Below, piece by piece: positions 1 to 64,000 of a stretch of DNA of 64,000 nucleotides (position 1 is its first letter; every line of letters begins with the position of its first letter). Source of the DNA: Berryella intestinalis (GTDB lineage Bacteria; Actinomycetota; Coriobacteriia; Coriobacteriales; Eggerthellaceae); the NCBI RefSeq assembly GCF_000814825.1, contig NZ_CP009302.1, positions 1,054,001 to 1,118,000 on the forward strand. Reading direction: 5' to 3'. A program made the translations under genes and the position numbers. The notes under the pieces are model-generated. The model searched no databases and was not told where the DNA came from. It saw only the letters and a list, made by a program, of their open reading frames with translations.

Positions 1-684
1 CACGAACAGGACCGACAACACAACCGACAGGGCCGACACGCCCTTATAGGTCCGCGCGAACCGCATGGCGCAGATCGCCGGGATAACGAGGATCGACGAG
101 ACGATGAGCGACCCGATGGTCTTGGCCGCTATCGACACCGACAAGGCAACCATCAGGGCGAACGCGAAGTTCAACACGCGCGGGTCGATACCCAGAAGGC
201 GCGCCGACGCCTCGTCGAGCACGCTGAGGTACAACCGGCGATACAGCACCCGATAGGCTGCGAGCACGACGGCCGCCACGCCTAAGACCAGGTAGAACTC
301 CAGATCGCTGATGGTCACGATCGATCCGAACAGATACGAGGCAATGGCGTTTCCCCCGCCCGCGAAGCTGCTGAAGATGCCGGCGAGCCCGATGGACGCC
401 GCCAAAACGATGACCGTCGAGATCTCCTGATACGATCGCAGCCGGGATCGGACGGCCTCCACGCACAGGGCGGCCGCCACACAGGCGACCACCGAGCCGA
501 GCAGCGGGTTGAACCCGAAGCACAGGCCGGCCGCCACACCCGCAAGCGACGAGTGCGACAGCGTGTCGCCCATCATCGAAAGCCGCTTGAGCACGATGGG
601 AAGCCCTATGAGCGGCAGGATCACCGCCAGCACGGTTCCGACGACGAAGGCGCGCTGCATGAAATCGTAGTCGAAGGGGTTCAC
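1..684 (-). CDS. znuB: Zinc/manganese ABC transporter permease, ZnuB-like (3' end outside window)
   Basis: This is the membrane subunit of a Zn2+/Mn2+ importer of the ABC-3 permease family. 228 codons are visible and the C-terminus lies beyond base 1; family members are usually 260-290 residues. The translation has a family-typical N-terminus, with a hydrophobic helix followed by a KRLSMMGDTLSHSSLAG segment that matches the conserved region of ABC-3 permeases, and then several further hydrophobic helices. The start is a GTG at 684 that overlaps the TGA of the upstream ATPase gene as GTGA, so the two are probably translationally coupled. It is the third gene of a binding protein - ATPase - permease operon. 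Zinc versus manganese cannot be decided from sequence. Confidence 0.9.
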   Translation of the reverse strand, partial: MNPFDYDFMQRAFVVGTVLAVILPLIGLPIVLKRLSMMGDTLSHSSLAGVAAGLCFGFNPLLGSVVACVAAALCVEAVRSRLRSYQEISTVIVLAASIGLAGIFSSFAGGGNAIASYLFGSIVTISDLEFYLVLGVAAVVLAAYRVLYRRLYLSVLDEASARLLGIDPRVLNFAFALMVALSVSIAAKTIGSLIVSSILVIPAICAMRFARTYKGVSALSVVLSVLFV

Positions 685-1346
685 CGGACCGCCCCCCATT
701 CAGAGGGATCGAGCTCGCTCAAACGCCCGTCCGACAAAAGCAGCGCCCGGTCGATGAACGGCGCGGCTTCCGAGAGATGATGCGTGATCATCACCACGGT
801 GCGCCCTTCGTCGCACAGGTTCCGCAGTATCCGGTACAGCTCGGCGGAGAACTTCCGATCGATTCCCGTCGTCGGCTCGTCCAGAAGAACCAGGCGGGCG
901 CCCTTCACGAGCGCGGCAAGAAGGCCCACGCGTTGCAGCTGGCCTCCCGAAAGCTGCCGCAGCGCATGTCTACGGTGCTGCGCGAGGCCGACGGTCTCGA
1001 GCAGCGATCCGACATCCGCCCGCGCCTTCAGGTGCGCAAGGTGCACCGAAACCAGCTCCTCGATGGTGGTCGGGAAATTCCGGTACCCGCGCACCGCGTC
1101 CTGGGAGACGTAGGCGATGTCGGCATGATGGTCGTCGGTCGCTCGGGGGTCTCCGAACAGCCTGACCTCCCCTGCATCGGGGACGAGGTCGCCTAAAACG
1201 AGGCCCATCAGCGTGGACTTGCCGACCCCGTTGTCGCCGACGATGGCGGCGAACTCCCCTTCGGCGACCGAGAACGAAACCGATTCCAGCACGGGCCCGT
1301 CGCCGTAGGAAAACCGCAGGCCGACCGCTTCGAGCGCGCTACTCAC
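681..1346 (-). CDS. znuC: Zinc/manganese ABC transporter ATP-binding protein, ZnuC-like
   Basis: This 221-residue cytoplasmic ATPase powers metal import. It contains Walker A (GDNGVGKST), the ABC signature (LSGGQLQR) and Walker B (LVLLDEPT), followed by the H-loop histidine in MITHHL. The length suits ZnuC/MntA-type ATPases. It starts at a GTG at 1346, overlapping the end of the binding-protein gene by 8 bases, and its own stop overlaps the permease start. That arrangement shows one three-gene operon transcribed leftward. The role is assigned from the neighbouring binding protein and ABC-3 permease; the ATPase alone would not give the substrate. Confidence 0.93.
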   Translation of the reverse strand: MSSALEAVGLRFSYGDGPVLESVSFSVAEGEFAAIVGDNGVGKSTLMGLVLGDLVPDAGEVRLFGDPRATDDHHADIAYVSQDAVRGYRNFPTTIEELVSVHLAHLKARADVGSLLETVGLAQHRRHALRQLSGGQLQRVGLLAALVKGARLVLLDEPTTGIDRKFSAELYRILRNLCDEGRTVVMITHHLSEAAPFIDRALLLSDGRLSELDPSEWGAVR

Positions 1347-2277
1347 CGAACGATTCCATCAGGTTGGCCAGGTTGCGCTCCATCAGGCCGAGGTACCCCA
1401 GCGCGGCTTCGTCCTCGGTCAAGCGCTCCATCGTGTAGAGCGTCGAGGTTTTCGCCCCGGTCGTGCGCGCCAGCGTCTCGGCCACTTTGGGCGTGGCCGT
1501 TCCCTCGAAGAAGATGGTGCCGATGCCATGCTGCTCGACGAAATCGGCGATGGTGGCAAGCTGGTTTGCCGACGGTTCGTCTTCGGGCGATATGCCGGTC
1601 ACCGCGACCTGCTTCAGGCCGTAATCGTCGGCCAGGTAGTTGAACGCCGCATGCGAGGTGACGAAGTAGCGCTTATCGGCGGGAACCGAGGCCAGCTCGC
1701 GCTCGAACCGCTCGTCGAGGGCCTTGAACTCGGACCGGGCCGACTCGAGGTTCGCCCGATAGTACGCGGCGTTCGCAGGATCCATCGCGCTCACCTTGTT
1801 GCAGATCGATTCCAGCTCGGCCTGGGCGTTTTTGATGCTCAGCCAGGTGTGGGGGTTCACGGTGGCATGGTCGGTGCCCGCGGCGTCCTTGCTTTGAAGC
1901 AGCGTGAGGCCCTCGGAAAGGTCGAGGAACCTGCTATCGTCGCCCACCGCATCGCGCAGATCGGCGACGAAGCCCTCCATGCCGGCGCCGTTGTACACGA
2001 TCAGATCGGCCTTCGAGATCTCGGCGCGGTCGCTGGTCTGAAGCTCGAAGTCGTGGGGCTCCTGGTTGCCCTTGATGATGGTCCTGACCTCCATCTTGTC
2101 GCCGACGATGCGCGACGTGAGGTCGGTTACCGGAAAGAACGTGGTGTACACGACGGGCTTCGCCGCAGACGCCTGCCCGCCCTCCGACGTCGCCGCCTTG
2201 GCACAGCCGGAAAGCGAGAACGCGAACACCATGGCCGCCAGAGCGGCGGCCATCGATTTGAACAGCTTGTTTCGCAC
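1339..2277 (-). CDS. znuA: Metal ABC transporter substrate-binding lipoprotein, ZnuA-like
   Basis: This is a 312-residue cluster A-I metal-binding protein that delivers Zn2+ or Mn2+ to the ABC permease. It has a lipoprotein signal with lipobox LSGC (Cys25). The three expected ligand histidines are visible at His75 (EPHDFE), His143 (NPHTW) and His209 (TSHAAF). It lacks a long His-rich acidic loop, which is common but not universal in zinc-specific members, so manganese remains possible. It is first in the operon. A perfect 18-bp inverted repeat lies about 60 bases upstream and is a plausible metalloregulator operator. Confidence 0.92.
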   Translation of the reverse strand: MRNKLFKSMAAALAAMVFAFSLSGCAKAATSEGGQASAAKPVVYTTFFPVTDLTSRIVGDKMEVRTIIKGNQEPHDFELQTSDRAEISKADLIVYNGAGMEGFVADLRDAVGDDSRFLDLSEGLTLLQSKDAAGTDHATVNPHTWLSIKNAQAELESICNKVSAMDPANAAYYRANLESARSEFKALDERFERELASVPADKRYFVTSHAAFNYLADDYGLKQVAVTGISPEDEPSANQLATIADFVEQHGIGTIFFEGTATPKVAETLARTTGAKTSTLYTMERLTEDEAALGYLGLMERNLANLMESFGE

Positions 2278-2334
2278 GGTTTTCTCCTAACAGATACGCT
2301 GGCTCGAAACGAATTCGAACACCCTTTTCATATT

Positions 2335-2352
2335 TGTTAGGAGAATCTAACA
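2335..2352. promoter_or_regulatory. Perfect inverted repeat upstream of znuA, candidate metal-regulator operator
   Basis: TGTTAG-GAGAAT-CTAACA has 6-bp perfect arms and a 6-bp spacer in an AT-rich island, 58 bases upstream of the znuA start codon. DtxR/MntR-type and Fur/Zur-type regulators bind dyads of about this size upstream of metal uptake operons. Which family acts here is inference. The TTAG/CTAA half-sites look more like DtxR/MntR sites than Fur boxes. Confidence 0.5.
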
Positions 2353-2353
2353 T

Positions 2354-2382
2354 CAATCGAGGAGTTCGTCACCCCTCGATTG
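2354..2382 (-). terminator. Hairpin after the cysteine hydrolase gene
   Basis: A 9-bp perfect stem (CAATCGAGG / CCTCGATTG) with an 11-base loop begins 8 bases beyond the hydrolase stop codon and just upstream of the znu operator. It has no clear U-tract, so it may be a weak terminator or simply isolate the two leftward units. Confidence 0.45.
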
Positions 2383-2390
2383 GGAATTAA

Positions 2391-2984
2391 TTACGCGAAA
2401 AGCCCCAGGACCTCTTGAGCGCGCACCACGCGCGTATCGAAGCACCGCGCGAAGTACGAGAGCCCCTCTTGCTGGTCTCCCACGAGAAACGTCGCCGTGG
2501 CCTCGGCGGGGACGACGGTTCGATACCCGCGGAAGTACGCGCCCGCAAGCGTGTGCATGACGCAGATGTTGGTGTCGCACCCCATGACCACAAGCGTGTC
2601 GACTCCCAATTCGCGCAGCGTGAGATCGAGGTCGGTCTGGAAAAAGGCATCGTAGCGGCGCTTGGGCACGACGTAGTCGCCCGGCTGCACCTCGAACGCG
2701 TCGAGGGGCTTGGCCGCTTCCGACCCGGCGATGCCGTGGTCGCCCCACAACTCGAGCTCCCTATCGATCGAAGGGAGGTGCGCGTCGCAGGCGAACACGA
2801 CCGGCACGCCCTTCGATCGGGCCGCGCGCACGATCCGGACGCACCACGCGGCCATGTCCTCCAAAACCGGCAGGGTCCCCTCTCCGCCGCCCAGCACGTC
2901 GACCACGACGACCGCCGTCTTCTCAAGGTCGATCCCCGATTCCCGCTGCCATGCGGTGTCCATGGGCATAGGTACGTACGCCAT
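2391..2984 (-). CDS. Isochorismatase/nicotinamidase-family cysteine hydrolase
   Basis: This 198-residue cytosolic hydrolase belongs to the isochorismatase-like superfamily, which includes nicotinamidase and other amidases. The catalytic triad can be placed at Asp29 (VVVVDV), Lys108 (VVPKRRYDAF) and Cys141 (GCDTNICVMHT). The CDAHLP and ELWGDHGIAGSEA segments are also typical of the nicotinamidase-like branch. An upstream extension of the frame to 3146 is rejected because the ATG at 2984 has a good ribosome site (GGGAGG) and starts in register with family members. The substrate is not determinable; nicotinamide is possible. It is transcribed alone, upstream of the znu operon. Confidence 0.85.
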   Translation of the reverse strand: MAYVPMPMDTAWQRESGIDLEKTAVVVVDVLGGGEGTLPVLEDMAAWCVRIVRAARSKGVPVVFACDAHLPSIDRELELWGDHGIAGSEAAKPLDAFEVQPGDYVVPKRRYDAFFQTDLDLTLRELGVDTLVVMGCDTNICVMHTLAGAYFRGYRTVVPAEATATFLVGDQQEGLSYFARCFDTRVVRAQEVLGLFA

Positions 2985-3177
2985 GCGCCTCGCCTCCCTT
3001 CCCGGAGCGAAAACCCCGTCCCGCCCCCATCGATCCCTCCGAATGCGCGCAAAACCACGTCGCTGCACCCCACTATAGGGCAGCGCGGTCCCGACCACGT
3101 ACGATAACGCCGCGATTTTCGAGATACGTAACGCATGCGGGGCCATCGGGGCCGCATGCGCCCCGATGGCAGAAGCG

Positions 3178-3903
3178 CTACAGGGGAAGCGGCGCGAGGG
3201 CGGCGAGCGGAGCGATAACCAGCGCGGGGAGCATGTTCAGCACCTTGATCCTATCGCCCCATACCAGGTTGACGCCCACGCAGAATATGAGGATGGAGCC
3301 GACCAGGCTGAGGTTGTCGAGCGCGGGCTCCGTTGCGAACGGGCCCGCGGCCAGGGCGATGACGGTGACCGCCCCCTGGACGATGCCCACCGACACAGCC
3401 GAGAACACGCACCCGCGACCCAGCGAGCAGGCCATGGCCATGACGATGATGAAGTCCAGCACCGCCTTGGTGGCCAGGATGGAAAGATCGCCGAACAGCG
3501 CGTCGCTCACCGCCCCGATAACCGCCATGGCCCCCACGGCCACGGTCATGGAAGCCGTCGCGAACCCCTCCACGAAACGCTGCTCCTTGGCGTTTCCGCT
3601 CTTGTCCTTCAGCCATTCGCCGAACCGCGTGACGCACCCGTCGAGGTTCGCCAGCTCGCCGAAAAGCGTCCCGGCCACCACGCATCCGACCACCAGCATG
3701 GCGCGCCCCGAAGCCAGGCCTCCCCCTTGGATCGAAAGCATGCCCGCCAGTGCGCCGGAGCAGCCTATGAACATGACGGCCACCCCGTTCGCCCTCAGAA
3801 GCGACTCCCTCATCTGCGGGGGCATGCGGTCGCCCACCAGCACGCCCAAGGCGCCGCCGACGACGATCGCGACCACGTTGATGACCGTTCCCAATCCAGG
3901 CAT
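3178..3903 (-). CDS. DUF554 family membrane protein
   Basis: This 241-residue integral membrane protein has about seven hydrophobic helices. The opening (MPGLGTVINVVAIVVGGALG) and the MRESLLRANGVAVMFIGCSGAL segment match the DUF554 family (YdfK/YqgA-like), whose biochemical role is unknown; transport has been suggested for the family. The ATG at 3903 follows an AAAGGGG ribosome site. It is divergent from pabA and shows no operon partner, so no pathway can be inferred. Confidence 0.85.
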   Translation of the reverse strand: MPGLGTVINVVAIVVGGALGVLVGDRMPPQMRESLLRANGVAVMFIGCSGALAGMLSIQGGGLASGRAMLVVGCVVAGTLFGELANLDGCVTRFGEWLKDKSGNAKEQRFVEGFATASMTVAVGAMAVIGAVSDALFGDLSILATKAVLDFIIVMAMACSLGRGCVFSAVSVGIVQGAVTVIALAAGPFATEPALDNLSLVGSILIFCVGVNLVWGDRIKVLNMLPALVIAPLAALAPLPL

Positions 3904-4053
3904 GGGTACCCCTTTCGAACGCGCAACCAGGCCAGTATAAACGCGTATCGGCCGGATGCGGAGGGGAAAGACGGCCGTCTGCCCTCAAGGGGCTTTGCGA
4001 TCGAGGGGCAAGTGCGCTAACCTCCCTACGAACCGACGCTGCGGAAAGGTCCC

Positions 4054-4662
4054 ATGCTTCTCATCATCGACAACTTCGACTCCTTCGTCCACATGCTGGA
4101 AAGCCGCCTGCGCGCACTGGGCGCCGATACCGTCATGGTGCGCAGCGACCGCATCCGCCTCGCCGACGTCGACGCGCTGCGCCTGCAGGGGAAGTTGGAG
4201 GGCATCGTTTTGTCGCCCGGCCCCAAAAGCCCCGACGAGGCCGGTATATGCATCGATGCGGTGAGGCGCTTCGGCCGCGAGGTCCCCATACTGGGCGTGT
4301 GCCTGGGGCACCAGGCGATCGTCCGGGCCTACGGCGGCCGCGTCGTGCAACTGGCGCGCCCGATGCACGGTCGGGTATCGGTCGTCGAAACGAACGGCCG
4401 GGGACTGTTCGAAGGGCTGCAGCTTCGGTTCGAGGCGACGCGCTACCATTCCCTCGCCGCAGACGAGCGGACGCTTCCCGAATGCCTGCGCGTCGATGCG
4501 CGCTCGGACGACGGGCAGGTCATGGCGATCGCCCATCGGCGACACCCCGTCTTCGGCCTGCAGTTCCATCCCGAGGCGCTGCTCACCCAATACGGGGACG
4601 AGGTTCTGGGGGCCTTCCTGGCCCGCTGCGGCGAAGCGGATCGCAGGGAGGCGGGCCGATGA
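4054..4662 (+). CDS. pabA: Aminodeoxychorismate synthase, glutamine amidotransferase subunit
   Basis: This 202-residue class I glutamine amidotransferase releases ammonia from glutamine for the PabB subunit. The nucleophile is Cys83 (GVCLGHQAI), with the oxyanion region LSPGPKSP and the catalytic His-Glu pair in QFHPEA near the C-terminus. It could in principle serve TrpE. However, the next gene overlaps by ATGA and carries the PabB signature, followed by pabC, so p-aminobenzoate (folate) synthesis is the best assignment. Confidence 0.92.
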   Translation: MLLIIDNFDSFVHMLESRLRALGADTVMVRSDRIRLADVDALRLQGKLEGIVLSPGPKSPDEAGICIDAVRRFGREVPILGVCLGHQAIVRAYGGRVVQLARPMHGRVSVVETNGRGLFEGLQLRFEATRYHSLAADERTLPECLRVDARSDDGQVMAIAHRRHPVFGLQFHPEALLTQYGDEVLGAFLARCGEADRREAGR

Positions 4663-6041
4663 CGCGCATCGAGCGGATAGAACCCTACGCGCCCCTCGCG
4701 CAGGTATTCGACTGCGTGCAAACCCAGCCGGGCACGGTGTTTCTCGACTCGTCTTCCGAGGGCGGCCTGGGACGCTTCTCGATCCTCGGGCTTTCGCCCT
4801 ACCTCGTGCTCGAGCAGATCGACGGGCGCACCTTCGAAAACGGACGAGAGGTTCGCTCGAACCTCTCGGATGCGCTGAAAGGGCGCCTCGCGCGCCTCGA
4901 CGGACGCGATCGCGGCCCGCAAGCGCCCGAGCTTCCCTTCTGTGCAGGCGCTCTGGGGTTTTTCTCCTACGACTACGGCCGCGCGGCCGAATGCGGCCCG
5001 TCGCGCCATGCGCGCGAAACCCGCGTACCCGACGCCTGGTTCGCCTTCCACGACCTCGTGCTGGTCGAAGACCGTCGAACGCGCACCCTTTGGGCTTGCT
5101 ACCAGGGAGAATCGACGGATATCGGCGAGATGTCCCGAACGGCGCGCGCGTTGGCCGCCGCCAAGGCCCCGTTCGTTTCGCAGGCCGGGCCGACCTCCCC
5201 GGGCGCTGTGTCGGCCGATTTCACGAAGGCCGAATACGAGCGCGCCGTGCGCGAGCTCAGGCGCTACATCGAGCGGGGGCATACCTACGTGGGAAACCTC
5301 ACCCAGAGGATGAGGGTTCGAACCGGCCGGGACCCCCGCGCGGCGTACCGCGCCCTGCGCGAGGGCTCCCCCGCCCCCTACAGCGCCTATATCGACGGGG
5401 GCAACTGGAAGGTGCTGTGCTCGTCGATGGAGCGGTTCGCGAGATCCGACGGGAAAACCATCGAGACGAGGCCCATCAAGGGAACCCGCAAGCGCGGCGC
5501 GACGCCCGACGAGGATGCCGCGATGCGCCGTGAGCTGGAGCGAAGCGAGAAAGAGCGCAGCGAATTGCTCATGATCGTCGATTTGGAGCGCAACGACCTC
5601 GCACGCGTGTGCAGGCCCGACTCGGTGGTGGTTCCGTCGCACTGCGCCGTCGAGGAATACGCGACGGTTTTCCACCTCGTGTCCACGGTCGCGGGGACCT
5701 TGCGCGACGGGGTTTCGTCCCTCGATGCGCTCGAATCCGCGTTTCCCGGAGGATCGGTTACCGGGGCCCCGAAGATCGAGACAATGCGCATCATCGACGA
5801 GCTTGAGCGGTCGCGGCGCGGGCTCTACACCGGGTCGATCGGCTACCTATCGGCACGGGGCGGATGCGACTTCAACATCGTGATCAGAACCGCCGTCTGG
5901 GAAGACGGCGCCTACACCCTCGGGGTCGGAGGGGGAATCACCTACGACTCGGACCCCGCCTTCGAATACGACGAGTGCCTTCTGAAGGCGAAGGCCGTTT
6001 TGGAGGCCATCGGAGCCGGAGGCGCCCATGTGCGAAGATAA
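4659..6041 (+). CDS. pabB: Aminodeoxychorismate synthase component I
   Basis: This 460-residue chorismate-binding enzyme aminates chorismate to 4-amino-4-deoxychorismate using ammonia from PabA. The C-terminal domain carries PIKGT with Lys274, the PabB-specific nucleophile; anthranilate synthase TrpE has alanine there (PIAGT). The GSVTGAPK and RGLYTGSIGY motifs are also present. The ATG at 4659 overlaps the pabA stop (ATGA), so the frame extending upstream through pabA is not used. The 3' end overlaps pabC by 14 bases. The three genes form a complete, translationally coupled p-aminobenzoate operon. Confidence 0.95.
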   Translation: MTRIERIEPYAPLAQVFDCVQTQPGTVFLDSSSEGGLGRFSILGLSPYLVLEQIDGRTFENGREVRSNLSDALKGRLARLDGRDRGPQAPELPFCAGALGFFSYDYGRAAECGPSRHARETRVPDAWFAFHDLVLVEDRRTRTLWACYQGESTDIGEMSRTARALAAAKAPFVSQAGPTSPGAVSADFTKAEYERAVRELRRYIERGHTYVGNLTQRMRVRTGRDPRAAYRALREGSPAPYSAYIDGGNWKVLCSSMERFARSDGKTIETRPIKGTRKRGATPDEDAAMRRELERSEKERSELLMIVDLERNDLARVCRPDSVVVPSHCAVEEYATVFHLVSTVAGTLRDGVSSLDALESAFPGGSVTGAPKIETMRIIDELERSRRGLYTGSIGYLSARGGCDFNIVIRTAVWEDGAYTLGVGGGITYDSDPAFEYDECLLKAKAVLEAIGAGGAHVRR

Positions 6042-6774
6042 GGCCCGCACCATGGTACACATCGACGAGGGCTTCCTCTACGGCTTGGGGGCCTTCGAAA
6101 CCGTCGCCCTGGAAAACGGGCGGTTCGTCATGCTCGACCGGCATCTCGAGCGTCTGAGAAAAACCTGCGGTTTCCTGAGGTTTTCCGTATCGGAGGATGC
6201 GGTTGTCGCCGAATTGGAGACACTCGGGCAACGCGGCGGGCGCCTCGCCTGCCGCATCACGGCCACGCCGGGCAACGTCGTGGGCACCTGCCGCGAGAAC
6301 CCCTACGCGGAACCGGATTGGCAGCGGGGCTTCGACTGCCGCATCAGCTCCGTGCGACGCAACGAGACGTCCCCGCTCGTCGCCCATAAAACGCTGAACT
6401 ACGCCGACAACGCCCTGGAAAAGCGGGCCGCGCAGGAAGAGGGGTTCGACGAGCCCCTCTTCCTGAACACCCGAGGCTTCGCGACCGAGGGAGCGACCGC
6501 GAACCTCTTCGCCGTGATCGACGGGCAGCTGGTCACGCCCGATGAGGGCTGCGGGTTGCTGCCGGGCATCATGCGCGGGTGGGTGCTGGAGCGCACGCGT
6601 GCGCAGCGGCGCCCCATCGATGCGGGCGAGCTTGCGCGCGCCGACGAGATCTTCCTGACGAACTCGCTGTTCGGCATCATGCCGGTGCGCTCTTTGGAGG
6701 GGCGCGCGCTCCCATCGAGAGCCGTCGCCGAGAAGCTGCGCGCCCGCTACCTCGATTTCATCGGCGGCGCCTGA
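6028..6774 (+). CDS. pabC: Aminodeoxychorismate lyase (class IV PLP enzyme)
   Basis: This 248-residue fold-type IV PLP enzyme converts aminodeoxychorismate to p-aminobenzoate and pyruvate. The PLP lysine is Lys121 in VAHKTLNYADN, and the family region FLNTRGFATEGATANLF follows. Branched-chain or D-amino acid aminotransferases share the fold, but the overlap with pabB and the order pabA-pabB-pabC make the lyase assignment strong. It converges on thiE with only three bases between the stop codons. Confidence 0.92.
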   Translation: MCEDKARTMVHIDEGFLYGLGAFETVALENGRFVMLDRHLERLRKTCGFLRFSVSEDAVVAELETLGQRGGRLACRITATPGNVVGTCRENPYAEPDWQRGFDCRISSVRRNETSPLVAHKTLNYADNALEKRAAQEEGFDEPLFLNTRGFATEGATANLFAVIDGQLVTPDEGCGLLPGIMRGWVLERTRAQRRPIDAGELARADEIFLTNSLFGIMPVRSLEGRALPSRAVAEKLRARYLDFIGGA

Positions 6775-6777
6775 TCG

Positions 6778-7482
6778 TTAGGCGCGGGAGCCTTGCGCCG
6801 CGCGCCATGCCGAGACGAGCTCGGCTGCGGCGCGGGCGGGGTCGTCTGCAGCGCATACCGCGGACACGACGAAGAACCCCGCAGCACCCGTTTTCCCGAG
6901 CGCGGCGAGGTCGTCCCGCTTCACGCCGCCCCCGACCACGATGGGGACCGGGCTGGCCGCGACCAGCGCCTCGATCTCGCTTAACGTTTTGACGATGACG
7001 TTGCCGCTTTCGTCTAAGCCGCAATCGGGCTTGGTCGCGGTTTGGTGCAAGGGGCCCACGCCGAAGTAGTCCACGCACGAGACGTCGGCCGTCTTGACGT
7101 ATTCCAGCATTTCGTCAGGCCGCGCCGACAAGCCGACGATGCCCGACTCGCCCAAGAACCTGCGGCAGACCTCGACCGGGATATCGCTTTGCCCGACGTG
7201 CACCCCGTCGACCTTCACGCCCGCCTCGCGCGCGGCCAGCGCCACATCGAGGCGGTCGTCGATCAGCAGCGCGACCGATTCGGAAGCGCCGCAGCGCGCG
7301 ATCGATCGGGCCGCTTCGTCCGCGCATGCCATGAGCTCGCGCGCCGAGCACACCTTCGAGCGGACCTGGATGCAGGTGAACCCTTCGGAAACCGCGGCGG
7401 CAACGACGTCTCCGACCGAGCGCCCTGCGACGTTTTCGGGGCCCAGCACCAGGTAGGCCGATATATCGAGCTTTCCGCGCAT
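6778..7482 (-). CDS. thiE: Thiamine-phosphate synthase
   Basis: This 234-residue TIM-barrel enzyme joins HMP pyrophosphate and hydroxyethylthiazole phosphate to make thiamine monophosphate. Recognisable segments are IQVRSK, DDRLDVALAAREAGVKVDGVHVGQ, the GVGPLHQTATK loop and the C-terminal VVGGGV phosphate-binding strand. It is the last gene of a compact leftward thiM - MTH1187 - thiE operon with four bases between it and the upstream gene. With no thiC, thiG or thiD in the window, this operon looks like salvage of the thiazole moiety. Confidence 0.93.
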   Translation of the reverse strand: MRGKLDISAYLVLGPENVAGRSVGDVVAAAVSEGFTCIQVRSKVCSARELMACADEAARSIARCGASESVALLIDDRLDVALAAREAGVKVDGVHVGQSDIPVEVCRRFLGESGIVGLSARPDEMLEYVKTADVSCVDYFGVGPLHQTATKPDCGLDESGNVIVKTLSEIEALVAASPVPIVVGGGVKRDDLAALGKTGAAGFFVVSAVCAADDPARAAAELVSAWRAAQGSRA

Positions 7483-7486
7483 AACC

Positions 7487-7789
7487 TCACCGCCCTTCGA
7501 GGATATCGTCCACCCGCTCGACCTTGGCGTCCATCATGTTCGAGAAGCCCGGTCGGATGTCCGCCTTCAGAACCACTTCGGTGCGGATCCCCTTCTCCGC
7601 CAAAACGAAGGTGGCGCGCTTCACGACGTCCATGACCTCGTCCCACTCGCCTTCGATCTCGGTGAACATGGAATACGTCCGATTCGGCAGACCGGATGCG
7701 CGGATGACCCGCACCACCTCGGCCACTTCGCCGGACAGCTCCTCGCCCACGCCGAACGGGGCGATAGCGACGGCAACCAGCGTGTTCAC
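7487..7789 (-). CDS. MTH1187-family thiamine-binding protein
   Basis: This is a 100-residue ferredoxin-like-fold protein of the MTH1187/YkoF-like (UPF0045) family, some members of which bind thiamine or its precursors. The sequence PNRTYSMFTEIEGEWDEVM and the C-terminal ADIRPGFSNMMDAKV are family-like. It starts with GTG and sits three bases after thiM and four before thiE. That context supports a thiamine-related binding or carrier role, though the exact ligand is unproven. Confidence 0.88.
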   Translation of the reverse strand: MNTLVAVAIAPFGVGEELSGEVAEVVRVIRASGLPNRTYSMFTEIEGEWDEVMDVVKRATFVLAEKGIRTEVVLKADIRPGFSNMMDAKVERVDDILEGR

Positions 7790-7792
7790 GGT

Positions 7793-8626
7793 CTAGACCT
7801 CCTCGATCTCGAAGGGCTGCGAGGCGACGTCCTCGCCGGTCGCGCGGTACAGCTCGTCGATGAAGGCCACCTGGAACGATGCGGGGGTGTACGCGATCGC
7901 CGCCGCACGCTCGCCCGCTCGGTTGTAGGCCAAAGCGCCGGCGAGGGCCGCCGTGAAGGGATCGGCCTGCGTCGCGTACACGGCCACCACTCCGCCAAGC
8001 GAGCATCCCATACCCGTGACCTTGGTCATAAGCGGGCTGCCGCCGCTGCAGCGCGCCACCCGCGACCCGTCGGTCACAAGGTCGACCGCCCCGGAAACCG
8101 CCACGGCGCCGCCGGTGAAGCGCGCCAGCGCGCGCGCCGCGCTCAGGGCGTCTTCCACCCCGTCGACCGCATCGACGCCGCGCGGACCGGAGCCTTCCGC
8201 GACGGCCTCGAGCCCCCACAGGCGGGAAAGCGCGATGACCTCCGAGGCGTTGCCCCTCACGATAAGCGGGCGGAAAGGCTTCACATCGAGCAGGATGCGG
8301 GTGCGAACGCCGCCCAGGCCGATGCCCACCGGGTCGAGCACCAGGGCCTTTCCCCACTTGTGCGCAGCGCGGGCCGCCGCCGGGATGCTCTCGGCATGCA
8401 CGGGCACGAGCGTCCCCATGTTCACGTAGAACGCGCCGCCGATCTCGACCAGGCCCTCGGCCTCGTCGGCGAAGTTCACCATCGCCGCCGACCCGCCGAC
8501 GGCGAGCTGCGCGTTGGCGACCAGATTCACCGTGACGGCATTGGTGATCGACCCCGCCAGCGGGCATGCCGCCTTCGTACGCTCCACCGTTTCGGCTATG
8601 CGGGAGCCCAACGCTGTGAGTGCCAT
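7793..8626 (-). CDS. thiM: Hydroxyethylthiazole kinase
   Basis: This 277-residue ribokinase-like enzyme phosphorylates 4-methyl-5-hydroxyethylthiazole for salvage into thiamine. Family landmarks are SITNAVTVNLVANAQLAVGGSAAM near the N-terminus, the LDPVGIGLGG segment, RGNASEV, and the C-terminal KVTGMGCSLGG anion-hole and catalytic region. The ATG at 8626 is preceded by a strong GAGGAGG ribosome site; an ATG 27 bases upstream is less well placed. It is the first gene of the thi operon. I looked for a TPP riboswitch in the leader and did not find one. Confidence 0.93.
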   Translation of the reverse strand: MALTALGSRIAETVERTKAACPLAGSITNAVTVNLVANAQLAVGGSAAMVNFADEAEGLVEIGGAFYVNMGTLVPVHAESIPAAARAAHKWGKALVLDPVGIGLGGVRTRILLDVKPFRPLIVRGNASEVIALSRLWGLEAVAEGSGPRGVDAVDGVEDALSAARALARFTGGAVAVSGAVDLVTDGSRVARCSGGSPLMTKVTGMGCSLGGVVAVYATQADPFTAALAGALAYNRAGERAAAIAYTPASFQVAFIDELYRATGEDVASQPFEIEEV

Positions 8627-8784
8627 GCCAACAACCTCCTCGACTCGGTTCATGATGGTTTCGACTTTACCATGACCTCGAAAGACGGCGCAGGTCCAAA
8701 CGGAGGGACGGTCCCATCGGACCCCGAAGCGGGCGCGGCCCGAAACAAAGCGACAACACGGGCGAAACCAAGGATTAACCATAC

Positions 8785-8800
8785 GTAACATTCCATTAAC
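8785..8800. promoter_or_regulatory. Possible nitrogen-regulator box upstream of amtB
   Basis: GTAAC-N6-TTAAC lies 58 bases before the amtB ATG in an AT-rich stretch. It resembles the GTnAC-N6-GnAAC pattern bound by actinobacterial GlnR. The second half-site is imperfect and no GlnR gene is in the window, so this is only a candidate. Confidence 0.3.
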
Positions 8801-8858
8801 CTGCGCTTTTCCCGCGACGGCAAAAATAAGAACCCGTCAGACGAGCGAAAGGAGCGCT

Positions 8859-10136
8859 ATGGACACATCATTGACCGTACTCATCCTCTTCTCAGCGACG
8901 CTGGTCCTGTTCATGACACCGGGACTCGCGTTTTTCTACGGAGGGCTCTCGCGGAAGAAGAACGTCGGAAACACCATCGCCATGACCCTGGTCTCGGTCG
9001 GGATCAGCTCGGTTATGTGGATGGCGTTCGGGTTTTCCGTCGCGTTCGGCAAGCAGTTCTCCCCCGAGGACGCGAACCCGATCGGACAGATCATCGGGGG
9101 CTTCGATCGGCTCCTGCTGAACGGATACGGTTCCGCATCGGTTGTCGGGACCTACGTCGACGGGTTGCCCGACATGGCCTTCGCCCTGTTCCAAGGGGCG
9201 TTCTGCATCATCACCCTGGGAATCATCGTCGGCTCGGTCACCGGGCGCATGAAGTTCGGGGCCGTCGTCGCAACGCTGGCTTTGTGGGTGGCGCTGGTCT
9301 ACGGGCCCCTCGCGCACATGGTGTGGGGCGGCGGCCTCATCGGCGAGACCATCGGGGCGCTCGATTTCGCGGGCGGAGACGTGGTCCACATCTCCTCGGG
9401 AGTGGCGGGGCTCGTCCTGGCCATCATGTGCGGGAAGCGCCGCGGATACGGTAACGCCAACTACCGAGCGCACAACACGCCCCTGGTTTCGATCGGCGTC
9501 GCGATCCTGTGGTTCGGCTGGTTCGGCTTCAACGGGGGCTCGGCGCTTGCCGCCGACGATGGCGTCGCCGTGCTCGCCATGATGAACACGCTCGTCGCCT
9601 CGGGAGCGGCGATGCTGTCGTGGATGGCGGTCGACAAGCTGTCAACCGGGCACTCGACCCTCGTCGGCGCTGTGACCGGGCTGGTTGCGGGGTTGGTGGC
9701 CATCACGCCGGGCGCCGGGTTCGTCACGCCGCTTTCCGCTGCGGCCATGGGCACCGTTGCAAGCCCGGTGTGCTACTTCGCCATAGCGAAGCTCAAATCC
9801 GCCTTCGGCTACGACGACGCGCTCGACGCCTTCGGATGCCATGCAATCGGCGGCATCGTCGGGGGCATCTTGGTCGGACTGCTCTGCGTTCCCGAGCTGT
9901 CCTGGACCGACCGGGGAGGCCTCCTCTACACCGCGGATCCCTCTCTCCTGTTAAGCCAGATCGCGGGCATTGCCGTCACCTTGGCGCTCGTCGTGGTCGC
10001 CACGGCCGCCATCGCGCTTGTCGTCAAGGCGTGCTTCGGCGGAAGCCTCAGGGTGAGCCCGCAAGACGAGGCGCGCGGCATGGACGTGACCGTGCACGGC
10101 GAGGATGCGTACCCCGCATTCGACGGAATGGACTAG
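8859..10136 (+). CDS. amtB: Ammonium transporter
   Basis: This 425-residue membrane channel of the Amt/Mep/Rh family moves ammonium/ammonia into the cell. The start shows the family pattern MTPGLAFFYGGL, and the twin-histidine pore is represented by DVVHISSGVAGL and DAFGCHAIGGI. About eleven membrane helices are expected from hydrophobicity, with an acidic C-terminal tail that contacts PII proteins. It begins at an ATG behind an AAAGGAG ribosome site and is followed 11 bases later by glnK, the usual amtB-glnK pairing. Confidence 0.96.
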   Translation: MDTSLTVLILFSATLVLFMTPGLAFFYGGLSRKKNVGNTIAMTLVSVGISSVMWMAFGFSVAFGKQFSPEDANPIGQIIGGFDRLLLNGYGSASVVGTYVDGLPDMAFALFQGAFCIITLGIIVGSVTGRMKFGAVVATLALWVALVYGPLAHMVWGGGLIGETIGALDFAGGDVVHISSGVAGLVLAIMCGKRRGYGNANYRAHNTPLVSIGVAILWFGWFGFNGGSALAADDGVAVLAMMNTLVASGAAMLSWMAVDKLSTGHSTLVGAVTGLVAGLVAITPGAGFVTPLSAAAMGTVASPVCYFAIAKLKSAFGYDDALDAFGCHAIGGIVGGILVGLLCVPELSWTDRGGLLYTADPSLLLSQIAGIAVTLALVVVATAAIALVVKACFGGSLRVSPQDEARGMDVTVHGEDAYPAFDGMD

Positions 10137-10147
10137 GAGGACCAGCG

Positions 10148-10486
10148 ATGAAAATGGTGAAAGCGATCATCCGCCCCGATTTCCTCGAGGCGCTGAAAGA
10201 CGAGATCCTCGAAAACGGCATCGGGGGCATGACGGTCAGCTCCGTGCACGGATGCGGCCGGCAGAACGGCTGGAAGGAGTACTACCGGGGAAACGAGATC
10301 ATCATGAACATCGTCCCCAAGATCCAATGCGAGTTCGCCGTGTGCGACGACGAAGTGGACAAGCTGATCGACGTCATCACGTCGGTCTGTCGGACCGGGG
10401 ATGTGGGAGACGGCAAGATATTCGTCGAACCGCTCGAGCGGGTGATCCGCATCAGGACCGGCGAACAGGGCCCCGACGCGCTGTAG
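10148..10486 (+). CDS. glnK: PII nitrogen regulatory protein, GlnK/NifI-like
   Basis: This is a 112-residue PII signal protein that normally senses ATP/ADP and 2-oxoglutarate and plugs AmtB. The T-loop region VHGCGRQNGWKEYYRGNE and the C-terminal GDGKIFVEPLERVIRIRTGE (B- and C-loops) are clear. Aligned without gaps to E. coli GlnB, Tyr46 is kept, but the uridylylation site Tyr51 is Ile51. It is therefore unlikely to be uridylylated or adenylylated there, as also in several Firmicute and archaeal PII proteins. It is cotranscribed with amtB. Confidence 0.94.
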   Translation: MKMVKAIIRPDFLEALKDEILENGIGGMTVSSVHGCGRQNGWKEYYRGNEIIMNIVPKIQCEFAVCDDEVDKLIDVITSVCRTGDVGDGKIFVEPLERVIRIRTGEQGPDAL

Positions 10487-10522
10487 CCGCCGGATGAGCC
10501 TTCGCGCGAAGGTCGGAAGGCA

Positions 10523-10557
10523 CCCCGCACCGAGGCCGTCGCCTTGGGGATTCGGGG
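10523..10557. terminator. Imperfect GC hairpin between glnK and the FKBP gene
   Basis: CCCCG..CCGAGG-CCGTCG-CCTTGG..CGGGG can fold into a two-part hairpin in the gap between two convergent genes. There is no U-tract. A shared terminator is plausible but weakly supported. Confidence 0.3.
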
Positions 10558-10603
10558 CGGGGCGCCCGCCGCGCGAGAGCAAAAGCCGCCGAAACCGGAG
10601 ATC

Positions 10604-11056
10604 CTAGCGCAGCTCTTCCACAGAAAGCAGCCTGATCTCGAAATTGAGCGCCTTGCAGATAGCCTCGTGGTTCATGTCGAAGGTGGCGCTCTTTTCGGTC
10701 AACTCGATCAGACGGGCGGGATAGGTCTGTCCCGACGGAGCCTCGAGGTTCACCATCTCGCCCACCACAAGGCGCACCCCCTCAGGGATGTCTGCCCGGG
10801 AGACCACCTTGACGCGCTCGTCGGTGCGCTCCTCGTACGCCTCGCCCGCCGAAACCCGCACGGTTTCGACCTGCCCCGGGACCATCGTGCGCACGGCGTC
10901 GATAAACGCCGGGGGCATCCACCCTTCGAGACAGGGGAAGCTGATGGGGGCGTCCTCCCCCGTCTCCATGAACACGGAGCCGTCGTCGAAAAACCCCTTG
11001 TAGGCCACGGTGACCATCATGCCCGAATTGTCGATCGGAAGACCGCGCGGCTCCAT
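10604..11056 (-). CDS. FKBP-type peptidyl-prolyl isomerase, SlyD-like
   Basis: This 150-residue protein opens with VTVAYKGFFDDGSVF, the usual FKBP start. It then has the insert-in-flap layout of SlyD-type FKBPs and a closing segment DMNHEAICKALNFEI that corresponds to the SlyD DGNHxLAGxxLxF motif. It probably acts as a cytosolic prolyl isomerase and chaperone. The His-rich metal-binding tail of E. coli SlyD is absent, and the active site is divergent (LEGWMPPAFIDAV). The ATG at 11056 follows a GAGGAGG site; the longer upstream frame is not used. Confidence 0.82.
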   Translation of the reverse strand: MEPRGLPIDNSGMMVTVAYKGFFDDGSVFMETGEDAPISFPCLEGWMPPAFIDAVRTMVPGQVETVRVSAGEAYEERTDERVKVVSRADIPEGVRLVVGEMVNLEAPSGQTYPARLIELTEKSATFDMNHEAICKALNFEIRLLSVEELR

Positions 11057-11217
11057 GCACCCTCCTCGCTCCCGTTGCGTTGCGAAAGCCACCATACCAC
11101 GTCGGCGCACGGATGCAGGCGAACCCGGCGGCGGGCCGGGCAGGCGGATGCAGCCGCGCCCGCGCGCGACGGGCGCGCTATGCGGTATGCTGCAAAGCGA
11201 CTGAAAGGAGCCCAGGC

Positions 11218-11616
11218 ATGCGCACGACCCTCGACGTGGTATCCGCACTCATCCTCGAGAACGGCACCGTGCTGGCCACCCAGCGCGGGCACGGAGCGTT
11301 CGCCGGGAAATGGGAGTTTCCCGGCGGAAAGATCGAGCCCGGGGAAACGCCGGAAGCCGCCCTAGTGCGCGAGATACGCGAGGAGCTGGACGCCGATATC
11401 GAGATCGACGGGCTGTACCGCACGGTCGAGCACGATTACGAAGACTTCCACCTTCGCATGCGCTGCTATCGCACCCGCCTCGCAAGCCCGACCTTCAGCC
11501 TGCTCGAGCACCGCAGCGCGCTCTGGGCCGACGCCGATGCCCTGGGCGGCCTCGACTGGGTCGAGGCCGATATCGGCCTTGTCGAGCAAATGAAGCGCGA
11601 CGGGCTCGTCCGCTGA
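11218..11616 (+). CDS. Nudix hydrolase, MutT/8-oxo-dGTP diphosphatase-like
   Basis: This 132-residue Nudix enzyme carries the Nudix box GGKIEPGETPEAALVREIREEL. FAGKWEFPGGK just before it is typical of MutT-type enzymes that hydrolyse oxidised nucleotides such as 8-oxo-dGTP. The ATG at 11218 has an AAAGGAG site 9 bases upstream, and translation upstream of it lacks family similarity. Substrate preference within the MutT/CTP pyrophosphohydrolase group is inferred. Confidence 0.88.
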   Translation: MRTTLDVVSALILENGTVLATQRGHGAFAGKWEFPGGKIEPGETPEAALVREIREELDADIEIDGLYRTVEHDYEDFHLRMRCYRTRLASPTFSLLEHRSALWADADALGGLDWVEADIGLVEQMKRDGLVR

Positions 11617-11645
11617 GGCGGAGCGGGCCGCACCCGCCCCGAAGG

Positions 11646-13157
11646 CTATTCCCCTTCCAGATCGATGCGCCCGATGCGCTGGGCCAGATCGTTTCCGCGC
11701 TCGTAGAATCTGAGGGCCTTGTTGTGCTCGAAGTACGCGTCGCACCCGTGCCCGTTGATGAACTCCATGCCGTAGCGGCTAACCGACAGGTCGGTGACCA
11801 GCATGAGCATCTCCTGGTCGTCCCCGAAGGCGGCGTCCACGAACCCGAAGGCGCCCTCCAGCGCGCGCGACGCCTCGGCGATCCGCCCGTCGAGCCCTTC
11901 GGCCGTCTGGGCGAAAAGCTCCCTCACGCGGTCGAACGACAGCCCCTCCCCGCGCGGCGCATCGCCCATGAACCCGTCGATCATCTGAACGGAGCGCTCG
12001 TAGACGAAGTATCGCTCGCTCGACAGAACACCCGCCGCGCGCTCGCTGCGCACAGTCTCGGACAGCGCCGCCGCGATCCCCGAAAGCTCCCTGGAGACGT
12101 CTGCGGCCGCCCCGTCGCCCAACCCGTCGCGCAGCTCGACGAGCTTGCCGTGCAAAAAGCCGATCGCCTTCTCTTCCAGCACGGCCGCGCGCACGGCCTG
12201 ATCCAGCGCGTCGGTGATAAGGCCGATCAGCGAAACGCGCTCGTCGAACGACGCCTCGCGGGCACGCTCGACCAGATCCTGCCCGGCTTCGCCCGACAGG
12301 ATGAGGTCCACCTGGTAGTCGGAGCGGTACTTGGTGAACAGAGCGTAGTAGGCCGAGAACCGGCGCGACACCGTCTCGTCTTGAAGGTACTGGGACACCA
12401 GCAAGTCGTCCACGGCGATGTCCTGCTCTTCTGCCAGCTTGAGCATGGAGGACAGATCGTCCCAGCCACGGGCGGTGACGAACGACACGCCGTCGACCGT
12501 GGTTTCCATGCGGTAGAAATGGTCGCGCTCGATGTCGAGGTAGGTGAGCACGGCCGGATGCACGCCGGCGCCGACCGCGTAGGCGTGCCAGGCGTCGAAG
12601 TCGGGCTCGACGTCGATGCGCTTGAGGCGGTCCCATGTGGCGATGTCGAAATCGCGGGCGGTGCGGTTGTACTCGGCGGGGTTGCCCGCCGTCACCACGA
12701 TCCAGCCGTCCGGAACGCGATGGCGGCCGAATTCCTTGTACTGGAGGAACTGCAGCATCGCCGGGTTCAGCGTTTCCGAGACGCAGTTGATCTCGTCGAG
12801 GAACAGGATGCCCTCGCTTTTGCCCGACCGTTCGATCTCGTCGTACACCGCGGCGATGATCTCGCTCATGGTGTATTCAGACACGTCGTATTCGACGCCC
12901 CCGTACGTGCGCTTCGTGATGAAGGGAAGCCCCAGGGCGCTCTGGCGCGTGTGGTGGGTCATCGAGTACGACACGAAGCCCACCTCGAGCTCTTGGGCGA
13001 TCTGCTTGATGATGGCCGTCTTACCGATGCCGGGGGCGCCCATGAGGAACACCGGGCGCTGCTGCTCGATGGGAAGGCGGTAGTTTCCGAACCCGTCCTT
13101 CGAGAAGTACGCGGTCATAGCGTTTTTGATCTGCTCTTTCGCTTGTCTGATATCCAT
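11646..13157 (-). CDS. MoxR-type AAA+ ATPase
   Basis: This 503-residue ATPase has Walker A GAPGIGKT (residues 40-47), Walker B LFLDEIN (about 118-124) with a following ETLNPAMLQFLQ segment, and the sensor-1 region VVTAGNP. MoxR-group AAA+ proteins usually work with VWA-domain proteins as chaperones that remodel or insert metal into client proteins. The VWA gene lies directly upstream in the same direction, with 118 bases between them. The start at 13157 follows AAGGAG. The C-terminal 250 residues are helical and not recognisable beyond this family. Confidence 0.9.
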   Translation of the reverse strand: MDIRQAKEQIKNAMTAYFSKDGFGNYRLPIEQQRPVFLMGAPGIGKTAIIKQIAQELEVGFVSYSMTHHTRQSALGLPFITKRTYGGVEYDVSEYTMSEIIAAVYDEIERSGKSEGILFLDEINCVSETLNPAMLQFLQYKEFGRHRVPDGWIVVTAGNPAEYNRTARDFDIATWDRLKRIDVEPDFDAWHAYAVGAGVHPAVLTYLDIERDHFYRMETTVDGVSFVTARGWDDLSSMLKLAEEQDIAVDDLLVSQYLQDETVSRRFSAYYALFTKYRSDYQVDLILSGEAGQDLVERAREASFDERVSLIGLITDALDQAVRAAVLEEKAIGFLHGKLVELRDGLGDGAAADVSRELSGIAAALSETVRSERAAGVLSSERYFVYERSVQMIDGFMGDAPRGEGLSFDRVRELFAQTAEGLDGRIAEASRALEGAFGFVDAAFGDDQEMLMLVTDLSVSRYGMEFINGHGCDAYFEHNKALRFYERGNDLAQRIGRIDLEGE

Positions 13158-13275
13158 AGGGGGAAGCTCCTTGTCGTATCGTCGTCCGTGGCGTCGGCGC
13201 AACCGGGGCCGCTCGCGGGATCGGTTTCAGGGAAACTGCGGGGGGTATCGCGCGGCTCGGATCGCCGCGGGTCTT

Positions 13276-14819
13276 CTAGACCGGGGGCCTTCGCCGAAAT
13301 CCCAGCGGCTGCTCGTCTTCGAGGACGGCCTTCATGGCCCATCCCGGAACCGTCGCGGCGGCTGCGGATTCCTCATCGACGAACACGAAGGCCGTCTGGT
13401 AGTCGGGCGATTTGGACGGGTAGGTGCCGAACCCGTCGGTCAGGTACAGCAAGCCGGCCAGATCGGGGGCCTCGCCTGCGGCGACAAGGCCGTCCACGTA
13501 CGAGAACACCGGTCTGAAGTCGGTGCCGCCCAGCCCCTTGATCTCCAGTCGGTCGAGGTAGTCGTCCAGATCGTGCCTGCTGCGTATGCGGGCGACGTCG
13601 GTGATGGCCGCGTCGCACTGGATGATGAAGACGTTGAAGTCGGCGAAGAAGCTGTCCTCGTTGCCCAGGACGCTGGCCGTGGTTTCGAGGAAGCGCCGCA
13701 CCAGCCCGTCTTTGGTCGAGGCGGAGGTGTCGATCGCGATCGCGAAGTCGCGGATCCGGCGCTCCTCCACGTACTCAAGCGGCTCGATCAGGGGGAGGTT
13801 GCCGTAGCGGTCGAGGCCGTAGCAGTAGAACACGTAGTCGAACTCGTCGTCGTTCACGCGGATATGCTCGCCCTGGGTGGTGAACTTGCGCAGAAACTCG
13901 CGGTAGCTGCGGCGCTTGCGCGTGACCATGTCGAGGTTCATGGACAGGTTCGCTCCCTCGGTCCCCCACAGCTTCAGGTAGGAATCCATCTGAACGCCCA
14001 TTTCGAGCGCGGCGTTTTCCCACTGCTCGCGGGAGCGGTCGAGGTTGATCGTGTCGGCGAGGCGCTCCCCTTCGGCGACGGCCGTGTGCTCGGGGGCCTC
14101 TTTCTGGAAGATGTCCTCGGGCGCCATGCCCCGATGCGAGGCGTGCGACTTTTCCCTGTCGGCAGCCTCTTGCGGTATGTCGATGTCGGTTCCGCTCTCG
14201 CCTGCGCCTACCGCGGCTTCTCCCGAGGGCGCGTCTCCCTCCGAAACGCTGCCGTCCGCAGAAGCGCACGCGGCCCCCTCCTCCACGACCACGCGATGCC
14301 AGGGCGCGTGATCGTCCACGAAAAACGGCGCACGGATCTCGTCGAGCTCGGCCGCGGAAAGGTCGGCGTCTTTCAGCGCACGGTACAGGGCCTCGGCGGT
14401 CGCGGCGCTCAGCAGGTCGGGGTGCGAGGCGAGAACGTGGGCCCGATCGGCATCCTGGGTTACCGATCCCCCCAGATTGAGCTGCGCTATCGCCTTTTCG
14501 ACCGCGACGTCGCAGGCAACGTCCCAGCATCGCGCGTCAACGCCTTCTCCGGCATACGGGTGCAAAAAGAAAAGACGTTATGGAGGAGGACGTGCAGGTA
14601 GGCGCGCGCCACCGATCCGGGATCGCGCGCGTAGGACCGCGCCAGGTCGACGGGATCGAACCTGAAGCGTGTCCCGTCGGTGGCAAGCGAGCTGCCGCGC
14701 ACCGCGAGGGGCTTCAAAAGGTTGGATGCGCCGTTCAGGAACCGAAGGTGGACCAGAACCTCGCGCTTCGAAAGCTCGAACGCCTGCAGCGCAAGCGCCT
14801 CGACCGACTCAGTCGCCAT
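13276..14819 (-). pseudogene. VWA-domain (DUF2201-like) protein gene, split by a frameshift
   Basis: Two overlapping frames make one protein. The first (14819 down to about 14569) encodes the N-terminal part, ending in AYLHVLLHNVFSF. The second continues with HPYAGEGVDARCWDVA down to 13276 and ends in a VWA domain with MIDAS residues DTSAS and GGTDF and an LTDG strand. Reading -1 at a T5 run (A5 at 14564-14568 on the given strand), or adding one T, joins them into about 514 residues. DUF2201-type proteins have this layout, an N-terminal metallopeptidase-like domain plus VWA, and pair with MoxR ATPases. It may be a real mutation, programmed -1 slippage at TTT, or a sequence error. A separate start at TTG 14565 is less likely. 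Confidence 0.75.
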
Positions 14820-14891
14820 GCGTCACCCGTCGCTTTCACCGTCGAAACCGGCTCCGTCGCGCAGAGCGAGGGCCGAGCCGGGCCAGCCGTA

Positions 14892-14905
14892 CATCATGTA
14901 TGATG
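14892..14905. promoter_or_regulatory. Inverted repeat in the VWA/LRR divergent promoter
   Basis: CATCAT-GT-ATGATG is a perfect 14-bp dyad in the AT-rich centre of the 135-bp region between the divergent VWA and LRR genes. An ACATATGT palindrome lies about 10 bases further right. It may be an operator shared by both genes; TATGAT inside it could also serve as a -10 element for the LRR gene. Confidence 0.35.
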
Positions 14906-14954
14906 AGAATGTAACATATGTCAGCCGCATGGTGTTCTTTTTCAGTGAGGCGGT

Positions 14955-16916
14955 ATGGGAATGGTCGAGAACAACCTGCTGTTTGCCGATGGGGACACGG
15001 CGCTGTCCGAGCTCGTCGAACGCGCGCTTGCATCCAAGCCCTCCCTTCCCCCGTCCCTGCTCGTCGATCAGTCCCGCAGCGACGGCCCCCAGAAGGCCTG
15101 GGAGGAAGAGACCGCCGCCGCTCACGCCACCTGGGATTCCCCCCGAATAACCAGCGGCGGGTCCACCAAAGGGGACCTCATGTCCAGCGGGTCTCTGAAC
15201 ATGGGCATGAACGAGGAGGTCCTCCACGAGCTCATGAGCGACATCGAGCTCGAGCGCGAGACGGCCTGCCCCCCGCCCCGCCGCGCCGCCAGCCGCCCTT
15301 TGGCCCTGGAAAACGTGTTCAGCGCCGTCGAGTGCGAGGACGGCTTCAAGCTCACCGGGATCAACCTGCACCGATTCGCCGACAACACGGGGATCCGGCG
15401 CGACGTCGTGGTGAACGTCCCCGCCTCGATCGGCGGCACGCCGGTGACCCGCCTGGGATCGGGATGCTTCGCCCGCCTGAAGACCAGGGGCATCGCCGTG
15501 CGGGCCATCATCGTGCCCGAAAGCGTCACCTACATCGAAGACGGCGCGTTCTCGCATGCGTCGGTCGACCTCATCTATATCGGCAGGGGTGTGGCGCGTA
15601 TCGGATCGCACCCCTTCGACATGTCCTCGGCCTCCCCTCGCTCGAAACGGCGCACGTGGTCCGTCCACCCGGAAAACGAGGCGTACCTGCGGCTCGATAG
15701 CGCGACGCAAAGCGGGTGCGCGGGCATCGCCACCCGCGACGGCAAGCGTCTCGTCTGCGGCGACGCCCCGTGCGAAGCCGATCTGCGCCTGCCCGACGGG
15801 CTCGAAGAGGTCGACGCCGGCGCATGGCCGCAGGGGTGTCCGGCGCCGAGCTGCGTGCGCTACCCCCCATCGCTTCGCCAAGTGGAGTCCGCGACGTTCG
15901 ACCGGTCCCTTTGGATAGGCGGGGACGCGCCTGCCGTAAGGCAGCTGCGCCGGCGCGGCGCGCGCATCGCGAGCCCCCTCGCCGTCCATCTCGGCGAGGC
16001 CTGGTACGATTTCGACGGAGACGAGGCGGCGCTCGTATGCGGGCCGGCCGTCGGGCTGTCGGTGTCCCAGAAATTCGCCACGAACGCCATACGCAAGCTC
16101 GAAGGAGACCACGCCATCGTCCCTTCGGCGGCCACCGCGTCGGGCGTGTCGCGCCTCGACGGGCACGCCAAGGTGTTCGCCCCTCCCCGAACCATCGAGG
16201 GCCGCACCCTGCGCCGCATCGCGCGAAACGCCGTGCAGCATGCGGCCGAGACCGTGACCCTTCCCCCCACCGTGCGCCGCATCGAAGACGGCAACGCCTT
16301 CAAGCGCACGCGCAACCTCAGCCTCCCCGAAGGCCTCGAGGTCATCGGGGCCCACTGCTTCTGCTCGCGCGAACTGGAAGAGATCGTCCAGATCCCCGCC
16401 TCGGTCCGCTCGATCGGCACCGGCAGCTTCGAATACGCCGTATGCCGCTTCGCCGTCAACGGCGCCATCGTGCATGTTCCCGCAGACCAGCTGTTGAACT
16501 GCTTCATCGGCGCCGGAAGCGGGCACGGGGAGGCGGCCCTTCCCGCAGGCGCGGCGCCCTTCGACTTCGCGCGATACGACGCGGTGCTCGAGGGCGGCAA
16601 GAACATACCCGACCGCCTCGGGGCCCTTATCCACAGGCTCGAAACTCCCGTCGAGCTTTCCGAGGCGACGAAGAGGACCCTGCTGGAAAAGCTGGAGGGA
16701 TACGGCGACGCGGCCCTGGTGCGCATCGCCCAGGAGGGAAGCCTGGCCCAGGTCGCCAAGCTCTATGAAAGCGGGTTCATCGCAGGCGGGCGCTTCGAAC
16801 GCCAGATCGAGCTGCTGCGCCGACACAACCGCATCGACTGCGTCATGTACCTCATGGACCAGCATGCGAAAGACCAGCCGAAACAGGCATCGTCGAAAAG
16901 CAGGTTCTCGCTCTAG
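14955..16916 (+). CDS. Leucine-rich repeat (BspA/LRR_5-type) protein, cytoplasmic
   Basis: This 653-residue protein has no signal peptide. Its centre holds LRR_5/BspA-like repeats (for example AIIVPESVTYIEDGAFSHAS, VTLPPTVRRIEDGNAF, LPEGLEVIGAHCF, IQIPASVRSIGTGSF), preceded by an acidic, low-complexity N-terminus. The last 100 residues are helical (LEKLEGYGDAALVRIAQEG, ELLRRHNRIDCVMYLMDQH) and look ankyrin- or TPR-like. Most BspA-type LRR proteins are secreted, so a cytosolic one is unusual. It diverges from the VWA-MoxR pair across a short promoter region and may be a partner or client. The function is unknown. Confidence 0.82.
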   Translation: MGMVENNLLFADGDTALSELVERALASKPSLPPSLLVDQSRSDGPQKAWEEETAAAHATWDSPRITSGGSTKGDLMSSGSLNMGMNEEVLHELMSDIELERETACPPPRRAASRPLALENVFSAVECEDGFKLTGINLHRFADNTGIRRDVVVNVPASIGGTPVTRLGSGCFARLKTRGIAVRAIIVPESVTYIEDGAFSHASVDLIYIGRGVARIGSHPFDMSSASPRSKRRTWSVHPENEAYLRLDSATQSGCAGIATRDGKRLVCGDAPCEADLRLPDGLEEVDAGAWPQGCPAPSCVRYPPSLRQVESATFDRSLWIGGDAPAVRQLRRRGARIASPLAVHLGEAWYDFDGDEAALVCGPAVGLSVSQKFATNAIRKLEGDHAIVPSAATASGVSRLDGHAKVFAPPRTIEGRTLRRIARNAVQHAAETVTLPPTVRRIEDGNAFKRTRNLSLPEGLEVIGAHCFCSRELEEIVQIPASVRSIGTGSFEYAVCRFAVNGAIVHVPADQLLNCFIGAGSGHGEAALPAGAAPFDFARYDAVLEGGKNIPDRLGALIHRLETPVELSEATKRTLLEKLEGYGDAALVRIAQEGSLAQVAKLYESGFIAGGRFERQIELLRRHNRIDCVMYLMDQHAKDQPKQASSKSRFSL

Positions 16917-16999
16917 GTGGAGTCGTGCGCCCGTCTTGTCGTCTTGTTGCAAAGGCGCATGACCCCACCTTGGCGAAAAAGCGCGTAAGCCTTGAGAGC

Positions 17000-17024
17000 G
17001 GGGCGAGGTTGATCGGCTCGCCCC
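17000..17024. terminator. Bidirectional hairpin terminator between the LRR and EamA genes
   Basis: The inner stem GGGGCGAG / CTCGCCCC has a 9-base loop. It is flanked by an outer pair AAAGCGCG / CGCGCTTT, giving A- and T-runs on both sides. It lies in the gap between two convergent genes. Confidence 0.6.
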
Positions 17025-17032
17025 CGCGCGCT

Positions 17033-17902
17033 TTACCGAAAGTGCGGGGAGAACGCGAAGCGCTTCGACACTTCGCAGAACACGGCTCCCCCGATAACGA
17101 GCAGGGCGCCGGCCCATTGAACGACTACCATGCTCTCTCCCAAAACCATGGCAGCCATCACCACAGCAGTCACCGGCTCGACGTAGCTGCACACCGCCAC
17201 GCTCTGGGCCGACAGGTTCGTAACCGCGCTGAAGTACAGGTAGGATCCGATGCCGGTGTTCACCAGGCCCAGGATGAGGGCCGGGGCGATATCGGAGCTG
17301 TCGGGTATCTGGATTCCCGTGCCGGACAGCGCCATGCCCGCTGCGGCGGTTGCGAACGCGGCCACCAGCTGCACAGTCGAGCTCTCCAGACCGTCGGCGT
17401 CCCCGGCCTTCTTGCTGAGGATGATCATCGAGGCGTAGGCGAGCGCCGAGCAGATGCCGTGCACGATGCCGATGGCCGCCCCGCTGTCGAGCTTCCCGCC
17501 GTTGGCGAGGACCACGCCCGCCAAAACCGCGAGGAAGCCGATGATCGTGCGCTTGCGCAGCCCGTCGCCGAACAGCAGCGGGGAAAGCGCCATCACCACC
17601 ACCGGGCCCAGGGCGAACAGCAGCGACGTCAGACCGACCCCGGCCTCCGAGTAGCCCATGTAGGCGAACAGCCAGCAGGCTCCCATCGACACGCCCGACA
17701 GCGCTATGAGGCCGAGCTTGCGCGGGTCTCTCAGAAGCTGGGGCGTGCGCAGGACGCAAAACGCCGAGACAAGGAACAAAGCGCCCAGGCCCGCCCGGAA
17801 CAAAACGATTTCGTAGCTGGGCAAACCGATGCCGCTTGCAACGATTCCGTTGGTTCCGAACAGCAGGAGCGCCGCAATGTATTTCAGGTAGTCTTTTTTC
17901 AT
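17033..17902 (-). CDS. EamA/DMT-family transporter
   Basis: This 289-residue membrane protein has two EamA repeats and about ten helices. The first repeat begins YLKYIAALLLFGTNGIVAS, and the second carries the YLYFSAVTNLSAQSVAVCSYVEPVTAVVMA stretch typical of drug/metabolite exporters. It is divergent from a LysR gene with 90 bases between start codons, so it is likely controlled by that regulator. The substrate is unknown; amino acids or metabolites are usual for the family. Confidence 0.9.
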   Translation of the reverse strand: MKKDYLKYIAALLLFGTNGIVASGIGLPSYEIVLFRAGLGALFLVSAFCVLRTPQLLRDPRKLGLIALSGVSMGACWLFAYMGYSEAGVGLTSLLFALGPVVVMALSPLLFGDGLRKRTIIGFLAVLAGVVLANGGKLDSGAAIGIVHGICSALAYASMIILSKKAGDADGLESSTVQLVAAFATAAAGMALSGTGIQIPDSSDIAPALILGLVNTGIGSYLYFSAVTNLSAQSVAVCSYVEPVTAVVMAAMVLGESMVVVQWAGALLVIGGAVFCEVSKRFAFSPHFR

Positions 17903-17959
17903 AGCGCGGAGTATGACCTTTGATTTGACTATTGAAAAGTGAGAATATCAATATGTTGT

Positions 17960-17976
17960 TTTGCATAATCTGCAAA
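17960..17976. promoter_or_regulatory. Candidate LysR operator between the EamA and lysR genes
   Basis: TTTGCA-TAATC-TGCAAA is a perfect 17-bp dyad ending 16 bases before the lysR ATG. A 6-5-6 dyad in a divergent LysR/target promoter is the expected form of a LysR-type recognition site. Confidence 0.5.
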
Positions 17977-17992
17977 GATAGGGGAAAACCGG

Positions 17993-18898
17993 ATGGATAC
18001 CGAGACAAAGAAACTTCGTGCTTTCGTTTGCGCAGTTGAGAGCGGTAGTATCGCCGCAGCCGCCGACAAGCTGGGCTACTCGGTCTCAAGCATCAGCCGC
18101 ATGATCCACGATCTCGAAACATCTTGCACGCTCCGCCTCCTCGAAAGATCCAAAACCGGCGTGCGGCTCACGTCGGACGGGCAGGCGCTGCTCCCCCGCG
18201 CACGCCGCATCCTGTCGGAATGCGACGGCTTCGGGGAGGAGGCCGCCAACATCGCCGGGCTTCAGTCGGGAACCGTGCGCATCGGCACCGTCTCGAGCGT
18301 GGCCACCCACGTCCTTCCCGCCGCCATCAGCACGCTGCGTGAAACCCATCCCGCGCTCGAGTTCGAGCTGCTGATGGGAAGCTACTCGGAAATCGAGCTG
18401 TGGCTGGCCGAGGGGCGCGTGGACCTGGGCACGCTCTGGCTGCCCGTGAACGAGGGGCTCAGCGCCGATGCGCTGGTCACCGACTGCTACGTGGCCATCG
18501 TCAACCCCGCCCATCCTTTGGCGAAGGCCAGCGCGGTGCCCATATCCGCCTTCGAGAACGAGCCGTTCATCGCCCTCGAGCACGGCGATGAGTCGGAGGT
18601 GGCCCAGCTGTTCGAGGACCGGGGCCTGCATGTCGACCCCATCTTGTCCACCTGGGACAACCATGCCGTCTTGGCGCTGGTCGAGGCGGGTTTGGGCGTG
18701 GCCATCATGCCATCGCTGTCGATACGGCGCACCACCTACAACGTGAAGTGCCTGCCCCTCGACGTGCCGGCCCTGCGCAACATCGGCATAGCCTGGCGCG
18801 GAGACGACGTCCCCACCGCGGCGGCGCGCGCCTTCATCGAGATCCTGCGCGAGAACGAGGACGAGACCCGCTGGACCGACGTCTTCACCATCAGCTAG
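17993..18898 (+). CDS. LysR-family transcriptional regulator
   Basis: This 301-residue regulator has an N-terminal winged helix (LRAFVCAVESGSIAAAADKLGYSVSSISRMIHDLE) and a periplasmic-binding-like effector domain beginning near GTVRIGTVSSVATHVLPAAI. It is divergent from the EamA exporter and probably regulates it and itself through the TTTGCA dyad between them. The effector is unknown. The gene is intact, unlike the LysR pseudogene near 61.5 kb. Confidence 0.92.
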   Translation: MDTETKKLRAFVCAVESGSIAAAADKLGYSVSSISRMIHDLETSCTLRLLERSKTGVRLTSDGQALLPRARRILSECDGFGEEAANIAGLQSGTVRIGTVSSVATHVLPAAISTLRETHPALEFELLMGSYSEIELWLAEGRVDLGTLWLPVNEGLSADALVTDCYVAIVNPAHPLAKASAVPISAFENEPFIALEHGDESEVAQLFEDRGLHVDPILSTWDNHAVLALVEAGLGVAIMPSLSIRRTTYNVKCLPLDVPALRNIGIAWRGDDVPTAAARAFIEILRENEDETRWTDVFTIS

Positions 18899-19052
18899 CG
18901 GGCGCAGAAGCGCCCCGCTCGGCCGGTCGGGCGCCGCGCGGAGGCCCCCGAAAGACGCGGGAACTTCCCGCCGACGGCCTTGAAGCGCCTGTGGATACGG
19001 GCCTTCGGACATGCTAGGCTTGGTGAAAACATTCCGATGCGAAAGGAGCCTT

Positions 19053-20687
19053 ATGGGCGACTCGATCATATACCGCACGACGCGCCTGTTCACCGGCTTG
19101 GGCGACGAGGCGCTGCCGGGTTCGTTCTCCGTCGAGGACGGCAGGTTCGCCTCGGTCGGCGCATACGAGGATGCCGATGCGCTGGCCGCGCGAAGCGGGG
19201 CGAGCGTCGTCGATCTGGGCGACGCCTTCGTCTGCGCGGGCTTCCACGACTCCCACCTGCACTTCTTCCACTCGGCCCTGTACTCTTCGCCCCTCGCGCT
19301 GCACTGTCGGGGCAAAAACGAGCAGGACTGCGTCGATGCGCTCGCCCCGCTTGCGGCCCGCCGGCCCGAGACGGGCTGGCTTCTCGCCCAGGGATGGCGC
19401 CAGCCCCATTGGAACCCGCCCACCACGCCGTCCAAGCGCTCGCTCGATGCCGTCTACCCCGATCGGCCCGTGGCGATGTACTCGGGAGACGCGCATACGC
19501 TGTGGCTGAACAGCAAAGCGATCGAGGAGCTGGGCCTGTCGGACGATTCGGAGGCCCCCGAGGGCGGAAGCTACGACCGCGACGAGAACGGCCGCCTCAC
19601 GGGCATCGTGCGCGAAGCGGCCGCCATGGCGCTCATGCCCCGCATCGTCGCGTCGTTTCGCACCGAGGAGCTGCTCGACGCCTACCGGGGCTTTCTGGCG
19701 AAGCTGGCCGAAAACGGCGTGACCTCGGTCTGCGACATGTCGCTCATGGCGGCGCCCGGCCTCGACTTCGTGCGCGACGACCTCTTCGCCGAGCTGCTGG
19801 CCCGCGAAGAGCTCACCTGCCGCATCCATCTGTTCCCCACGCTGCTCGAAGACCGCAGCCGCCTTCACGACCTGCAGGAAAGCCTCGCCTCGGACCGCCT
19901 GCGCGCATGCGGGTTCAAGCAGTTCTTCGACGGCGTGTCCAGCCAGCACACCGCCTGGGTGAACGAGCCCTACTCAAACGCGCGCTTCGAGGGCGACTGC
20001 GGGCGGCCCACCGTGGATCCGTCCATCATGCGCGACCTGGTCTTGGCGGCATGTGCCGAGGGCCAGGCCGTGCGCGTGCACGCCATCGGCGACGAGGCCA
20101 TCCACGTTATCCTGGACATCTTCGAGGAGGGGCTGGACGCGTTCGGCCCGCTTCCCGAAGGGCGAAGGCACTGCATCGAGCACCTCGAGAACTTCCAGCC
20201 CGACGACATCGGGCGGTTGGCGAAGCTGAACGTCGTCGCGGCGGTGCAGCCCATGCACATCACGCTCGACCCCGGAGCGCCCGAGGCTGACCTCGGAGCC
20301 GACCGCGTTCCCTACATGTGGCCGTTCGCCTCGCTGCTCGAATCGGGGGCGACCCTCGCCTTCGGCACCGACTCGCCCGTCGCCGACATCGATCCGCGCG
20401 CCGGTTTGTACACGGCGATCACGCGCAAGACCATACCCGAGGGCAACCCGCCCGAAGGATGGGTTCCCCGGGAAAAGATCGGCGCCGCCGACGCGCTGCG
20501 CGCCTATACGCTCGGGTCGGCCCGCGCGGCCGGACGCGAACGCGAGCTGGGAACCATCGAAGCGGGAAAGCTCGCCGACTTCGTGGTAATCGATCGCGAC
20601 CTGGCCTCATGCGACCCCGAGCTCATCTTGGACGCGCGCGTCGAGGCCACCTACGTGGGGGGCGCGTGCGTCTACAGGCGCTCCTAG
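19053..20687 (+). CDS. YtcJ-type amidohydrolase
   Basis: This 544-residue metal-dependent hydrolase of the amidohydrolase_3/YtcJ group shows metal-binding FHDSHLHFF near residue 70, HAIGDEA, the IEHLENF segment and the catalytic aspartate in GTDSPV. The ATG at 19053 has AAAGGAG five bases upstream, which is preferred over an upstream in-frame ATG. Substrates of this family are mostly unknown; N-formyl or N-acyl amines and imidic compounds have been reported for relatives. Its stop codon overlaps the convergent deformylase-like gene by four bases. Confidence 0.87.
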   Translation: MGDSIIYRTTRLFTGLGDEALPGSFSVEDGRFASVGAYEDADALAARSGASVVDLGDAFVCAGFHDSHLHFFHSALYSSPLALHCRGKNEQDCVDALAPLAARRPETGWLLAQGWRQPHWNPPTTPSKRSLDAVYPDRPVAMYSGDAHTLWLNSKAIEELGLSDDSEAPEGGSYDRDENGRLTGIVREAAAMALMPRIVASFRTEELLDAYRGFLAKLAENGVTSVCDMSLMAAPGLDFVRDDLFAELLAREELTCRIHLFPTLLEDRSRLHDLQESLASDRLRACGFKQFFDGVSSQHTAWVNEPYSNARFEGDCGRPTVDPSIMRDLVLAACAEGQAVRVHAIGDEAIHVILDIFEEGLDAFGPLPEGRRHCIEHLENFQPDDIGRLAKLNVVAAVQPMHITLDPGAPEADLGADRVPYMWPFASLLESGATLAFGTDSPVADIDPRAGLYTAITRKTIPEGNPPEGWVPREKIGAADALRAYTLGSARAAGRERELGTIEAGKLADFVVIDRDLASCDPELILDARVEATYVGGACVYRRS

Positions 20688-21103
20688 ACCAGCTTTCCCT
20701 TGCAATGGTCGATCATGTGCTGGACGATCTGCGCGGTCCATCCGCGCAGCTCCTTTTTGCGCGGGACGAGGGCGCCGTCCACCAGCTCGTCGAAGGTGAC
20801 GAGGATCTGGTCGAAGCGCGTCGACTTGGTGGGAGCCTCATGCGATAGGCACGTCTCTTCCACGCGGGAGGGACGCAGGCCCCGCTTGAGCACAGGGTTG
20901 AACATGACGCGGGGACGGTCGTTGGAATCGAGGTACACCACCACCTGCTTGGCCTCCCCGATCTGGTTCGCGGCCAGGCAGGCCGCCTCGTCCAGCGACG
21001 CGAGGGTGTCCAGCAGATCCTGCGCGAGCCCGGCGTCTGCCGCGCTCGCCCGCTCGCAGGGAACCGACAACGACTCGACGTCTTTCACCAAGGGCTTGAT
21101 CAT
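20684..21103 (-). CDS. Peptide deformylase-like protein lacking the catalytic glutamate
   Basis: This 139-residue protein matches polypeptide deformylase in order: CLAANQIG (motif 1, residues 42-49), EETCLS with metal ligand Cys85 (motif 2), and the metal-ligand histidines of motif 3 at 129 and 133. Motif 3 should read HExDH, but here it is HMIDH: the general base Glu is Met130 (ATG codon). The metal site looks intact, while normal deformylation is unlikely. It may be a paralogue with another role; the true def gene should be elsewhere. The start at 21103 follows AAGGAG. It lies downstream of the frameshifted PdxR-type gene. Confidence 0.8.
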   Translation of the reverse strand: MIKPLVKDVESLSVPCERASAADAGLAQDLLDTLASLDEAACLAANQIGEAKQVVVYLDSNDRPRVMFNPVLKRGLRPSRVEETCLSHEAPTKSTRFDQILVTFDELVDGALVPRKKELRGWTAQIVQHMIDHCKGKLV

Positions 21104-21195
21104 CGCACCCACCGCTCCTTCCCGTGCCGCGCACGGATATTCGACCGCTTTTCTCACGGGCGAAGTATCGCATAAAAGCCCTTCGGAGAGAAACG

Positions 21196-22672
21196 CTACC
21201 GTCCGATGCGCGCGGCTTCGACGGACGCCTCCAGCAACCCGGCCGCCCAAGCTGCGTCCGAACAGGATAAACGCGACACGTCGGCCACGATTCGCACCCG
21301 GTCGTCGCGATACCCGTGCTGTTTGGAAAACGAGGACAGCGGGCGAAACGGCGCTCGGCGCTCGAGCAGCTTTTCCGCAAGGACGCCTTCGTCCACGGAA
21401 AGCGGGCGGTTCAGGGCGATGAGGAAGTGAAGCCCGCTGTCCATGTTCTCGAAGGCGGCGAAGCTTCCCAGGCCCGTCGCCTTGATCTGAGCCGCCAGCT
21501 CGTCGCGCGCCGCTCGAAACGACGTCCTCAGCTTCATCGCATGGCGTTCGAACTCCCCCGTCTCCAGGATGCGAGCCAGGGAATCCTGAAGAAGCGAGCT
21601 CACCGTGCTGGAGTAGAAGCCCAGCCTCTCGTCGAAACGCTCCTTCAGGGGGGCGCAGGGGAAGCACCATGTAGGCGATGCGCATATCGGACCCGAGGCT
21701 TTTGCTGAACGTGTTCACGTAGACCACCGATCCGGACGAGTCGATGCTCTGAAGGGACGGGACGGGCCTTCCCGCCATCCGGAACTCGCAGTCGTAATCG
21801 TCCTCGATGACGATGCGGGACGGGTCCTCGGACGCCCAGGAAAGCAGCTCGTATCGCCGGGCGACCGACATGATGGCCCCGGTTGGGAACTGGTGGGACG
21901 GCATAACATGGGCGACCGTGGCCGGGGTCGCGCGCAGGGCCTCGACGATCATCCCGCACTCGTCGACGGGAAGGAGGGCGACCCGCGCCTCGTTCGCCTC
22001 GTAGAGCCGGGACAGCAGCGGGTACCCGGGATCCTCCACGGCGTAGACGCGGTTTCTCCCCAGCAGCTGGATCAGCAGGTTGTACAGCGTCGGAGCCCCC
22101 GCCCCCACCACGATGCGCGCCGGGTCGGCGTCCATCCCCCTGAACCGGCGGAGGTGTTCGGCGATCGCGCTGCGCAGGCGCGGGGACCCTTGGGGAGGAA
22201 GCGAGCGCGCCATGCCCGCGTCCTGCAGGGATGCGAGTTCGCGGCGCACGGCGCGCGCCCACACCCGGACCGTGCGCGCGTCGAACGGCGCGGGCGGGAC
22301 CTCCGCATCGCCTCCTTCCCCGAAGGACGGCGCGGTGGGCGGCGCCGCGTCCCGAGCCCCGCTCGGCTCGACCCTGCGCGCGTTTACGGCAGAGCCCCCG
22401 TCAAATCGCTCGGAGGGGTGCGCGGGGCCCGGCAGAGCGCAGGCGAAATAGCCCGTGCGGGGCACCGAGCGGACGTAGCCTTCCGCAACCAGCTGGGCGT
22501 AGGCCCCCTCGACGGTAACGAGGCTCACGCCCAGGTGCTCGGCTAGCGAGCGCTTGGACGGCAGCTTCTGATCGGGCGCTATGCTCCCGCCCTCGATATC
22601 GCCTCTGATGCATCGGTACAGGTGGTCGTAGAGCGCCGCGCCGCCGCGCTTTGACATGTCGTAGGTCAGCAT
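21196..22672 (-). pseudogene. pdxR: PdxR-type MocR regulator, frameshifted
   Basis: The N-terminal part (22672 to about 21654) has a GntR winged helix (LPSKRSLAEHLGVSLVTVEGAY) and then an aminotransferase-like domain including the PLP-lysine segment NTFSKSLGSDMR. At a C6 run (G6 at 21648-21653 on the given strand) the frame breaks. The remainder (ERLGFYSSTVSSLLQDSL through RIGR, stop at 21196) lies in another frame. Removing one C restores 491 residues, the normal MocR length. It is divergent from pdxS, the typical place for PdxR, the activator of pyridoxal phosphate synthesis. The cause could be recent decay, a slippage-based switch, or a sequence error. Confidence 0.82.
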
Positions 22673-22689
22673 CGATCCTCCCAGGTTAA

Positions 22690-22720
22690 AACTGACCTTA
22701 TCATTTAATCATGAACTGAC
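22690..22720. promoter_or_regulatory. Direct repeats in the pdxR/pdxS divergent promoter
   Basis: AACTGAC occurs at 22690-22696 and 22714-22720, 24 bases apart, in an AT-rich stretch between the divergent pdxR and pdxS starts. MocR/PdxR dimers bind direct repeats in this type of location, so this is a candidate operator pair. The sequence match to known PdxR sites is not established. Confidence 0.4.
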
Positions 22721-22782
22721 TATAACGCTATACCCAAAAGTAGCCTACGCTGTCTTTCCGCCGAACCGCGAAAGGAGATCGC

Positions 22783-23667
22783 ATGGAAGAAACGAAGGAA
22801 GACCGCGCAAAGCTCAACCGCGAACTCGCGCAGATGCTCAAGGGCGGCGTCATCATGGACGTCACCACGCCCGAACAGGCCCGTATCGCCGAGGAGGCCG
22901 GAGCGGCGGCCGTCATGGCCCTCGAGCGCATCCCCGCCGACATCCGCGCGGCGGGCGGGGTGTCCCGCATGAGCGATCCGCGCATGATCAAGGGGATCCA
23001 GCAGGCCGTGTCCATACCGGTCATGGCGAAGGTCCGCATCGGGCATTTCGTCGAAGCCCAGATCCTGGAAGCGATCGACATCGACTACATCGACGAGAGC
23101 GAAGTGCTCTCCCCCGCCGACAACGTCTACCACATCGACAAGACCGCCTTCAGGGCCCCGTTCGTCTGCGGCGCGCGCGATCTGGGCGAAGCGCTGCGGC
23201 GCATCGCCGAGGGCGCCTCGATGATCCGCACGAAGGGCGAGCCCGGAACCGGCGACATCGTGCAGGCAGTCACCCATATGCGCCTCATCAACAGCCAGAT
23301 CCGCCACGTTGTCTCGCTGAGGGACGACGAGCTGTTCGAAGAGGCGAAGCGCCTCCAGGTTCCCGTCGAGCTGGTGGGCTACGTGCACAGCACCGGCAAG
23401 CTGCCCGTGGTCAACTTCGCCGCGGGAGGCGTGGCCACCCCGGCCGACGCCGCCCTCATGATGCAGCTGGGCGCCGAGGGCGTGTTCGTCGGATCGGGCA
23501 TCTTCAAAAGCGGCGACCCCGAGAAGCGCGCCCGAGCGATCGTGGGAGCCGTCACGAACTTCGAGGATCCCGAGCGCATCGCCGCGCTGTCCGAGGACCT
23601 GGGCGAGGCCATGGTGGGCATCAACGAGGGCGAGATCGAGGTCCTCATGGCCGAACGCGGCAGGTAG
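22783..23667 (+). CDS. pdxS: Pyridoxal 5'-phosphate synthase, lyase subunit
   Basis: This 294-residue (beta/alpha)8-barrel enzyme makes pyridoxal 5'-phosphate from ribose 5-phosphate, glyceraldehyde 3-phosphate and ammonia from PdxT. Asp26 in GGVIMDV and Lys83 in MAKVRIGHF are catalytic positions, and a second lysine is in [12 protein letters not shown]. It is highly conserved over its full length. The ATG follows AAAGGAG. pdxT follows after six bases, giving a complete deoxyxylulose-independent B6 pathway. Confidence 0.97.
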
Positions 23668-23673
23668 GTCCTC

Positions 23674-24240
23674 ATGACCGTCGGAATACTCGCCGTCCAG
23701 GGGGCGTTCGCCGAGCACAGGAAGAAGATGGAGGCCCTGGGCGCCCCCGTCGTCGAGATCCGCCAAGCGGGGGATCTCGACCTTCCCTTCGACCGGCTCA
23801 TCCTACCCGGAGGGGAAAGCACCGTCCAACGCAGGCTCGTCCACGAAGACGGCCTGTTCGAAGGACTGAGAAAGCGGATCCTCGACGGGATGCCGACGCT
23901 GGGCACCTGCGCGGGCCTGATCCTGCTCGCCGAGCGGATCGAAGGAGAAGGAGACGGGGCGTTTTCGCCCTTCGCCACGCTTCCCGTATCCGTCCAGCGC
24001 AACGCCTACGGGCGCCAGCTGGGAAGCTTTCGCAGCTCGGGGGCTTTCGAGGGCGCGGGAGAGGTTCCCTTCACCTTCATCCGCGCACCGCGCATAACCG
24101 AGGTGCGAAAAGACGTCCGGGTTCTGGCACGCCATCGGGGAGATCCCGTCGCGGTGCGCCAGGGAAACCAGCTGGGGCTCGCGTTTCATCCCGAGCTCGA
24201 TGAGGACCTGGAGATACACCGGCTGTTCTTGTCGCTCTAA
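23674..24240 (+). CDS. pdxT: Pyridoxal 5'-phosphate synthase, glutaminase subunit
   Basis: This 188-residue class I glutamine amidotransferase supplies ammonia to PdxS. It has LPGGEST near the N-terminus, nucleophile Cys79 (GTCAG), and catalytic His172-x-Glu174 in FHPEL. The length is normal for PdxT. It is cotranscribed with pdxS, and the partners assemble into a 12+12 complex in characterised species. Confidence 0.96.
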   Translation: MTVGILAVQGAFAEHRKKMEALGAPVVEIRQAGDLDLPFDRLILPGGESTVQRRLVHEDGLFEGLRKRILDGMPTLGTCAGLILLAERIEGEGDGAFSPFATLPVSVQRNAYGRQLGSFRSSGAFEGAGEVPFTFIRAPRITEVRKDVRVLARHRGDPVAVRQGNQLGLAFHPELDEDLEIHRLFLSL

Positions 24241-24241
24241 A

Positions 24242-24281
24242 CTTTACACTCCCTTTACCTTCGGCTTAATGCTCCCTTACG
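24242..24281 (+). promoter_or_regulatory. Pho-box-like array of four 7-bp repeats at 11-bp spacing
   Basis: CTTTACA (24242), CTTTACC (24253), GCTTAAT (24264) and CCTTACG (24275) begin exactly 11 bases apart, upstream of the phosphate permease gene. PhoB/PhoP-type response regulators bind tandem 7-bp repeats with 4-bp spacers, which gives this 11-bp period. A PhoR/PhoP-type pair is encoded immediately downstream. The array starts two bases after the pdxT stop. Confidence 0.65.
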
Positions 24282-24363
24282 TCGATCGGCCACTATTGAG
24301 GCTGGCACAAAAGGCGCGCCGGGGCGCCGCACCGAACCGCCCGGCATCGACGAAAGGGAGCTC

Positions 24364-25416
24364 ATGAACATCGACGTTATCACGGTCGGTTCCGCCATAG
24401 CGTCCAACCCGGTCCTGGGGCTCATCATCTTGCTGTGCATGGGGGCGACCATCGTCAACGGGGCAACCGACGCCCCCAACGCCATCGCGACCGTCGTCGG
24501 CACGCGGGCCATGCGCCCCACGCCCGCCATCATCATGGCGGCGGTATTCAACTTCATCGGGCTGTTTGCCATCACCATGGTGTCAACGGCCGTGGCGCAC
24601 ACCATCTTCGGCATGGTCGATTTCGGAGGGGACAACCGCGAGGCCCTCATCGCGCTGGCCGCCGCAATGGTGGCGATCATCGTCTGGGGCGCAGCGGCCT
24701 GGGCCTTCGGCATCCCCACCAGCCAAAGCCACTCGCTCATCGCGGGCATCACCGGAGCGGCCATCGCGCTGCAAGGCGGGCTGGGCGGCGTGAACGGGGC
24801 CGAGTGGGTGAAGGTCATCTACGGTCTGGGGATCTCCACCGTGCTGGGCCTCGTCACCGGATGGCTGTTCACCCGGCTCATCAAGATCGTCTGCGCCGAC
24901 GTCCCCCGCCCCCGGGCCGAGCGCTTCTTCAAGTGGGCGCAGATCGTGTCGGGCGCGGGCGTCGCGCTTCTGCACGGTGCCCAGGACGGCCAGAAGTTCC
25001 TGTCCCTCAGCATGCTCGCCATCATGCTGGGCGTCTACGGGTCCGCCGACATGAGCGCGGGCTTCCCCCTATGGCTCGTGCTGCTGGTGTCGGCCGTGAT
25101 GAGCCTGGGAACGGCCGTGGGCGGGCGCAAGATCATCAAATCGGTGGGCATGAGCATGGTCAAGATGGAGCAGTACCAGGGGTTCGCCGCCTGCCTGTCG
25201 GCCTGCTTCTGCATCGGACTGGCCACGTTCACCGGCATGCCGGTGTCCACCACGCACACCAAGACCACCGCCATCATGGGCGTCGGCGCCGAGAAGCGCC
25301 TGCGCGCGGTGAAGTGGAACCTCGCGGGATCGATGGTGCTCACCTGGGTTCTGACGTTTCCCGGATGCGGCCTTCTGGCCTACGCGTTCACCTATCTGTT
25401 CCTGCTTTTGATGTAG
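24364..25416 (+). CDS. pit: Inorganic phosphate transporter, PiT family
   Basis: This 350-residue membrane permease couples phosphate uptake to a cation. The duplicated PiT signature is visible as NGATDAPNAIATVVGTRAM in the first half and LHGAQDGQKF in the second, with a GIPTSQSHSLIAGI segment and VSTTHTKTTAIMGVG. About ten helices are expected. It sits behind a Pho-box-like repeat array and converges with the two-component genes, its last 29 bases overlapping the kinase gene. Phosphate-responsive control is inferred. Confidence 0.94.
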   Translation: MNIDVITVGSAIASNPVLGLIILLCMGATIVNGATDAPNAIATVVGTRAMRPTPAIIMAAVFNFIGLFAITMVSTAVAHTIFGMVDFGGDNREALIALAAAMVAIIVWGAAAWAFGIPTSQSHSLIAGITGAAIALQGGLGGVNGAEWVKVIYGLGISTVLGLVTGWLFTRLIKIVCADVPRPRAERFFKWAQIVSGAGVALLHGAQDGQKFLSLSMLAIMLGVYGSADMSAGFPLWLVLLVSAVMSLGTAVGGRKIIKSVGMSMVKMEQYQGFAACLSACFCIGLATFTGMPVSTTHTKTTAIMGVGAEKRLRAVKWNLAGSMVLTWVLTFPGCGLLAYAFTYLFLLLM

Positions 25417-26815
25417 GGACGATCCGGTCTTTCGGGATGCTCACCGTGAACGTGGCGCCGCCTCCCGGCGTCTCGCTCACCTCGATCGACCCGTCGTGCA
25501 GCTCCACCACGTGCTTGACGATGGCCAGGCCCAGCCCCGTTCCGCCCGTCTCCTTGCTGCGGCTCTTGTCGATGCGGTAGAACCGCTCGAACACGGCTTC
25601 GCGCAGCTCAGGCGGGATCCCGGGGCCGCGGTCGATCACCGCCAGCCCGACCGAGTCCTCGCCGCTGGAAATCACGGCGTCGATCCGCGAGTCGCAGGGC
25701 GCGTACCTTATCGCGTTGTCCAGCAGGTTGTACACCATCTGCTCGAGCAGCATCCTGCTGCCCAGCACCTCGCACAGAGACGCGCTGTCGGTCGAAACGC
25801 GCACCGTGATCCCCTTCGGGGACGCGATCGCGATGAGGCGGGTCTTCACCACCTCGGTAAGCGCATACAGGTTCACCGGCGCCATCTGCCGGTCGAGCGT
25901 CGGTTCGTCGAGCCGGGAAAGCGTCAGCACGTCGTCGATGAGCGCGCGCATGTTCTGAGCCTCGCTGTGGATGATCCCCCCGAACCGCTCCTGGTCCGAT
26001 GCGGACACCAGCCCGTTTTTCATCAGCTCTGCGTACCCGCTTATCACCTGGAGCGGCGTCTTCATCTCGTGGCTCACGTTGGCCGAGAATTCGCGGCGCA
26101 TGTTGGCGGCCGACTCGAGCTCCTCGTTCTGAGAGCGCAGAAGGGCGCGCTGCTCGTCCATGCGCACCAGCAGGGGCCGCAGTTCGGGATACACCCGGTT
26201 GCTGAGGGGCGATTCCACGTCGAGCGAGGCGATGGGCTCGACGATGCGGCGCGAAAGGACCTGTGAGAACGCGAGCATGATCAGCATCATGAGCGCCAGG
26301 GCCGCGGCCAGGGGAAGGGTCGCCCCCTGGACGAGCGAGGCCAGCGATTGGCGGGTCTGGCCGAGGCGCACGAAGCTGCCGTCGCTCAGCTGGGCCGCGG
26401 CGTAGAGCGTGTCGGTGTTCAGCGTCTCGGAATGCCTGAGCACCACGGCATCGGGGCCGTTTTGCGCCTGCTCGATCTCGGGGCGGGTCTTGTGGTTGGA
26501 AAGCGCCGCGTCGGGCGCCTGGGAGTCGAAGACGACGTTTCCCTCGGCATCGATGAGCGTGATGCGGTCGGCGGCGAACTGGTCGGTCGCGATTTCCGCC
26601 CGCTCGCCTGCGGGCAGCGCCTCGAGCACCTGGGCCGCACGCGCCACCTCCTCGCGCAGGGCCCGCTCGGCCGTCCCCTCGTACACGTTGTAGGTGACCG
26701 CCGAGGCGACGAGGAAGAATATCAGGAGGGCGAGGGTCGTCACGATGGCGAGGCTCGCGAAGATGCGCCCCGCAAGCGTGTCGGAAAACACCCGGATGCG
26801 CGCGAAGCGCTTCAT
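25388..26815 (-). CDS. PhoR-like sensor histidine kinase
   Basis: This 475-residue kinase has an N-terminal transmembrane helix (LAGRIFASLAIVTTLALLIFF), an extracytoplasmic sensor region, a second helix near LPLAAALALMMLIMLAF, and a HisKA domain with phospho-acceptor His249 (VSHEMKTPLQ). The HATPase domain has NLLDNAIRYAP, DRGPGIP and GTGLGLAIVKHVVELHDG boxes. The ATG at 26815 overlaps the regulator stop as ATGA, so the pair is coupled. Adjacency to the phosphate permease and its Pho-type repeats suggests a phosphate-sensing PhoR role. Confidence 0.9.
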   Translation of the reverse strand: MKRFARIRVFSDTLAGRIFASLAIVTTLALLIFFLVASAVTYNVYEGTAERALREEVARAAQVLEALPAGERAEIATDQFAADRITLIDAEGNVVFDSQAPDAALSNHKTRPEIEQAQNGPDAVVLRHSETLNTDTLYAAAQLSDGSFVRLGQTRQSLASLVQGATLPLAAALALMMLIMLAFSQVLSRRIVEPIASLDVESPLSNRVYPELRPLLVRMDEQRALLRSQNEELESAANMRREFSANVSHEMKTPLQVISGYAELMKNGLVSASDQERFGGIIHSEAQNMRALIDDVLTLSRLDEPTLDRQMAPVNLYALTEVVKTRLIAIASPKGITVRVSTDSASLCEVLGSRMLLEQMVYNLLDNAIRYAPCDSRIDAVISSGEDSVGLAVIDRGPGIPPELREAVFERFYRIDKSRSKETGGTGLGLAIVKHVVELHDGSIEVSETPGGGATFTVSIPKDRIVPTSKAGTDR

Positions 26816-27516
26816 CGGCCCGCCTCGGAATCGAAGGAGTAGCCCACGCCGCGCACGGTGCGGATAAGGGATTCGGCCCCGGGATGCGCTTCGGACAGCT
26901 TGCGGCGCAGCGTCTGCACGTGCACATCGACCGTCCTGGTCTCGCCCACGAACGTGATATCCCACACCAGCTCGAGCAGAACCTCGCGCGTAAGCACCGT
27001 TCCGGCATGCTCCATGAGGGTTTTCAGCAGGTCGAACTCTTTCACCGTCAGATCCAGATGGGCATCGCCCACCGATACCTTGCGCGCCTGCGGGGAAAGC
27101 GCCACCGGGCCGCACTTCACCTCGGGCTCCCCTGAGGAAGCCACCGTCGGGGCGGCGGCGCGCCTGATGAGCGCCTTGCACCGACTGACCAGCTCCATCA
27201 TCCCGAAGGGCTTCACCAGGTAGTCGTCAGCGCCCGCATCGAGCCCGATCACCTTGTCGTACTCGGTTCCCTTCGCCGTCAGCATCATCACGGGGATGTA
27301 GGCGGTCCCTTCGTGGGACCTCAGGCGCCTTAGGATGTCCAGCCCGCTCTCGCCCGGAAGCATGATGTCGAGCATGACCAGCTCGGGCTTGGCCCGACCC
27401 AGCGCCTCCCAGAAGGCATCGGCCTCCGAGAAGCCGCGCACCTCCAGACCCGCCTGTCGCAAAGCGTACAGCGCGAGCTCGCGGATATTGGTATCGTCTT
27501 CAACGTAGTAGATCAC
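26812..27516 (-). CDS. PhoB/PhoP-type response regulator (OmpR family)
   Basis: This 234-residue regulator has a receiver domain with acidic pair EDD, phospho-acceptor Asp50 (VMLDIMLP) and a DDYLVKPF lysine loop. A C-terminal winged helix carries LTVKEFDLLKTLMEHAGTVLTREVLLELVW and TVDVHVQTLRRKL. That is the OmpR/PhoB architecture, and OmpR-type regulators bind tandem repeats with an 11-bp period like those in front of the pit gene. It lies upstream of, and is coupled to, the kinase gene. Confidence 0.92.
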   Translation of the reverse strand: MIYYVEDDTNIRELALYALRQAGLEVRGFSEADAFWEALGRAKPELVMLDIMLPGESGLDILRRLRSHEGTAYIPVMMLTAKGTEYDKVIGLDAGADDYLVKPFGMMELVSRCKALIRRAAAPTVASSGEPEVKCGPVALSPQARKVSVGDAHLDLTVKEFDLLKTLMEHAGTVLTREVLLELVWDITFVGETRTVDVHVQTLRRKLSEAHPGAESLIRTVRGVGYSFDSEAGR

Positions 27517-27588
27517 GGCGAGAACCCATCATTCTGCTCGAAGGACGTCGAGAGTAGAAGATACCACGGACGGCCGCGCCAGAGGCGC

Positions 27589-28356
27589 TTAACGCGCCCG
27601 CGGCCAGTAGAACTTGCGGATCCCCTCGCGCCAGCGGCGCTTATCCCCTTCCAGCACGGCGACGCGGGCGGAGGGCGCGTCCACCACGACGCTCCCGGCG
27701 ATCACGTCGCAGCCGAAATCGAACAGGGCGCCGCATGCCGGAGAGGTGGGGCCCACCATCACGGTGACGGCCGAAGCGGACAGGTCCAGAAGGCGCGGCG
27801 CCGTCTTGTTGATGAGCGTCGTTCCCGTGACGAACACGTAGTCCTGATGAGGCAGGACGTATTCGCATGCGGAATCGGGAGTGTCGAGCTCGCTTGCGCA
27901 CGTCCGCTCGAGGACGGTGAGGTCGCAGCGGCCCTCGAGCGACTCGACGTTGGGGAAATGGCCGATGACGGCAACCTTCTTGCCCGCAACGGAATCGAGC
28001 AGCCCCGAGAAGGGGTTGGCGCTCGCGCGGTCCGCTCCGCGCGCGCCGGCCACGTCGGCGCCGAGGCGCTCGAGGCGCTCGGCCGAGGTGTGCCAGGCGT
28101 TTATGGCCGCGAAGGCGAACGAGGCCTCCTCGTAGTTCCACGACCGCGAAAGCTCGGCAAGCGAGCGCAGGTCGAGCGAGCGGATGTCGGCGCGCATCGG
28201 GCCCGCCGCGCCGTAGGTCACGCGATGGGCGATCCCCATCCCGCACTCCGCGTCGACGAAGCACCAGTTCCCGCCGCTTCCCAGCTCGCGAACCGCGATT
28301 CCCTCCGGGATGTCTGCGACAAGGCGATCATAGAGCTCCCACGGATCGTTCCGCAT
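27589..28356 (-). CDS. DUF364 (putative heavy-metal chelation) domain protein
   Basis: This 255-residue cytosolic protein has the layout of DUF4213/DUF364 proteins: an N-terminal region ending in WNYEEASFAFAAINAWHT and a C-terminal Rossmann-like part with VAVIGHFP, VFVTGTTLINKTAPRLL and VMVGPTSP. Family members have been linked to corrinoid or heavy-metal binding by domain name only; no reaction is known. It appears monocistronic, upstream of neither neighbour's regulatory region. Confidence 0.83.
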   Translation of the reverse strand: MRNDPWELYDRLVADIPEGIAVRELGSGGNWCFVDAECGMGIAHRVTYGAAGPMRADIRSLDLRSLAELSRSWNYEEASFAFAAINAWHTSAERLERLGADVAGARGADRASANPFSGLLDSVAGKKVAVIGHFPNVESLEGRCDLTVLERTCASELDTPDSACEYVLPHQDYVFVTGTTLINKTAPRLLDLSASAVTVMVGPTSPACGALFDFGCDVIAGSVVVDAPSARVAVLEGDKRRWREGIRKFYWPRAR

Positions 28357-28446
28357 CGTTTCCGCCCTTCCTTCCCCGCTCGTCCCGCGATCGCACCGCC
28401 CGCCGGATGCACGCGGCCCGAGCCTCGAAAACCGAACCGTACCCGG

Positions 28447-29880
28447 CTACCGCGCGCCCGGGCCTTCTCCCGCGGCCCCGCCCCGCTTCAGAAACCGCAG
28501 GCCGTCGGTGGCCACGTACACGATCATACCCGCCGCCAAAAGGAACGGGTAGAACAGAAACGGGATGATGGACACCGACGAGACGCCCGCGAGGGCCGCC
28601 GCGATGAGCAGCTGCGCACCGTAGGGGATGATGCCCTGGCCGATGCACGACCACGTGTCCAGAAGCGACGCGGCCTCGCGCGGGGAGACGCCGTACTCCT
28701 CGCTTATCTGCTTGGTTACCGAGCCGGACATGACGATGGCGACCGTGTTGTTCGCCGCCGCCACGTCGAGCAGCAGCACCAACAGCCCGATGCCCGCCAT
28801 GCCGCCGCGGCGGCCTTTGAAATGCCCCTTGATGAAGCGCAGGATGGCGGCGAACCCGCCGTGCTGGCGCATGAGGGCCCCGATGGCGGCGACCAGGATG
28901 GTGACGATCATGGTCTCGAACATGCCGGTCGCGCCCGTCCCCATCGCCGTGAAGGCCGTGATGAACGACAGGGTCTGCGCCCAAGCGCCCGCAAGCGTCA
29001 TGAGCACGATGCCGATCGTCAGGACCAGAAGGACGTTCATGCCCGTCATGGCCAGCACCAAAACCGCGAAATACGGGAGGGCCAGCACGACGTTGAACTC
29101 GTAGGTCCCGACAGAGGCCGGGGACGACGATGCGCTCACCAGCGCGATCACCAAAAGCGTCGCGAGCGCCGCCGGGATGGCGATCTTGGCGTTCTCGTAG
29201 AACTTGTCCTTCATCGCGGCTCCCTGGGTCTTCGTCGCCGCGATGGTGGTGTCCGAAATGAACGAGAGGTTGTCGCCGAACATCGCGCCGCCCACGACGC
29301 TGGCCACGCAGAACGCGAGGTTCAGGTCGGCATTGGCCGCCGTGGCAACCGCGATGGGAGTGAGCACCGACACCGTTCCGGTGCTGGTTCCCATGGCAAG
29401 CGAGATGACGGCCGCTATGAAGAACAGCCCGGGCACCGCGAAGTTCCCGGGGATCACCGACAGCATCATGTTCGCGGTGCTCTGCGCTCCCCCCGCCTGG
29501 CTGGCAAGGCCGCTGAACACGCCTGCAAACAGGAAGATGAAGAGCATGATGACGATGTTCTCGTCGCCGATGCCGCGCGCGCAGCAGCGGATCTTCTCGT
29601 CGAAGCTCAGGCCGCGATTCTGAACGAGGGCCACGCCCAGGGCGATCATGAAGGCCACCACCACCGAGATGATGTAGAAGCCCATCTGGCCCTCGATGGG
29701 GCTGATGTACTCGAAGTACACGCCCGTCCCCAGGTACAGGACGAGAAACACCGCGATGGGAAGCAAAGCGGCGGGGTTGGGTTCGATGCGGGCGCCTTCC
29801 TCCAAGCGGACCTTGGCCTGCTCGACGGCAGCCGAGGCCGCAGCGCTCTCAGCCTGGCCGGATTCGCGTTTCTCGTTCAT
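28447..29880 (-). CDS. NhaC-family Na+/H+ antiporter-like transporter
   Basis: This 477-residue integral membrane protein has about twelve helices and conserved segments AMGTSTGTVSVLTPIAVA and MFGDNLSFISDTTIAATKTQG, both characteristic of the NhaC/ion-transporter superfamily. The first 35 residues are a charged cytoplasmic tail (ESGQAESAAASAAVEQAKV). Members exchange Na+ for H+ or move organic substrates such as amino acids, so the substrate is open. The adjacent asparaginase raises an amino acid possibility without proving it. Confidence 0.86.
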   Translation of the reverse strand: MNEKRESGQAESAAASAAVEQAKVRLEEGARIEPNPAALLPIAVFLVLYLGTGVYFEYISPIEGQMGFYIISVVVAFMIALGVALVQNRGLSFDEKIRCCARGIGDENIVIMLFIFLFAGVFSGLASQAGGAQSTANMMLSVIPGNFAVPGLFFIAAVISLAMGTSTGTVSVLTPIAVATAANADLNLAFCVASVVGGAMFGDNLSFISDTTIAATKTQGAAMKDKFYENAKIAIPAALATLLVIALVSASSSPASVGTYEFNVVLALPYFAVLVLAMTGMNVLLVLTIGIVLMTLAGAWAQTLSFITAFTAMGTGATGMFETMIVTILVAAIGALMRQHGGFAAILRFIKGHFKGRRGGMAGIGLLVLLLDVAAANNTVAIVMSGSVTKQISEEYGVSPREAASLLDTWSCIGQGIIPYGAQLLIAAALAGVSSVSIIPFLFYPFLLAAGMIVYVATDGLRFLKRGGAAGEGPGAR

Positions 29881-29996
29881 GTCAGCCTTTCGTTCTCGAC
29901 AGCAACCATCGGATTATCTCATAACGCGCAGGCCGGGCGAGCACGGATGCCGGGGCGATCGGCGCGATCGGGCGTCGAAGCGACGCGACCGAGCGA

Positions 29997-30992
29997 TCAG
30001 GCGCTCAGCTCGCCGGCGATGGAGCGGCCCATCCACGCCATCAGATCGCGCCCGCGCAGCCCCTGGGAGAGCAGAAACGCCGTTTTCGCGTAGGCGGCCT
30101 CGAACGTCATGTCGCGCGCGCCTACCGAGCCATCGGGCGGAAACGCCGTTCCCGCTTCGTAGCGTCCCAAGGCGACGGAGGCCTGGGCGCACTGCGAGCA
30201 CACGACGATGGGCACGCCGCGGGCGGCGAGGCCCTCGAACAGCTCGGGGAAACCCGGCTCGTCGCAGGGCGCGTTGCCAATTCCGTAGGCGCGCACCAGG
30301 ACCGCTTCGGGAAGCGGGGTCACGGCCGACTCGATCCGCGCCGTCGAAACGCCGGGGACGAGGTCGACGACCGCGATATCGCAGCGCCGGTACGCAAGCG
30401 GATCGGGCCATCCGCAAGCGCTCTCGCTGGCAGCCGACCACTCCCATGGGGCGCCCGCGCATGCCAAAGGCGCAGCGCACGGCGACTCGAACCCCTCGAA
30501 ATCCCACGTGGACCGCTTGGTGACGCGGCATCCCCTGAACAGATGGCGGCCGAAGAAAAGCGACACGCCCGTCGCCCGGCCGCTGAAAACCGCCGTAAGC
30601 GCCCCGACCGTGTTGGAATAGGCGTCGGACCCCGCGCAGCGGGCAGGAAGCTGCGAGCCCGTGAATACGACGGGTTTGCTGAACGACGCCAGGGCGAAGC
30701 TTGCGGCGGACGACGCATAGGCCATGGTATCCGTCCCATGCAGCACGACGAAGCCGTCGGCCTCGTCGCGATGGCGCACGAGGTCGTCGACGAGCGCGCG
30801 CCACTGGTCCGGTCCGGCATTCGACGAATCGATAGGAGGATCGATCTGGGAAAACCCGATGGATGACCCTTCGAGGCCCGCAAGGGCGGCGACCTCCGAG
30901 AGCCAGGTGCGCATATCGGCGCCCGGAACGAGGCCCCGCTCTGATTCCACCATGCCGATCGTGCCGCCGGCATACGTTACATGGACGCGCAT
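29997..30992 (-). CDS. ansA: Asparaginase, type I/glutamin-(asparagin-)ase family
   Basis: This 331-residue amidohydrolase converts asparagine to aspartate and ammonia. The two catalytic threonine motifs are AGGTIGM (Thr11) and HGTDTMAY (Thr87-Asp88-Thr89 region), with the GSQLPARCAGSDAYSN segment between domains. No signal peptide is present, so it is cytoplasmic. It is transcribed leftward ahead of the NhaC-type transporter with a 116-base gap; cotranscription is possible. The C-terminal half contains a variable segment rich in Ala/Cys but stays in frame. Confidence 0.88.
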   Translation of the reverse strand: MRVHVTYAGGTIGMVESERGLVPGADMRTWLSEVAALAGLEGSSIGFSQIDPPIDSSNAGPDQWRALVDDLVRHRDEADGFVVLHGTDTMAYASSAASFALASFSKPVVFTGSQLPARCAGSDAYSNTVGALTAVFSGRATGVSLFFGRHLFRGCRVTKRSTWDFEGFESPCAAPLACAGAPWEWSAASESACGWPDPLAYRRCDIAVVDLVPGVSTARIESAVTPLPEAVLVRAYGIGNAPCDEPGFPELFEGLAARGVPIVVCSQCAQASVALGRYEAGTAFPPDGSVGARDMTFEAAYAKTAFLLSQGLRGRDLMAWMGRSIAGELSA

Positions 30993-31249
30993 CGAACCTC
31001 CCGTTTCCGCAGATACCTAGCGTGAGACCACCCACGATGCACAGGGCGGCTTACCGAAGAATACCCGAAACGCCCCCTCCCTCAAAGCGGGGATCTCGAA
31101 CGGGAGCGGCGCTCGGACGAGATCGCCTGAAACCGCGCCCCCGAAACGGCAAAACAGGTCCGCATCGAACCCGCTTGCCGCCCCGTTCCTCCTGAAAACG
31201 CGCTACACTGTTCTTTTGCGAACACACTCGAGCGCGATCGCGGGGAGCA

Positions 31250-32482
31250 ATGGGAAACGTCGGGCGTCGCATGGGCGACAGGCAAACGGTCATGCTGGCA
31301 AGCATCTGGATCACAGTGATCTGGCTTGCGGCCGACATGTACCTGCCGGCGCTTCCCACCCTCGTCGCCGAGTTCAGCACCACCGAGGCCGTCATCAACT
31401 CGACCATGATGGCCAACACGATGAGCCTCGCGCTGGGTTCGCTCCTGGGCGGGCCCATCACCGACAAAGTGGGACGGCGCACGCCCCTGCTGGCCGCCGC
31501 CGTGCTCGTCATCGCCGCGAACGCCGCCTGCGCGTGCGCCACTTCTCCCGAGCAGCTCATCGCCCTGAGGATCTTCGCGGGATCGGGGGGCGGCCTCATC
31601 ATCTCGACCGTCATGGCGGTTCTGCGCGATCGGTTCAACGCCGACAAGCTGGCTTCGGCCGTGACGATCTCCCAATCCTTCGCGGTGCTCGGCCCGCTCG
31701 TCGCCCCGTTCCTCGGTTCCCTCCTGCTCACCTTCGCATCATGGCGCGGCATCTACGTTCTGCTCGCGGTCCTGTCCGCCGCCTGCTTCGTCTGGACGCT
31801 CGCCCTGGAAGAAACGCTTCCGCCCGAGCAGCGCGCCGACACCAGCATCGCGGGTTCGCTGGGACTGGTGTTCGAAATCGCGCGCGACCGCTCGTTCATG
31901 CTGGCGCTGCTCGCGCTCTGCATGGCGCCGCTCACCTTCGGCACCTACCTTCTCACCTGCTCCTACGTGTACCTCCAATTCTTCGGCCTCGACTATGTCG
32001 GATACAGCATCTGCTATTTCATCGCCATCCTCATCGAGCTCGCGGCGCCCTTCATCTACGAGCGGCTCTCGAGGAAGGTGTCCCCCATGGCCATCATGAT
32101 CGCCATCGGGGGGCTGCTTGCGCTCGCGGGCGGCCTCATCATCGCGATCGGAACCGCTTCGCCGGCGGCCTTCCTCTTCGGATGCGCCTTCTTCATCATC
32201 GCAAGCGGCATGGGCCGCGCCTTCGCCTACGTGGTCCTCATGGGCTCGCGGAAGCGCAACGCCGGGTCGGCTTCGGCCCTCATCACCTTCTCCATCAACC
32301 TGTTCGCCGGCTTCGGGGCCCCCATAGCCTCGATCCCCCTGTGGCCCAACCACGTCGTCGGCACCGGGGTTCCGTCGCTGTTCGCGGGCGTCATGCTGTT
32401 GGCCCTCACCTTCATCCTCGTCGGCCCGGTAGGATCGAAGATCCTCGACAAAATGCCGAAAGCGCACGGCGAATCGTCCTGA
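31250..32482 (+). CDS. MFS multidrug efflux transporter, Bcr/CflA-like
   Basis: This 410-residue transporter has about twelve helices. The opening WITVIWLAADMYLPALPTLVAEF and the motif A-like GPITDKVGRRTPLLAAA in loop 2-3 match the Bcr/CflA drug-resistance branch of the major facilitator family. The ATG at 31250 is accepted with a GGGGAG site; an in-frame ATG at 31271 is an alternative. It is followed 48 bases later by the EEP-family gene and then trmB. Confidence 0.88.
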   Translation: MGNVGRRMGDRQTVMLASIWITVIWLAADMYLPALPTLVAEFSTTEAVINSTMMANTMSLALGSLLGGPITDKVGRRTPLLAAAVLVIAANAACACATSPEQLIALRIFAGSGGGLIISTVMAVLRDRFNADKLASAVTISQSFAVLGPLVAPFLGSLLLTFASWRGIYVLLAVLSAACFVWTLALEETLPPEQRADTSIAGSLGLVFEIARDRSFMLALLALCMAPLTFGTYLLTCSYVYLQFFGLDYVGYSICYFIAILIELAAPFIYERLSRKVSPMAIMIAIGGLLALAGGLIIAIGTASPAAFLFGCAFFIIASGMGRAFAYVVLMGSRKRNAGSASALITFSINLFAGFGAPIASIPLWPNHVVGTGVPSLFAGVMLLALTFILVGPVGSKILDKMPKAHGESS

Positions 32483-32530
32483 TTTAAGCGATAATGGGCA
32501 GTCTGCGCCCCGATTTAGCAAGGAGTTCCC

Positions 32531-33631
32531 ATGCCGCTTTCCCGACGCATCCTCATCGGCCTTGCCACCGTCGTGCTCGCCTTGTTGCTGGCACTCGCCG
32601 CCTACGTCGTATATCTCCAGGTCACCTATTACCGCATCGCCGATAACCAGACGATCGAGGTGGAGAACAACCCCTCCGAGACCCTGAAGGCGGACACGCC
32701 CTACACGGCGCTTTCCTACAACATCGGATTCGGTGCCTACACGCCCGACTACACCTTCTTCATGGACGAAGGCGTGATGGCCGACGGCACCGCGACCAAA
32801 GGGCAGCACGGACGCGCCGTGAGCGAGCAGAGCGTGAAGAGCTGCACGGCAGGCGACATCGACCTGGTTGAAAAGCTGAATCCCGACTTCGCGCTGCTCC
32901 AGGAAGTGGACACCGATTCCGACCGCAGCTTCCATGTGAATCAAAAGGCCCTGTTCGAACAGGCATTCCCCGGCTACGGGTCGGTCTGGTCGTCGAACTT
33001 CCACAGCGCGTTTCTGGCCTACCCGTTCAACGAGCCCCACGGAACGGTGAACGCCGGGCTGCTCACCCTGGCAAACACCCAGATCGCCAGCGCGCAGCGA
33101 CGCAGCTACCCCATCGACGAGTCGTTCCCCACCAAGTTCTTCGACCTCGACCGCTGCTTCCAGGTGATGCGGATCCCCGTCGACAACGGCAAGAAGCTCG
33201 TCCTCGTCAACAGCCACATGTCCGCCTACGACAAGAGCGGGCTGGTGCGCGCCCGCCAGCTCGACTTGCTGAAATCGATGCTGGAACAGGAAGCCGCCGC
33301 CGGCAACTACGTCGTATGCGGGGGCGACTGGAACCACGCGCTTGCCGGAAGCGCCGGGCTCTACCCGTCCCAGCAGCAGGTCCCCTCATGGATAGCGGTT
33401 CTGGGCGACGAGGACCTGCCCGCGGGCTTCTCGGTGGTCAAGCCGGACAACCTCGCCGAGGTCGCCACCTGCCGCGGCTGCGACATCCCCTACGAGAAGG
33501 GCGTCACCTACACCGCCACGGTGGACGGGTTCATCGTCTCGGACAACGTTCGCGCGAGCGCCGAGAACATCGACAACGGGTTCTCCTTCAGCGATCACAA
33601 CCCCGTGAAGCTCACGTTCGAGCTTTCCTAA
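32531..33631 (+). CDS. Membrane-anchored endonuclease/exonuclease/phosphatase-family protein
   Basis: This 366-residue protein has one N-terminal helix (ILIGLATVVLALLLALAAYVVY), then an EEP-fold hydrolase outside the membrane. Metal and catalytic motifs visible are SYNIGFG, LLQEVDTDSDR, NSHMSAYD, GGDWNHA and the terminal FSDHNPVKL. Family members are Mg2+-dependent phosphodiesterases or phosphatases on nucleic acids, phosphoinositides or lipids; this substrate is unknown. It may be cotranscribed with trmB, 10 bases downstream. Confidence 0.86.
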   Translation: MPLSRRILIGLATVVLALLLALAAYVVYLQVTYYRIADNQTIEVENNPSETLKADTPYTALSYNIGFGAYTPDYTFFMDEGVMADGTATKGQHGRAVSEQSVKSCTAGDIDLVEKLNPDFALLQEVDTDSDRSFHVNQKALFEQAFPGYGSVWSSNFHSAFLAYPFNEPHGTVNAGLLTLANTQIASAQRRSYPIDESFPTKFFDLDRCFQVMRIPVDNGKKLVLVNSHMSAYDKSGLVRARQLDLLKSMLEQEAAAGNYVVCGGDWNHALAGSAGLYPSQQQVPSWIAVLGDEDLPAGFSVVKPDNLAEVATCRGCDIPYEKGVTYTATVDGFIVSDNVRASAENIDNGFSFSDHNPVKLTFELS

Positions 33632-33640
33632 AGGAGCACC

Positions 33641-34477
33641 ATGACGCGCACCGCCCGATCGCGCAAGCACGGCAACTTCGATCTGGAAAAGCGCCTCGCG
33701 GCCGCCGAAGCGTGGATCGTGCGCGATCCCGAGGCCCTCAAAGGCGCCTGGCGCACGTCCGCCGCGGCGGGTTGCGGCCCCTTTGCGCGCATCTGCGTGG
33801 ATTTGGGATGCGGCAAGGGCTCGTTCATCGCAGGGTGCGCCCCTTTCCATCCCGACACCCTGTTCGTCGGCATCGATGCGGAGCCGGTGTGCTCGATGCA
33901 CGGCGCCGAGCTCGCACGCGACACCGACCTGCGCAACGCCCTGTTCCCCCTCGAACGCGACCCCCGGCTCGGTCGGATATTCGCCGCGGGCGAGGTGGCC
34001 GAGATCGCCATGAACTTCCCCACGCCCTTTCCGCAGAAGAAGAAGGCCCCCTTCAGGCTTACGCACTATCGCAGGCTGATGGAGTACCGCACCGTGCTGG
34101 AAGGCGGTGGGAGCATCCTGCTGCGAACCGACAGCCGCCCGCTGTTCGACTACAGCCTCACGCAGTTCGAGGATGCCGGCTATACCGTGAGCTGGACCTC
34201 GCTCGATCACCGCAGCCCGATCGCCGGTCTGCCCGCAACCGAGTACGAGCGCAAGCTCACCGCCAAAGGGGCCCGCGTCCTCGCGCTCAGGGCAACGCCC
34301 GATCGCACGCCCATCGACAAGACCCAAGCCGCTACGCGCTGCGACGTCAGCCTGTTCGATTTCCTTCCCGATAACCTCGACGACCTCGACTACATCCCGC
34401 ACGGGATGGAAAACGCGATCGAGAACATGAGGAACCGGGCTGCTCGGCAGCGCTTTCGAACCGCACCGCGCCCTTGA
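33641..34477 (+). CDS. trmB: tRNA (guanine-N7-)-methyltransferase
   Basis: This 278-residue SAM-dependent enzyme makes m7G46 in tRNA. The SAM-binding motif I is VDLGCGKGSFIAGCA, followed by FVGIDAEPV. MNFPTPFPQKKKAPFRLTHYRRLMEYRTVL corresponds to the TrmB NFPDPW...KxRHxxRR region, here with PTPF in place of PDPW. The length is a little above the usual 210-240 because of a C-terminal extension. It starts at an ATG behind AAAGGAG. Confidence 0.86.
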   Translation: MTRTARSRKHGNFDLEKRLAAAEAWIVRDPEALKGAWRTSAAAGCGPFARICVDLGCGKGSFIAGCAPFHPDTLFVGIDAEPVCSMHGAELARDTDLRNALFPLERDPRLGRIFAAGEVAEIAMNFPTPFPQKKKAPFRLTHYRRLMEYRTVLEGGGSILLRTDSRPLFDYSLTQFEDAGYTVSWTSLDHRSPIAGLPATEYERKLTAKGARVLALRATPDRTPIDKTQAATRCDVSLFDFLPDNLDDLDYIPHGMENAIENMRNRAARQRFRTAPRP

Positions 34478-34485
34478 AACGAAAA

Positions 34486-34518
34486 GCGGCCCCGCAAGAT
34501 CGAGTCCCGCGGGGTCGC
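34486..34518. terminator. Hairpin between trmB and the NCS2 permease gene
   Basis: GCGGCCCCGC / GCGGGGTCGC forms a 10-bp stem with one G-U pair and a 13-base loop, preceded by AAAA. It starts eight bases after the trmB stop and separates convergent genes. Confidence 0.6.
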
Positions 34519-34558
34519 GATGCGCGAAGCGATCGGCAAAACGGAGGCGACAGGGGCC

Positions 34559-35935
34559 CTATCCGTTCGAAGGCTCCCTATCCTCGGAAACCAACGCACC
34601 TGTCACCTGCATGTTCTCGGGCAGCACGTTGGCCATGACGAGGGCCACCACGAACGCCAAGGCGACGCTGTTGCCCACGAACACGGTCTGCACGATCTCG
34701 GGGAACGAGGCGAAGATGCCGCCCACCTGCGTGAACCCGATGCCGATGGCAAGCGAGGTGGCCGCGATGGTGATGTTGCGCTGCGTGAAGCCGGCGTTGG
34801 CGATCATCTGGAACCCGGCCACGATGATCGACCCGAACATCATGATGGTGCAGCCGCCCAGAACCGCATCGGGCAGGCTGCTGAAAACCGCGCTGATGGC
34901 CGGAACGAAACCCGCGAGCAGCAGCACGCCCGCGCCGCACGCCAGGGCGCGGCGGTTCACCACGTGTGTCATCGCGATAAGGCCGATGTTCTGGGCGAAC
35001 GAGGTCAGCGGCGTGCATCCGAACGCGCCGGCGATCGCAGACGTGAACCCGTCGGCCGCGATGGAGCCCTGGTACTCGCGCTCCGCAGGTTCGCGGTTGA
35101 AGCCGACCGAGGTGACGGCGGCCGTATCGCCGATGGTTTCAGCGGCGCTCACCAGGTACAGCAGCACGAGCGACACGATGGCCCCGATGTTGAACTCGGG
35201 TGCGAAGGGCATGATGTGCGGAAGCGAGACGATGCCGATCCCGTTGAAGGCCGAGAAATCGACCTGACCCGTGAACAAGGCGACGATATAGCCTACGAAC
35301 AGGCCGAACAGAACGGAGAGCTGCTTGAGCGAACCGCGCGCGAGGGCTTGGAAGGCCAGGCAGGACACAAGCGACAGCGTTCCCAGCGCGAGGTTTGCCG
35401 GGGACCCCAGATCGGGCGCTCCCGAACCCCCGGCGAACGACGTCGCCCCCACCGACAGGAGCGAGAAGCCGATGGACGTGACCACGACGCCGGACACGAC
35501 CGGCTTGATGAACCGCCGCCAGTATTTGGCGAACAGGCCGAGGATGCCCTCGACGATGCCGCCGGCGATGACGGCGCCCACCACGGTGGGATACCCGTAC
35601 GTTGCTGCGATACCGCAGATCACCGTGACGAACGTGAAGCTGACGCCCATGACGATGGGAAGCTTGCCCCCCACGCGCCACGGCCCGTAGAGCTGGACGA
35701 GCGTTCCGATGGCCGCAACGATCATCGCGTTTTGCACGAGCATGGCCGTCTGGGCGGGATCGAGCCCGGCGGCACCGCACACGATCGCGATGGGCGCGAG
35801 GTTCGCCACGAACATCGCGAGAACATGCTGCAAACCGTATGGAAGGGCCCGGGCGATGGAGATGTTTCCCCTGAACTTCCCCAGCTCGGCGGCAACGGCT
35901 GCCTCGGCGGCTTTCGAATCTGACGGCACGGTCAT
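34559..35935 (-). CDS. Xanthine/uracil permease, NCS2 family
   Basis: This 458-residue permease has about fourteen helices. Landmarks of the nucleobase-ascorbate/NCS2 family are YGLQHVLAMFVANLAPI near the start, SAAETIGDTAAVTSVG (helix 8 region), and TSAIAGAFGCTPLTSFAQNIG (helix 10 region). It lies 72 bases downstream of xpt in the same direction, matching the xpt-pbuX purine salvage pair known from Bacillus, so xanthine is the likely substrate. The ATG at 35935 follows an AGGGAG site. Confidence 0.9.
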   Translation of the reverse strand: MTVPSDSKAAEAAVAAELGKFRGNISIARALPYGLQHVLAMFVANLAPIAIVCGAAGLDPAQTAMLVQNAMIVAAIGTLVQLYGPWRVGGKLPIVMGVSFTFVTVICGIAATYGYPTVVGAVIAGGIVEGILGLFAKYWRRFIKPVVSGVVVTSIGFSLLSVGATSFAGGSGAPDLGSPANLALGTLSLVSCLAFQALARGSLKQLSVLFGLFVGYIVALFTGQVDFSAFNGIGIVSLPHIMPFAPEFNIGAIVSLVLLYLVSAAETIGDTAAVTSVGFNREPAEREYQGSIAADGFTSAIAGAFGCTPLTSFAQNIGLIAMTHVVNRRALACGAGVLLLAGFVPAISAVFSSLPDAVLGGCTIMMFGSIIVAGFQMIANAGFTQRNITIAATSLAIGIGFTQVGGIFASFPEIVQTVFVGNSVALAFVVALVMANVLPENMQVTGALVSEDREPSNG

Positions 35936-36007
35936 CCTTTCTCCCTGCATGGTTGGACAACGCCGCCGGCCCTTGTCGGCGCGAACGGCGCACTTGCTGA
36001 AAACCGG

Positions 36008-36583
36008 CTACCGAAACGAGATCTCCCCCGTTTGGTCGTCCATGCTCTCGATGATGGCGAGGGAATCGACGCGCAGCCCCCGGGCCCGAAGCTCGGCTCC
36101 GCCTTGCTGGAAGCCCTTCTCGATGGCGATGCCGATGCCGACGACCTCCGCACCCGCCTGCTCGCATATCTCGACGAGCCCGTCCATGGCGCAGCCGTTG
36201 GCCAGAAAGTCGTCGATGATGAGGACGCGGTCGGTCTTTCCGATGTACTTCTTCGAAACGATGACGTCGTAATCGCGCTGATGGGTGTACGAATGGATCT
36301 TCGAGGTGTACACCGATCCGTCCAGATTGATGGAGTGCGCCTTCTTGGCGAACACGACGGGCAGGCCGAACTCGGCCGCCACGACCGCGGCGATGCCGAT
36401 CCCGGAGGCCTCGATGGTCATGATCTTGTTGATGTCGGCGTCGGCGAAGCGGCGCTTCCACTCCCGCGCCATTTCCTGGAACAAAGCGACGTCCATCTGA
36501 TGGTTGAGAAACGAGTCGACCTTCAGCACCTTGCCCGGCTTCACAACCCCGTCTTCGATGATGCGCTTCTTCAAAAGCTCCAT
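36008..36583 (-). CDS. xpt: Xanthine phosphoribosyltransferase
   Basis: This 191-residue type I PRTase converts xanthine and PRPP to XMP. It aligns along its full length with Bacillus Xpt: [14 protein letters not shown] near the start, [26 protein letters not shown], and the PRPP-binding loop [11 protein letters not shown]. The ATG at 36583 follows an AGGGGG site; an upstream in-frame start adds six residues not seen in the family. It is probably cotranscribed with the NCS2 permease. Confidence 0.94.
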
Positions 36584-36605
36584 GATCGCCCCCTGCGACA
36601 ACGAG

Positions 36606-36628
36606 AAACGCAGCGTTCGGCTGCGTTT
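36606..36628 (-). other. Hairpin in the xpt leader
   Basis: AAACGCAGC-GTTCG-GCTGCGTTT is a perfect 9-bp stem with a 5-base loop, 22 bases upstream of the xpt start. In the xpt direction it is not followed by a U-tract, so it is not an obvious attenuator. In the opposite direction it ends in TTTT. A regulatory leader role is possible but unproven. Confidence 0.4.
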
Positions 36629-36810
36629 TGGCTACGTTATGTGAATTTCCCTATTCTGCCATATCATGAAGCCGAGCGGGACGGAACTTCGCATCGATCG
36701 CCAAGGTATCGAAAAACGCATCGAACCCCACGGGTTAGCCGTCGCACCGAGCAGAAGCGCCCGCGCTGCGCTAGAATCATGCGGCAAGTATCTGACGAGA
36801 AAGGTTGTCG

Positions 36811-38613
36811 ATGAGCGAAAAGCGCCGCCGCACGTTTTCCGAAGCGCTGAGCAGCGTTCCGTTCTCGCCCTATCTCCACGGCCTTCCCGAGATCCTCTTG
36901 TACCAGGCCCTCACCAAGACCGCGCTGGCCGTGTGCATCTTCGCGCTGAAGCACGCGGCCGCAGCCATCCTCTGGGCCGCAGACAAACCCGCCATCACCA
37001 GCAGCGACATCCCCTTTTTGCTCAGAACGTGGCAAGGGTGGCTCATCTTGTGCATCGGGACGCTCGCGCTGTTCGCCTACGCGGCCTTCGACGTGAACGC
37101 CATGATCATCATGAGCCGCAATATCCTGCATCAGCAGGGCAAGCGCATAACCTCGGTCATCGCCGAAGGGGTTTCGACCCTTCCCCGCCTGCTTTCCCCG
37201 GTCGGGTTCCTCGCGGTGGCCTACCTCGCCTTCATCGCGCCGCTTGCTTTCAGGGAGCTGGGCATCAGCCTGTCGTTTTCCCTTGTGGTCCCCGATTTCA
37301 TCATGTCGGTGGTCCTCGCCGATCCCGCGACTGCGGCGCTGTGGCGCGCCTTCCAGGCCCTCACCGTGTTCGTCAACGTCTCCTGCATACTCACCTTCCA
37401 TTTCATCGTTTTGGGCGACCTCTCCCCCAAAGATGCGATCGTGCAGGCGTTTTCGCTGTTCAGAAGGGAATGGCGCTTCATTCTGAAACGCTATGCCGCC
37501 TTTCTGGCCAAAGCGGCCGGCGTCCTGGCGATCGTCGCTGCGCTGTGCGCCGCTCTTCCCCTCGCCGCACTCGAGCTGTCCGGCGCCGAGGGTTCGGCGC
37601 GCCACACGGCCCTCATCTTCACCCTCGCTTTGTCCCTCATCGGCTTCGGCGGGTTCCTGGCCGTGTTCGGTCCGCTGCAATTCGTATGCCTGACCTCGAT
37701 ATACGAAGCCCTCGTCGATCCGAGCGAAGCGCCCCGGCTCCCGCGGGCGAAGCGCGGGGTCTTCTTCGGCTGCACAGCCGCCGCGGCGGTCGCGCTGTGC
37801 GCGGGCATTGCGGTTCTGGCCGCCCCGTCGTTTAACCAGCTGTTCCCCACGACGACCCCGGTCCAGGTGATAGCGCATCGCGGAGGGGGCTTCCTTTCTA
37901 CCGAGAACACCGCCGAATCCATCGCAGCGGCGGCGCAGCATCGCGTTTACGCCTCGGAGATCGACGTGCAGCGCACGAAAGACGGGCGCTACGTCGTTCA
38001 CCACGACAACACGTTCAAGCGGCTATGCGGCGTCGACCGGGCCGTTTCCGATATGACGCTCGACGAGATCAAGGGGCTGTCCGTGCGCGATCCGAACGAT
38101 CCCGCTCGCTCGGTCCCCATAGCGACGCTCGAAGAGGCGCTCGAGGCGGCGAAGGGCCGCGTGCACCTCTACATCGAGCTGAAGGGGCCGACGGCCGATC
38201 GGGCCATGGCCGACGACGTGTACCGGGCGGTGAGGGACGCGGGCATGCTCGAGCAGTGCTCGATCATCGGATTGGACTACGACCTCATCGACTACGTGGA
38301 ATCCGAGCATCCCGACGCGCAGACCCTCTACCTGTGCTTCTACGCGCTGGGCAACCTCGAGGACCTCAACGCCGACGGCATCGGGCTCGAAGCGGAAAGC
38401 GCGACGCCCGAAAACGTCGAGCGCATAAAGGAGGCGGGCAAGCGCGTCGATGTATGGACCTGCAACGAGCCCCGGACGCTTGCGCGGTTCCTCTTTAGCG
38501 AGGTCGACGGCGTCATAACCGACCGGATAGACTTGGCCGAAGAAACGCTCGATGCGGTCGCGAGCCAGTCCGATCTGGGGCGCGTCGCCTTCTTCGCCAC
38601 GTCGAACCTCTAG
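36811..38613 (+). CDS. Glycerophosphodiester phosphodiesterase with N-terminal membrane domain
   Basis: This is a 600-residue two-part protein. Residues 1 to about 345 form a membrane domain with roughly seven helices, of the type named glycerophosphoryl diester phosphodiesterase membrane domain. The C-terminal part is a GDPD barrel with VIAHRGGGFLSTENTAESI, EIDVQRTKDGRYVVHHDNTF (catalytic His pair and Glu-x-Asp) and an IELKGP strand. It probably cleaves glycerophosphodiesters or related membrane or teichoic acid products at the cell surface. The ATG at 36811 follows GAAAGG. Confidence 0.92.
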   Translation: MSEKRRRTFSEALSSVPFSPYLHGLPEILLYQALTKTALAVCIFALKHAAAAILWAADKPAITSSDIPFLLRTWQGWLILCIGTLALFAYAAFDVNAMIIMSRNILHQQGKRITSVIAEGVSTLPRLLSPVGFLAVAYLAFIAPLAFRELGISLSFSLVVPDFIMSVVLADPATAALWRAFQALTVFVNVSCILTFHFIVLGDLSPKDAIVQAFSLFRREWRFILKRYAAFLAKAAGVLAIVAALCAALPLAALELSGAEGSARHTALIFTLALSLIGFGGFLAVFGPLQFVCLTSIYEALVDPSEAPRLPRAKRGVFFGCTAAAAVALCAGIAVLAAPSFNQLFPTTTPVQVIAHRGGGFLSTENTAESIAAAAQHRVYASEIDVQRTKDGRYVVHHDNTFKRLCGVDRAVSDMTLDEIKGLSVRDPNDPARSVPIATLEEALEAAKGRVHLYIELKGPTADRAMADDVYRAVRDAGMLEQCSIIGLDYDLIDYVESEHPDAQTLYLCFYALGNLEDLNADGIGLEAESATPENVERIKEAGKRVDVWTCNEPRTLARFLFSEVDGVITDRIDLAEETLDAVASQSDLGRVAFFATSNL

Positions 38614-38678
38614 GCGCGACCCCGGCGCCGCCGAGGCGCCCATGGCGCTTGCCGCCTGCGCGGACGCCTCGATCGGAT

Positions 38679-39623
38679 CTAGTCCCGTTCGGGCTCGCGC
38701 GAACCCAGGTAGATGCCGAACAGCACCACGGCTCCGCCCACCACCTGCTGCAAGGAGACCGATTCTCCCAGCACGAGCGCGCCGAACACGACCCCCAGCA
38801 CGGGTATGAGGTTCAGGAGGGACACCGCCGTGGCCGCCGATATGCCCTCGAGTCCCCAGTTGTACAGGATGTAAGCGGCAAACGAGCACCCGACGACGAG
38901 GAAGAGCAGCGCAAGGGCGCTGTCGGGCCCCAACTGCTGCGTCTGGTTCGCATCGACCAGCGCCAGCGGCACGAACAGAAGCGCTCCGAACACGCTCTGG
39001 ACGGCGGAAAGGTCGAACGACGACACCTCGGCCGAAACCTTGCGCACGATGAAGTTGTAGAACGCCCAGGCGACGCCGGCCGCCATGAGGAAGACCACCC
39101 CGGCCAGCTCGTTTCTCCCCGGCTCGACGGGCCCGGAGGCCGACGCGACGATGACGGCCACGCCGATGAACGCGAGCGCCATGCCCGCGACCTGGACGAC
39201 GGTCGGGCGCTTGCGGTAGACCAGGAACTCCAGAAACGCCGTGAGCGCGGGAAACGACGCCACGATAAGCGAGCAGTTCGTTGCGCTCGTGTACTTCACG
39301 CCGATGTTCTCGAAACCGAAATAGCAGGTGATACCCAAAAAGCCCGACAGGGCCACCAGCTTGAGCGTCTCGCGGTCGAACCCGAAGAGCTGGAAGAGCG
39401 CGCCTTGGCCCTCCACGGCCCCCTCGGACAAGCGCGGCGAGCCCTTCATCCGCGCGAAGGCGAACTTGAACAGCATGAACAATGCCGCAGCGCAGGCGAA
39501 GCGGACGAGCCCCGTCGTAAACGGCGCCATCGACTGATAGACGTACTTGGTGGCGACGAAAGAGGCGCTCCAGATGACCATCGACAACGCGGCCGCCAGG
39601 AAATGCGCCCGATACGACCTCAC
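38679..39623 (-). CDS. EamA/DMT-family transporter
   Basis: This 314-residue membrane protein has two EamA repeats (HFLAAALSMVIWSASFVATKYVYQ and the second-half GVVFLMAAGVAWAFYNFIVRK). It begins with GTG at 39623 inside the stop codon of the upstream MocR-like gene (GTGA), so the two are coupled. The longer upstream frame is not used. The divergent ilvA and upstream ridA suggest an exporter for an amino acid or a reactive amine product, but the substrate is unproven. Confidence 0.88.
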   Translation of the reverse strand: MRSYRAHFLAAALSMVIWSASFVATKYVYQSMAPFTTGLVRFACAAALFMLFKFAFARMKGSPRLSEGAVEGQGALFQLFGFDRETLKLVALSGFLGITCYFGFENIGVKYTSATNCSLIVASFPALTAFLEFLVYRKRPTVVQVAGMALAFIGVAVIVASASGPVEPGRNELAGVVFLMAAGVAWAFYNFIVRKVSAEVSSFDLSAVQSVFGALLFVPLALVDANQTQQLGPDSALALLFLVVGCSFAAYILYNWGLEGISAATAVSLLNLIPVLGVVFGALVLGESVSLQQVVGGAVVLFGIYLGSREPERD

Positions 39624-40798
39624 AGGCCCTCCCTCGAACGCAGGCCGGGCGCGAGGAGCACGCCGAGCGCTTCGGGCACCTCGTCCGGGGACATGCCGGC
39701 GTACCCGATGACGAGCGTGCTGCTGCCCTGGGTTCCGCGGCTCCAGTACGAATCGAGGAACCTCACCGCGCAACCCCGTTCCCGATGCGTTTCCCGCACC
39801 GTGCGCGCCAGATCGGACGGGAGGTCGAGGGTGAAGTGGAGGCCCGTCTGGCATCCTCGCACGCGCGAGGACAGCCCCATGCGCTCGAGCGTGGACAGCG
39901 CCGCCTCGAGGGTCGCCCGGTACTTGCGGCGCATGCGGGCCACGTGGCGCGCGAACTCGCCCGATCCGATGAACTCCGCGAGCACCAACTGCTCGAGGTT
40001 GGGTACGGAGTTGGAATGGAACCCCAGCTCGGCGGCGAAGCGCACCGCGAGGTGGGGCGGCAAGACCAGATACCCCGCCCTCACGCCCGGAGCGATGGTG
40101 CGGGAAAAGGTGTTCACGTAGATCACGCGCTCGGTCGCGTCGAGGGCCCGCATGGCCGAAACCGCGCGCCCCTCGTGCACGAACTCGGACTCGTAGTCGT
40201 CTTCCACGATATAGCGCCGCTCATCGGCAGCGGCCCATGCAAGCAGGTCGTAGCGCCTCTGCAGGCTGGTGACCAGACCGGTGGGAACCTGGTGCGAGGG
40301 CAGCACATGGATCATGCGGGCGCCGCTTCTTTCCAGCTCGCGCGGGATCATGCCCTCCTCGTCGATGCGCACGCGCACCGTCTCGATCCCCTCGAATCGG
40401 TAGATCTTCTCCAGGCGCCCGTACCCCGGGTCCTCCAAGGCCATGGATCCGTCGCGGCCCAGCAGGCGGGCTATGATGCTGTAGAGGGACTGGGCTCCGG
40501 CGCCAATGACCACCTGATCGGCCGACACCAGCATCCCACGATGCTCGCGCAGGTGCCCCGCGATGGCGCGGCGCACCTCGACCATGCCCTGGGCCGGAGC
40601 GGGCGCGAGCAGCCGCGCGTCGCTTCGGGACTCCAGCACGTTGCGCGTGATGGACAGCCATTGCTCGTAGGGAAACGACCCGGCAAGCGGGGTCGAACCG
40701 GTGAAGTCGTAGCGGGCCCTCACCCGCTTGCGGCCCGAGAACAAAGGCTCCACCGCAGCGGAAGGGATCCTATCGGCAGCGCGGCCCTCGTCGATCAT
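39620..40798 (-). CDS. MocR-like aminotransferase-fold protein without HTH or PLP lysine
   Basis: This 392-residue protein corresponds to the aminotransferase-like half of MocR regulators (YDFTGSTPLAGSFPYEQW, VEDPGYGRLEKIYRFEG-type segment, YIVEDDYESEF, LPSHQVPTG). It starts directly at that half: the GntR winged helix is missing, and only 14 bases separate it from the ridA stop. The lysine that should hold PLP (NTFSK in MocR proteins) is Arg233 (NTFSRTIAPG, codon CGC). It may bind PLP or an amino acid without catalysis, or act on a partner. It is in an operon with ridA and an EamA exporter. Confidence 0.78.
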   Translation of the reverse strand: MIDEGRAADRIPSAAVEPLFSGRKRVRARYDFTGSTPLAGSFPYEQWLSITRNVLESRSDARLLAPAPAQGMVEVRRAIAGHLREHRGMLVSADQVVIGAGAQSLYSIIARLLGRDGSMALEDPGYGRLEKIYRFEGIETVRVRIDEEGMIPRELERSGARMIHVLPSHQVPTGLVTSLQRRYDLLAWAAADERRYIVEDDYESEFVHEGRAVSAMRALDATERVIYVNTFSRTIAPGVRAGYLVLPPHLAVRFAAELGFHSNSVPNLEQLVLAEFIGSGEFARHVARMRRKYRATLEAALSTLERMGLSSRVRGCQTGLHFTLDLPSDLARTVRETHRERGCAVRFLDSYWSRGTQGSSTLVIGYAGMSPDEVPEALGVLLAPGLRSREGL

Positions 40799-40812
40799 CG
40801 AGCACCCGCGCG

Positions 40813-41190
40813 CTAGCCGACGACGGCTATGACTTCGACCTCGACCAGGGCGCCCTTGGGCAGACGCGCCACCTCGACCGCCGAGCGGCTGGGCAGGTGC
40901 GAGGGGAAGCTTTCGGCGTACACCTCGTTGAACGCGGCGAAGTCGTCCATGTTGTCGAGGAAGCAGGTGGTTTTCACCACCTGGTCGAACGAAGAGCCCG
41001 CAGCCTCGAGGATCGCGCGGACGTTCTTCATCACCTGGGCCGTCTGCGACCTGATGTCGGAACCGACGATCTCGCCGGTCTCGGGATCGAGGGGGATCTG
41101 GCCGCTGGCGAACAGAAAACCGCCCACCACGTTGCCCTGGACGTAGGGACCAATTGCGGCGGGAGCGTGAGGAGTGCTGACGATTTGCAT
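40813..41190 (-). CDS. ridA: RidA family enamine/imine deaminase
   Basis: This 125-residue trimeric deaminase hydrolyses reactive enamines such as 2-aminoacrylate and 2-aminocrotonate released by PLP dehydratases. It shows [27 protein letters not shown], the arginine-bearing region [16 protein letters not shown], and the C-terminal family motif [19 protein letters not shown]. It is divergent from ilvA, whose product is exactly such an enamine, so the pair forms a coherent threonine/serine deamination and detoxification unit. Confidence 0.94.
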
Positions 41191-41282
41191 GATGCGGACC
41201 TTTCGAGCGCGAATCAGGAGGATACTGGGAACCTGTTTGCTTTATCCTATACGCACGATAGTAGAGCTGAAAGGGATCCTGC

Positions 41283-42494
41283 ATGTTGACGTTGGAAAAA
41301 TTCGAAGAAGCTGCTGAAAAAGTCCGTCAGGTAACGCAGGAGACCAAGCTCATTTACAGCGCCTACTATTCGGAGGCGACGGGCAACCGCGTCTGGTTCA
41401 AGCCCGAGAACATGCAGCGCACGGGCGCCTACAAGGTGCGCGGGGCGTACTACAAGATCTCCACCCTGACCGACGAGGAGCGCTCCCGCGGCCTGATCAC
41501 GGCAAGCGCGGGCAACCACGCGCAGGGCGTGGCCTACGCCGCCCAGAAGTTCGGCGTGAAGGCCACCATCGTGATGCCCACCACCACGCCGCTCATCAAG
41601 GTCGAGCGCACCAAGGCCTACGGGGCCGACGTCGTGCTGGCAGGCGGCGTGTACGACGAAGCGTGCGAGCACGCCTACCGGCTTGCCGACCAGCACGGCT
41701 ACACCTTCATCCACCCCTTCAACGACCTCACCGTGGCCACCGGCCAGGGAACCATCGCCATGGAGATCGTCCAGGAGCTCCCCTTGGTCGAATACATCCT
41801 CGTGCCCATCGGCGGGGGCGGACTCGCCACCGGCGTGAGCGCGCTTGCCAAGCTGCTGAACCCCAACATCAAGGTGATCGGGGTCGAGCCGGCGGGTGCG
41901 GCCTGCATGAAGGCCTCGTTCGCCGCGGGCGAGGTGGTGAAGCTCGACCACGCCAACACCATCGCCGACGGCACCGCGGTGCTCGAACCGGGAGACAAGC
42001 TGTTCCCCCACCTGCGCGACAACCTCGACGACATCGTCACGGTCGAAGACGACGAGCTGATCGTCGCCTTCCTCGACATGGTGGAAAACCACAAGACCGT
42101 GGTCGAGAACTCGGGCCTGCTCACCGTGGCGGCGCTGTCGCACCTCGGTGTGAGGGACAAGAAGGTCGTGAGCATCCTGTCGGGCGGAAACATGGACGTC
42201 ATCACCATGTCGTCGGTCGTGCAGCGCGGCCTCATCATGCGCGACCGCATCTTCACCGTCTCGGTGCTTCTGCCCGACCGCCCCGGCGAGCTGGTCCGCG
42301 TGGCCGAAACCGTCGCGAACAGCAACGGCAACGTCATCCGCCTCGACCACAACCAGTTCGTGTGCGCGAACCGCAACGCCGCCGTGGAGCTGCGCCTTAC
42401 CATCGAGGCGTTCGGCCACGACCACAAGTACCAGATCGTCCAAGCGCTCAAAGACGCCGGACTGGAAACCGAGATCATCCAAACCCAGCTGTAG
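41283..42494 (+). CDS. ilvA: Threonine ammonia-lyase (PLP-dependent, with ACT domain)
   Basis: This 403-residue enzyme deaminates threonine (and serine) to 2-oxobutyrate (pyruvate). The PLP lysine is Lys51 in RTGAYKVRGA, with SAGNHAQGVA and the glycine-rich GGGGLATG phosphate loop. The C-terminal 75 residues form one ACT-like domain (FTVSVLLPDRPGELVRVAETV). The single domain and length fit the catabolic/short IlvA type often called TdcB-like, not the two-ACT biosynthetic form. The ATG follows GAAAGGG. Confidence 0.93.
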   Translation: MLTLEKFEEAAEKVRQVTQETKLIYSAYYSEATGNRVWFKPENMQRTGAYKVRGAYYKISTLTDEERSRGLITASAGNHAQGVAYAAQKFGVKATIVMPTTTPLIKVERTKAYGADVVLAGGVYDEACEHAYRLADQHGYTFIHPFNDLTVATGQGTIAMEIVQELPLVEYILVPIGGGGLATGVSALAKLLNPNIKVIGVEPAGAACMKASFAAGEVVKLDHANTIADGTAVLEPGDKLFPHLRDNLDDIVTVEDDELIVAFLDMVENHKTVVENSGLLTVAALSHLGVRDKKVVSILSGGNMDVITMSSVVQRGLIMRDRIFTVSVLLPDRPGELVRVAETVANSNGNVIRLDHNQFVCANRNAAVELRLTIEAFGHDHKYQIVQALKDAGLETEIIQTQL

Positions 42495-42529
42495 CGCCGC
42501 ACGAGGCGGCGTCGGTTTCGACGAAACCC

Positions 42530-44308
42530 CTAATCCCGGGAAAGCGCGAAGAAGAGGCGGCGGGCCTCGGCGCCGTACATCTTGGTGTAGCGGTACCATA
42601 GATAGAGGTACTCGCCCACAGGGTCGCCGCAGGCGTCTTTGTACAGCGCCCAGATGAACCAGTAGAAGCTCGCGATCGCCGTGTAGGCGATGCAATGGAA
42701 GAGCTCCTCGTCGGTCGGGGGGCGCCTGAAGTACTGCTCGATCACCTCGCGCGCCCGGTCGAGCGAATAGTCGCTGCAGCAGATGAAGGTGCCCAGGTCG
42801 CTGGCGTAGTCGGACATGCCGGAGTACTCCCAGTCGATAAGGTCCATCCCGCCGTCGTACACGAGGAAGTTCGGCGAGTACGAATCGTTGTGGCACAGGC
42901 AGCGGCGGGCTCCGATGGCTCGGGCGCGCTCGGCGACCCAATCCATCATGTCCGCGATCTCCCGGTAATCCTTGAACATCAGGCGCCTCTGGGCGTCCAG
43001 CAGCCCCGTGGTCTCCTTGGTCTTCTGGTAGACGTCGAAGTCGAAGCCGGAATCGCCCTCGTAGGAATGGAGGGTGTTCAGCATCGCAAGCGCTTGCGCG
43101 ACCTGATCCGGGTCGCCGTAGTCGAGCTCGGCGCACTCATTCAGGTAGCGGGAGATCTTCCAGCCCTCGTCCTCGTCCTCGTGCAGATAGGTCGAATCGA
43201 GTCCGAGCGAGCTCGCAACGCGCTGCGAGAACGTCTCGCTCTTCCTATTGACGAGGTCTTCGGTTCCGGCGCCCGGATGACGGTACACGTAGGCCCTTTC
43301 GGCAACCGCGAAGCGAAACGACAGGTTGGTAAGCCCCTGCTTGATGGGGACGATGTCGCGAATATCCTGCTTGGCGCAGCCAAGCACCGCGCAGATGTTG
43401 TCCATGATCCGAGAATCGATGTTGTCGATGAACGCCGAATCGAACGCGCGCAGTTCATCGAGGGAATCGAATTCCCAGATCTCGCCCGGCTCGTAGCAGC
43501 GCATCACCATGTCGAGCCTATCGACGTTGTCCAGGTAGACGTCCTCCCAGAGCTTTCCGATCGTCGTATGGTGGTCGTAAACGGCGTTAAGCTCCCTTAG
43601 GAAGCCCTCGCAAAATGCACGGTCCCAGTACGTATGCCCCATCATCACCCACGCGTCGCGCCCTCCGACGGTGGCGCCCGTGATGCGCCGATCGGCGCCC
43701 TCCGTCTCCAGGCAGTACTCGTCGGTCTCCCCTTCCACGTACAGGGCCGAGTAGTACGAACGGTAGACGTAGCGGTCGAACGGGTTCGCCGTGAAATAGT
43801 CGTCCGACGAGCACACGTAGGTGTTGCCCAGGATCGACTCCACGCATTTAACGGTCGAATGGTTGTTGCGGGACGCATACTCGTTGTTCACGACGATCGA
43901 TACGCCGAATTCGTCGCCCAGGTAGAAGAACTTCTCCTTCATGTACCCGACGACGACCGTGATGTCGTCGATCCCCGCTTCTTTGAGCTGGCGGATCTGG
44001 CGCTCGATGAGCACCTCGCCCTTCACGCGCAGCAGGCCCTTGGGCGTTTCGTAGGACAGGGGCACGAAGCGGGACGACAGCCCGGCCGCCATGATGACCG
44101 CATTGCGCACCCTGTAGGGATCGAGCAGCCGAAGGCCCTTGGGGTTCACCTCGTTCGCCTCGCTCAGGCAGCCGTCGAGGCGCAGGCGCTCCACCGACGA
44201 ATCAACCGAATCGAGCGAAAGACCCGTCGCCTCGGAAATGAACCGGCGCGTCGAACCCGGATGGCCGACGCAGCAGTTCAGAATGGAGAAATCGGACGAA
44301 TTGAGCAT
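42530..44308 (-). CDS. HTH - phosphocholine cytidylyltransferase (LicC-like) - choline kinase (LicA-like) fusion
   Basis: This is a 592-residue three-part protein. Residues 1-65 look like a small winged helix (RRFISEATGLSLDSVDSSVERLRLDG). Residues 68 to about 290 are a nucleotidyltransferase with AVIMAAGLSSRF and TPKGLLRVKGEVLIERQI. The C-terminal 290 residues are a choline/aminoglycoside-type kinase with catalytic loop CHNDSYSPNF and metal-binding LIDWEYSG. The two enzyme domains would phosphorylate choline (or a similar alcohol) and activate it as a CDP derivative for decorating surface polymers, as LicA and LicC do separately. The substrate is inferred from domains. Confidence 0.88.
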   Translation of the reverse strand: MLNSSDFSILNCCVGHPGSTRRFISEATGLSLDSVDSSVERLRLDGCLSEANEVNPKGLRLLDPYRVRNAVIMAAGLSSRFVPLSYETPKGLLRVKGEVLIERQIRQLKEAGIDDITVVVGYMKEKFFYLGDEFGVSIVVNNEYASRNNHSTVKCVESILGNTYVCSSDDYFTANPFDRYVYRSYYSALYVEGETDEYCLETEGADRRITGATVGGRDAWVMMGHTYWDRAFCEGFLRELNAVYDHHTTIGKLWEDVYLDNVDRLDMVMRCYEPGEIWEFDSLDELRAFDSAFIDNIDSRIMDNICAVLGCAKQDIRDIVPIKQGLTNLSFRFAVAERAYVYRHPGAGTEDLVNRKSETFSQRVASSLGLDSTYLHEDEDEGWKISRYLNECAELDYGDPDQVAQALAMLNTLHSYEGDSGFDFDVYQKTKETTGLLDAQRRLMFKDYREIADMMDWVAERARAIGARRCLCHNDSYSPNFLVYDGGMDLIDWEYSGMSDYASDLGTFICCSDYSLDRAREVIEQYFRRPPTDEELFHCIAYTAIASFYWFIWALYKDACGDPVGEYLYLWYRYTKMYGAEARRLFFALSRD

Positions 44309-44329
44309 ACCTGATCCCGTTCACCTCAA

Positions 44330-44376
44330 AAACGACGGCGCGCCCCGCGAAAGACAGCGTCGTTTCGCAGGGCGCC
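44330..44376 (-). terminator. Two overlapping hairpins between the NCS1 and LicCA genes
   Basis: In the leftward direction, a stem GGCGCCCTGCGAAA / TTTCGCGGGGCGCGCC (imperfect) and a stem AAACGACG / CGTCGTTT share bases, so only one can form fully. The second is followed by a T-run, like an intrinsic terminator. They lie after the NCS1 stop and before the LicCA start. Confidence 0.5.
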
Positions 44377-44404
44377 TGAACAAACGCGGCCCCGACCCGA
44401 AAAG

Positions 44405-45841
44405 CTAGACTATCTCGAGGTCGCTGCGGTCGCGCAGAAGCAGCGCGCGGATCGAGGAGACGCGCGAAAGGGCGTAGTACAGACCCGCCGCGAACACGGC
44501 CGTGAAGCCCGAGCCCGTGAGGAAGCAGAACAGGGGGCTTTGGATGCTGCCGGTGATCGGGTTGTACACGAACACGAGGGCGACGACGAGGGTCGCGAGG
44601 ATCGTCGAGACGCCCACCCAGTTCACTCCCCCCTTGAACCGGTAGCAATCATGCCCCTCGCGGTAGTACAGCCCCTTGATCGACAGCTTGCGGCGGCGCA
44701 GCACGATGAGGTCGACGAACATGATGCCGATGATGGGGCCTTGGATGTAGGCCGCTATGGAGATGAACTGGCCGAAATTCGCCGTGACCTCCCCGGTGAA
44801 CGCGAGGACGGACACGTAGACCGCCGAAAGCGCCACCAAAACGCGATAGTCGATCTTGGGCCAGGCGGCCTTGAGCACCAAGACGTTGACGTAGGACCCG
44901 ACGGCCTGGGTCCCGATGTTGGCGAACGCGACCAGCATCAGCGACAGAAGCGCGACCTGCGGACCCAGAAGCGCCAGCATGACCGTGGGGTCGCTTTCCA
45001 GCGTCCCTGAGACCAGGAACATGACGATGGCCATCACGCCCCCGATGAACACGAAAAGCGGCGCGATGAAGCCGTAGGCCGCAACGGTGCCCCAGTACCC
45101 GCCGCGCTCGGTGCGGCACAGGCGCGGAAGGACCATGGCCTGGGTCGACCAGCTGAACGAGAACGCCACCATGCCCTCGGCCGCGAGCGCATAGGCCTCG
45201 AGGCCGTTTCCGCCGAGTTCGGAGAGGTCGGGGCGGTACGCGACGATATCGCCGAGGGGAGCCATCGTGAAGCACAGGACCAAGACGATGACGCCGATGG
45301 CCAGAAGGACGGTGACGAGGATGCGCGAGGTCCACTTGATGACGCCGGGACCCCCGATGGCGATGAGCGAGCCTCCCAGAACGCTCACGATGCTGAGCAC
45401 GCTGACCGCCTCGGGGGCAACCGGCACCCCGAAGCCCGCCGCGATCTGGGCGATGGACGACCCGAACATGTTGGCGGCGACCGCATACCAAAACCAGTTC
45501 CCCAAAATGACGGCCGTGGCGAACACCCTCACCCCGCGCTCGCCCAGAACGGCGCGCAGGTACACCCACAGGTCGATCCCGTAGCGCACCGACAGCACGA
45601 CGGGCAGGCACTCCACGATGAGGAAGATGCCGCCGACGGCGAAGGTGACCAGCAAAAGCTGGGGAAAGCTGAGAAGGGACGCAGAGAGCGCGCCTTGGGA
45701 ATAGCACCAGGTGGCGATGGCGAAGCCGCCGGTGACCAGCAGCGTATCCCAAAAGCCGTACTGACGCTCGCTCTTCTTGACGGGAACCAAGCCGAAGATG
45801 GCCTCGGCGTTCACGCGCTGCGCGATGGAATGCTTCGACAT
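44405..45841 (-). CDS. NCS1-family permease (cytosine/purine type)
   Basis: This 478-residue permease has about twelve helices. It begins with a short cytoplasmic tail (NAEAIFGLVPVKKSERQYGFWDT), then FAIATWCYSQGALSAS, typical of nucleobase:cation symporter-1 proteins. The central GMVAFSFSWSTQAMVLPRLCRTERGG and a VLVLKAAWPKIDYRVL segment also fit. NCS1 substrates include cytosine, purines, hydantoins and thiamine; this one is unknown. Eight bases upstream is a 56-residue membrane protein gene, and downstream is the LicC-LicA fusion gene. The start at 45841 follows AGGGGG. Confidence 0.87.
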   Translation of the reverse strand: MSKHSIAQRVNAEAIFGLVPVKKSERQYGFWDTLLVTGGFAIATWCYSQGALSASLLSFPQLLLVTFAVGGIFLIVECLPVVLSVRYGIDLWVYLRAVLGERGVRVFATAVILGNWFWYAVAANMFGSSIAQIAAGFGVPVAPEAVSVLSIVSVLGGSLIAIGGPGVIKWTSRILVTVLLAIGVIVLVLCFTMAPLGDIVAYRPDLSELGGNGLEAYALAAEGMVAFSFSWSTQAMVLPRLCRTERGGYWGTVAAYGFIAPLFVFIGGVMAIVMFLVSGTLESDPTVMLALLGPQVALLSLMLVAFANIGTQAVGSYVNVLVLKAAWPKIDYRVLVALSAVYVSVLAFTGEVTANFGQFISIAAYIQGPIIGIMFVDLIVLRRRKLSIKGLYYREGHDCYRFKGGVNWVGVSTILATLVVALVFVYNPITGSIQSPLFCFLTGSGFTAVFAAGLYYALSRVSSIRALLLRDRSDLEIV

Positions 45842-45849
45842 GTCGCCCC

Positions 45850-46020
45850 CTAAAGGACCGCGCCGAGCGCCAAAAGGCACAGCGACACCGCGGGAACGAC
45901 GACGATGAACGCCCAGTCCGCCTTTCCCAGCGCCTGCGGGAACTCGTAACCGGGCTCTTCCATGAGCGCGATGCGCTCGCCCACCTGAAGATCGAGCTCG
46001 CGCTCGAATCCGTTGTCCAT
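45850..46020 (-). CDS. Small single-helix membrane protein preceding the NCS1 permease
   Basis: This 56-residue protein has an acidic N-terminal half (FERELDLQVGERIALMEEPGYEF) and one C-terminal transmembrane helix (WAFIVVVPAVSLCLLALGAVL). The ATG at 46020 has a strong AAGGGGG site, and the gene ends eight bases before the permease start, so they are surely cotranscribed. An upstream in-frame extension to 46083 runs into the promoter. No family is recognised. A companion or stabilising subunit for the permease is inferred from position and topology. Confidence 0.7.
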   Translation of the reverse strand: MDNGFERELDLQVGERIALMEEPGYEFPQALGKADWAFIVVVPAVSLCLLALGAVL

Positions 46021-46078
46021 AATCGCCCCCTTGCGTTTCACCGCACCGCGGAGAATCCGAGAGATGTTCAGTTGGGGT

Positions 46079-46106
46079 ATCATAACTTAATAATTGAACA
46101 AATCAA
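46079..46106 (-). promoter_or_regulatory. Sigma-70-type promoter for the small protein/NCS1 operon
   Basis: Reading leftward, TTGATT (-35, 46106-46101), a 16-base spacer and TATGAT (-10, 46084-46079) lie about 60 bases upstream of the small-protein ATG, in a rare AT-rich patch. The match to consensus is good. Confidence 0.55.
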
Positions 46107-46326
46107 ACGGAATCCCCGAAAAGCAGATCCTTTCGATGCGAACGGCGGGCCTGCGCAGCGGGCTGGGCCAGACCGCCTGAAAGCCTCCCCGATCCGCATC
46201 CTGCGGGCGCGGGGAAACGGTCCGCTCGTGCCGATTACAAGGAGAGCCGCCCGCGGCGCGAAACTCCTATAAACTAGCACCCGGCACCCAACGACACCGC
46301 ATGCGATCAACCGATGAAAGGGACTT
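46107..46326. other. Intergenic stretch before the radical SAM gene
   Basis: This 220-base GC-rich stretch, part of a 306-base gap, holds no convincing gene. TATAAA at 46268-46273 could be the -10 element for the rightward radical SAM gene, 54 bases before its ATG, but I see no good -35. GAAAGGGA just before 46327 is the ribosome site. Confidence 0.35.
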
Positions 46327-47652
46327 ATGCTTTCCGAACGCCTGCTCACCAAACTCATCAAGAACATGACCAAAAGCCATCTGGCGATGGTTCCCACCAC
46401 CGAGACGCACCTCCCGCAGGCCGATCCCGCGCGCAAGTACATGCTGTACATGCACGTCCCCTTCTGCCAGGTGCTGTGCCCTTACTGCAGCTTCAACCGC
46501 TACCCGTACCGCGAAGAGGTCGCGCGGCCGTATTTCGAGAGCATGCGCAAAGAGATGCTCATGCTCAAAGACCTCGGTTACGACTTCGAGAGCATCTACG
46601 TCGGCGGCGGGACCCCCACCATCATGATCGACGAGCTGTGCGAAACGCTCGACCTGGCGCGCGAGACCTTCAGCATCAAGGAGGTGTCCTCCGAAACCAA
46701 CCCCAACCATCTGATCCCCGAGTACCTGGAGAAGATGAAGGGCCGCGTCCAGCGCCTCTCGGTGGGCGTCCAGAGCTTCGATGACGAGCTGCTCAAACAG
46801 ATGGACCGTTACAAGAAGTACGGAAGCGGCGCCGAGATCCTCGAGCGCATCGGCGAGGCGGCGCCCTACTTCGACTCCCTCAACGTGGACATGATCTTCA
46901 ACTTCCCCTCGCAGACCGAAGACATCCTGTTCTCCGACCTCGAGAAGATCTCGCTGTGCGGCTGCCAGCAGACCACGTTCTCGCCCCTGTACATATCGAA
47001 CGCGACCACCCAGAAGATGGTCGAGCGCCTGGGGGCTATGGACTACGACAAGGAATACCGCTTCTACCAGATCATCGACGGCGTGCTGACCGGGGGCGAC
47101 GATCCTTTGTTCGAGCGCCGCACGCTGTGGACGTTCAACCGCAACAACGAGCTGGCCGAGCGCGAGCGCAGCCTGATGGTCGACGAGTACGCCGTCCAGT
47201 ACGACGAGTACCCCGCCATCGGATCGGGCGCCATCACGCACCTTGACGGGACCCTGTACGTCAACACCTTCAGCCTCAGCGAGTACAGCTCCTGGATCGA
47301 GAGCGGCCGCATGTCGGTGAAGCAGAAGTGCCTGATGAGCAAAACCGACCTCATGCGCTATCAGTTCGTGCTGAACCTGTACAACCTGCGCCTCGACAAG
47401 AAGAAGTTCCAGCGCGTGTTCGGCACCACCGTCGAGAACGGCCTGCCGATGGAGATGGCGTTCATGCGCGCGCACCGCGCTTTTGCAACCGACGACGAGT
47501 CCGAGCTCACGCTCACGCCGAAGGGGCGCTACCTCACGCTGGTCATGTACCGCCAGTTCCTCAGCGGCCTGAACAACCTGCGCGACCAGGCGCGCGCTGC
47601 GCTCACCGGGGACGAGCGCGTTTTGCAGTTCGAAGATGCGGCCGGTGCCTAG
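46327..47652 (+). CDS. HemN/HemW-family radical SAM protein
   Basis: This 441-residue radical SAM enzyme has cluster ligands Cys47, Cys51 and Cys54 in VPFCQVLCPYCSF, followed by YVGGGTPT and the SVGVQSFDDELLKQMDRYKKYGSG region typical of HemN-like proteins. The C-terminal HemN domain is divergent. It is called coproporphyrinogen oxidase-family, but true HemN function is not proven; HemW (heme chaperone) or HutW/ChuW-like (heme ring opening) roles are possible. An SDR gene follows 9 bases downstream, an unusual pairing that may mark a two-step pathway. Confidence 0.82.
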   Translation: MLSERLLTKLIKNMTKSHLAMVPTTETHLPQADPARKYMLYMHVPFCQVLCPYCSFNRYPYREEVARPYFESMRKEMLMLKDLGYDFESIYVGGGTPTIMIDELCETLDLARETFSIKEVSSETNPNHLIPEYLEKMKGRVQRLSVGVQSFDDELLKQMDRYKKYGSGAEILERIGEAAPYFDSLNVDMIFNFPSQTEDILFSDLEKISLCGCQQTTFSPLYISNATTQKMVERLGAMDYDKEYRFYQIIDGVLTGGDDPLFERRTLWTFNRNNELAERERSLMVDEYAVQYDEYPAIGSGAITHLDGTLYVNTFSLSEYSSWIESGRMSVKQKCLMSKTDLMRYQFVLNLYNLRLDKKKFQRVFGTTVENGLPMEMAFMRAHRAFATDDESELTLTPKGRYLTLVMYRQFLSGLNNLRDQARAALTGDERVLQFEDAAGA

Positions 47653-47661
47653 GGAGGTCTT

Positions 47662-48438
47662 ATGGAGCGGACGGCGCTCGTAACCGGAGCATCCGGAGGA
47701 CTGGGGGCGGAGTTCGCCCGCATCTTCGCGCGCGAGGGATACAGCCTGCTTCTCGTTGCGCGGTCGGAACGCCTCCTGCGCGAGCGGTCAAGCGAGCTGT
47801 CCCGCACGTACGGCATCGAGGCGCGCTGGATCGCGCTCGACCTCGCCGAGCAGGGGGCGCCGCAGCGTCTGCTGGAGTCGGTGCGCGAAGAGCACGTCGA
47901 GGTGGAGGCGCTGGTGAACAACGCCGGGTTCGGCGACGTCTCCCCCCTGGCGCACGCGGACGCCGAGAAGATCTCGCGCATGGTGGAGCTCAACGTAGGG
48001 TGCCTCACCGAGCTGTGCCGCGGCATCGTCCCGGACATGCTGGAGCGCGGATCGGGCGCCGTCCTCAACGTCGCATCCGTGGCCGCGTTCATGCCCGGAC
48101 CCTACATGGCTTCGTATTTCGCGACGAAAGCCTACGTCCTGTCATTTTCCGAGGCCCTTTCAGCCGAGCTTTCCGGCACCGGAGTCACCTGCACGGCGCT
48201 CTGCCCCGGGCCGACCCGGACCGGGTTCTGGAAGGCGGCCGGAGACGAGGGATCCCCGCTGCTGAGCGCCCTTCCCTGCAAAACGCCGGCACAAGTCGCC
48301 GAAGAGGGTTACCGGGGGCTCGTGCGCGGAAAGGCGATCGTCGTCCCGGGATGGACAAACAGGATAGCGGCCTTCGGAACGAGGCTTCTCCCCCGAGCGG
48401 CCGTGCGCGGCCTCGCCGCGCGGGCGATCCGCCCATAG
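47662..48438 (+). CDS. Short-chain dehydrogenase/reductase
   Basis: This 258-residue SDR of the classical type has a dinucleotide-binding motif TGASGGLG (residues 8-15), NNAGFGDV, and a catalytic YxxxK at Tyr152-Lys156 (YFATK) preceded by a serine in ASVAAF. The sequence around it is like DltE/YqjQ-type oxidoreductases. It is coupled to the radical SAM gene with a 9-base gap. The substrate is unknown. Confidence 0.9.
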   Translation: MERTALVTGASGGLGAEFARIFAREGYSLLLVARSERLLRERSSELSRTYGIEARWIALDLAEQGAPQRLLESVREEHVEVEALVNNAGFGDVSPLAHADAEKISRMVELNVGCLTELCRGIVPDMLERGSGAVLNVASVAAFMPGPYMASYFATKAYVLSFSEALSAELSGTGVTCTALCPGPTRTGFWKAAGDEGSPLLSALPCKTPAQVAEEGYRGLVRGKAIVVPGWTNRIAAFGTRLLPRAAVRGLAARAIRP

Positions 48439-48471
48439 AGGCTCCGAAGCTGAAGATACGGGCTTTGATGA

Positions 48472-48498
48472 AACGCCCCTCAGGGACTGCGGGGCGTT
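48472..48498. terminator. Hairpin terminator 1 after the SDR gene
   Basis: AACGCCCC / GGGGCGTT is a perfect 8-bp stem with an 11-base loop, 33 bases after the SDR stop. It is the first of three hairpins in this convergent gap. Confidence 0.6.
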
Positions 48499-48505
48499 CG
48501 GCAGC

Positions 48506-48550
48506 GCGCAAGTGAGCCCCATCGGCTATGCGGGTAGGGCTCGCTTGCAC
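48506..48550. terminator. Hairpin terminator 2 in the SDR/NrfD gap
   Basis: GCGCAAGTGAGCCC / GGGCTCGCTTGCAC can pair over about 14 bp with two or three G-U or mismatched positions. The core AAGTGAGCCC / GGGCTCGCTT lies at 48510-48519 and 48537-48546. Confidence 0.5.
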
Positions 48551-48585
48551 CGCACTTCGCGCGGCACAGGTCCAAACCATGAAGA

Positions 48586-48614
48586 GAGCCGCCCCCCTCG
48601 CCGGAAGGCGGCTC
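48586..48614. terminator. Hairpin terminator 3, nearest the NrfD gene end
   Basis: GAGCCGCC / GGCGGCTC is a perfect 8-bp stem with a 13-base loop. In the leftward direction it is followed by CTTTC-like pyrimidine bases. It probably terminates the reductase operon arriving from the right. Confidence 0.5.
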
Positions 48615-48673
48615 GCAGGTTCGATGCGACACGCGTCGCTGCAGGCGGTGAGCGGCCGCAGGCCGAGTCCGCT

Positions 48674-49546
48674 CTAGACCAGGATCAGCGGCACGGCGGC
48701 CAGAACGACGATCAGGCGCAGGCAGAAGCTTCCCGCCAGGGCCCCGACTTCGCCGGCGGCCCCCAGCGCAAGGCCGAAGCCCGATTCCGAGGCGTTCTCG
48801 CTTTTCAGCTCCGCCACGGCGATGGCCAGAGGGGCCACCAGCCCGACCGCGACGATGCCGACCCAGAACAGACCAGCATACGAGCCCGTCAGCATCGAGG
48901 ACACCGCCATCGCGCCTTCCACGCTGTTCGAGTACACGATGGCGCACAGGGCGAACAGGGCGACGCCTTCCAGGACGGCCAAGCCGATATGGATCTGCTT
49001 GAGCAGCGCCATCTTCTCGAACGCGGCGCGCTCGGCGAACATCCCCACCAGGCTCACCGCCGCGAGGCCGGCCGTCAGGGCCGACGCCACGAACAGGATG
49101 GGCAGAACCGAGTTGTTCCACAGCGGGTAGTCGTTCACCACGCCCAGAAGGAACCCGGTATAGGCCGCCACGGCGAACGCGAACACGCTACCGACGATGG
49201 TAAGCGCCCCCGGCACGGGCTTCTTCAAAAACTCGAGCACGCAGGTGGCGAAATCAACCGCCATGAACACGCAGATGAAGTAGACGCCCAGGGTCATAAC
49301 CGACTCGGGGTTCATCACCAGGTAGATGAACCGCAGCGGGTTCTTCAGCCCGGCTTCGGCATCGATCATCAACATGACCAGGCCGATTCCCAGAAGCACC
49401 AGACCGAGGATGCGGCCCGCGAAGCGCATGGCGCGCGCCTCGGGATCGAGCCGCTCGACCAGCACCGCCGTCAGATAGGCGCCGGCGGCAGCGCCTGCGA
49501 GGAACAGATACCCCGCGATCAAAGGTCCCCACACCATTGTCATCAC
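48674..49546 (-). CDS. NrfD/PsrC-like membrane subunit of a molybdopterin reductase
   Basis: This 290-residue membrane protein has about eight or nine helices. GPLIAGYLFLAGAAAGAYLTAV near the N-terminus matches NrfD-type quinol-interacting subunits (PsrC, NrfD, DmsC-like). It starts with GTG at 49546, overlapping the ferredoxin stop as GTGA. It would pass electrons from menaquinol to the four-cluster ferredoxin and on to the exported molybdopterin subunit. It is the last gene of the operon before three hairpins. Confidence 0.9.
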   Translation of the reverse strand: MMTMVWGPLIAGYLFLAGAAAGAYLTAVLVERLDPEARAMRFAGRILGLVLLGIGLVMLMIDAEAGLKNPLRFIYLVMNPESVMTLGVYFICVFMAVDFATCVLEFLKKPVPGALTIVGSVFAFAVAAYTGFLLGVVNDYPLWNNSVLPILFVASALTAGLAAVSLVGMFAERAAFEKMALLKQIHIGLAVLEGVALFALCAIVYSNSVEGAMAVSSMLTGSYAGLFWVGIVAVGLVAPLAIAVAELKSENASESGFGLALGAAGEVGALAGSFCLRLIVVLAAVPLILV

Positions 49547-50076
49547 CTCACGTAGAAGATCTTGGATTCGGTCAGGTTTCCTGCGAGAGGCAAAGCGTTA
49601 TGAGCGACAATCGCCTTTGAGATCTCGCTTTCGGGATCGTCCAGATCGCCGAAGATGCGCGCCTTGGAGATGCACGTGCTCACGCACGAGGGCTTGCCCA
49701 CCTCGCCGTTCTCGTAGCAGAAGCGGCACTTCTCGATGACGCCCGTGCTCTCGATCTGGACGCGCGCATGGTAGGGGCAGACCGCCATGCAGTACTTGCA
49801 GCCGATGCAGCGCTCCTCTTCGACCAGCACGACGCCGTCGTCGGTGGTGTAGGTGGCGTGCGTCGGGCACACCGTCTGGCACGGGGCGTCCTCGCAATGC
49901 ATGCACTGCATGGGAACGACCTCGGCGTACACGCGGGGGAACTTGCCCTTCTCGACGTCTTCGTAGTGGATGAACGACTCTTTCACTTCGAGCTCGTTTT
50001 TCATCTGGCACGCGAGGCGGCACGCGAAGCAGCCGACGCATTTCTTAGTGTTGATCAGCATCCCGTAACGTGCCAT
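49543..50076 (-). CDS. Four-cluster 4Fe-4S ferredoxin subunit, PsrB/DmsB-like
   Basis: This 177-residue electron transfer protein has cysteine groups CVGCFACRLAC, CMHCEDAPCQTVCP, CIGCKYCMAVCP and a final CRFC...CVSTC, enough for four [4Fe-4S] clusters. There is no signal of its own; such subunits are exported with the Tat-bearing partner. The ATG at 50076 overlaps the catalytic subunit's stop (TAATG), so translation is coupled. It connects the NrfD-type subunit to the molybdopterin enzyme. Confidence 0.93.
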   Translation of the reverse strand: MARYGMLINTKKCVGCFACRLACQMKNELEVKESFIHYEDVEKGKFPRVYAEVVPMQCMHCEDAPCQTVCPTHATYTTDDGVVLVEEERCIGCKYCMAVCPYHARVQIESTGVIEKCRFCYENGEVGKPSCVSTCISKARIFGDLDDPESEISKAIVAHNALPLAGNLTESKIFYVR

Positions 50077-52256
50077 TATGCCTGCACCTTCCTTACCTTG
50101 ACCGCGACCTCCTGGCTCATGATCGAACCCACATGGGGCTCGAAATCGCCGTCGAGGTAGTCGGACATGTCGATGCCGTACCCGTATGCCAGCGAGAGGT
50201 CCTTGGACTTTCCGCCGTAATGGGACGGGACGAACAGCACGCCGGGCATGATGCGCTCGGTCACCTTGACCGCCACCTTGTCGGAATGGTTGTCGTTGTA
50301 GACCTCCACCAAATCGCCCGTCTCGATGCCCAGCTTCTCGGCGTCCGCGGTCGCCATCCAGATGCGCTCCATGTCGTACTCGCGCGAAATAGCGTTGAGC
50401 GACTCGACCGGCAGCGTCATGGTGTGCGAGTGGATGCTCTGCTTGCCGCCGATGACGAAGAACTCCCCTTCGCCCGGCATGACCTTGCGCGGGATGTAGC
50501 TGATGACCGGGTTCATCCCCGTGGCGCCCACCTTCTCGTTGGAAAGCTCCAGCTTGCCCGACTTCGTCTTGAACTTGGGTACCTTGTACTCGAAATTCGG
50601 GTCGGGAAGCGCCACGACGCCCTTCTCGCGCATCTCGGCAACCGACGTGCCGACGGTGTTCAGCTGGGCCTCGGACAGCTCCTCGACGCTGAAGCCGAAG
50701 TACTTGCCCACGCCGCACGCTTCGGCCAGGCCGGCGAAGATCTCGTCGCACGACTTCGTCTCGGGGTGGATCCGATCGATGACGGGAAGCCTCATGGCAA
50801 CGGCGTGCTTCTTGCCGCCCAGAGCCTCGGGCACTTCCATACGCTCGATGTAGGAGCATTCGGGGAGCACGAAGTCGGATTGCATCGCGGTCTCGCTCAT
50901 CTGGATGTCGATGGTCACCACGAGTTCGGCGTCCTCAAGCGCCTTGGTCCACATCTTGGGGCTGCCGTAGCCGCGCGCGCCGTTGGAGTTGTAGAAGAAG
51001 AAGGCCTTCACCTTCCCCGAGGCGGCGGCAACCGCAGCAGAGCCCATGCTGTCCAAAACCAGCGGGTACTCGGCGTCTCCCACGCGCTTCACCTTGGGCT
51101 TGGGAACCTTGGGGAACTTCTCGGGATCGAGGTCGCCGAAACTGGGCGTCGAGGTGAGAAGCGCCCCGCCCTTCTGGCCGAAGCTGCCCAAAAGGGCGTT
51201 CACCGCGCAGAACGCACGGGCGGTCTCGAACGAGTTGGCGTACGAGCAGCCGTTGACGGCGCGCCAGGAAGGCTCGATGCTGGCCGCGGGAGCCGCCTTG
51301 GCCATCGCGCGGGCGAGCTCGCGGATGCGGTCGGCCGAAACGCCGCAGATGCCCTCCGCCCACTCGGGCGTGTATTCCTTGCACTGGGCGGCGAACTCGT
51401 CGAACCCGACGGTCTCGTTCTCGATGAACTCGTGGTTGTACAGGTCCTCTTCGATAAGCACGTTGCACATGCCCAGAAGGAACGCCAGATCGCCGCCGGG
51501 AACGATGGGCACCCAGTCGGTGGCGAAGATGCCGGTGTTGTTCAGGCGCGGATCGACCAGCACCACGCGGCAGTTCGCATCGGCCGCCGCCGCGACGCTT
51601 TGAACCGAGGAGGGGCGGATGCCGTCGCCGTAGCTGCGGCCCACGAACATGACCATCTTGGCCTTGCCGAAATCGGTGGAGTACTTTCCGGTGCCGATGA
51701 CCTCGGTGAGCCCGCTTTCCTTCGACAGGTTGCAGGCGCATCCATGCGTGTACAGGTTCGCCGAACCCAGCGCGTTGATGAAGCGCTTCGAATAGTACTT
51801 GCCCGACGGGCGCGGGTCCTGGATCATCGCGATCGACTCGGGGCCGGACTCGGCCTGGATCTTCTTGACGCGCTCGCCGATCTCGGCGAACGCCTCGTCC
51901 CACGTGCAGGGGACGAACGACCCGTCCTCGGTTTTGCGCAGCGGGGTCGTGATGCGGCTCGCGCTATAGGCCATCTGCGCGACGCCGTGCGCGCGTCCGC
52001 ACGCCGTCCCCTTCGCGTACGGATGGTCCTTGTGCCCCTCGACGGTCCACAGGCGCCCGCCCTTGACGGTGCACACCAGGCCGCATTTGCTGGAACAGCC
52101 GTTGCACAGCGTGAACCCGCGTGAAACCTCTGAGCCCTTTCCCTGCTCGTCGGGGCTTGCAGCCCAGGCTGCATACGACGCGCCGCTTGCGGCTGCCACA
52201 GCCGAAAGCGCCGCGGCGCCCTGCAGGAACCCGCGCCTCGATAAGGTGTCCCTCAT
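50076..52256 (-). CDS. Tat-exported molybdopterin oxidoreductase, PsrA/PhsA-like catalytic subunit
   Basis: This 726-residue enzyme has a twin-arginine signal (SRRGFLQG, residues 6-13, then a hydrophobic stretch). [4Fe-4S] ligands are at Cys51, Cys54, Cys58 and Cys86. THGCACNLS follows, with Cys173 at the position of the molybdenum ligand in polysulfide/thiosulfate reductases. Later segments (GGDLAFLLGMCN, WRAVNGCSYANS, SHYGGKSKDLSLAYG) fit the DMSO reductase superfamily. The electron acceptor is uncertain: thiosulfate, polysulfide, or an organic compound are all possible. The ATG at 52256 follows GGAGGAAAG. It is in an operon with TorD, ferredoxin and NrfD genes. Confidence 0.92.
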   Translation of the reverse strand: MRDTLSRRGFLQGAAALSAVAAASGASYAAWAASPDEQGKGSEVSRGFTLCNGCSSKCGLVCTVKGGRLWTVEGHKDHPYAKGTACGRAHGVAQMAYSASRITTPLRKTEDGSFVPCTWDEAFAEIGERVKKIQAESGPESIAMIQDPRPSGKYYSKRFINALGSANLYTHGCACNLSKESGLTEVIGTGKYSTDFGKAKMVMFVGRSYGDGIRPSSVQSVAAAADANCRVVLVDPRLNNTGIFATDWVPIVPGGDLAFLLGMCNVLIEEDLYNHEFIENETVGFDEFAAQCKEYTPEWAEGICGVSADRIRELARAMAKAAPAASIEPSWRAVNGCSYANSFETARAFCAVNALLGSFGQKGGALLTSTPSFGDLDPEKFPKVPKPKVKRVGDAEYPLVLDSMGSAAVAAASGKVKAFFFYNSNGARGYGSPKMWTKALEDAELVVTIDIQMSETAMQSDFVLPECSYIERMEVPEALGGKKHAVAMRLPVIDRIHPETKSCDEIFAGLAEACGVGKYFGFSVEELSEAQLNTVGTSVAEMREKGVVALPDPNFEYKVPKFKTKSGKLELSNEKVGATGMNPVISYIPRKVMPGEGEFFVIGGKQSIHSHTMTLPVESLNAISREYDMERIWMATADAEKLGIETGDLVEVYNDNHSDKVAVKVTERIMPGVLFVPSHYGGKSKDLSLAYGYGIDMSDYLDGDFEPHVGSIMSQEVAVKVRKVQA

Positions 52257-52297
52257 CTTCTTTCCTCCCTCTTTCGTCTCTCTATCCATTCGCACGC

Positions 52298-52960
52298 TTA
52301 GAGGCGCTGCATCAGATCGAGCGCGCGCGATACGGCATGCAGATGCCCGATCATGGCGTCGATCCCCTCTTTCAGCAGCTCGCGTGAGAATTCCTCGTCT
52401 GTCCGGGGCCGATCGGCCCCGTTCGCGCCGTCCTCTTCGTGCGCGGCGGGCGCCTGCGCCGCACAGGCTCCATGCGAAGCCCGGTCGCGCACCGAAACGA
52501 GTCGCGCCTCGTATTCCCGCAGCCACGACAGGTGGTCCGCCGCAACCTGGCGCGCGGCGTCGAGCTCGCCCGCCTCTATAAGAAGGGCGATGAACTCGCA
52601 TATAAGCGAAAGGTGGTCGGGCATCGCCGAAAACGCGCTCGGAACGCGCTCGATACCCGCCAGGGAATACAGGTACTCCAGATGCTGAGCCGAAGCCGAC
52701 CCGTACATCCCCTTGACGTTGGGCAGACCGCTGCCCTTCTCGCCGAACGAGCGGTAAAACGACTCGACGGGAAGCGACGCGTCGGGAAGCCCCGCGATAA
52801 GCAGCGTCCTGCGAGCCTCGCCGAGCGCGCGACCGTATTCGCCGCCCTCTTCCCCGCCTGAGCCCTCTTCGGCCCCGTACGGGGCGAACGCGTCGGCCGC
52901 CGCGCGCAAGATGCGGATCGCCTCGGTTGACGGACCCGTTCCCTCGTTGATTCCAGTCAT
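52298..52960 (-). CDS. TorD/DmsD-family molybdoenzyme chaperone
   Basis: This 220-residue cytosolic, mostly helical protein is first in the reductase operon. It carries the TorD-like segments LPVESFYRSFG and MPDHLSLICEFIALL (related to the PDHxxxELEFM motif), followed by a second AADHLSWLREYEARL helix. Such chaperones bind the Tat signal and guard cofactor insertion of the partner enzyme. A flexible acidic linker (AAHEEDGANGADRPRTDEE) lies near the C-terminus. It ends 41 bases before the catalytic subunit start. Confidence 0.87.
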   Translation of the reverse strand: MTGINEGTGPSTEAIRILRAAADAFAPYGAEEGSGGEEGGEYGRALGEARRTLLIAGLPDASLPVESFYRSFGEKGSGLPNVKGMYGSASAQHLEYLYSLAGIERVPSAFSAMPDHLSLICEFIALLIEAGELDAARQVAADHLSWLREYEARLVSVRDRASHGACAAQAPAAHEEDGANGADRPRTDEEFSRELLKEGIDAMIGHLHAVSRALDLMQRL

Positions 52961-53013
52961 AGCCTTCCCCCCTCGTACCCACGAAAGACTACGTTCACCG
53001 CCGATTCACAACC

Positions 53014-53079
53014 TCATCACAAATTGATGATTTTTCGCATAAAGCCAGGTGGGAAACTAATATCATCAAAAACTGACGA
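53014..53079. promoter_or_regulatory. Two near-identical 17-bp dyads between torD and luxR
   Basis: TCATCA-CAAAT-TGATGA (53014-53030) and TCATCA-AAAAC-TGACGA (53063-53079) start 49 bases apart in the divergent control region. A separate direct repeat CTAATATCAT occurs at 53057 and 53106, also 49 bases apart. These are strong candidates for binding sites of the divergently encoded LuxR-type regulator. Confidence 0.6.
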
Positions 53080-53149
53080 GATGCCTCGCGATAGGGACGC
53101 GGCTTCTAATATCATGGTTCGGTACACGAACAGCAGGGGGAACTCTCAC

Positions 53150-54664
53150 ATGGCATTTCTGTCGTCTTTCAGATCGGAAGGCATGACCACGCTCAGATCG
53201 CTGCGTCCCAGCGATATCGGCATGGCGTTTTTCTGGGCGTGCAGCATGCTCACGTTCAGAAGCTCGGTGCTGCTGAACGGCGCCCTCGACACGCCCCTCA
53301 TCCAGACGATCATCGTCGTCGCATCGTTCACCGCGAACATGACGGTGCTCATCTTGGTGTCGTTTTGGATCGAGTCGCGCGATCGGTCGCTCGGAAAACG
53401 GCTGCCCGTGGCCGCCCTGGCATTCACCTTGGTGGGGTTGGCCGGCATAGCGCTCACCGACCTGTTCCAGCGGTCCTTGGGAGACGTCGCCCTGGGATGC
53501 CTGGTGGGCTCGTCCATCGTGACCGGAGCGGGATACGGGCTGTTCTGGGGTTCGTGGGCCGAGAAGCTGGGCAAGAAGCACCCGACCAAGCTGGCCCTGA
53601 TCATGCCCCTTGTCTTCATGCTCTCGGCAGCCCTGTTCCTCGTCGTCAGCATTCTTTCTTCGGATCCCCAGACCCCCTCGGTCGCGCTGCTGGTGATCCT
53701 CATAGTCGCCAGTTACCTCATGCTCACGGAAAAGGAGCACAGCGATCCCCCGGTGGCCCACGCCGTGCGCATGGCGAACAGCCGCCCCGCGTTCATCTCG
53801 CTGTTCGACCTCATGGCGCTCTCCATCATCGTGAGCTTCCTGTTCGGGTTCATGTGGGAAAGCACCGTGCTCAGCATCCAGTCGGTCAACGACGCCCACC
53901 GCATGCCCATGTTCGCCAACTTCGCGCTGTCTTTGGTGCTGGTCGCGATCGCCCTGTGCGCCAAGCGCCATATCGACTTCGACATGGCCTACCGCTTCAT
54001 CATCCCGACCGTGATCGGCCTGTTCGCCATACTCCCCCTGTTCGGGGAATCCAACCCCGTCTTCATGAACGCCCTCACGACGCTGGGCTACGGCTTCTTC
54101 GACGTGACGATGATGTACGTGGCGGCGTTCTCGACCGCCTACGACCGCGCCGCCTCGGGCTTCTTCGTAGGTGGTCTCATCAGGGCCATTTCGATCTTCT
54201 CGCGCCTCGCCGGCATCGGCATCGGGTTTTTGGCCGCGCTCACCACCCGCGACCAGCAATGGGTGGCCATCCTCTCGGTATCGGCCGCATCCATGTACGG
54301 GCTGCTGCTCGCCTGGATGATCTACCGCAAAGGCGGCGCGCGCCGCTCGACGTTCCACGCCGCGCAAGCCGACGGGGACGCCCCCGCAGCCGAGTCGGTC
54401 GAGGACGCTGGCAGCGGCGAAGCGCCGACCGATCCGCTCGATCGCCTCTCCGAGGATTTCTCCCTCACGAGGCGCGAAGCCGAGGTACTCCCCTACCTGG
54501 CGCAGGGCCGCAGCGCCAAAGCGATCGCGGCCGAGCTGTTCGTGTCCGAAAGCACCGTGCGCACCCACACGCGCAAAATCTACGAAAAAGCCGACCTCCA
54601 TTCGCGCGAAGACCTGTTCGCGCTGATCAAAACGTATGAGAACAACGACGAGCAACGCGCTTAG
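53150..54664 (+). CDS. MFS-like membrane protein with C-terminal LuxR HTH
   Basis: This 504-residue regulator has about twelve membrane helices (for example TPLIQTIIVVASFTANMTVLILVSFW). A cytoplasmic acidic linker follows, then a LuxR-type helix-turn-helix at the end (LTRREAEVLPYLAQGRSAKAIAAELFVSESTVRTHTRKIYEKA). This fusion is frequent in Eggerthellaceae, usually beside Tat-exported reductases, and is thought to sense a small molecule at the membrane. It diverges from the molybdopterin reductase operon and likely controls it. The start at 53150 follows AGGGGG; an upstream frame extension is not preferred. Confidence 0.9.
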   Translation: MAFLSSFRSEGMTTLRSLRPSDIGMAFFWACSMLTFRSSVLLNGALDTPLIQTIIVVASFTANMTVLILVSFWIESRDRSLGKRLPVAALAFTLVGLAGIALTDLFQRSLGDVALGCLVGSSIVTGAGYGLFWGSWAEKLGKKHPTKLALIMPLVFMLSAALFLVVSILSSDPQTPSVALLVILIVASYLMLTEKEHSDPPVAHAVRMANSRPAFISLFDLMALSIIVSFLFGFMWESTVLSIQSVNDAHRMPMFANFALSLVLVAIALCAKRHIDFDMAYRFIIPTVIGLFAILPLFGESNPVFMNALTTLGYGFFDVTMMYVAAFSTAYDRAASGFFVGGLIRAISIFSRLAGIGIGFLAALTTRDQQWVAILSVSAASMYGLLLAWMIYRKGGARRSTFHAAQADGDAPAAESVEDAGSGEAPTDPLDRLSEDFSLTRREAEVLPYLAQGRSAKAIAAELFVSESTVRTHTRKIYEKADLHSREDLFALIKTYENNDEQRA

Positions 54665-54692
54665 CCCCAAGCGGCGCAAGAGGGAACCCTGA

Positions 54693-55034
54693 ATGAACAT
54701 CCAGATCTTCGGCACCGGCAAAAGCTTCGACACCAAGAAGGCCCAGCGCTACTTCAAAGAGCGCCGCATCTCATTCCAGTTCATCGACATGAAGGAGAAG
54801 GGCCTGAGCAAAGGGGAGCTCTCCTCGGTGGCGCAGGCGGTGGGAGGCGTCGGCGCCCTCATCGATCCCGCCTGCAAAGACGACTACGCCCGCGCCCTGG
54901 TCGAGCACACGCCCGATGCGCTGAAGTTCGACAAGCTGCTTGAAAACCAGCAGGTGATCCGCACGCCCATCGTGCGCAACGGGCGCAAGGCCACCGTGGG
55001 ATACCAGCCCGATATCTGGAAGACCTGGGAATAG
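54693..55034 (+). CDS. ArsC/Spx-like thioredoxin-fold protein without the active cysteine
   Basis: This 113-residue protein matches the ArsC-like family (FGTGKSFDTKKAQRYFKERRISFQFIDMKEKGLSK at the start; RTPIVRNGRKATVGYQPDIWKTW at the end). In family members the position of Ser11 is the redox-active cysteine (GTKKCxDTxKA). Here it is Ser, and no other cysteine sits near it, so arsenate reductase or thiol chemistry is doubtful. It follows the LuxR gene by 28 bases and may be cotranscribed. The function is unknown. Confidence 0.84.
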   Translation: MNIQIFGTGKSFDTKKAQRYFKERRISFQFIDMKEKGLSKGELSSVAQAVGGVGALIDPACKDDYARALVEHTPDALKFDKLLENQQVIRTPIVRNGRKATVGYQPDIWKTWE

Positions 55035-55108
55035 CCGCTCCCTCGACATGGCGGGCGGCCCGTCGACCCGCGTTTGGCGGCAAGTGCGGCCAAAGCCCCG
55101 AAACGAAA

Positions 55109-55137
55109 GCGCCGCGCCCGGAAACCGGACGCGGCGC
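55109..55137. terminator. Strong bidirectional hairpin terminator
   Basis: GCGCCGCG-C-CCGG / CCGG-A-CGCGGCGC forms a 12-bp stem with one mismatch and a three-base AAA loop, in the gap between the convergent ArsC-like and APC permease genes. Confidence 0.7.
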
Positions 55138-55169
55138 CGAATGCGAACCGCTCTAAGCGCGTAGGCGGG

Positions 55170-56558
55170 CTACACCTCGAGATTCTTGAACGCCTCGGGA
55201 ACCTCCTTGTACCCGCGCGACTTCACCGCACCCACGATAATGCCGATAACCAGCCACGACACGCCCACGGTGTAGGTAAGCGCATTGAATCCCGTGAACA
55301 CGTAGGCCAGGATGAGGATGCCGACCCAGGGGCACAGCAGGTACTTCACGATGTCGCCGAACGTCGTGCGCTTGCCCTCCTTCACCACGAAGAACCAGAA
55401 CACGGCGAAGTTCAGCATGATGAACGAAGCGAGGGCCCCGAAGTTGACCAACGTCGCCAGCTCGCCCATGTCCAGGAACAGCGACAGCACGAGAGCGATG
55501 CCGCCGATGAAGAACGCGCCGACATAGGGAGTCTGGAACTTCTTGTGGACCTTGCCGAACACGCTCGGGATGGTTTTGTCGCGGCCCATGCTGTACAGCA
55601 GGCGCGATGCGGCCGTCTGCGCGTTCATGATGTTGGCGATGCCCACCGCGACGATGTTGATGACCAGCATGATCTTCTGGAACACCGGGCCGCCGATCAT
55701 CTCGACCCCGACGAAGAAGGCGTTGTCCTGGTCGATGTTCTGCCAGTCGGGCTGGATGAGCGCCGCGATGTAGGTCTGGGCGATGAACACCACGATGATG
55801 ATGCAGAGCGCGATCATGATACCGCGTCCGATGTTGCGCTCGGGATTCTCCGTCTCCTCGGCCAGCGTGGAGATGCCGTCGAATCCGAGGAAGTTCAGCG
55901 CGGCGATCGAGATGGCCGCAGCGATGAAGTGCGCGTCGATCTTACCCGGCTGATAGATCGGATCGACGGTGAAGGCGCCGGCGCCGCCTCCCCCGGCAAT
56001 GAACATGCAGCCCAAAGCCACGAACGCGATAACCGCCAAGATCTCGACCACGAAGATGACGATGTCGACCCCGCGCGTGATCGTGATGCCGCGGATGGTG
56101 ATGAACGTGTTCAGCGCCACGAACGCGATGATCCACACGTACCAGGGACTGCCGGGCACCAGCATGACGCCCCAGTTCGCCACCATAACGTAGAGCAGAG
56201 CGGGCGAAATGCAGTAGTCGAGCAGGATCAGCCACCCCGAGATGAATCCGACGTGGGGGTTGATGCCGCGCTGCACGTAGGAGTACACCGAACCCGCGAT
56301 GGGGAACCGGTTGCTCATGCGCATGTAGCTGAGCGCCGTGAAGCTGATGGCGATGAAGCCGATGATGTACACGAGCGTCGGCAAACCCTGAGACTGGTAG
56401 TCAACCAAGCCGTAAATCGAATGCGGCGCGATGATCACCATGAACAGCACGCCGTACAAAACCACGTCGCTCAGTCCCAGCGTTCGCCGAAGCTCCTGCT
56501 TGTACCCGAATTTTTCGACACCCCCGCCGGGCGTCTGTCTTTCCTTCGCTTCCGTCAT
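55170..56558 (-). CDS. APC-family amino acid permease
   Basis: This 462-residue permease has about twelve helices. FGYKQELRRTLGLSDVVLYGVLFM and a FIGWLILLDY-like stretch (FISGWLILLDYCISPALLYV), plus EETENPERNIGRGIMIALCI, are hallmarks of APC superfamily amino acid/polyamine transporters. The neighbouring acetamidase-like gene, 40 bases upstream in the same direction, may act on an imported amide or amine. The substrate is not determinable. Confidence 0.9.
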   Translation of the reverse strand: MTEAKERQTPGGGVEKFGYKQELRRTLGLSDVVLYGVLFMVIIAPHSIYGLVDYQSQGLPTLVYIIGFIAISFTALSYMRMSNRFPIAGSVYSYVQRGINPHVGFISGWLILLDYCISPALLYVMVANWGVMLVPGSPWYVWIIAFVALNTFITIRGITITRGVDIVIFVVEILAVIAFVALGCMFIAGGGGAGAFTVDPIYQPGKIDAHFIAAAISIAALNFLGFDGISTLAEETENPERNIGRGIMIALCIIIVVFIAQTYIAALIQPDWQNIDQDNAFFVGVEMIGGPVFQKIMLVINIVAVGIANIMNAQTAASRLLYSMGRDKTIPSVFGKVHKKFQTPYVGAFFIGGIALVLSLFLDMGELATLVNFGALASFIMLNFAVFWFFVVKEGKRTTFGDIVKYLLCPWVGILILAYVFTGFNALTYTVGVSWLVIGIIVGAVKSRGYKEVPEAFKNLEV

Positions 56559-56598
56559 GACCTCTCTCTCCTTTTTTCCGAAAACCTCGAAGCCTTAT

Positions 56599-57510
56599 CT
56601 AAAGCAGCTTATCGATATCGATGAGCGGCTTTATCCCGGGATGCTTGGGCGCGCCGAACCGCAGCGACATCTCCACTGCACACGGCTTGCAGCCCTGGTT
56701 GATCTCCAGATCGCACTGAACGGACATGTACATGTAGGTGTCGGGGGCGCTCCAGCCCGTCGCGCGCATCAGCAGGCGGTGAAGCTCGCGTGCGGCGTTT
56801 CGGCAGGCTTCATGGTACTCGGGAGCGCACGCGTTCACGTACCACTTGTCCTTGGTTTCGAGCACCGGCCAGTTGAGTTCGAAATCCTTGATGAGCGCGA
56901 TGCGCACGGTGATAGACGCCGGTATCTCGATCCCCGTCCCGCAGATCTCGGAGTCGCCCATGGCGGCATGGACGTCCCCCATCTGCAGCAGGGCCCCTTC
57001 CACGCGCACGGGGAAGAACAGGCGGGCACCCGCCGTGATGAGCTTGTTGTCCATGTTGCCGCCGTGGCTTCCGATGTACCCGTCGATGACATCGTCTCCG
57101 CTCGGGGCGGTCCCGATGACGCCGATCATGGGATCGATGGGAAAGCGCAGGTCGTTGAAGACGGCGAACCCCTCTTCGATGCGCACCTTCTTCGTCGCGT
57201 AGGGCATCCCCTCGAACAAAGGGCCGCAATGGTCGTCGGTGGCGATGGTCCCCTCGTCGGCAACGTCGATGGAAAGGATATCGACCACCAAGACATCGCC
57301 CGGCTTCGCTCCGTTGACGAACACGGGACCGGCGGCCGGATTGGCCACGTCGTAGCCGTAGTCGAGCGAGGCCATAGTGACCGTTTCGTCGGTGATCCGA
57401 TTCGAGAAGCAGTCGAGCGTCTTGAATACGAGGACCTCGCCGGGCTCCGCCGTCGCGCATGCAGCGTTGTCCTTGGAGAACCGATAGACTTGGTCGGTGA
57501 TTACCTGCAT
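56599..57510 (-). CDS. Acetamidase/formamidase-family protein
   Basis: This 303-residue protein matches the FmdA_AmdA family: VNGAKPGDVLVVDILSIDV, GVIGTAPSGDD, SHGGNMDNKLI, GDVHAAMGDSEICGTGIEI and the C-terminal VQCDLEINQGCKP. Characterised members release ammonia from formamide or acetamide. With an APC permease directly downstream in the same direction, an amide or amino acid uptake and deamidation unit is plausible. The true substrate is unknown. Confidence 0.9.
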   Translation of the reverse strand: MQVITDQVYRFSKDNAACATAEPGEVLVFKTLDCFSNRITDETVTMASLDYGYDVANPAAGPVFVNGAKPGDVLVVDILSIDVADEGTIATDDHCGPLFEGMPYATKKVRIEEGFAVFNDLRFPIDPMIGVIGTAPSGDDVIDGYIGSHGGNMDNKLITAGARLFFPVRVEGALLQMGDVHAAMGDSEICGTGIEIPASITVRIALIKDFELNWPVLETKDKWYVNACAPEYHEACRNAARELHRLLMRATGWSAPDTYMYMSVQCDLEINQGCKPCAVEMSLRFGAPKHPGIKPLIDIDKLL

Positions 57511-57697
57511 ACCCGCCCCCTTCGATAGGAATGCTTTGCGGCATTATGGGATGCGCCCGGAAGGCATGTGTGCAGAAACGGGCCACGAGAGTGCCTAATG
57601 CGGTGTTTTTTTAGGTGAACGGCTTGGTTTTCCAGGTATTATGCTTGGTTGCGAAGGTATCCCCCGCCGCAGCGAAGCGCCGTCTGCGCGCCGACGG

Positions 57698-57781
57698 GAG
57701 CCGACGCGCCCTGGATGCGAACAAACCGCCGAGAACCGACGCACCCGGATGCGGGCGACCCGCCCAGAACCGTCGCGACAG
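57698..57781 (+). repeat. Imperfect ~35-bp tandem repeat in the yaaA leader
   Basis: Units beginning GAGCCGACGCGCCC (57698), GAACCGACGCACCC (57733) and GAACCGTCGCGAC (57767) follow one another at 35- and 34-base spacing; the first two share a GGATGCG block. They end 24 bases before the yaaA GTG. The role is unknown. This is part of a 295-base gap with a possible -10 element (TATTAT, near 57636) but no other gene. Confidence 0.5.
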
Positions 57782-57805
57782 CGCGAACCGACAAGGAGCA
57801 CAGCT

Positions 57806-58582
57806 GTGAAGATGATCATCTCCCCCGCGAAAACCATGCGCGCGGTCGATTCTCTCGGAGCAAGAGGGCTTCCCCTCCTCGTCGAGCGCTCGCGCACGAT
57901 CGCGCGGGCCCTTGCCGCCCTTTCCAAGGAGGAGCTGCAGTCGCTGTGGGGCTGCAGCGACCGGCTGGCCGACGAGGCGTTCGGCTACGTGCGCGCGCTC
58001 GAGGACGGAAGCTGGCTCGATCCTTCCAACAGCCGGCTTGTCCCCGCAGTGCTCTCCTACGACGGGCTGCAGTACCAAAGCCTCGCGGCGCACGTCATGA
58101 CCCGAGACGAGCTTGGCTACCTCCAGAACCACCTGCGGATCATCTCGGGCTTCTACGGGGTGCTGCGCCCGTTGGACGGAGTGGTCCCCTACCGCCTGGA
58201 GATGCAGGCGAAGCTGTCCGTCGACGGGTCGGCCGACCTGTACGGTTTTTGGGGAGCCGACATATTCGACCTCGTCGCGGGCGACGAAGACCTGGTGGTC
58301 AACCTGGCCTCGGTCGAATACGCCAAGACGGTGACCCCCTGGTTCAAGCGAGCGAGGAACCCCCGCTGCCGGCTCATCACCTGCTCGTTTTACGAAGCGA
58401 GCACGCAGGGAAAGCTGGTGCAGCGCGCCGCGCACGCGAAGCAGGCGCGCGGGACGTTCGTGCGCTGGTGCGCTGAGCACGGCGTCGAATGCACAGGCGA
58501 ACTGCGCGCATTCGACGTCGGCTACCGCTTCGATCCCGCGCGCTCGACCGACGACGCGCTGGCCTTCGTGCGCGTGCCGTGA
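57806..58582 (+). CDS. yaaA: YaaA (DUF328) peroxide-stress-type protein
   Basis: This 258-residue cytosolic protein starts with MIISPAKTM, the YaaA hallmark. It continues with SRLVPAVLSYDGLQYQSL, GVLRPLDGVVPYRLEMQAKL and the C-terminal DVGYRFDPARSTDDALAFVR. E. coli YaaA lowers intracellular iron damage under peroxide stress and binds DNA; the activity here is assumed. The GTG at 57806 lies 7 bases after AAGGAG and is preferred over an ATG two codons later. Confidence 0.92.
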   Translation: MKMIISPAKTMRAVDSLGARGLPLLVERSRTIARALAALSKEELQSLWGCSDRLADEAFGYVRALEDGSWLDPSNSRLVPAVLSYDGLQYQSLAAHVMTRDELGYLQNHLRIISGFYGVLRPLDGVVPYRLEMQAKLSVDGSADLYGFWGADIFDLVAGDEDLVVNLASVEYAKTVTPWFKRARNPRCRLITCSFYEASTQGKLVQRAAHAKQARGTFVRWCAEHGVECTGELRAFDVGYRFDPARSTDDALAFVRVP

Positions 58583-58644
58583 GGGAGGCGCGCGCACAAG
58601 AGACGGACGGAAAGCGCTCCGCCTCAACGGCCGAGAAGGCGCCG

Positions 58645-58679
58645 CGCTGGATGCCGGGGCCGAGCCCCGGCATCCAGCG
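58645..58679. terminator. Perfect 16-bp hairpin between convergent genes
   Basis: CGCTGGATGCCGGGGC - CGA - GCCCCGGCATCCAGCG is a perfect 16-bp stem with a three-base loop. It lies after yaaA and just before the stop of the flavoprotein gene, so it can end transcription from both sides. Its length and perfection also fit a dispersed palindromic repeat. Confidence 0.65.
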
Positions 58680-58693
58680 ATCCACAAGGTTCT

Positions 58694-60907
58694 CTAGATG
58701 GCGCGGCCCGCATCGTTTCCGCTGCGGATGGCCAAAGCGATGTTGAAGGGAGCCGCGCAGTCTCCGACTGCGAACTTCTCCCCCGCGAACGAATCCGCCA
58801 AAGCGGTATCGGCCTGCCAAGTGCCCGCGTTGACCACCGTGTCGCACGGAACGTCGACCTCAACGCCCATGGCCCGCGAGGAAACCCTCAGAGAGCCCTC
58901 CGAACCCGACACGATATCGGACTCCGTGTACACCTTGACCCCCAGCGCGTACAGCGCCGACGTCATGAACCGCTTGGCATGCATCGACTGCTGCATATCG
59001 AGCGCATCAACGCCGTCGGGGGTGACGATGGTCACGCGCTTCTTGCGGACGGTCAGCCAGAGCGCGGCGTCGAATGCCTGTGCGCTCGACCCGTACACCA
59101 CCACGTCTTCACCCAGGTCCTTCGCCATGAAATCGGCAAGCTCCACCACGGCGGCACCGTCGACCTCGAGCGCGGGCCGCTTGGCTCCCGTGGCGAACAC
59201 GACCGCGTCGAAGGCGGCCTCAGCCAGAACCTGGGCCGTGACCTCGGTGCCGAGCACGGTTTCCACTCCGGCAAGCTCGCACTGCCGAGCCAGGTAGGCA
59301 ACCAGGTCGTCGAGGTTCTCGTGAGGCCCCTTCACCGTCGAGGCGAAGCTCACCGCGCCGCCCAAAGCGCCGCTTTTCTCGTACAGCGTCACCTCGTGGC
59401 CGCGCGCCGCTGCAATACGGGCGGCCTCCATGCCGGCAGGCCCGCCGCCGACGACCGCGACCCTCTTCTTCTCCTTCAAAGCAGGAAGCTCGTAGGAAGA
59501 AGGACCCCCTTGCCGCATGACGCGCTGCGTGAGGGCGTTCACGCGGCAGTACGACATGGCGGCGTTCATCTCGTTACTGCCCGCATGGCAGTGCAAGCAC
59601 CTCGTGCACGGGGCGATCTCGTCGCGCCTTCCTTCGCGCAACTTGCCCACGTAGTCGCTATCCACCGTAAGCGGCCTGTTCAGAACATAGAAGTCGCATT
59701 TCCCATCGGCGAGGGCGCGCTCGAAGAACTCGGGTGCATGGGCCGGATCCATATACGTGACCACGCCGCAGGGAATGGAGACCTCCTTTTTGAAACGGGC
59801 GGCCACATCGAGCAGCATGCCCGCCCCGCTGTGGGATCCGTCGAGCAGACCCTGGAAGTGCCTGTCGAAGTCGAACACGGTACCGAAACCCGTGGCCCCC
59901 TCAATCCCCGCGAGGATGAAGTACAGGTCCGAAGCGAACTGGCAGGGATGGTTGTTCAACGGGCCCAGGCGCAGATGGAGCGAGTCGGCTCCCGCCTTCT
60001 CGAAGAGCTTCGCCAAAGCTATGCTCTCCTCGATCGTCATGGCCTTGCTGAACGGATCGGTCACCTGGCTGTCAAGCGTCATCAGCGTTGCGTTGTTGTC
60101 CAGGTTGTCGTTCTCCTCGATCGCATCGAGGAGAACCTGCACGGCGAAATCGCCCCCGCACGCGTCCTTGATCTTGCGTATGGTCTCGCATACGAACCGG
60201 GCTCGGTTCTCGATGCTCTGGGCCCCGTACTCGTCGGTACGGGTATTGTGGAACCTCGAGTTGAAGAGCTCTCCCTGATTGAATCCGGCGGCGTTGATCT
60301 CGATCGCTTTGAAGCCCATGTCCTTTAAGGCAACGGCCGTCGCCGCGCCTTTGTCCTCGATCGAATGAATCTGGTCGACCGTCAGGGAGTCGACGGGACG
60401 ACCGAACGGGGCCCACTGCAATCCAAGGCTCGCGCCGAACGATGCGCACTCGTCTGCAAGCCGGCGGAAAAACGCGCTGGTTTCCCGAGGGACCTCCGAC
60501 CCGTCCTCGGGAATGGAAAACGCCTCGCCCTCCACCCAGATGAGCTCGACGCCGCCGCGCGCGAAGTTGAGGTAGTACTGGAAGAGCTCGTCGGTAAGCC
60601 CTGCAAGGTAGCAGGCCGAGCCCGCAGCCGACTTCACCATGCGATGGCTGAGCCCGATGCTGCCCAGACTCCAGGGCGAGAAAAGCGTGGCCAGGTCGCT
60701 GTCCGTCCCCCGGTAGTCCTCATCCTGCGGGTTGATGCGCGCAGTCCAGAGAAGATCGTCGGCTTGCTGGGACCCCGCAGCCGCAGCCGAGGGCTCCTTC
60801 GCCTTCGGCGCGCATCCCGGCAAACCGAGCGCCGCTGCGCCCGCGCCGGCGACCCCCCATGCCGCGCCCTTCAGAAACCCGCGTCGGGTAAAACCGTCGT
60901 TTCCCAT
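58694..60907 (-). CDS. Tat-lipoprotein flavoenzyme, Old Yellow Enzyme/2,4-dienoyl-CoA reductase-like
   Basis: This 737-residue protein has a twin-arginine signal (TRRGFLKG) followed by a lipobox-like GLPGC (Cys32), so it is probably exported folded and anchored to the membrane. The N-terminal half is an FMN barrel of the Old Yellow Enzyme type, with a CTRCLHC cluster site at its end. The C-terminal half is an FAD/NAD(P) oxidoreductase (VAVVGGGPAGMEAARIAAARG, VVFATGAKRP). Related soluble enzymes reduce enones, dienoyl-CoA or bile acid intermediates. The substrate is unknown. The start at 60907 follows AAGGAGG. A broken LysR gene lies directly upstream. Confidence 0.88.
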   Translation of the reverse strand: MGNDGFTRRGFLKGAAWGVAGAGAAALGLPGCAPKAKEPSAAAAGSQQADDLLWTARINPQDEDYRGTDSDLATLFSPWSLGSIGLSHRMVKSAAGSACYLAGLTDELFQYYLNFARGGVELIWVEGEAFSIPEDGSEVPRETSAFFRRLADECASFGASLGLQWAPFGRPVDSLTVDQIHSIEDKGAATAVALKDMGFKAIEINAAGFNQGELFNSRFHNTRTDEYGAQSIENRARFVCETIRKIKDACGGDFAVQVLLDAIEENDNLDNNATLMTLDSQVTDPFSKAMTIEESIALAKLFEKAGADSLHLRLGPLNNHPCQFASDLYFILAGIEGATGFGTVFDFDRHFQGLLDGSHSGAGMLLDVAARFKKEVSIPCGVVTYMDPAHAPEFFERALADGKCDFYVLNRPLTVDSDYVGKLREGRRDEIAPCTRCLHCHAGSNEMNAAMSYCRVNALTQRVMRQGGPSSYELPALKEKKRVAVVGGGPAGMEAARIAAARGHEVTLYEKSGALGGAVSFASTVKGPHENLDDLVAYLARQCELAGVETVLGTEVTAQVLAEAAFDAVVFATGAKRPALEVDGAAVVELADFMAKDLGEDVVVYGSSAQAFDAALWLTVRKKRVTIVTPDGVDALDMQQSMHAKRFMTSALYALGVKVYTESDIVSGSEGSLRVSSRAMGVEVDVPCDTVVNAGTWQADTALADSFAGEKFAVGDCAAPFNIALAIRSGNDAGRAI

Positions 60908-61010
60908 TTGGTCCTCCTTCGTCCGAATGCGCATCCCCCCGATGCGCTGGCTCTATTGAAGCAAGCCCGCCCGAAGCGAAGGAAGAACCGATATCGCGCG
61001 CGGCGTAAAC

Positions 61011-61911
61011 CTAAAGGTTCGCCCCCTCCGATGAAACGCCAAGCTCGTCTCCCACGTAACCGACCACGGCGGCCCCGTCGTCATCCAACGCATCCGGCCG
61101 ATATGCGAACACGACCTCGAACCTCAGCTCACCTTGGGGAAACGGCACGAGCGACACATCCGGCGACAACCGCGAACACGAGCTTTCGGGAACGAGGACG
61201 CACCCCTGGCCGGCCGGCGTTCACCTTCCTCAAGATCACCTCGTAATCGCGGTATTGGGTTATGCGGTTCATCTCGATTCCCAGAGACGCGCACAGCGAT
61301 CGGCACCCCAGATCTCCCGGGGTTGCGTCATCGAGGCAGAACAAAGGCAGCTTCGCCAGGTCTTCGAGGGAGAACCGGGACGGCACGCGATCCATGATCC
61401 GCTTCGGCACGGCAACGAACAAAGGCTCGCTCGTCAGAGAAACCGAATCGAGTCCCGGCCGATCGACGGGGCCCGGCGTGATGGCGAACGGCACCTCCCC
61501 AGACGACAGAAGGTCCAAAGACGAGGCGAAGAAATGCTTCTCGAAGACGAATTCGACCGAGGGGAACCTTTCCTCGATCCGATCGAAGAAATCGGCGGGG
61601 AGCAGTTCGACAACGCCGTCCGACAAGGCCATGCGCATCGTCTTGCGCTGCGATGAAACCCGCTCGCTCTCCTTTTTCAGATGCGCGAGGTCGGACAGGC
61701 AGCGCTTCGCCAAAGGATAGACGGCATGCGCGACCGGCGTCGGCTCGACGCCGGTCTCCCCTCGGACGAACAGCGTGCAGCGCAGCTCCGACTCAAGCGC
61801 CCGTATGGCCTTCCCGAACGCCTGCCGAGAAACGAAATGCTGTTTTGCAGCGCGGGCGAACGAGCCGCTCTCGTAGGCGCAGCAGAACCATTCAAGCTGG
61901 TCGGACGTCAC
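61011..61911 (-). pseudogene. LysR-family regulator disrupted by a 4-bp duplication
   Basis: The N-terminal winged helix (LEWFCCAYESGSFARAAKQHFVSRQAFGKAIRALE) and most of the effector domain are intact up to VILRKVNAG. The frame then shifts at GGCCGGCCGGC (61208-61218), a tandem copy of a 4-bp unit, and the shifted frame stops at 61129. Removing 4 bases restores a 298-residue protein that continues QGCVLVPESSCSRL and ends at a TAG at 61011. It lies directly upstream of the Tat flavoprotein gene in the same direction and probably once regulated it. The change is not in a homopolymer, so a true mutation is more likely here than for the other two. Confidence 0.85.
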
Positions 61912-61951
61912 GAATCCCCCTCAATCCGCATACCGCGCGACTTCTGATCCG

Positions 61952-63574
61952 TTACTTCAAGCCCTTTTTCAAAGCCCCCAGAAGGTTGCGCGCAAGCCCC
62001 GTGCCCAGACTGCGGCTGACCGATGTGAGCGCGGCGGCCGCGACGTTTTTGATCAGGCGCTCGTTTTGCTCGGCAGCCTTGCGCTCGGCCTTGCGCTGGG
62101 CCTCCGCCTCCCGTTCGGCTTTGCGTTCGGCAGCCGCGGCCTCCCGTTCGGCCCTGCGCTGTTCGGCAGCCGCCTCGCGCTCGGCGCGCTTCGCAGCGGC
62201 CTCGGCCTCTTTCTCGGCCCGCTTGGCCTCCTCCTCGTCGAGCTTGCGCTGCGCCTCTTCCGCCGCAAGGCGCTCGGCTTCAGCCGCAGCCTCGACGGCT
62301 TTGCCGGCCAGCACCTCGTACGCGCTCTCCCGATCGACGGGCGTGCCGTACTTCATCTTGAACTCGCTGTTGTCGATGAGGTAGCGCTTGTCGGCATCGG
62401 GGGCGGCGCCCATCGAACACGCCGGGGCGATGACCTTCGCGCGCTGGACGATGGCAGGGCGTCCGTCTTCGTCGAGGAAGCTGATGAGGGCCTCGCCCGT
62501 CGCGAGTTCGGTGATGGCCTGCTGCGTGTCGAAGGCGGGGTTCTCGCGGAAGCTCTCCGCTGCGGCCTTGATGGACTTCAGCTCGGCGGGCGTGTACGCG
62601 CGCAGCGCATGCTGCACGCGATTGCCCAGTTGGGCGAGGACCGCGCTGGAAATATCGGAGGGGTTCTGCGTGATGAAGTAAACCCCCACGCCCTTGGACC
62701 TGATGAGCTTCACCACCTGCTCGACCTTCTCCAACAGGGCCGCAGGCGCGCTGTTGAACAGCAGGTGCGCCTCGTCGAAGAAGAAGCAGATCTTGGGTTT
62801 GTCCAGATCGCCCGCCTCGGGAAGCAGCTCGTAGAGCTCGGTGAGCATCCACAGCAGAAACGTCGAGTACAAAAGCGGCTGCTGGGCCAGCTTCACGCAG
62901 TCGAGGATGTTGACGACGCCCTTGCCGTCGGAGTCCGTGCGGATCCAATCGGCGATGTTCAGCGCGGGCTCGCCGAAAAACACGTCGCCGCCGGCGTCTT
63001 CAAGCTGGAGCAGCGCGCGCTGGATGGCTCCGATCGTCTGCCCCGTCACGTTTCCGTACGTCGCGGTGTAGTCGGACGCATGCTCGGACACGTACGCCAG
63101 CATGGAGCGGAGGTCTTTCAGGTCGAGAAGGAGCATGCCCTGGTCGTCTGCGATGTGAAAGACGATGTTCAGCACGCCTTGCTGGACTTCGTTCAGGTCG
63201 AGCAGCCGAGCGATCAGCACCGGTCCCATCTCGGTGACCGTGGTGCGCACCGGCGCGCCTCCCTCGCCGAACACGTCCCAGAAGCTCACCGGGCAGGCGT
63301 GGAAGTCGTAGTTCTCGATGCCGAGCGCCGCCAGGCGGGCCACCAGCTTCTCGGAAGCCTCCCCCGCAACCGCGATGCCGGAAACGTCTCCTTTGACGTC
63401 GGCCACGAACGTGGGAATGCCCGCGTCGCTCATGGACTGGATGATGGTCTTCACCGTGACCGTCTTTCCGGTACCCGTGGCCCCCGCGACCAGGCCGTGG
63501 CGGTTCGCCATATTCGGAAGCATCTCGACTGGGGCCTCCCCCATTCCGATGCGCAACTTACCCTCTACGTACAT
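61952..63574 (-). CDS. HerA-like ATPase (DUF853) with coiled-coil region
   Basis: This 540-residue P-loop ATPase of the HerA/FtsK-like clade, DUF853 type, has Walker A GATGTGKT (residues 31-38), a Walker B-like [12 protein letters not shown] and an arginine-finger region near [13 protein letters not shown]. Residues from about 430 to 510 form a highly charged Ala/Glu/Arg coiled coil ([20 protein letters not shown]), and the tail is hydrophobic. Members are thought to move or unwind DNA, but no nuclease partner (NurA) is nearby, so its process is unknown. Confidence 0.87.
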
Positions 63575-63704
63575 GGGCCTCCCTTTCGCCGGCGGCGCTC
63601 GTTTTCCATGGAGCCATTCTACCGCGAAGCGGGCGGAAGGACCTTCATGAGAAATAACGACCCTTCGCTCTTTGTTACGCTTTGTTATACAAGCGCATCG
63701 TGTG

Positions 63705-63733
63705 TTGACCGCTAAAATGTATGGCGCTATAGT
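63705..63733 (+). promoter_or_regulatory. Sigma-70-type promoter for the amino-acid ABC permease gene
   Basis: TTGACC (63705-63710), a 17-base spacer and TATAGT (63728-63733) form a near-consensus promoter 56 bases upstream of the GTG start at 63790, inside an AT-rich leader. Confidence 0.65.
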
Positions 63734-63789
63734 TTCGCTATTTCCTAAATACTAATAGGTTTTAAGGGTAATAAAGGGAGGAGGGACCT

Positions 63790-64000
63790 GTGGACTACGG
63801 CGCCATGATCGAGTACCTGCCGCTTTACGGGCACGCCGCGCTGCTCACGCTGCGCATCGGCTGGATAGGCATCGCAGGTTCGATCGCCATCGGCCTCGCC
63901 TCGGCGCTCGTCACCCATTTCCGCATCCCGGTCCTGCACGGGATCGCGCGGGCCTACATCGAGCTGTTCCGCAACACGCCCCTGCTCATCCAGCTGTTCT
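63790..64000 (+). CDS. Amino-acid ABC transporter permease (5' part only)
   Basis: Seventy codons are visible before the window ends. The translation (DYGAMIEYLPLYGHAALLTL, then a helix, then AYIELFRNTPLLIQLF) is typical of HisM/GlnQ-system permeases for polar amino acids, and RNTPLLIQLF is the conserved segment. GTG at 63790 is preceded by a purine-rich GGGAGGAGGG site. The partner ATPase and binding protein should lie to the right. Confidence 0.88.
   Translation, partial: MDYGAMIEYLPLYGHAALLTLRIGWIGIAGSIAIGLASALVTHFRIPVLHGIARAYIELFRNTPLLIQLF

Follow-up and report, generated by a model that had tools for sequence, protein, structure and literature searches.

A stand-alone PdxR-type effector domain without the Schiff-base lysine in Berryella intestinalis, and apparent recurrent loss of this lysine in pdxST-linked PdxR regulators

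Within the 64,000-nucleotide stretch of the Berryella intestinalis genome that we analysed (hereafter, the window), we found an intact gene for a stand-alone aminotransferase-fold domain of the PdxR type, in which arginine (Arg233) takes the place of the lysine that forms the Schiff base with pyridoxal phosphate (PLP), and from which the N-terminal GntR domain is missing (Table 1). Comparison with a sister species suggests that this protein is not simply the product of decay. In addition, a survey of its relatives points to several independent losses of the same lysine in PdxR regulators encoded beside pdxST, and this recurrent loss appears to us to be the part most worth following.

Table 1. 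Features of the window discussed in the text
Feature	Position	Strand	Evidence
EamA/DMT exporter	38679..39623	-	Pfam
Stand-alone PdxR-type aminotransferase-fold domain, Arg233 for the PLP lysine, without GntR	39620..40798	-	Pfam, NCBIfam, alignment, AlphaFold
Arg233 codon CGC (equivalent of GabR Lys312)	40100..40102	-	alignment
ridA (Rid family deaminase), upstream, same orientation, 14-nt gap	40813..41190	-	Pfam, NCBIfam
ilvA, threonine ammonia-lyase, divergent	41283..42494	+	Pfam, NCBIfam
Open frame with GntR-bearing, lysine-type PdxR, divergent from pdxS	20684..22672	-	Pfam, GntR profile
pdxS (PLP synthase), neighbour of the GntR-bearing PdxR	22783..23667	+	
pdxT-like ORF after pdxS (presumed from sequence and position)	23674..24240	+	

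The open reading frame of the stand-alone gene encodes 392 amino acids and fills its interval exactly, with the ATG at 40798 and the stop codon at 39620-39622. Aminotran_1_2 (residues 67-379) is the sole Pfam domain of the product, and neither Pfam nor a local GntR profile built from its relatives detected a GntR domain in the gene. A six-frame scan of the window with the same profile returned a single GntR domain, located in the separate PdxR listed in Table 1. Among NCBIfam models, the best match was to PdxR, which describes the MocR-type regulator of vitamin B6 synthesis; the score of 371.9 bits exceeds the cut-off (320), but only positions 91-447 of the model's 448 are covered, so that the GntR half is left out. 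The initial annotation, which was made from the sequence alone, had described a MocR-like protein that lacks a DNA-binding domain and begins at the aminotransferase half, and both statements were borne out. Of the features that define the MocR subfamily, the protein thus has the fold-type-I aminotransferase-like domain, and has neither the N-terminal GntR winged helix-turn-helix nor the Schiff-base lysine; Arg233 likewise stands in place of the catalytic lysine of class I aminotransferases. Without a GntR domain, the product is unlikely to bind DNA on its own.

AlphaFold predicted a complete aminotransferase fold (pLDDT 92.1, pTM 0.89), with confidence below 50 at residues 1-21. The closest solved fold to this model was GabR (8vxk; Z 46.7, rmsd 1.9 over 358), and PdxR of B. 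clausii (7pq9) scored Z 45.2 with an rmsd of 1.9 over 360 and 33% identity. In its domain limits and fold, the protein is similar to the isolated C-terminal domain of B. subtilis GabR (5t4j, 5x03, 8vxk), but the latter was separated in the laboratory, whereas the former is a natural gene product. Judged from these matches, the protein clearly belongs to the PdxR (vitamin B6) lineage, and it would be the isolated effector half of such a regulator.

As the initial annotation had proposed, Arg233 replaces the Schiff-base lysine, since it aligns with both GabR Lys312 and the lysine of B. clausii PdxR (FSRT versus FSKS). Residues Y126, R128, D200, Y202, and R240 correspond in the alignment to GabR Y205, R207, D279, Y281, and R319, and these are kept, whereas Phe250, Lys312, and Arg430 of GabR are changed to V171, R233, and G368, respectively (roles of the GabR residues are taken from PMC6917764). 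V171, at the site of the Phe250 that cages PLP, is the sole valine among 198 aligned rows, two of which are gapped there. Glycine at the site of Arg430, which binds the substrate carboxylate in GabR, makes an amino-acid ligand appear less likely. However, this site is Arg in only 8 of 178 relatives of the lysine type and in none of 20 lysine-less sequences, and Gly368 therefore does not single out the stand-alone protein.

Two readings of this altered site can be set aside with some assurance. That the protein is a working aminotransferase, in which arginine or some other residue has taken over the role of the lysine, strikes us as very improbable: the fold is present and most of the pocket is intact, but the lysine of fold-type-I transaminases anchors the cofactor and also serves as general base, the substrate-carboxylate arginine is missing as well, and the nearest relatives are regulators. 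The earlier suggestion that the protein may be non-catalytic gains support, by inference, from the absence of the Schiff-base lysine. Hardly credible, and already largely refuted, is a sequencing or annotation artefact, that is, a wrong frame or base errors. The window's own PdxR is frameshifted at a C-rich stretch, so errors are possible in this assembly; against this, CGC is at least two changes away from AAA or AAG, so that a single base-call error does not explain Arg233, and the frame is conserved both over 102 codons in another species and along nearly its full length when compared with PdxRs.

That other species is the sister species (G001), whose RidA and IlvA are 92% and 97% identical to those of the window, and which holds a remnant of the stand-alone gene between ridA and a phosphoribosyltransferase gene. 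The remnant aligns to about 315 of the 1179 bases, with large deletions and no insertions. The gaps measure 329, 242, 200, and 86 bases, and the last two, which are split by a 5-base match, may represent one deletion. The called ATG is also found in the remnant (MIEEGR versus MIDEGR). Substitutions between the gene and the remnant number 13, 11, and 34 at codon positions 1, 2, and 3 (binomial p of 7e-5 against equal rates), and over the 102 comparable codons there is no in-frame stop and dN/dS is 0.247, which indicates purifying selection on the protein after its lineage parted from that of G001. The corresponding ratios are 0.106 for RidA, 0.032 for IlvA, and 0.059 for the phosphoribosyltransferase; constraint on the stand-alone gene is therefore weaker than on its neighbours, but clear. 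Its dS of 0.52 is close to theirs (0.45, 0.45, and 0.60 in the same order), which together with the dN/dS argues that most of the divergence arose under selection on the protein, and its GC content by codon position resembles that of the neighbours. The codon pattern and the common ATG indicate that selection maintained the aminotransferase-only form over much of the period after the two species diverged, and that its loss in G001 came later. A broken frame or a neutral codon pattern would mark a pseudogene; the G001 copy qualifies as one, and the stand-alone gene, with its intact frame, does not.

The main rival to our preferred explanation, which we consider doubtful without dismissing it, is that the gene is a relic, namely an extra PdxR copy that lost its DNA-binding half and its lysine, was functional for a time and is now disappearing, its intact frame surviving through recency or through translational coupling to EamA. 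The extensive deletions in G001 would fit such a history, as would the long branch of the protein, the departure of both V171 and R233 from the pocket consensus, and the GTGA overlap with EamA. However, the codon pattern relative to the remnant partly rejects decay as the whole story, and the low dN/dS without in-frame stops over the part surviving in both species, a dS near that of the neighbours and a neighbour-like codon-position GC all speak against it. We withdrew one further argument, in which an arginine in the G001 remnant was taken as proof that the arginine is old: the codon is part of a six-base microhomology (TCCCGC) at the junction of a deletion; its source is therefore ambiguous, and it gives no age for the arginine.

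Relatives were collected from 138 Eggerthellaceae genomes (53 of them matching at E<=1e-60), from 395 genomes of the order (107 of them matching at E<=1e-70, using the Arg-type sequence L018 as query) and from a scan of named genomes. The last yielded at least 593 candidate loci, of which the best 80 were taken; because its query alignment consisted of Arg-type members, these 80 may lean toward the Arg type. The resulting 285 loci gave 265 MocR-type ORFs and, once duplicates and rows with more than 30% gaps around the lysine site had been removed, 198 distinct sequences. Viral contigs contained no relative of the stand-alone protein. The site of interest is occupied by Lys in 178 of the 198, Arg in 16 (the stand-alone protein included), Asn in two, and Gln and His in one each; alignment, which had been proposed as a check on the conservation of Arg233, therefore confirms lysine as the usual residue and also shows that the arginine is not unique. 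Sequence errors could account for the isolated occurrences of Asn, Gln, and His; in L283, the sequence with His, conservation around the site is poor.

Lysine-less proteins are found at the canonical locus. Among 85 PdxRs of the order that are divergent from pdxS (19-967 bases apart), 74 have Lys, eight Arg, two Asn, and one Gln; in the named genomes, the corresponding counts are 24 Lys and one Arg (Bullifex porci). GntR-bearing, pdxS-divergent proteins with Arg, Asn, or Gln at the site include L227, L234, L021, L278, L058, and L166, as well as L018, L022, L030, L034, L036, and L059. The stand-alone protein is like the latter six in having Arg at the lysine site and most of the pocket, but they retain GntR and their position beside pdxS. 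All 19 of the other lysine-less relatives have a GntR domain and match the PdxR model, and 15 match Aminotran_1_2 (E<=0.001 for both models). The pocket is largely preserved across the 20 lysine-less sequences, with D200 and R240 in all 20, Y126 in 19, Y202 in 18, and R128 in 11; the lysine-type relatives have D200 in 176 of 178, R240 in 178, Y126 in 159, and Y202 in 150, and at the R128 site they carry Arg (76/178) or Lys (80/178). Such retention of the pyridine Asp and phosphate Arg fits a possible non-covalent binding of B6 by lysine-less PdxRs.

On a FastTree tree of 197 rows (one row having been removed for gaps) that was built without the lysine column, the lysine label changes 13 times, and at least eight of these changes are forced by starred branches. 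The firmest cases are an Arg clade spanning four genera (L019/L030/L034/L036; support 100/99 in a smaller tree of 66 rows) and the Oscillospiraceae-type sequences L132, L189, and L191 (FastTree support 98). These three and L149 are Arg-type PdxR-like regulators from Oscillospiraceae-type genomes and Streptococcus porci; no pdxS was found near them in the stretches analysed, and the ORF that follows L149 begins, on a reading of its sequence, like an ArgC protein.

The local profile detected GntR in 190 of the 198 distinct relatives. The eight without it are the stand-alone gene, L233, L153, L170, L119, L004, L011, and L012, of which L153 and L170 run into contig ends; L004, L011, and L012 are only distantly related and fall outside the main group. 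In L119 (2062-3230, plus strand, genome G043), a pdxS-divergent PdxR is seemingly split, with its GntR and aminotransferase parts in different frames. L233 (669-1859, minus strand, genome G144), from another family of the order, is a second GntR-less, aminotransferase-only PdxR-type gene; it encodes 396 amino acids and keeps the lysine.

In the best tree of 66 rows, the stand-alone protein groups with L018 and L022, which are Arg-type and pdxS-divergent (support 87/71), and its terminal branch is longer than any other (1.54; median, 0.36). Under this grouping the lysine would have been lost first and GntR afterwards, and we lean toward that order of events in its lineage. Grouping with the genus's own PdxR from G001 (L010) alone was not rejected (p-AU 0.137), grouping with L010 plus L007 was rejected (p-AU 0.019), and the 197-row tree fixes no position for the protein; on these trees, the gene may alternatively have arisen by recent duplication of the PdxR native to the genus.

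Unlike the pdxS-divergent PdxR genes, the stand-alone gene lies beside ridA and about 17 kb from pdxST, which has a PdxR of its own. That PdxR is frameshifted after ...YMVLP at the C-rich stretch, and its frame continues into peptide deformylase. Both halves are similarly constrained against G001, where the gene is intact (dN/dS 0.209 and 0.214), and the frameshift is therefore either recent or a sequencing error. In the window's genome, then, PdxR is broken and the stand-alone domain is intact, and in G001 it is the other way round; with two genomes only, these opposite states may be a coincidence.

The neighbours of the stand-alone gene are positioned and oriented as the initial annotation had stated. 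We infer cotranscription of ridA, the stand-alone gene and EamA from their spacing only; the likely GTG start of EamA (39621-39623) overlaps the stop codon of the stand-alone gene (GTGA). Two further observations concern the flanks. A nucleotidyltransferase fused to a choline-kinase-like domain (42530-44308, minus strand), which we take to be LicC/LicA-like, is kept beside ilvA in the congener G003 at 62% identity. On the other side, a membrane-domain glycerophosphodiester phosphodiesterase (36805-38613, plus strand) and EamA sit between genes that are close neighbours in G001, and neither has a match within 12 kb around the G001 locus.

From these neighbours, the initial annotation had drawn a theme of threonine/serine deamination or export, which found little support. 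We regard it as improbable that the protein is a sensor of threonine/serine or of 2-aminoacrylate stress working together with RidA and IlvA. In its favour, ridA adjoins the gene on the same strand with ilvA divergent. Five MocR regulogs are reported to include RidA, and PdxQ regulons to include DMT transporters (PMC5320631); the MocR-like PtsJ was enriched under 2-aminoacrylate stress (PMC12172467). However, G003 has both ridA and ilvA, and no match to the stand-alone gene was found there within 14 kb around them; in G002, the fourth member of the genus, IlvA itself had no match at E<=1e-80. Across 287 loci, which are mostly short (the search covers a few kb at most of them, with a median of 4.6 kb for the 198 representatives), matches at E<=1e-5 were confined to the window's genome for EamA, and to that genome, G001, and G003 for RidA, with none outside the genus; the ridA, MocR-like, EamA order was not found elsewhere in this set. 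Among the 138 family genomes searched, the 137 besides the window's own also contained no EamA relative at E<=1e-40. The theme is weakened further by the PdxR lineage of the protein, whose relatives sit beside pdxST, by Gly368 at the Arg430 site (though Arg is rare there in lysine-type relatives too), and by the absence of an internal aldimine, without which the usual exchange to an external aldimine would be unavailable. The annotation had also reasoned that homologues with GntR and lysine in the same context would point to a decayed regulator. Among the 287 loci, the RidA/EamA context was confined to the genus, so no such homologues were found as worded, but relatives in the pdxST context do have GntR, with Lys or another residue at the site.

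We tentatively favour, at somewhat less than even confidence, the explanation that the stand-alone protein is a non-catalytic, B6-binding modulator that acts through dimers, possibly mixed, without binding DNA. It would correspond to the half of a PdxR-type MocR regulator that binds the effector and dimerises; no internal aldimine could form in it, and it would therefore not be an enzyme. A B6 vitamer (PLP, PMP, or PNP) would be bound non-covalently in a pocket that retains the phosphate Arg, the pyridine Asp, and both stacking Tyr residues, and dimerisation, either with itself or with full-length PdxR, would tune or buffer the response to B6. Since the lysine has repeatedly disappeared from other PdxRs encoded at pdxST, a full-length, DNA-binding ancestor may have carried the arginine already. 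B. clausii PdxR (7pq9, 7zn5, 7zla) has a like aminotransferase-like half, phosphate Arg, pyridine Asp, and stacking Tyr, but differs in having GntR, the Schiff-base Lys, and the cage Phe.

An experimental precedent is EnuR (PMC8739950). On its own, its domain folds and forms dimers whether or not PLP is bound, and the domain of the Lys302His mutant, a MocR protein without the Schiff-base lysine, still dimerises. In contrast to the stand-alone protein, this mutant was made in the laboratory, has His rather than Arg, and in its full-length form is a constitutive repressor that cannot hold PLP. The latter property counts against our explanation, since a protein that lacks the lysine may be unable to bind B6. 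Also against it may be counted the V171 change, the longest branch, the presence of R128 in just 11 of the 20 lysine-less sequences, the frameshift, as assembled, in PdxR as the natural partner, and the loss of the gene in G001. A broader proposal, in which PdxRs have repeatedly given up the covalent PLP-lysine bond, retain the remaining pocket and their position at pdxST, and so sense B6 non-covalently, and in which the stand-alone protein is an extreme outcome of this route, a DNA-binding-free, mixed-dimer modulator of PdxR, is speculative and, in our judgement, unlikely.

Two earlier papers take the Schiff-base lysine to be invariant among MocR proteins: Asp279 and Lys312 are described as conserved across all MocR clusters (PMC6677901), and the lysine as present in all MocR-like regulators (PMC2018728). 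Beyond the EnuR mutant, we recognised no lysine-less MocR protein in print, in a literature search that was short on subscription papers, MocR reviews among them. Yet 11 of 85 pdxS-divergent PdxRs from a single order are without the lysine, and the known sensing chemistry may therefore not hold for all PdxR-type regulators. If the lysine-less PdxRs still respond to B6, covalent capture of PLP would be dispensable for sensing; if they ignore it, pdxST in those genomes would be under a PdxR that is locked or triggered in some other way. The stand-alone copy would be a natural effector-domain-only protein that selection retained for a time.
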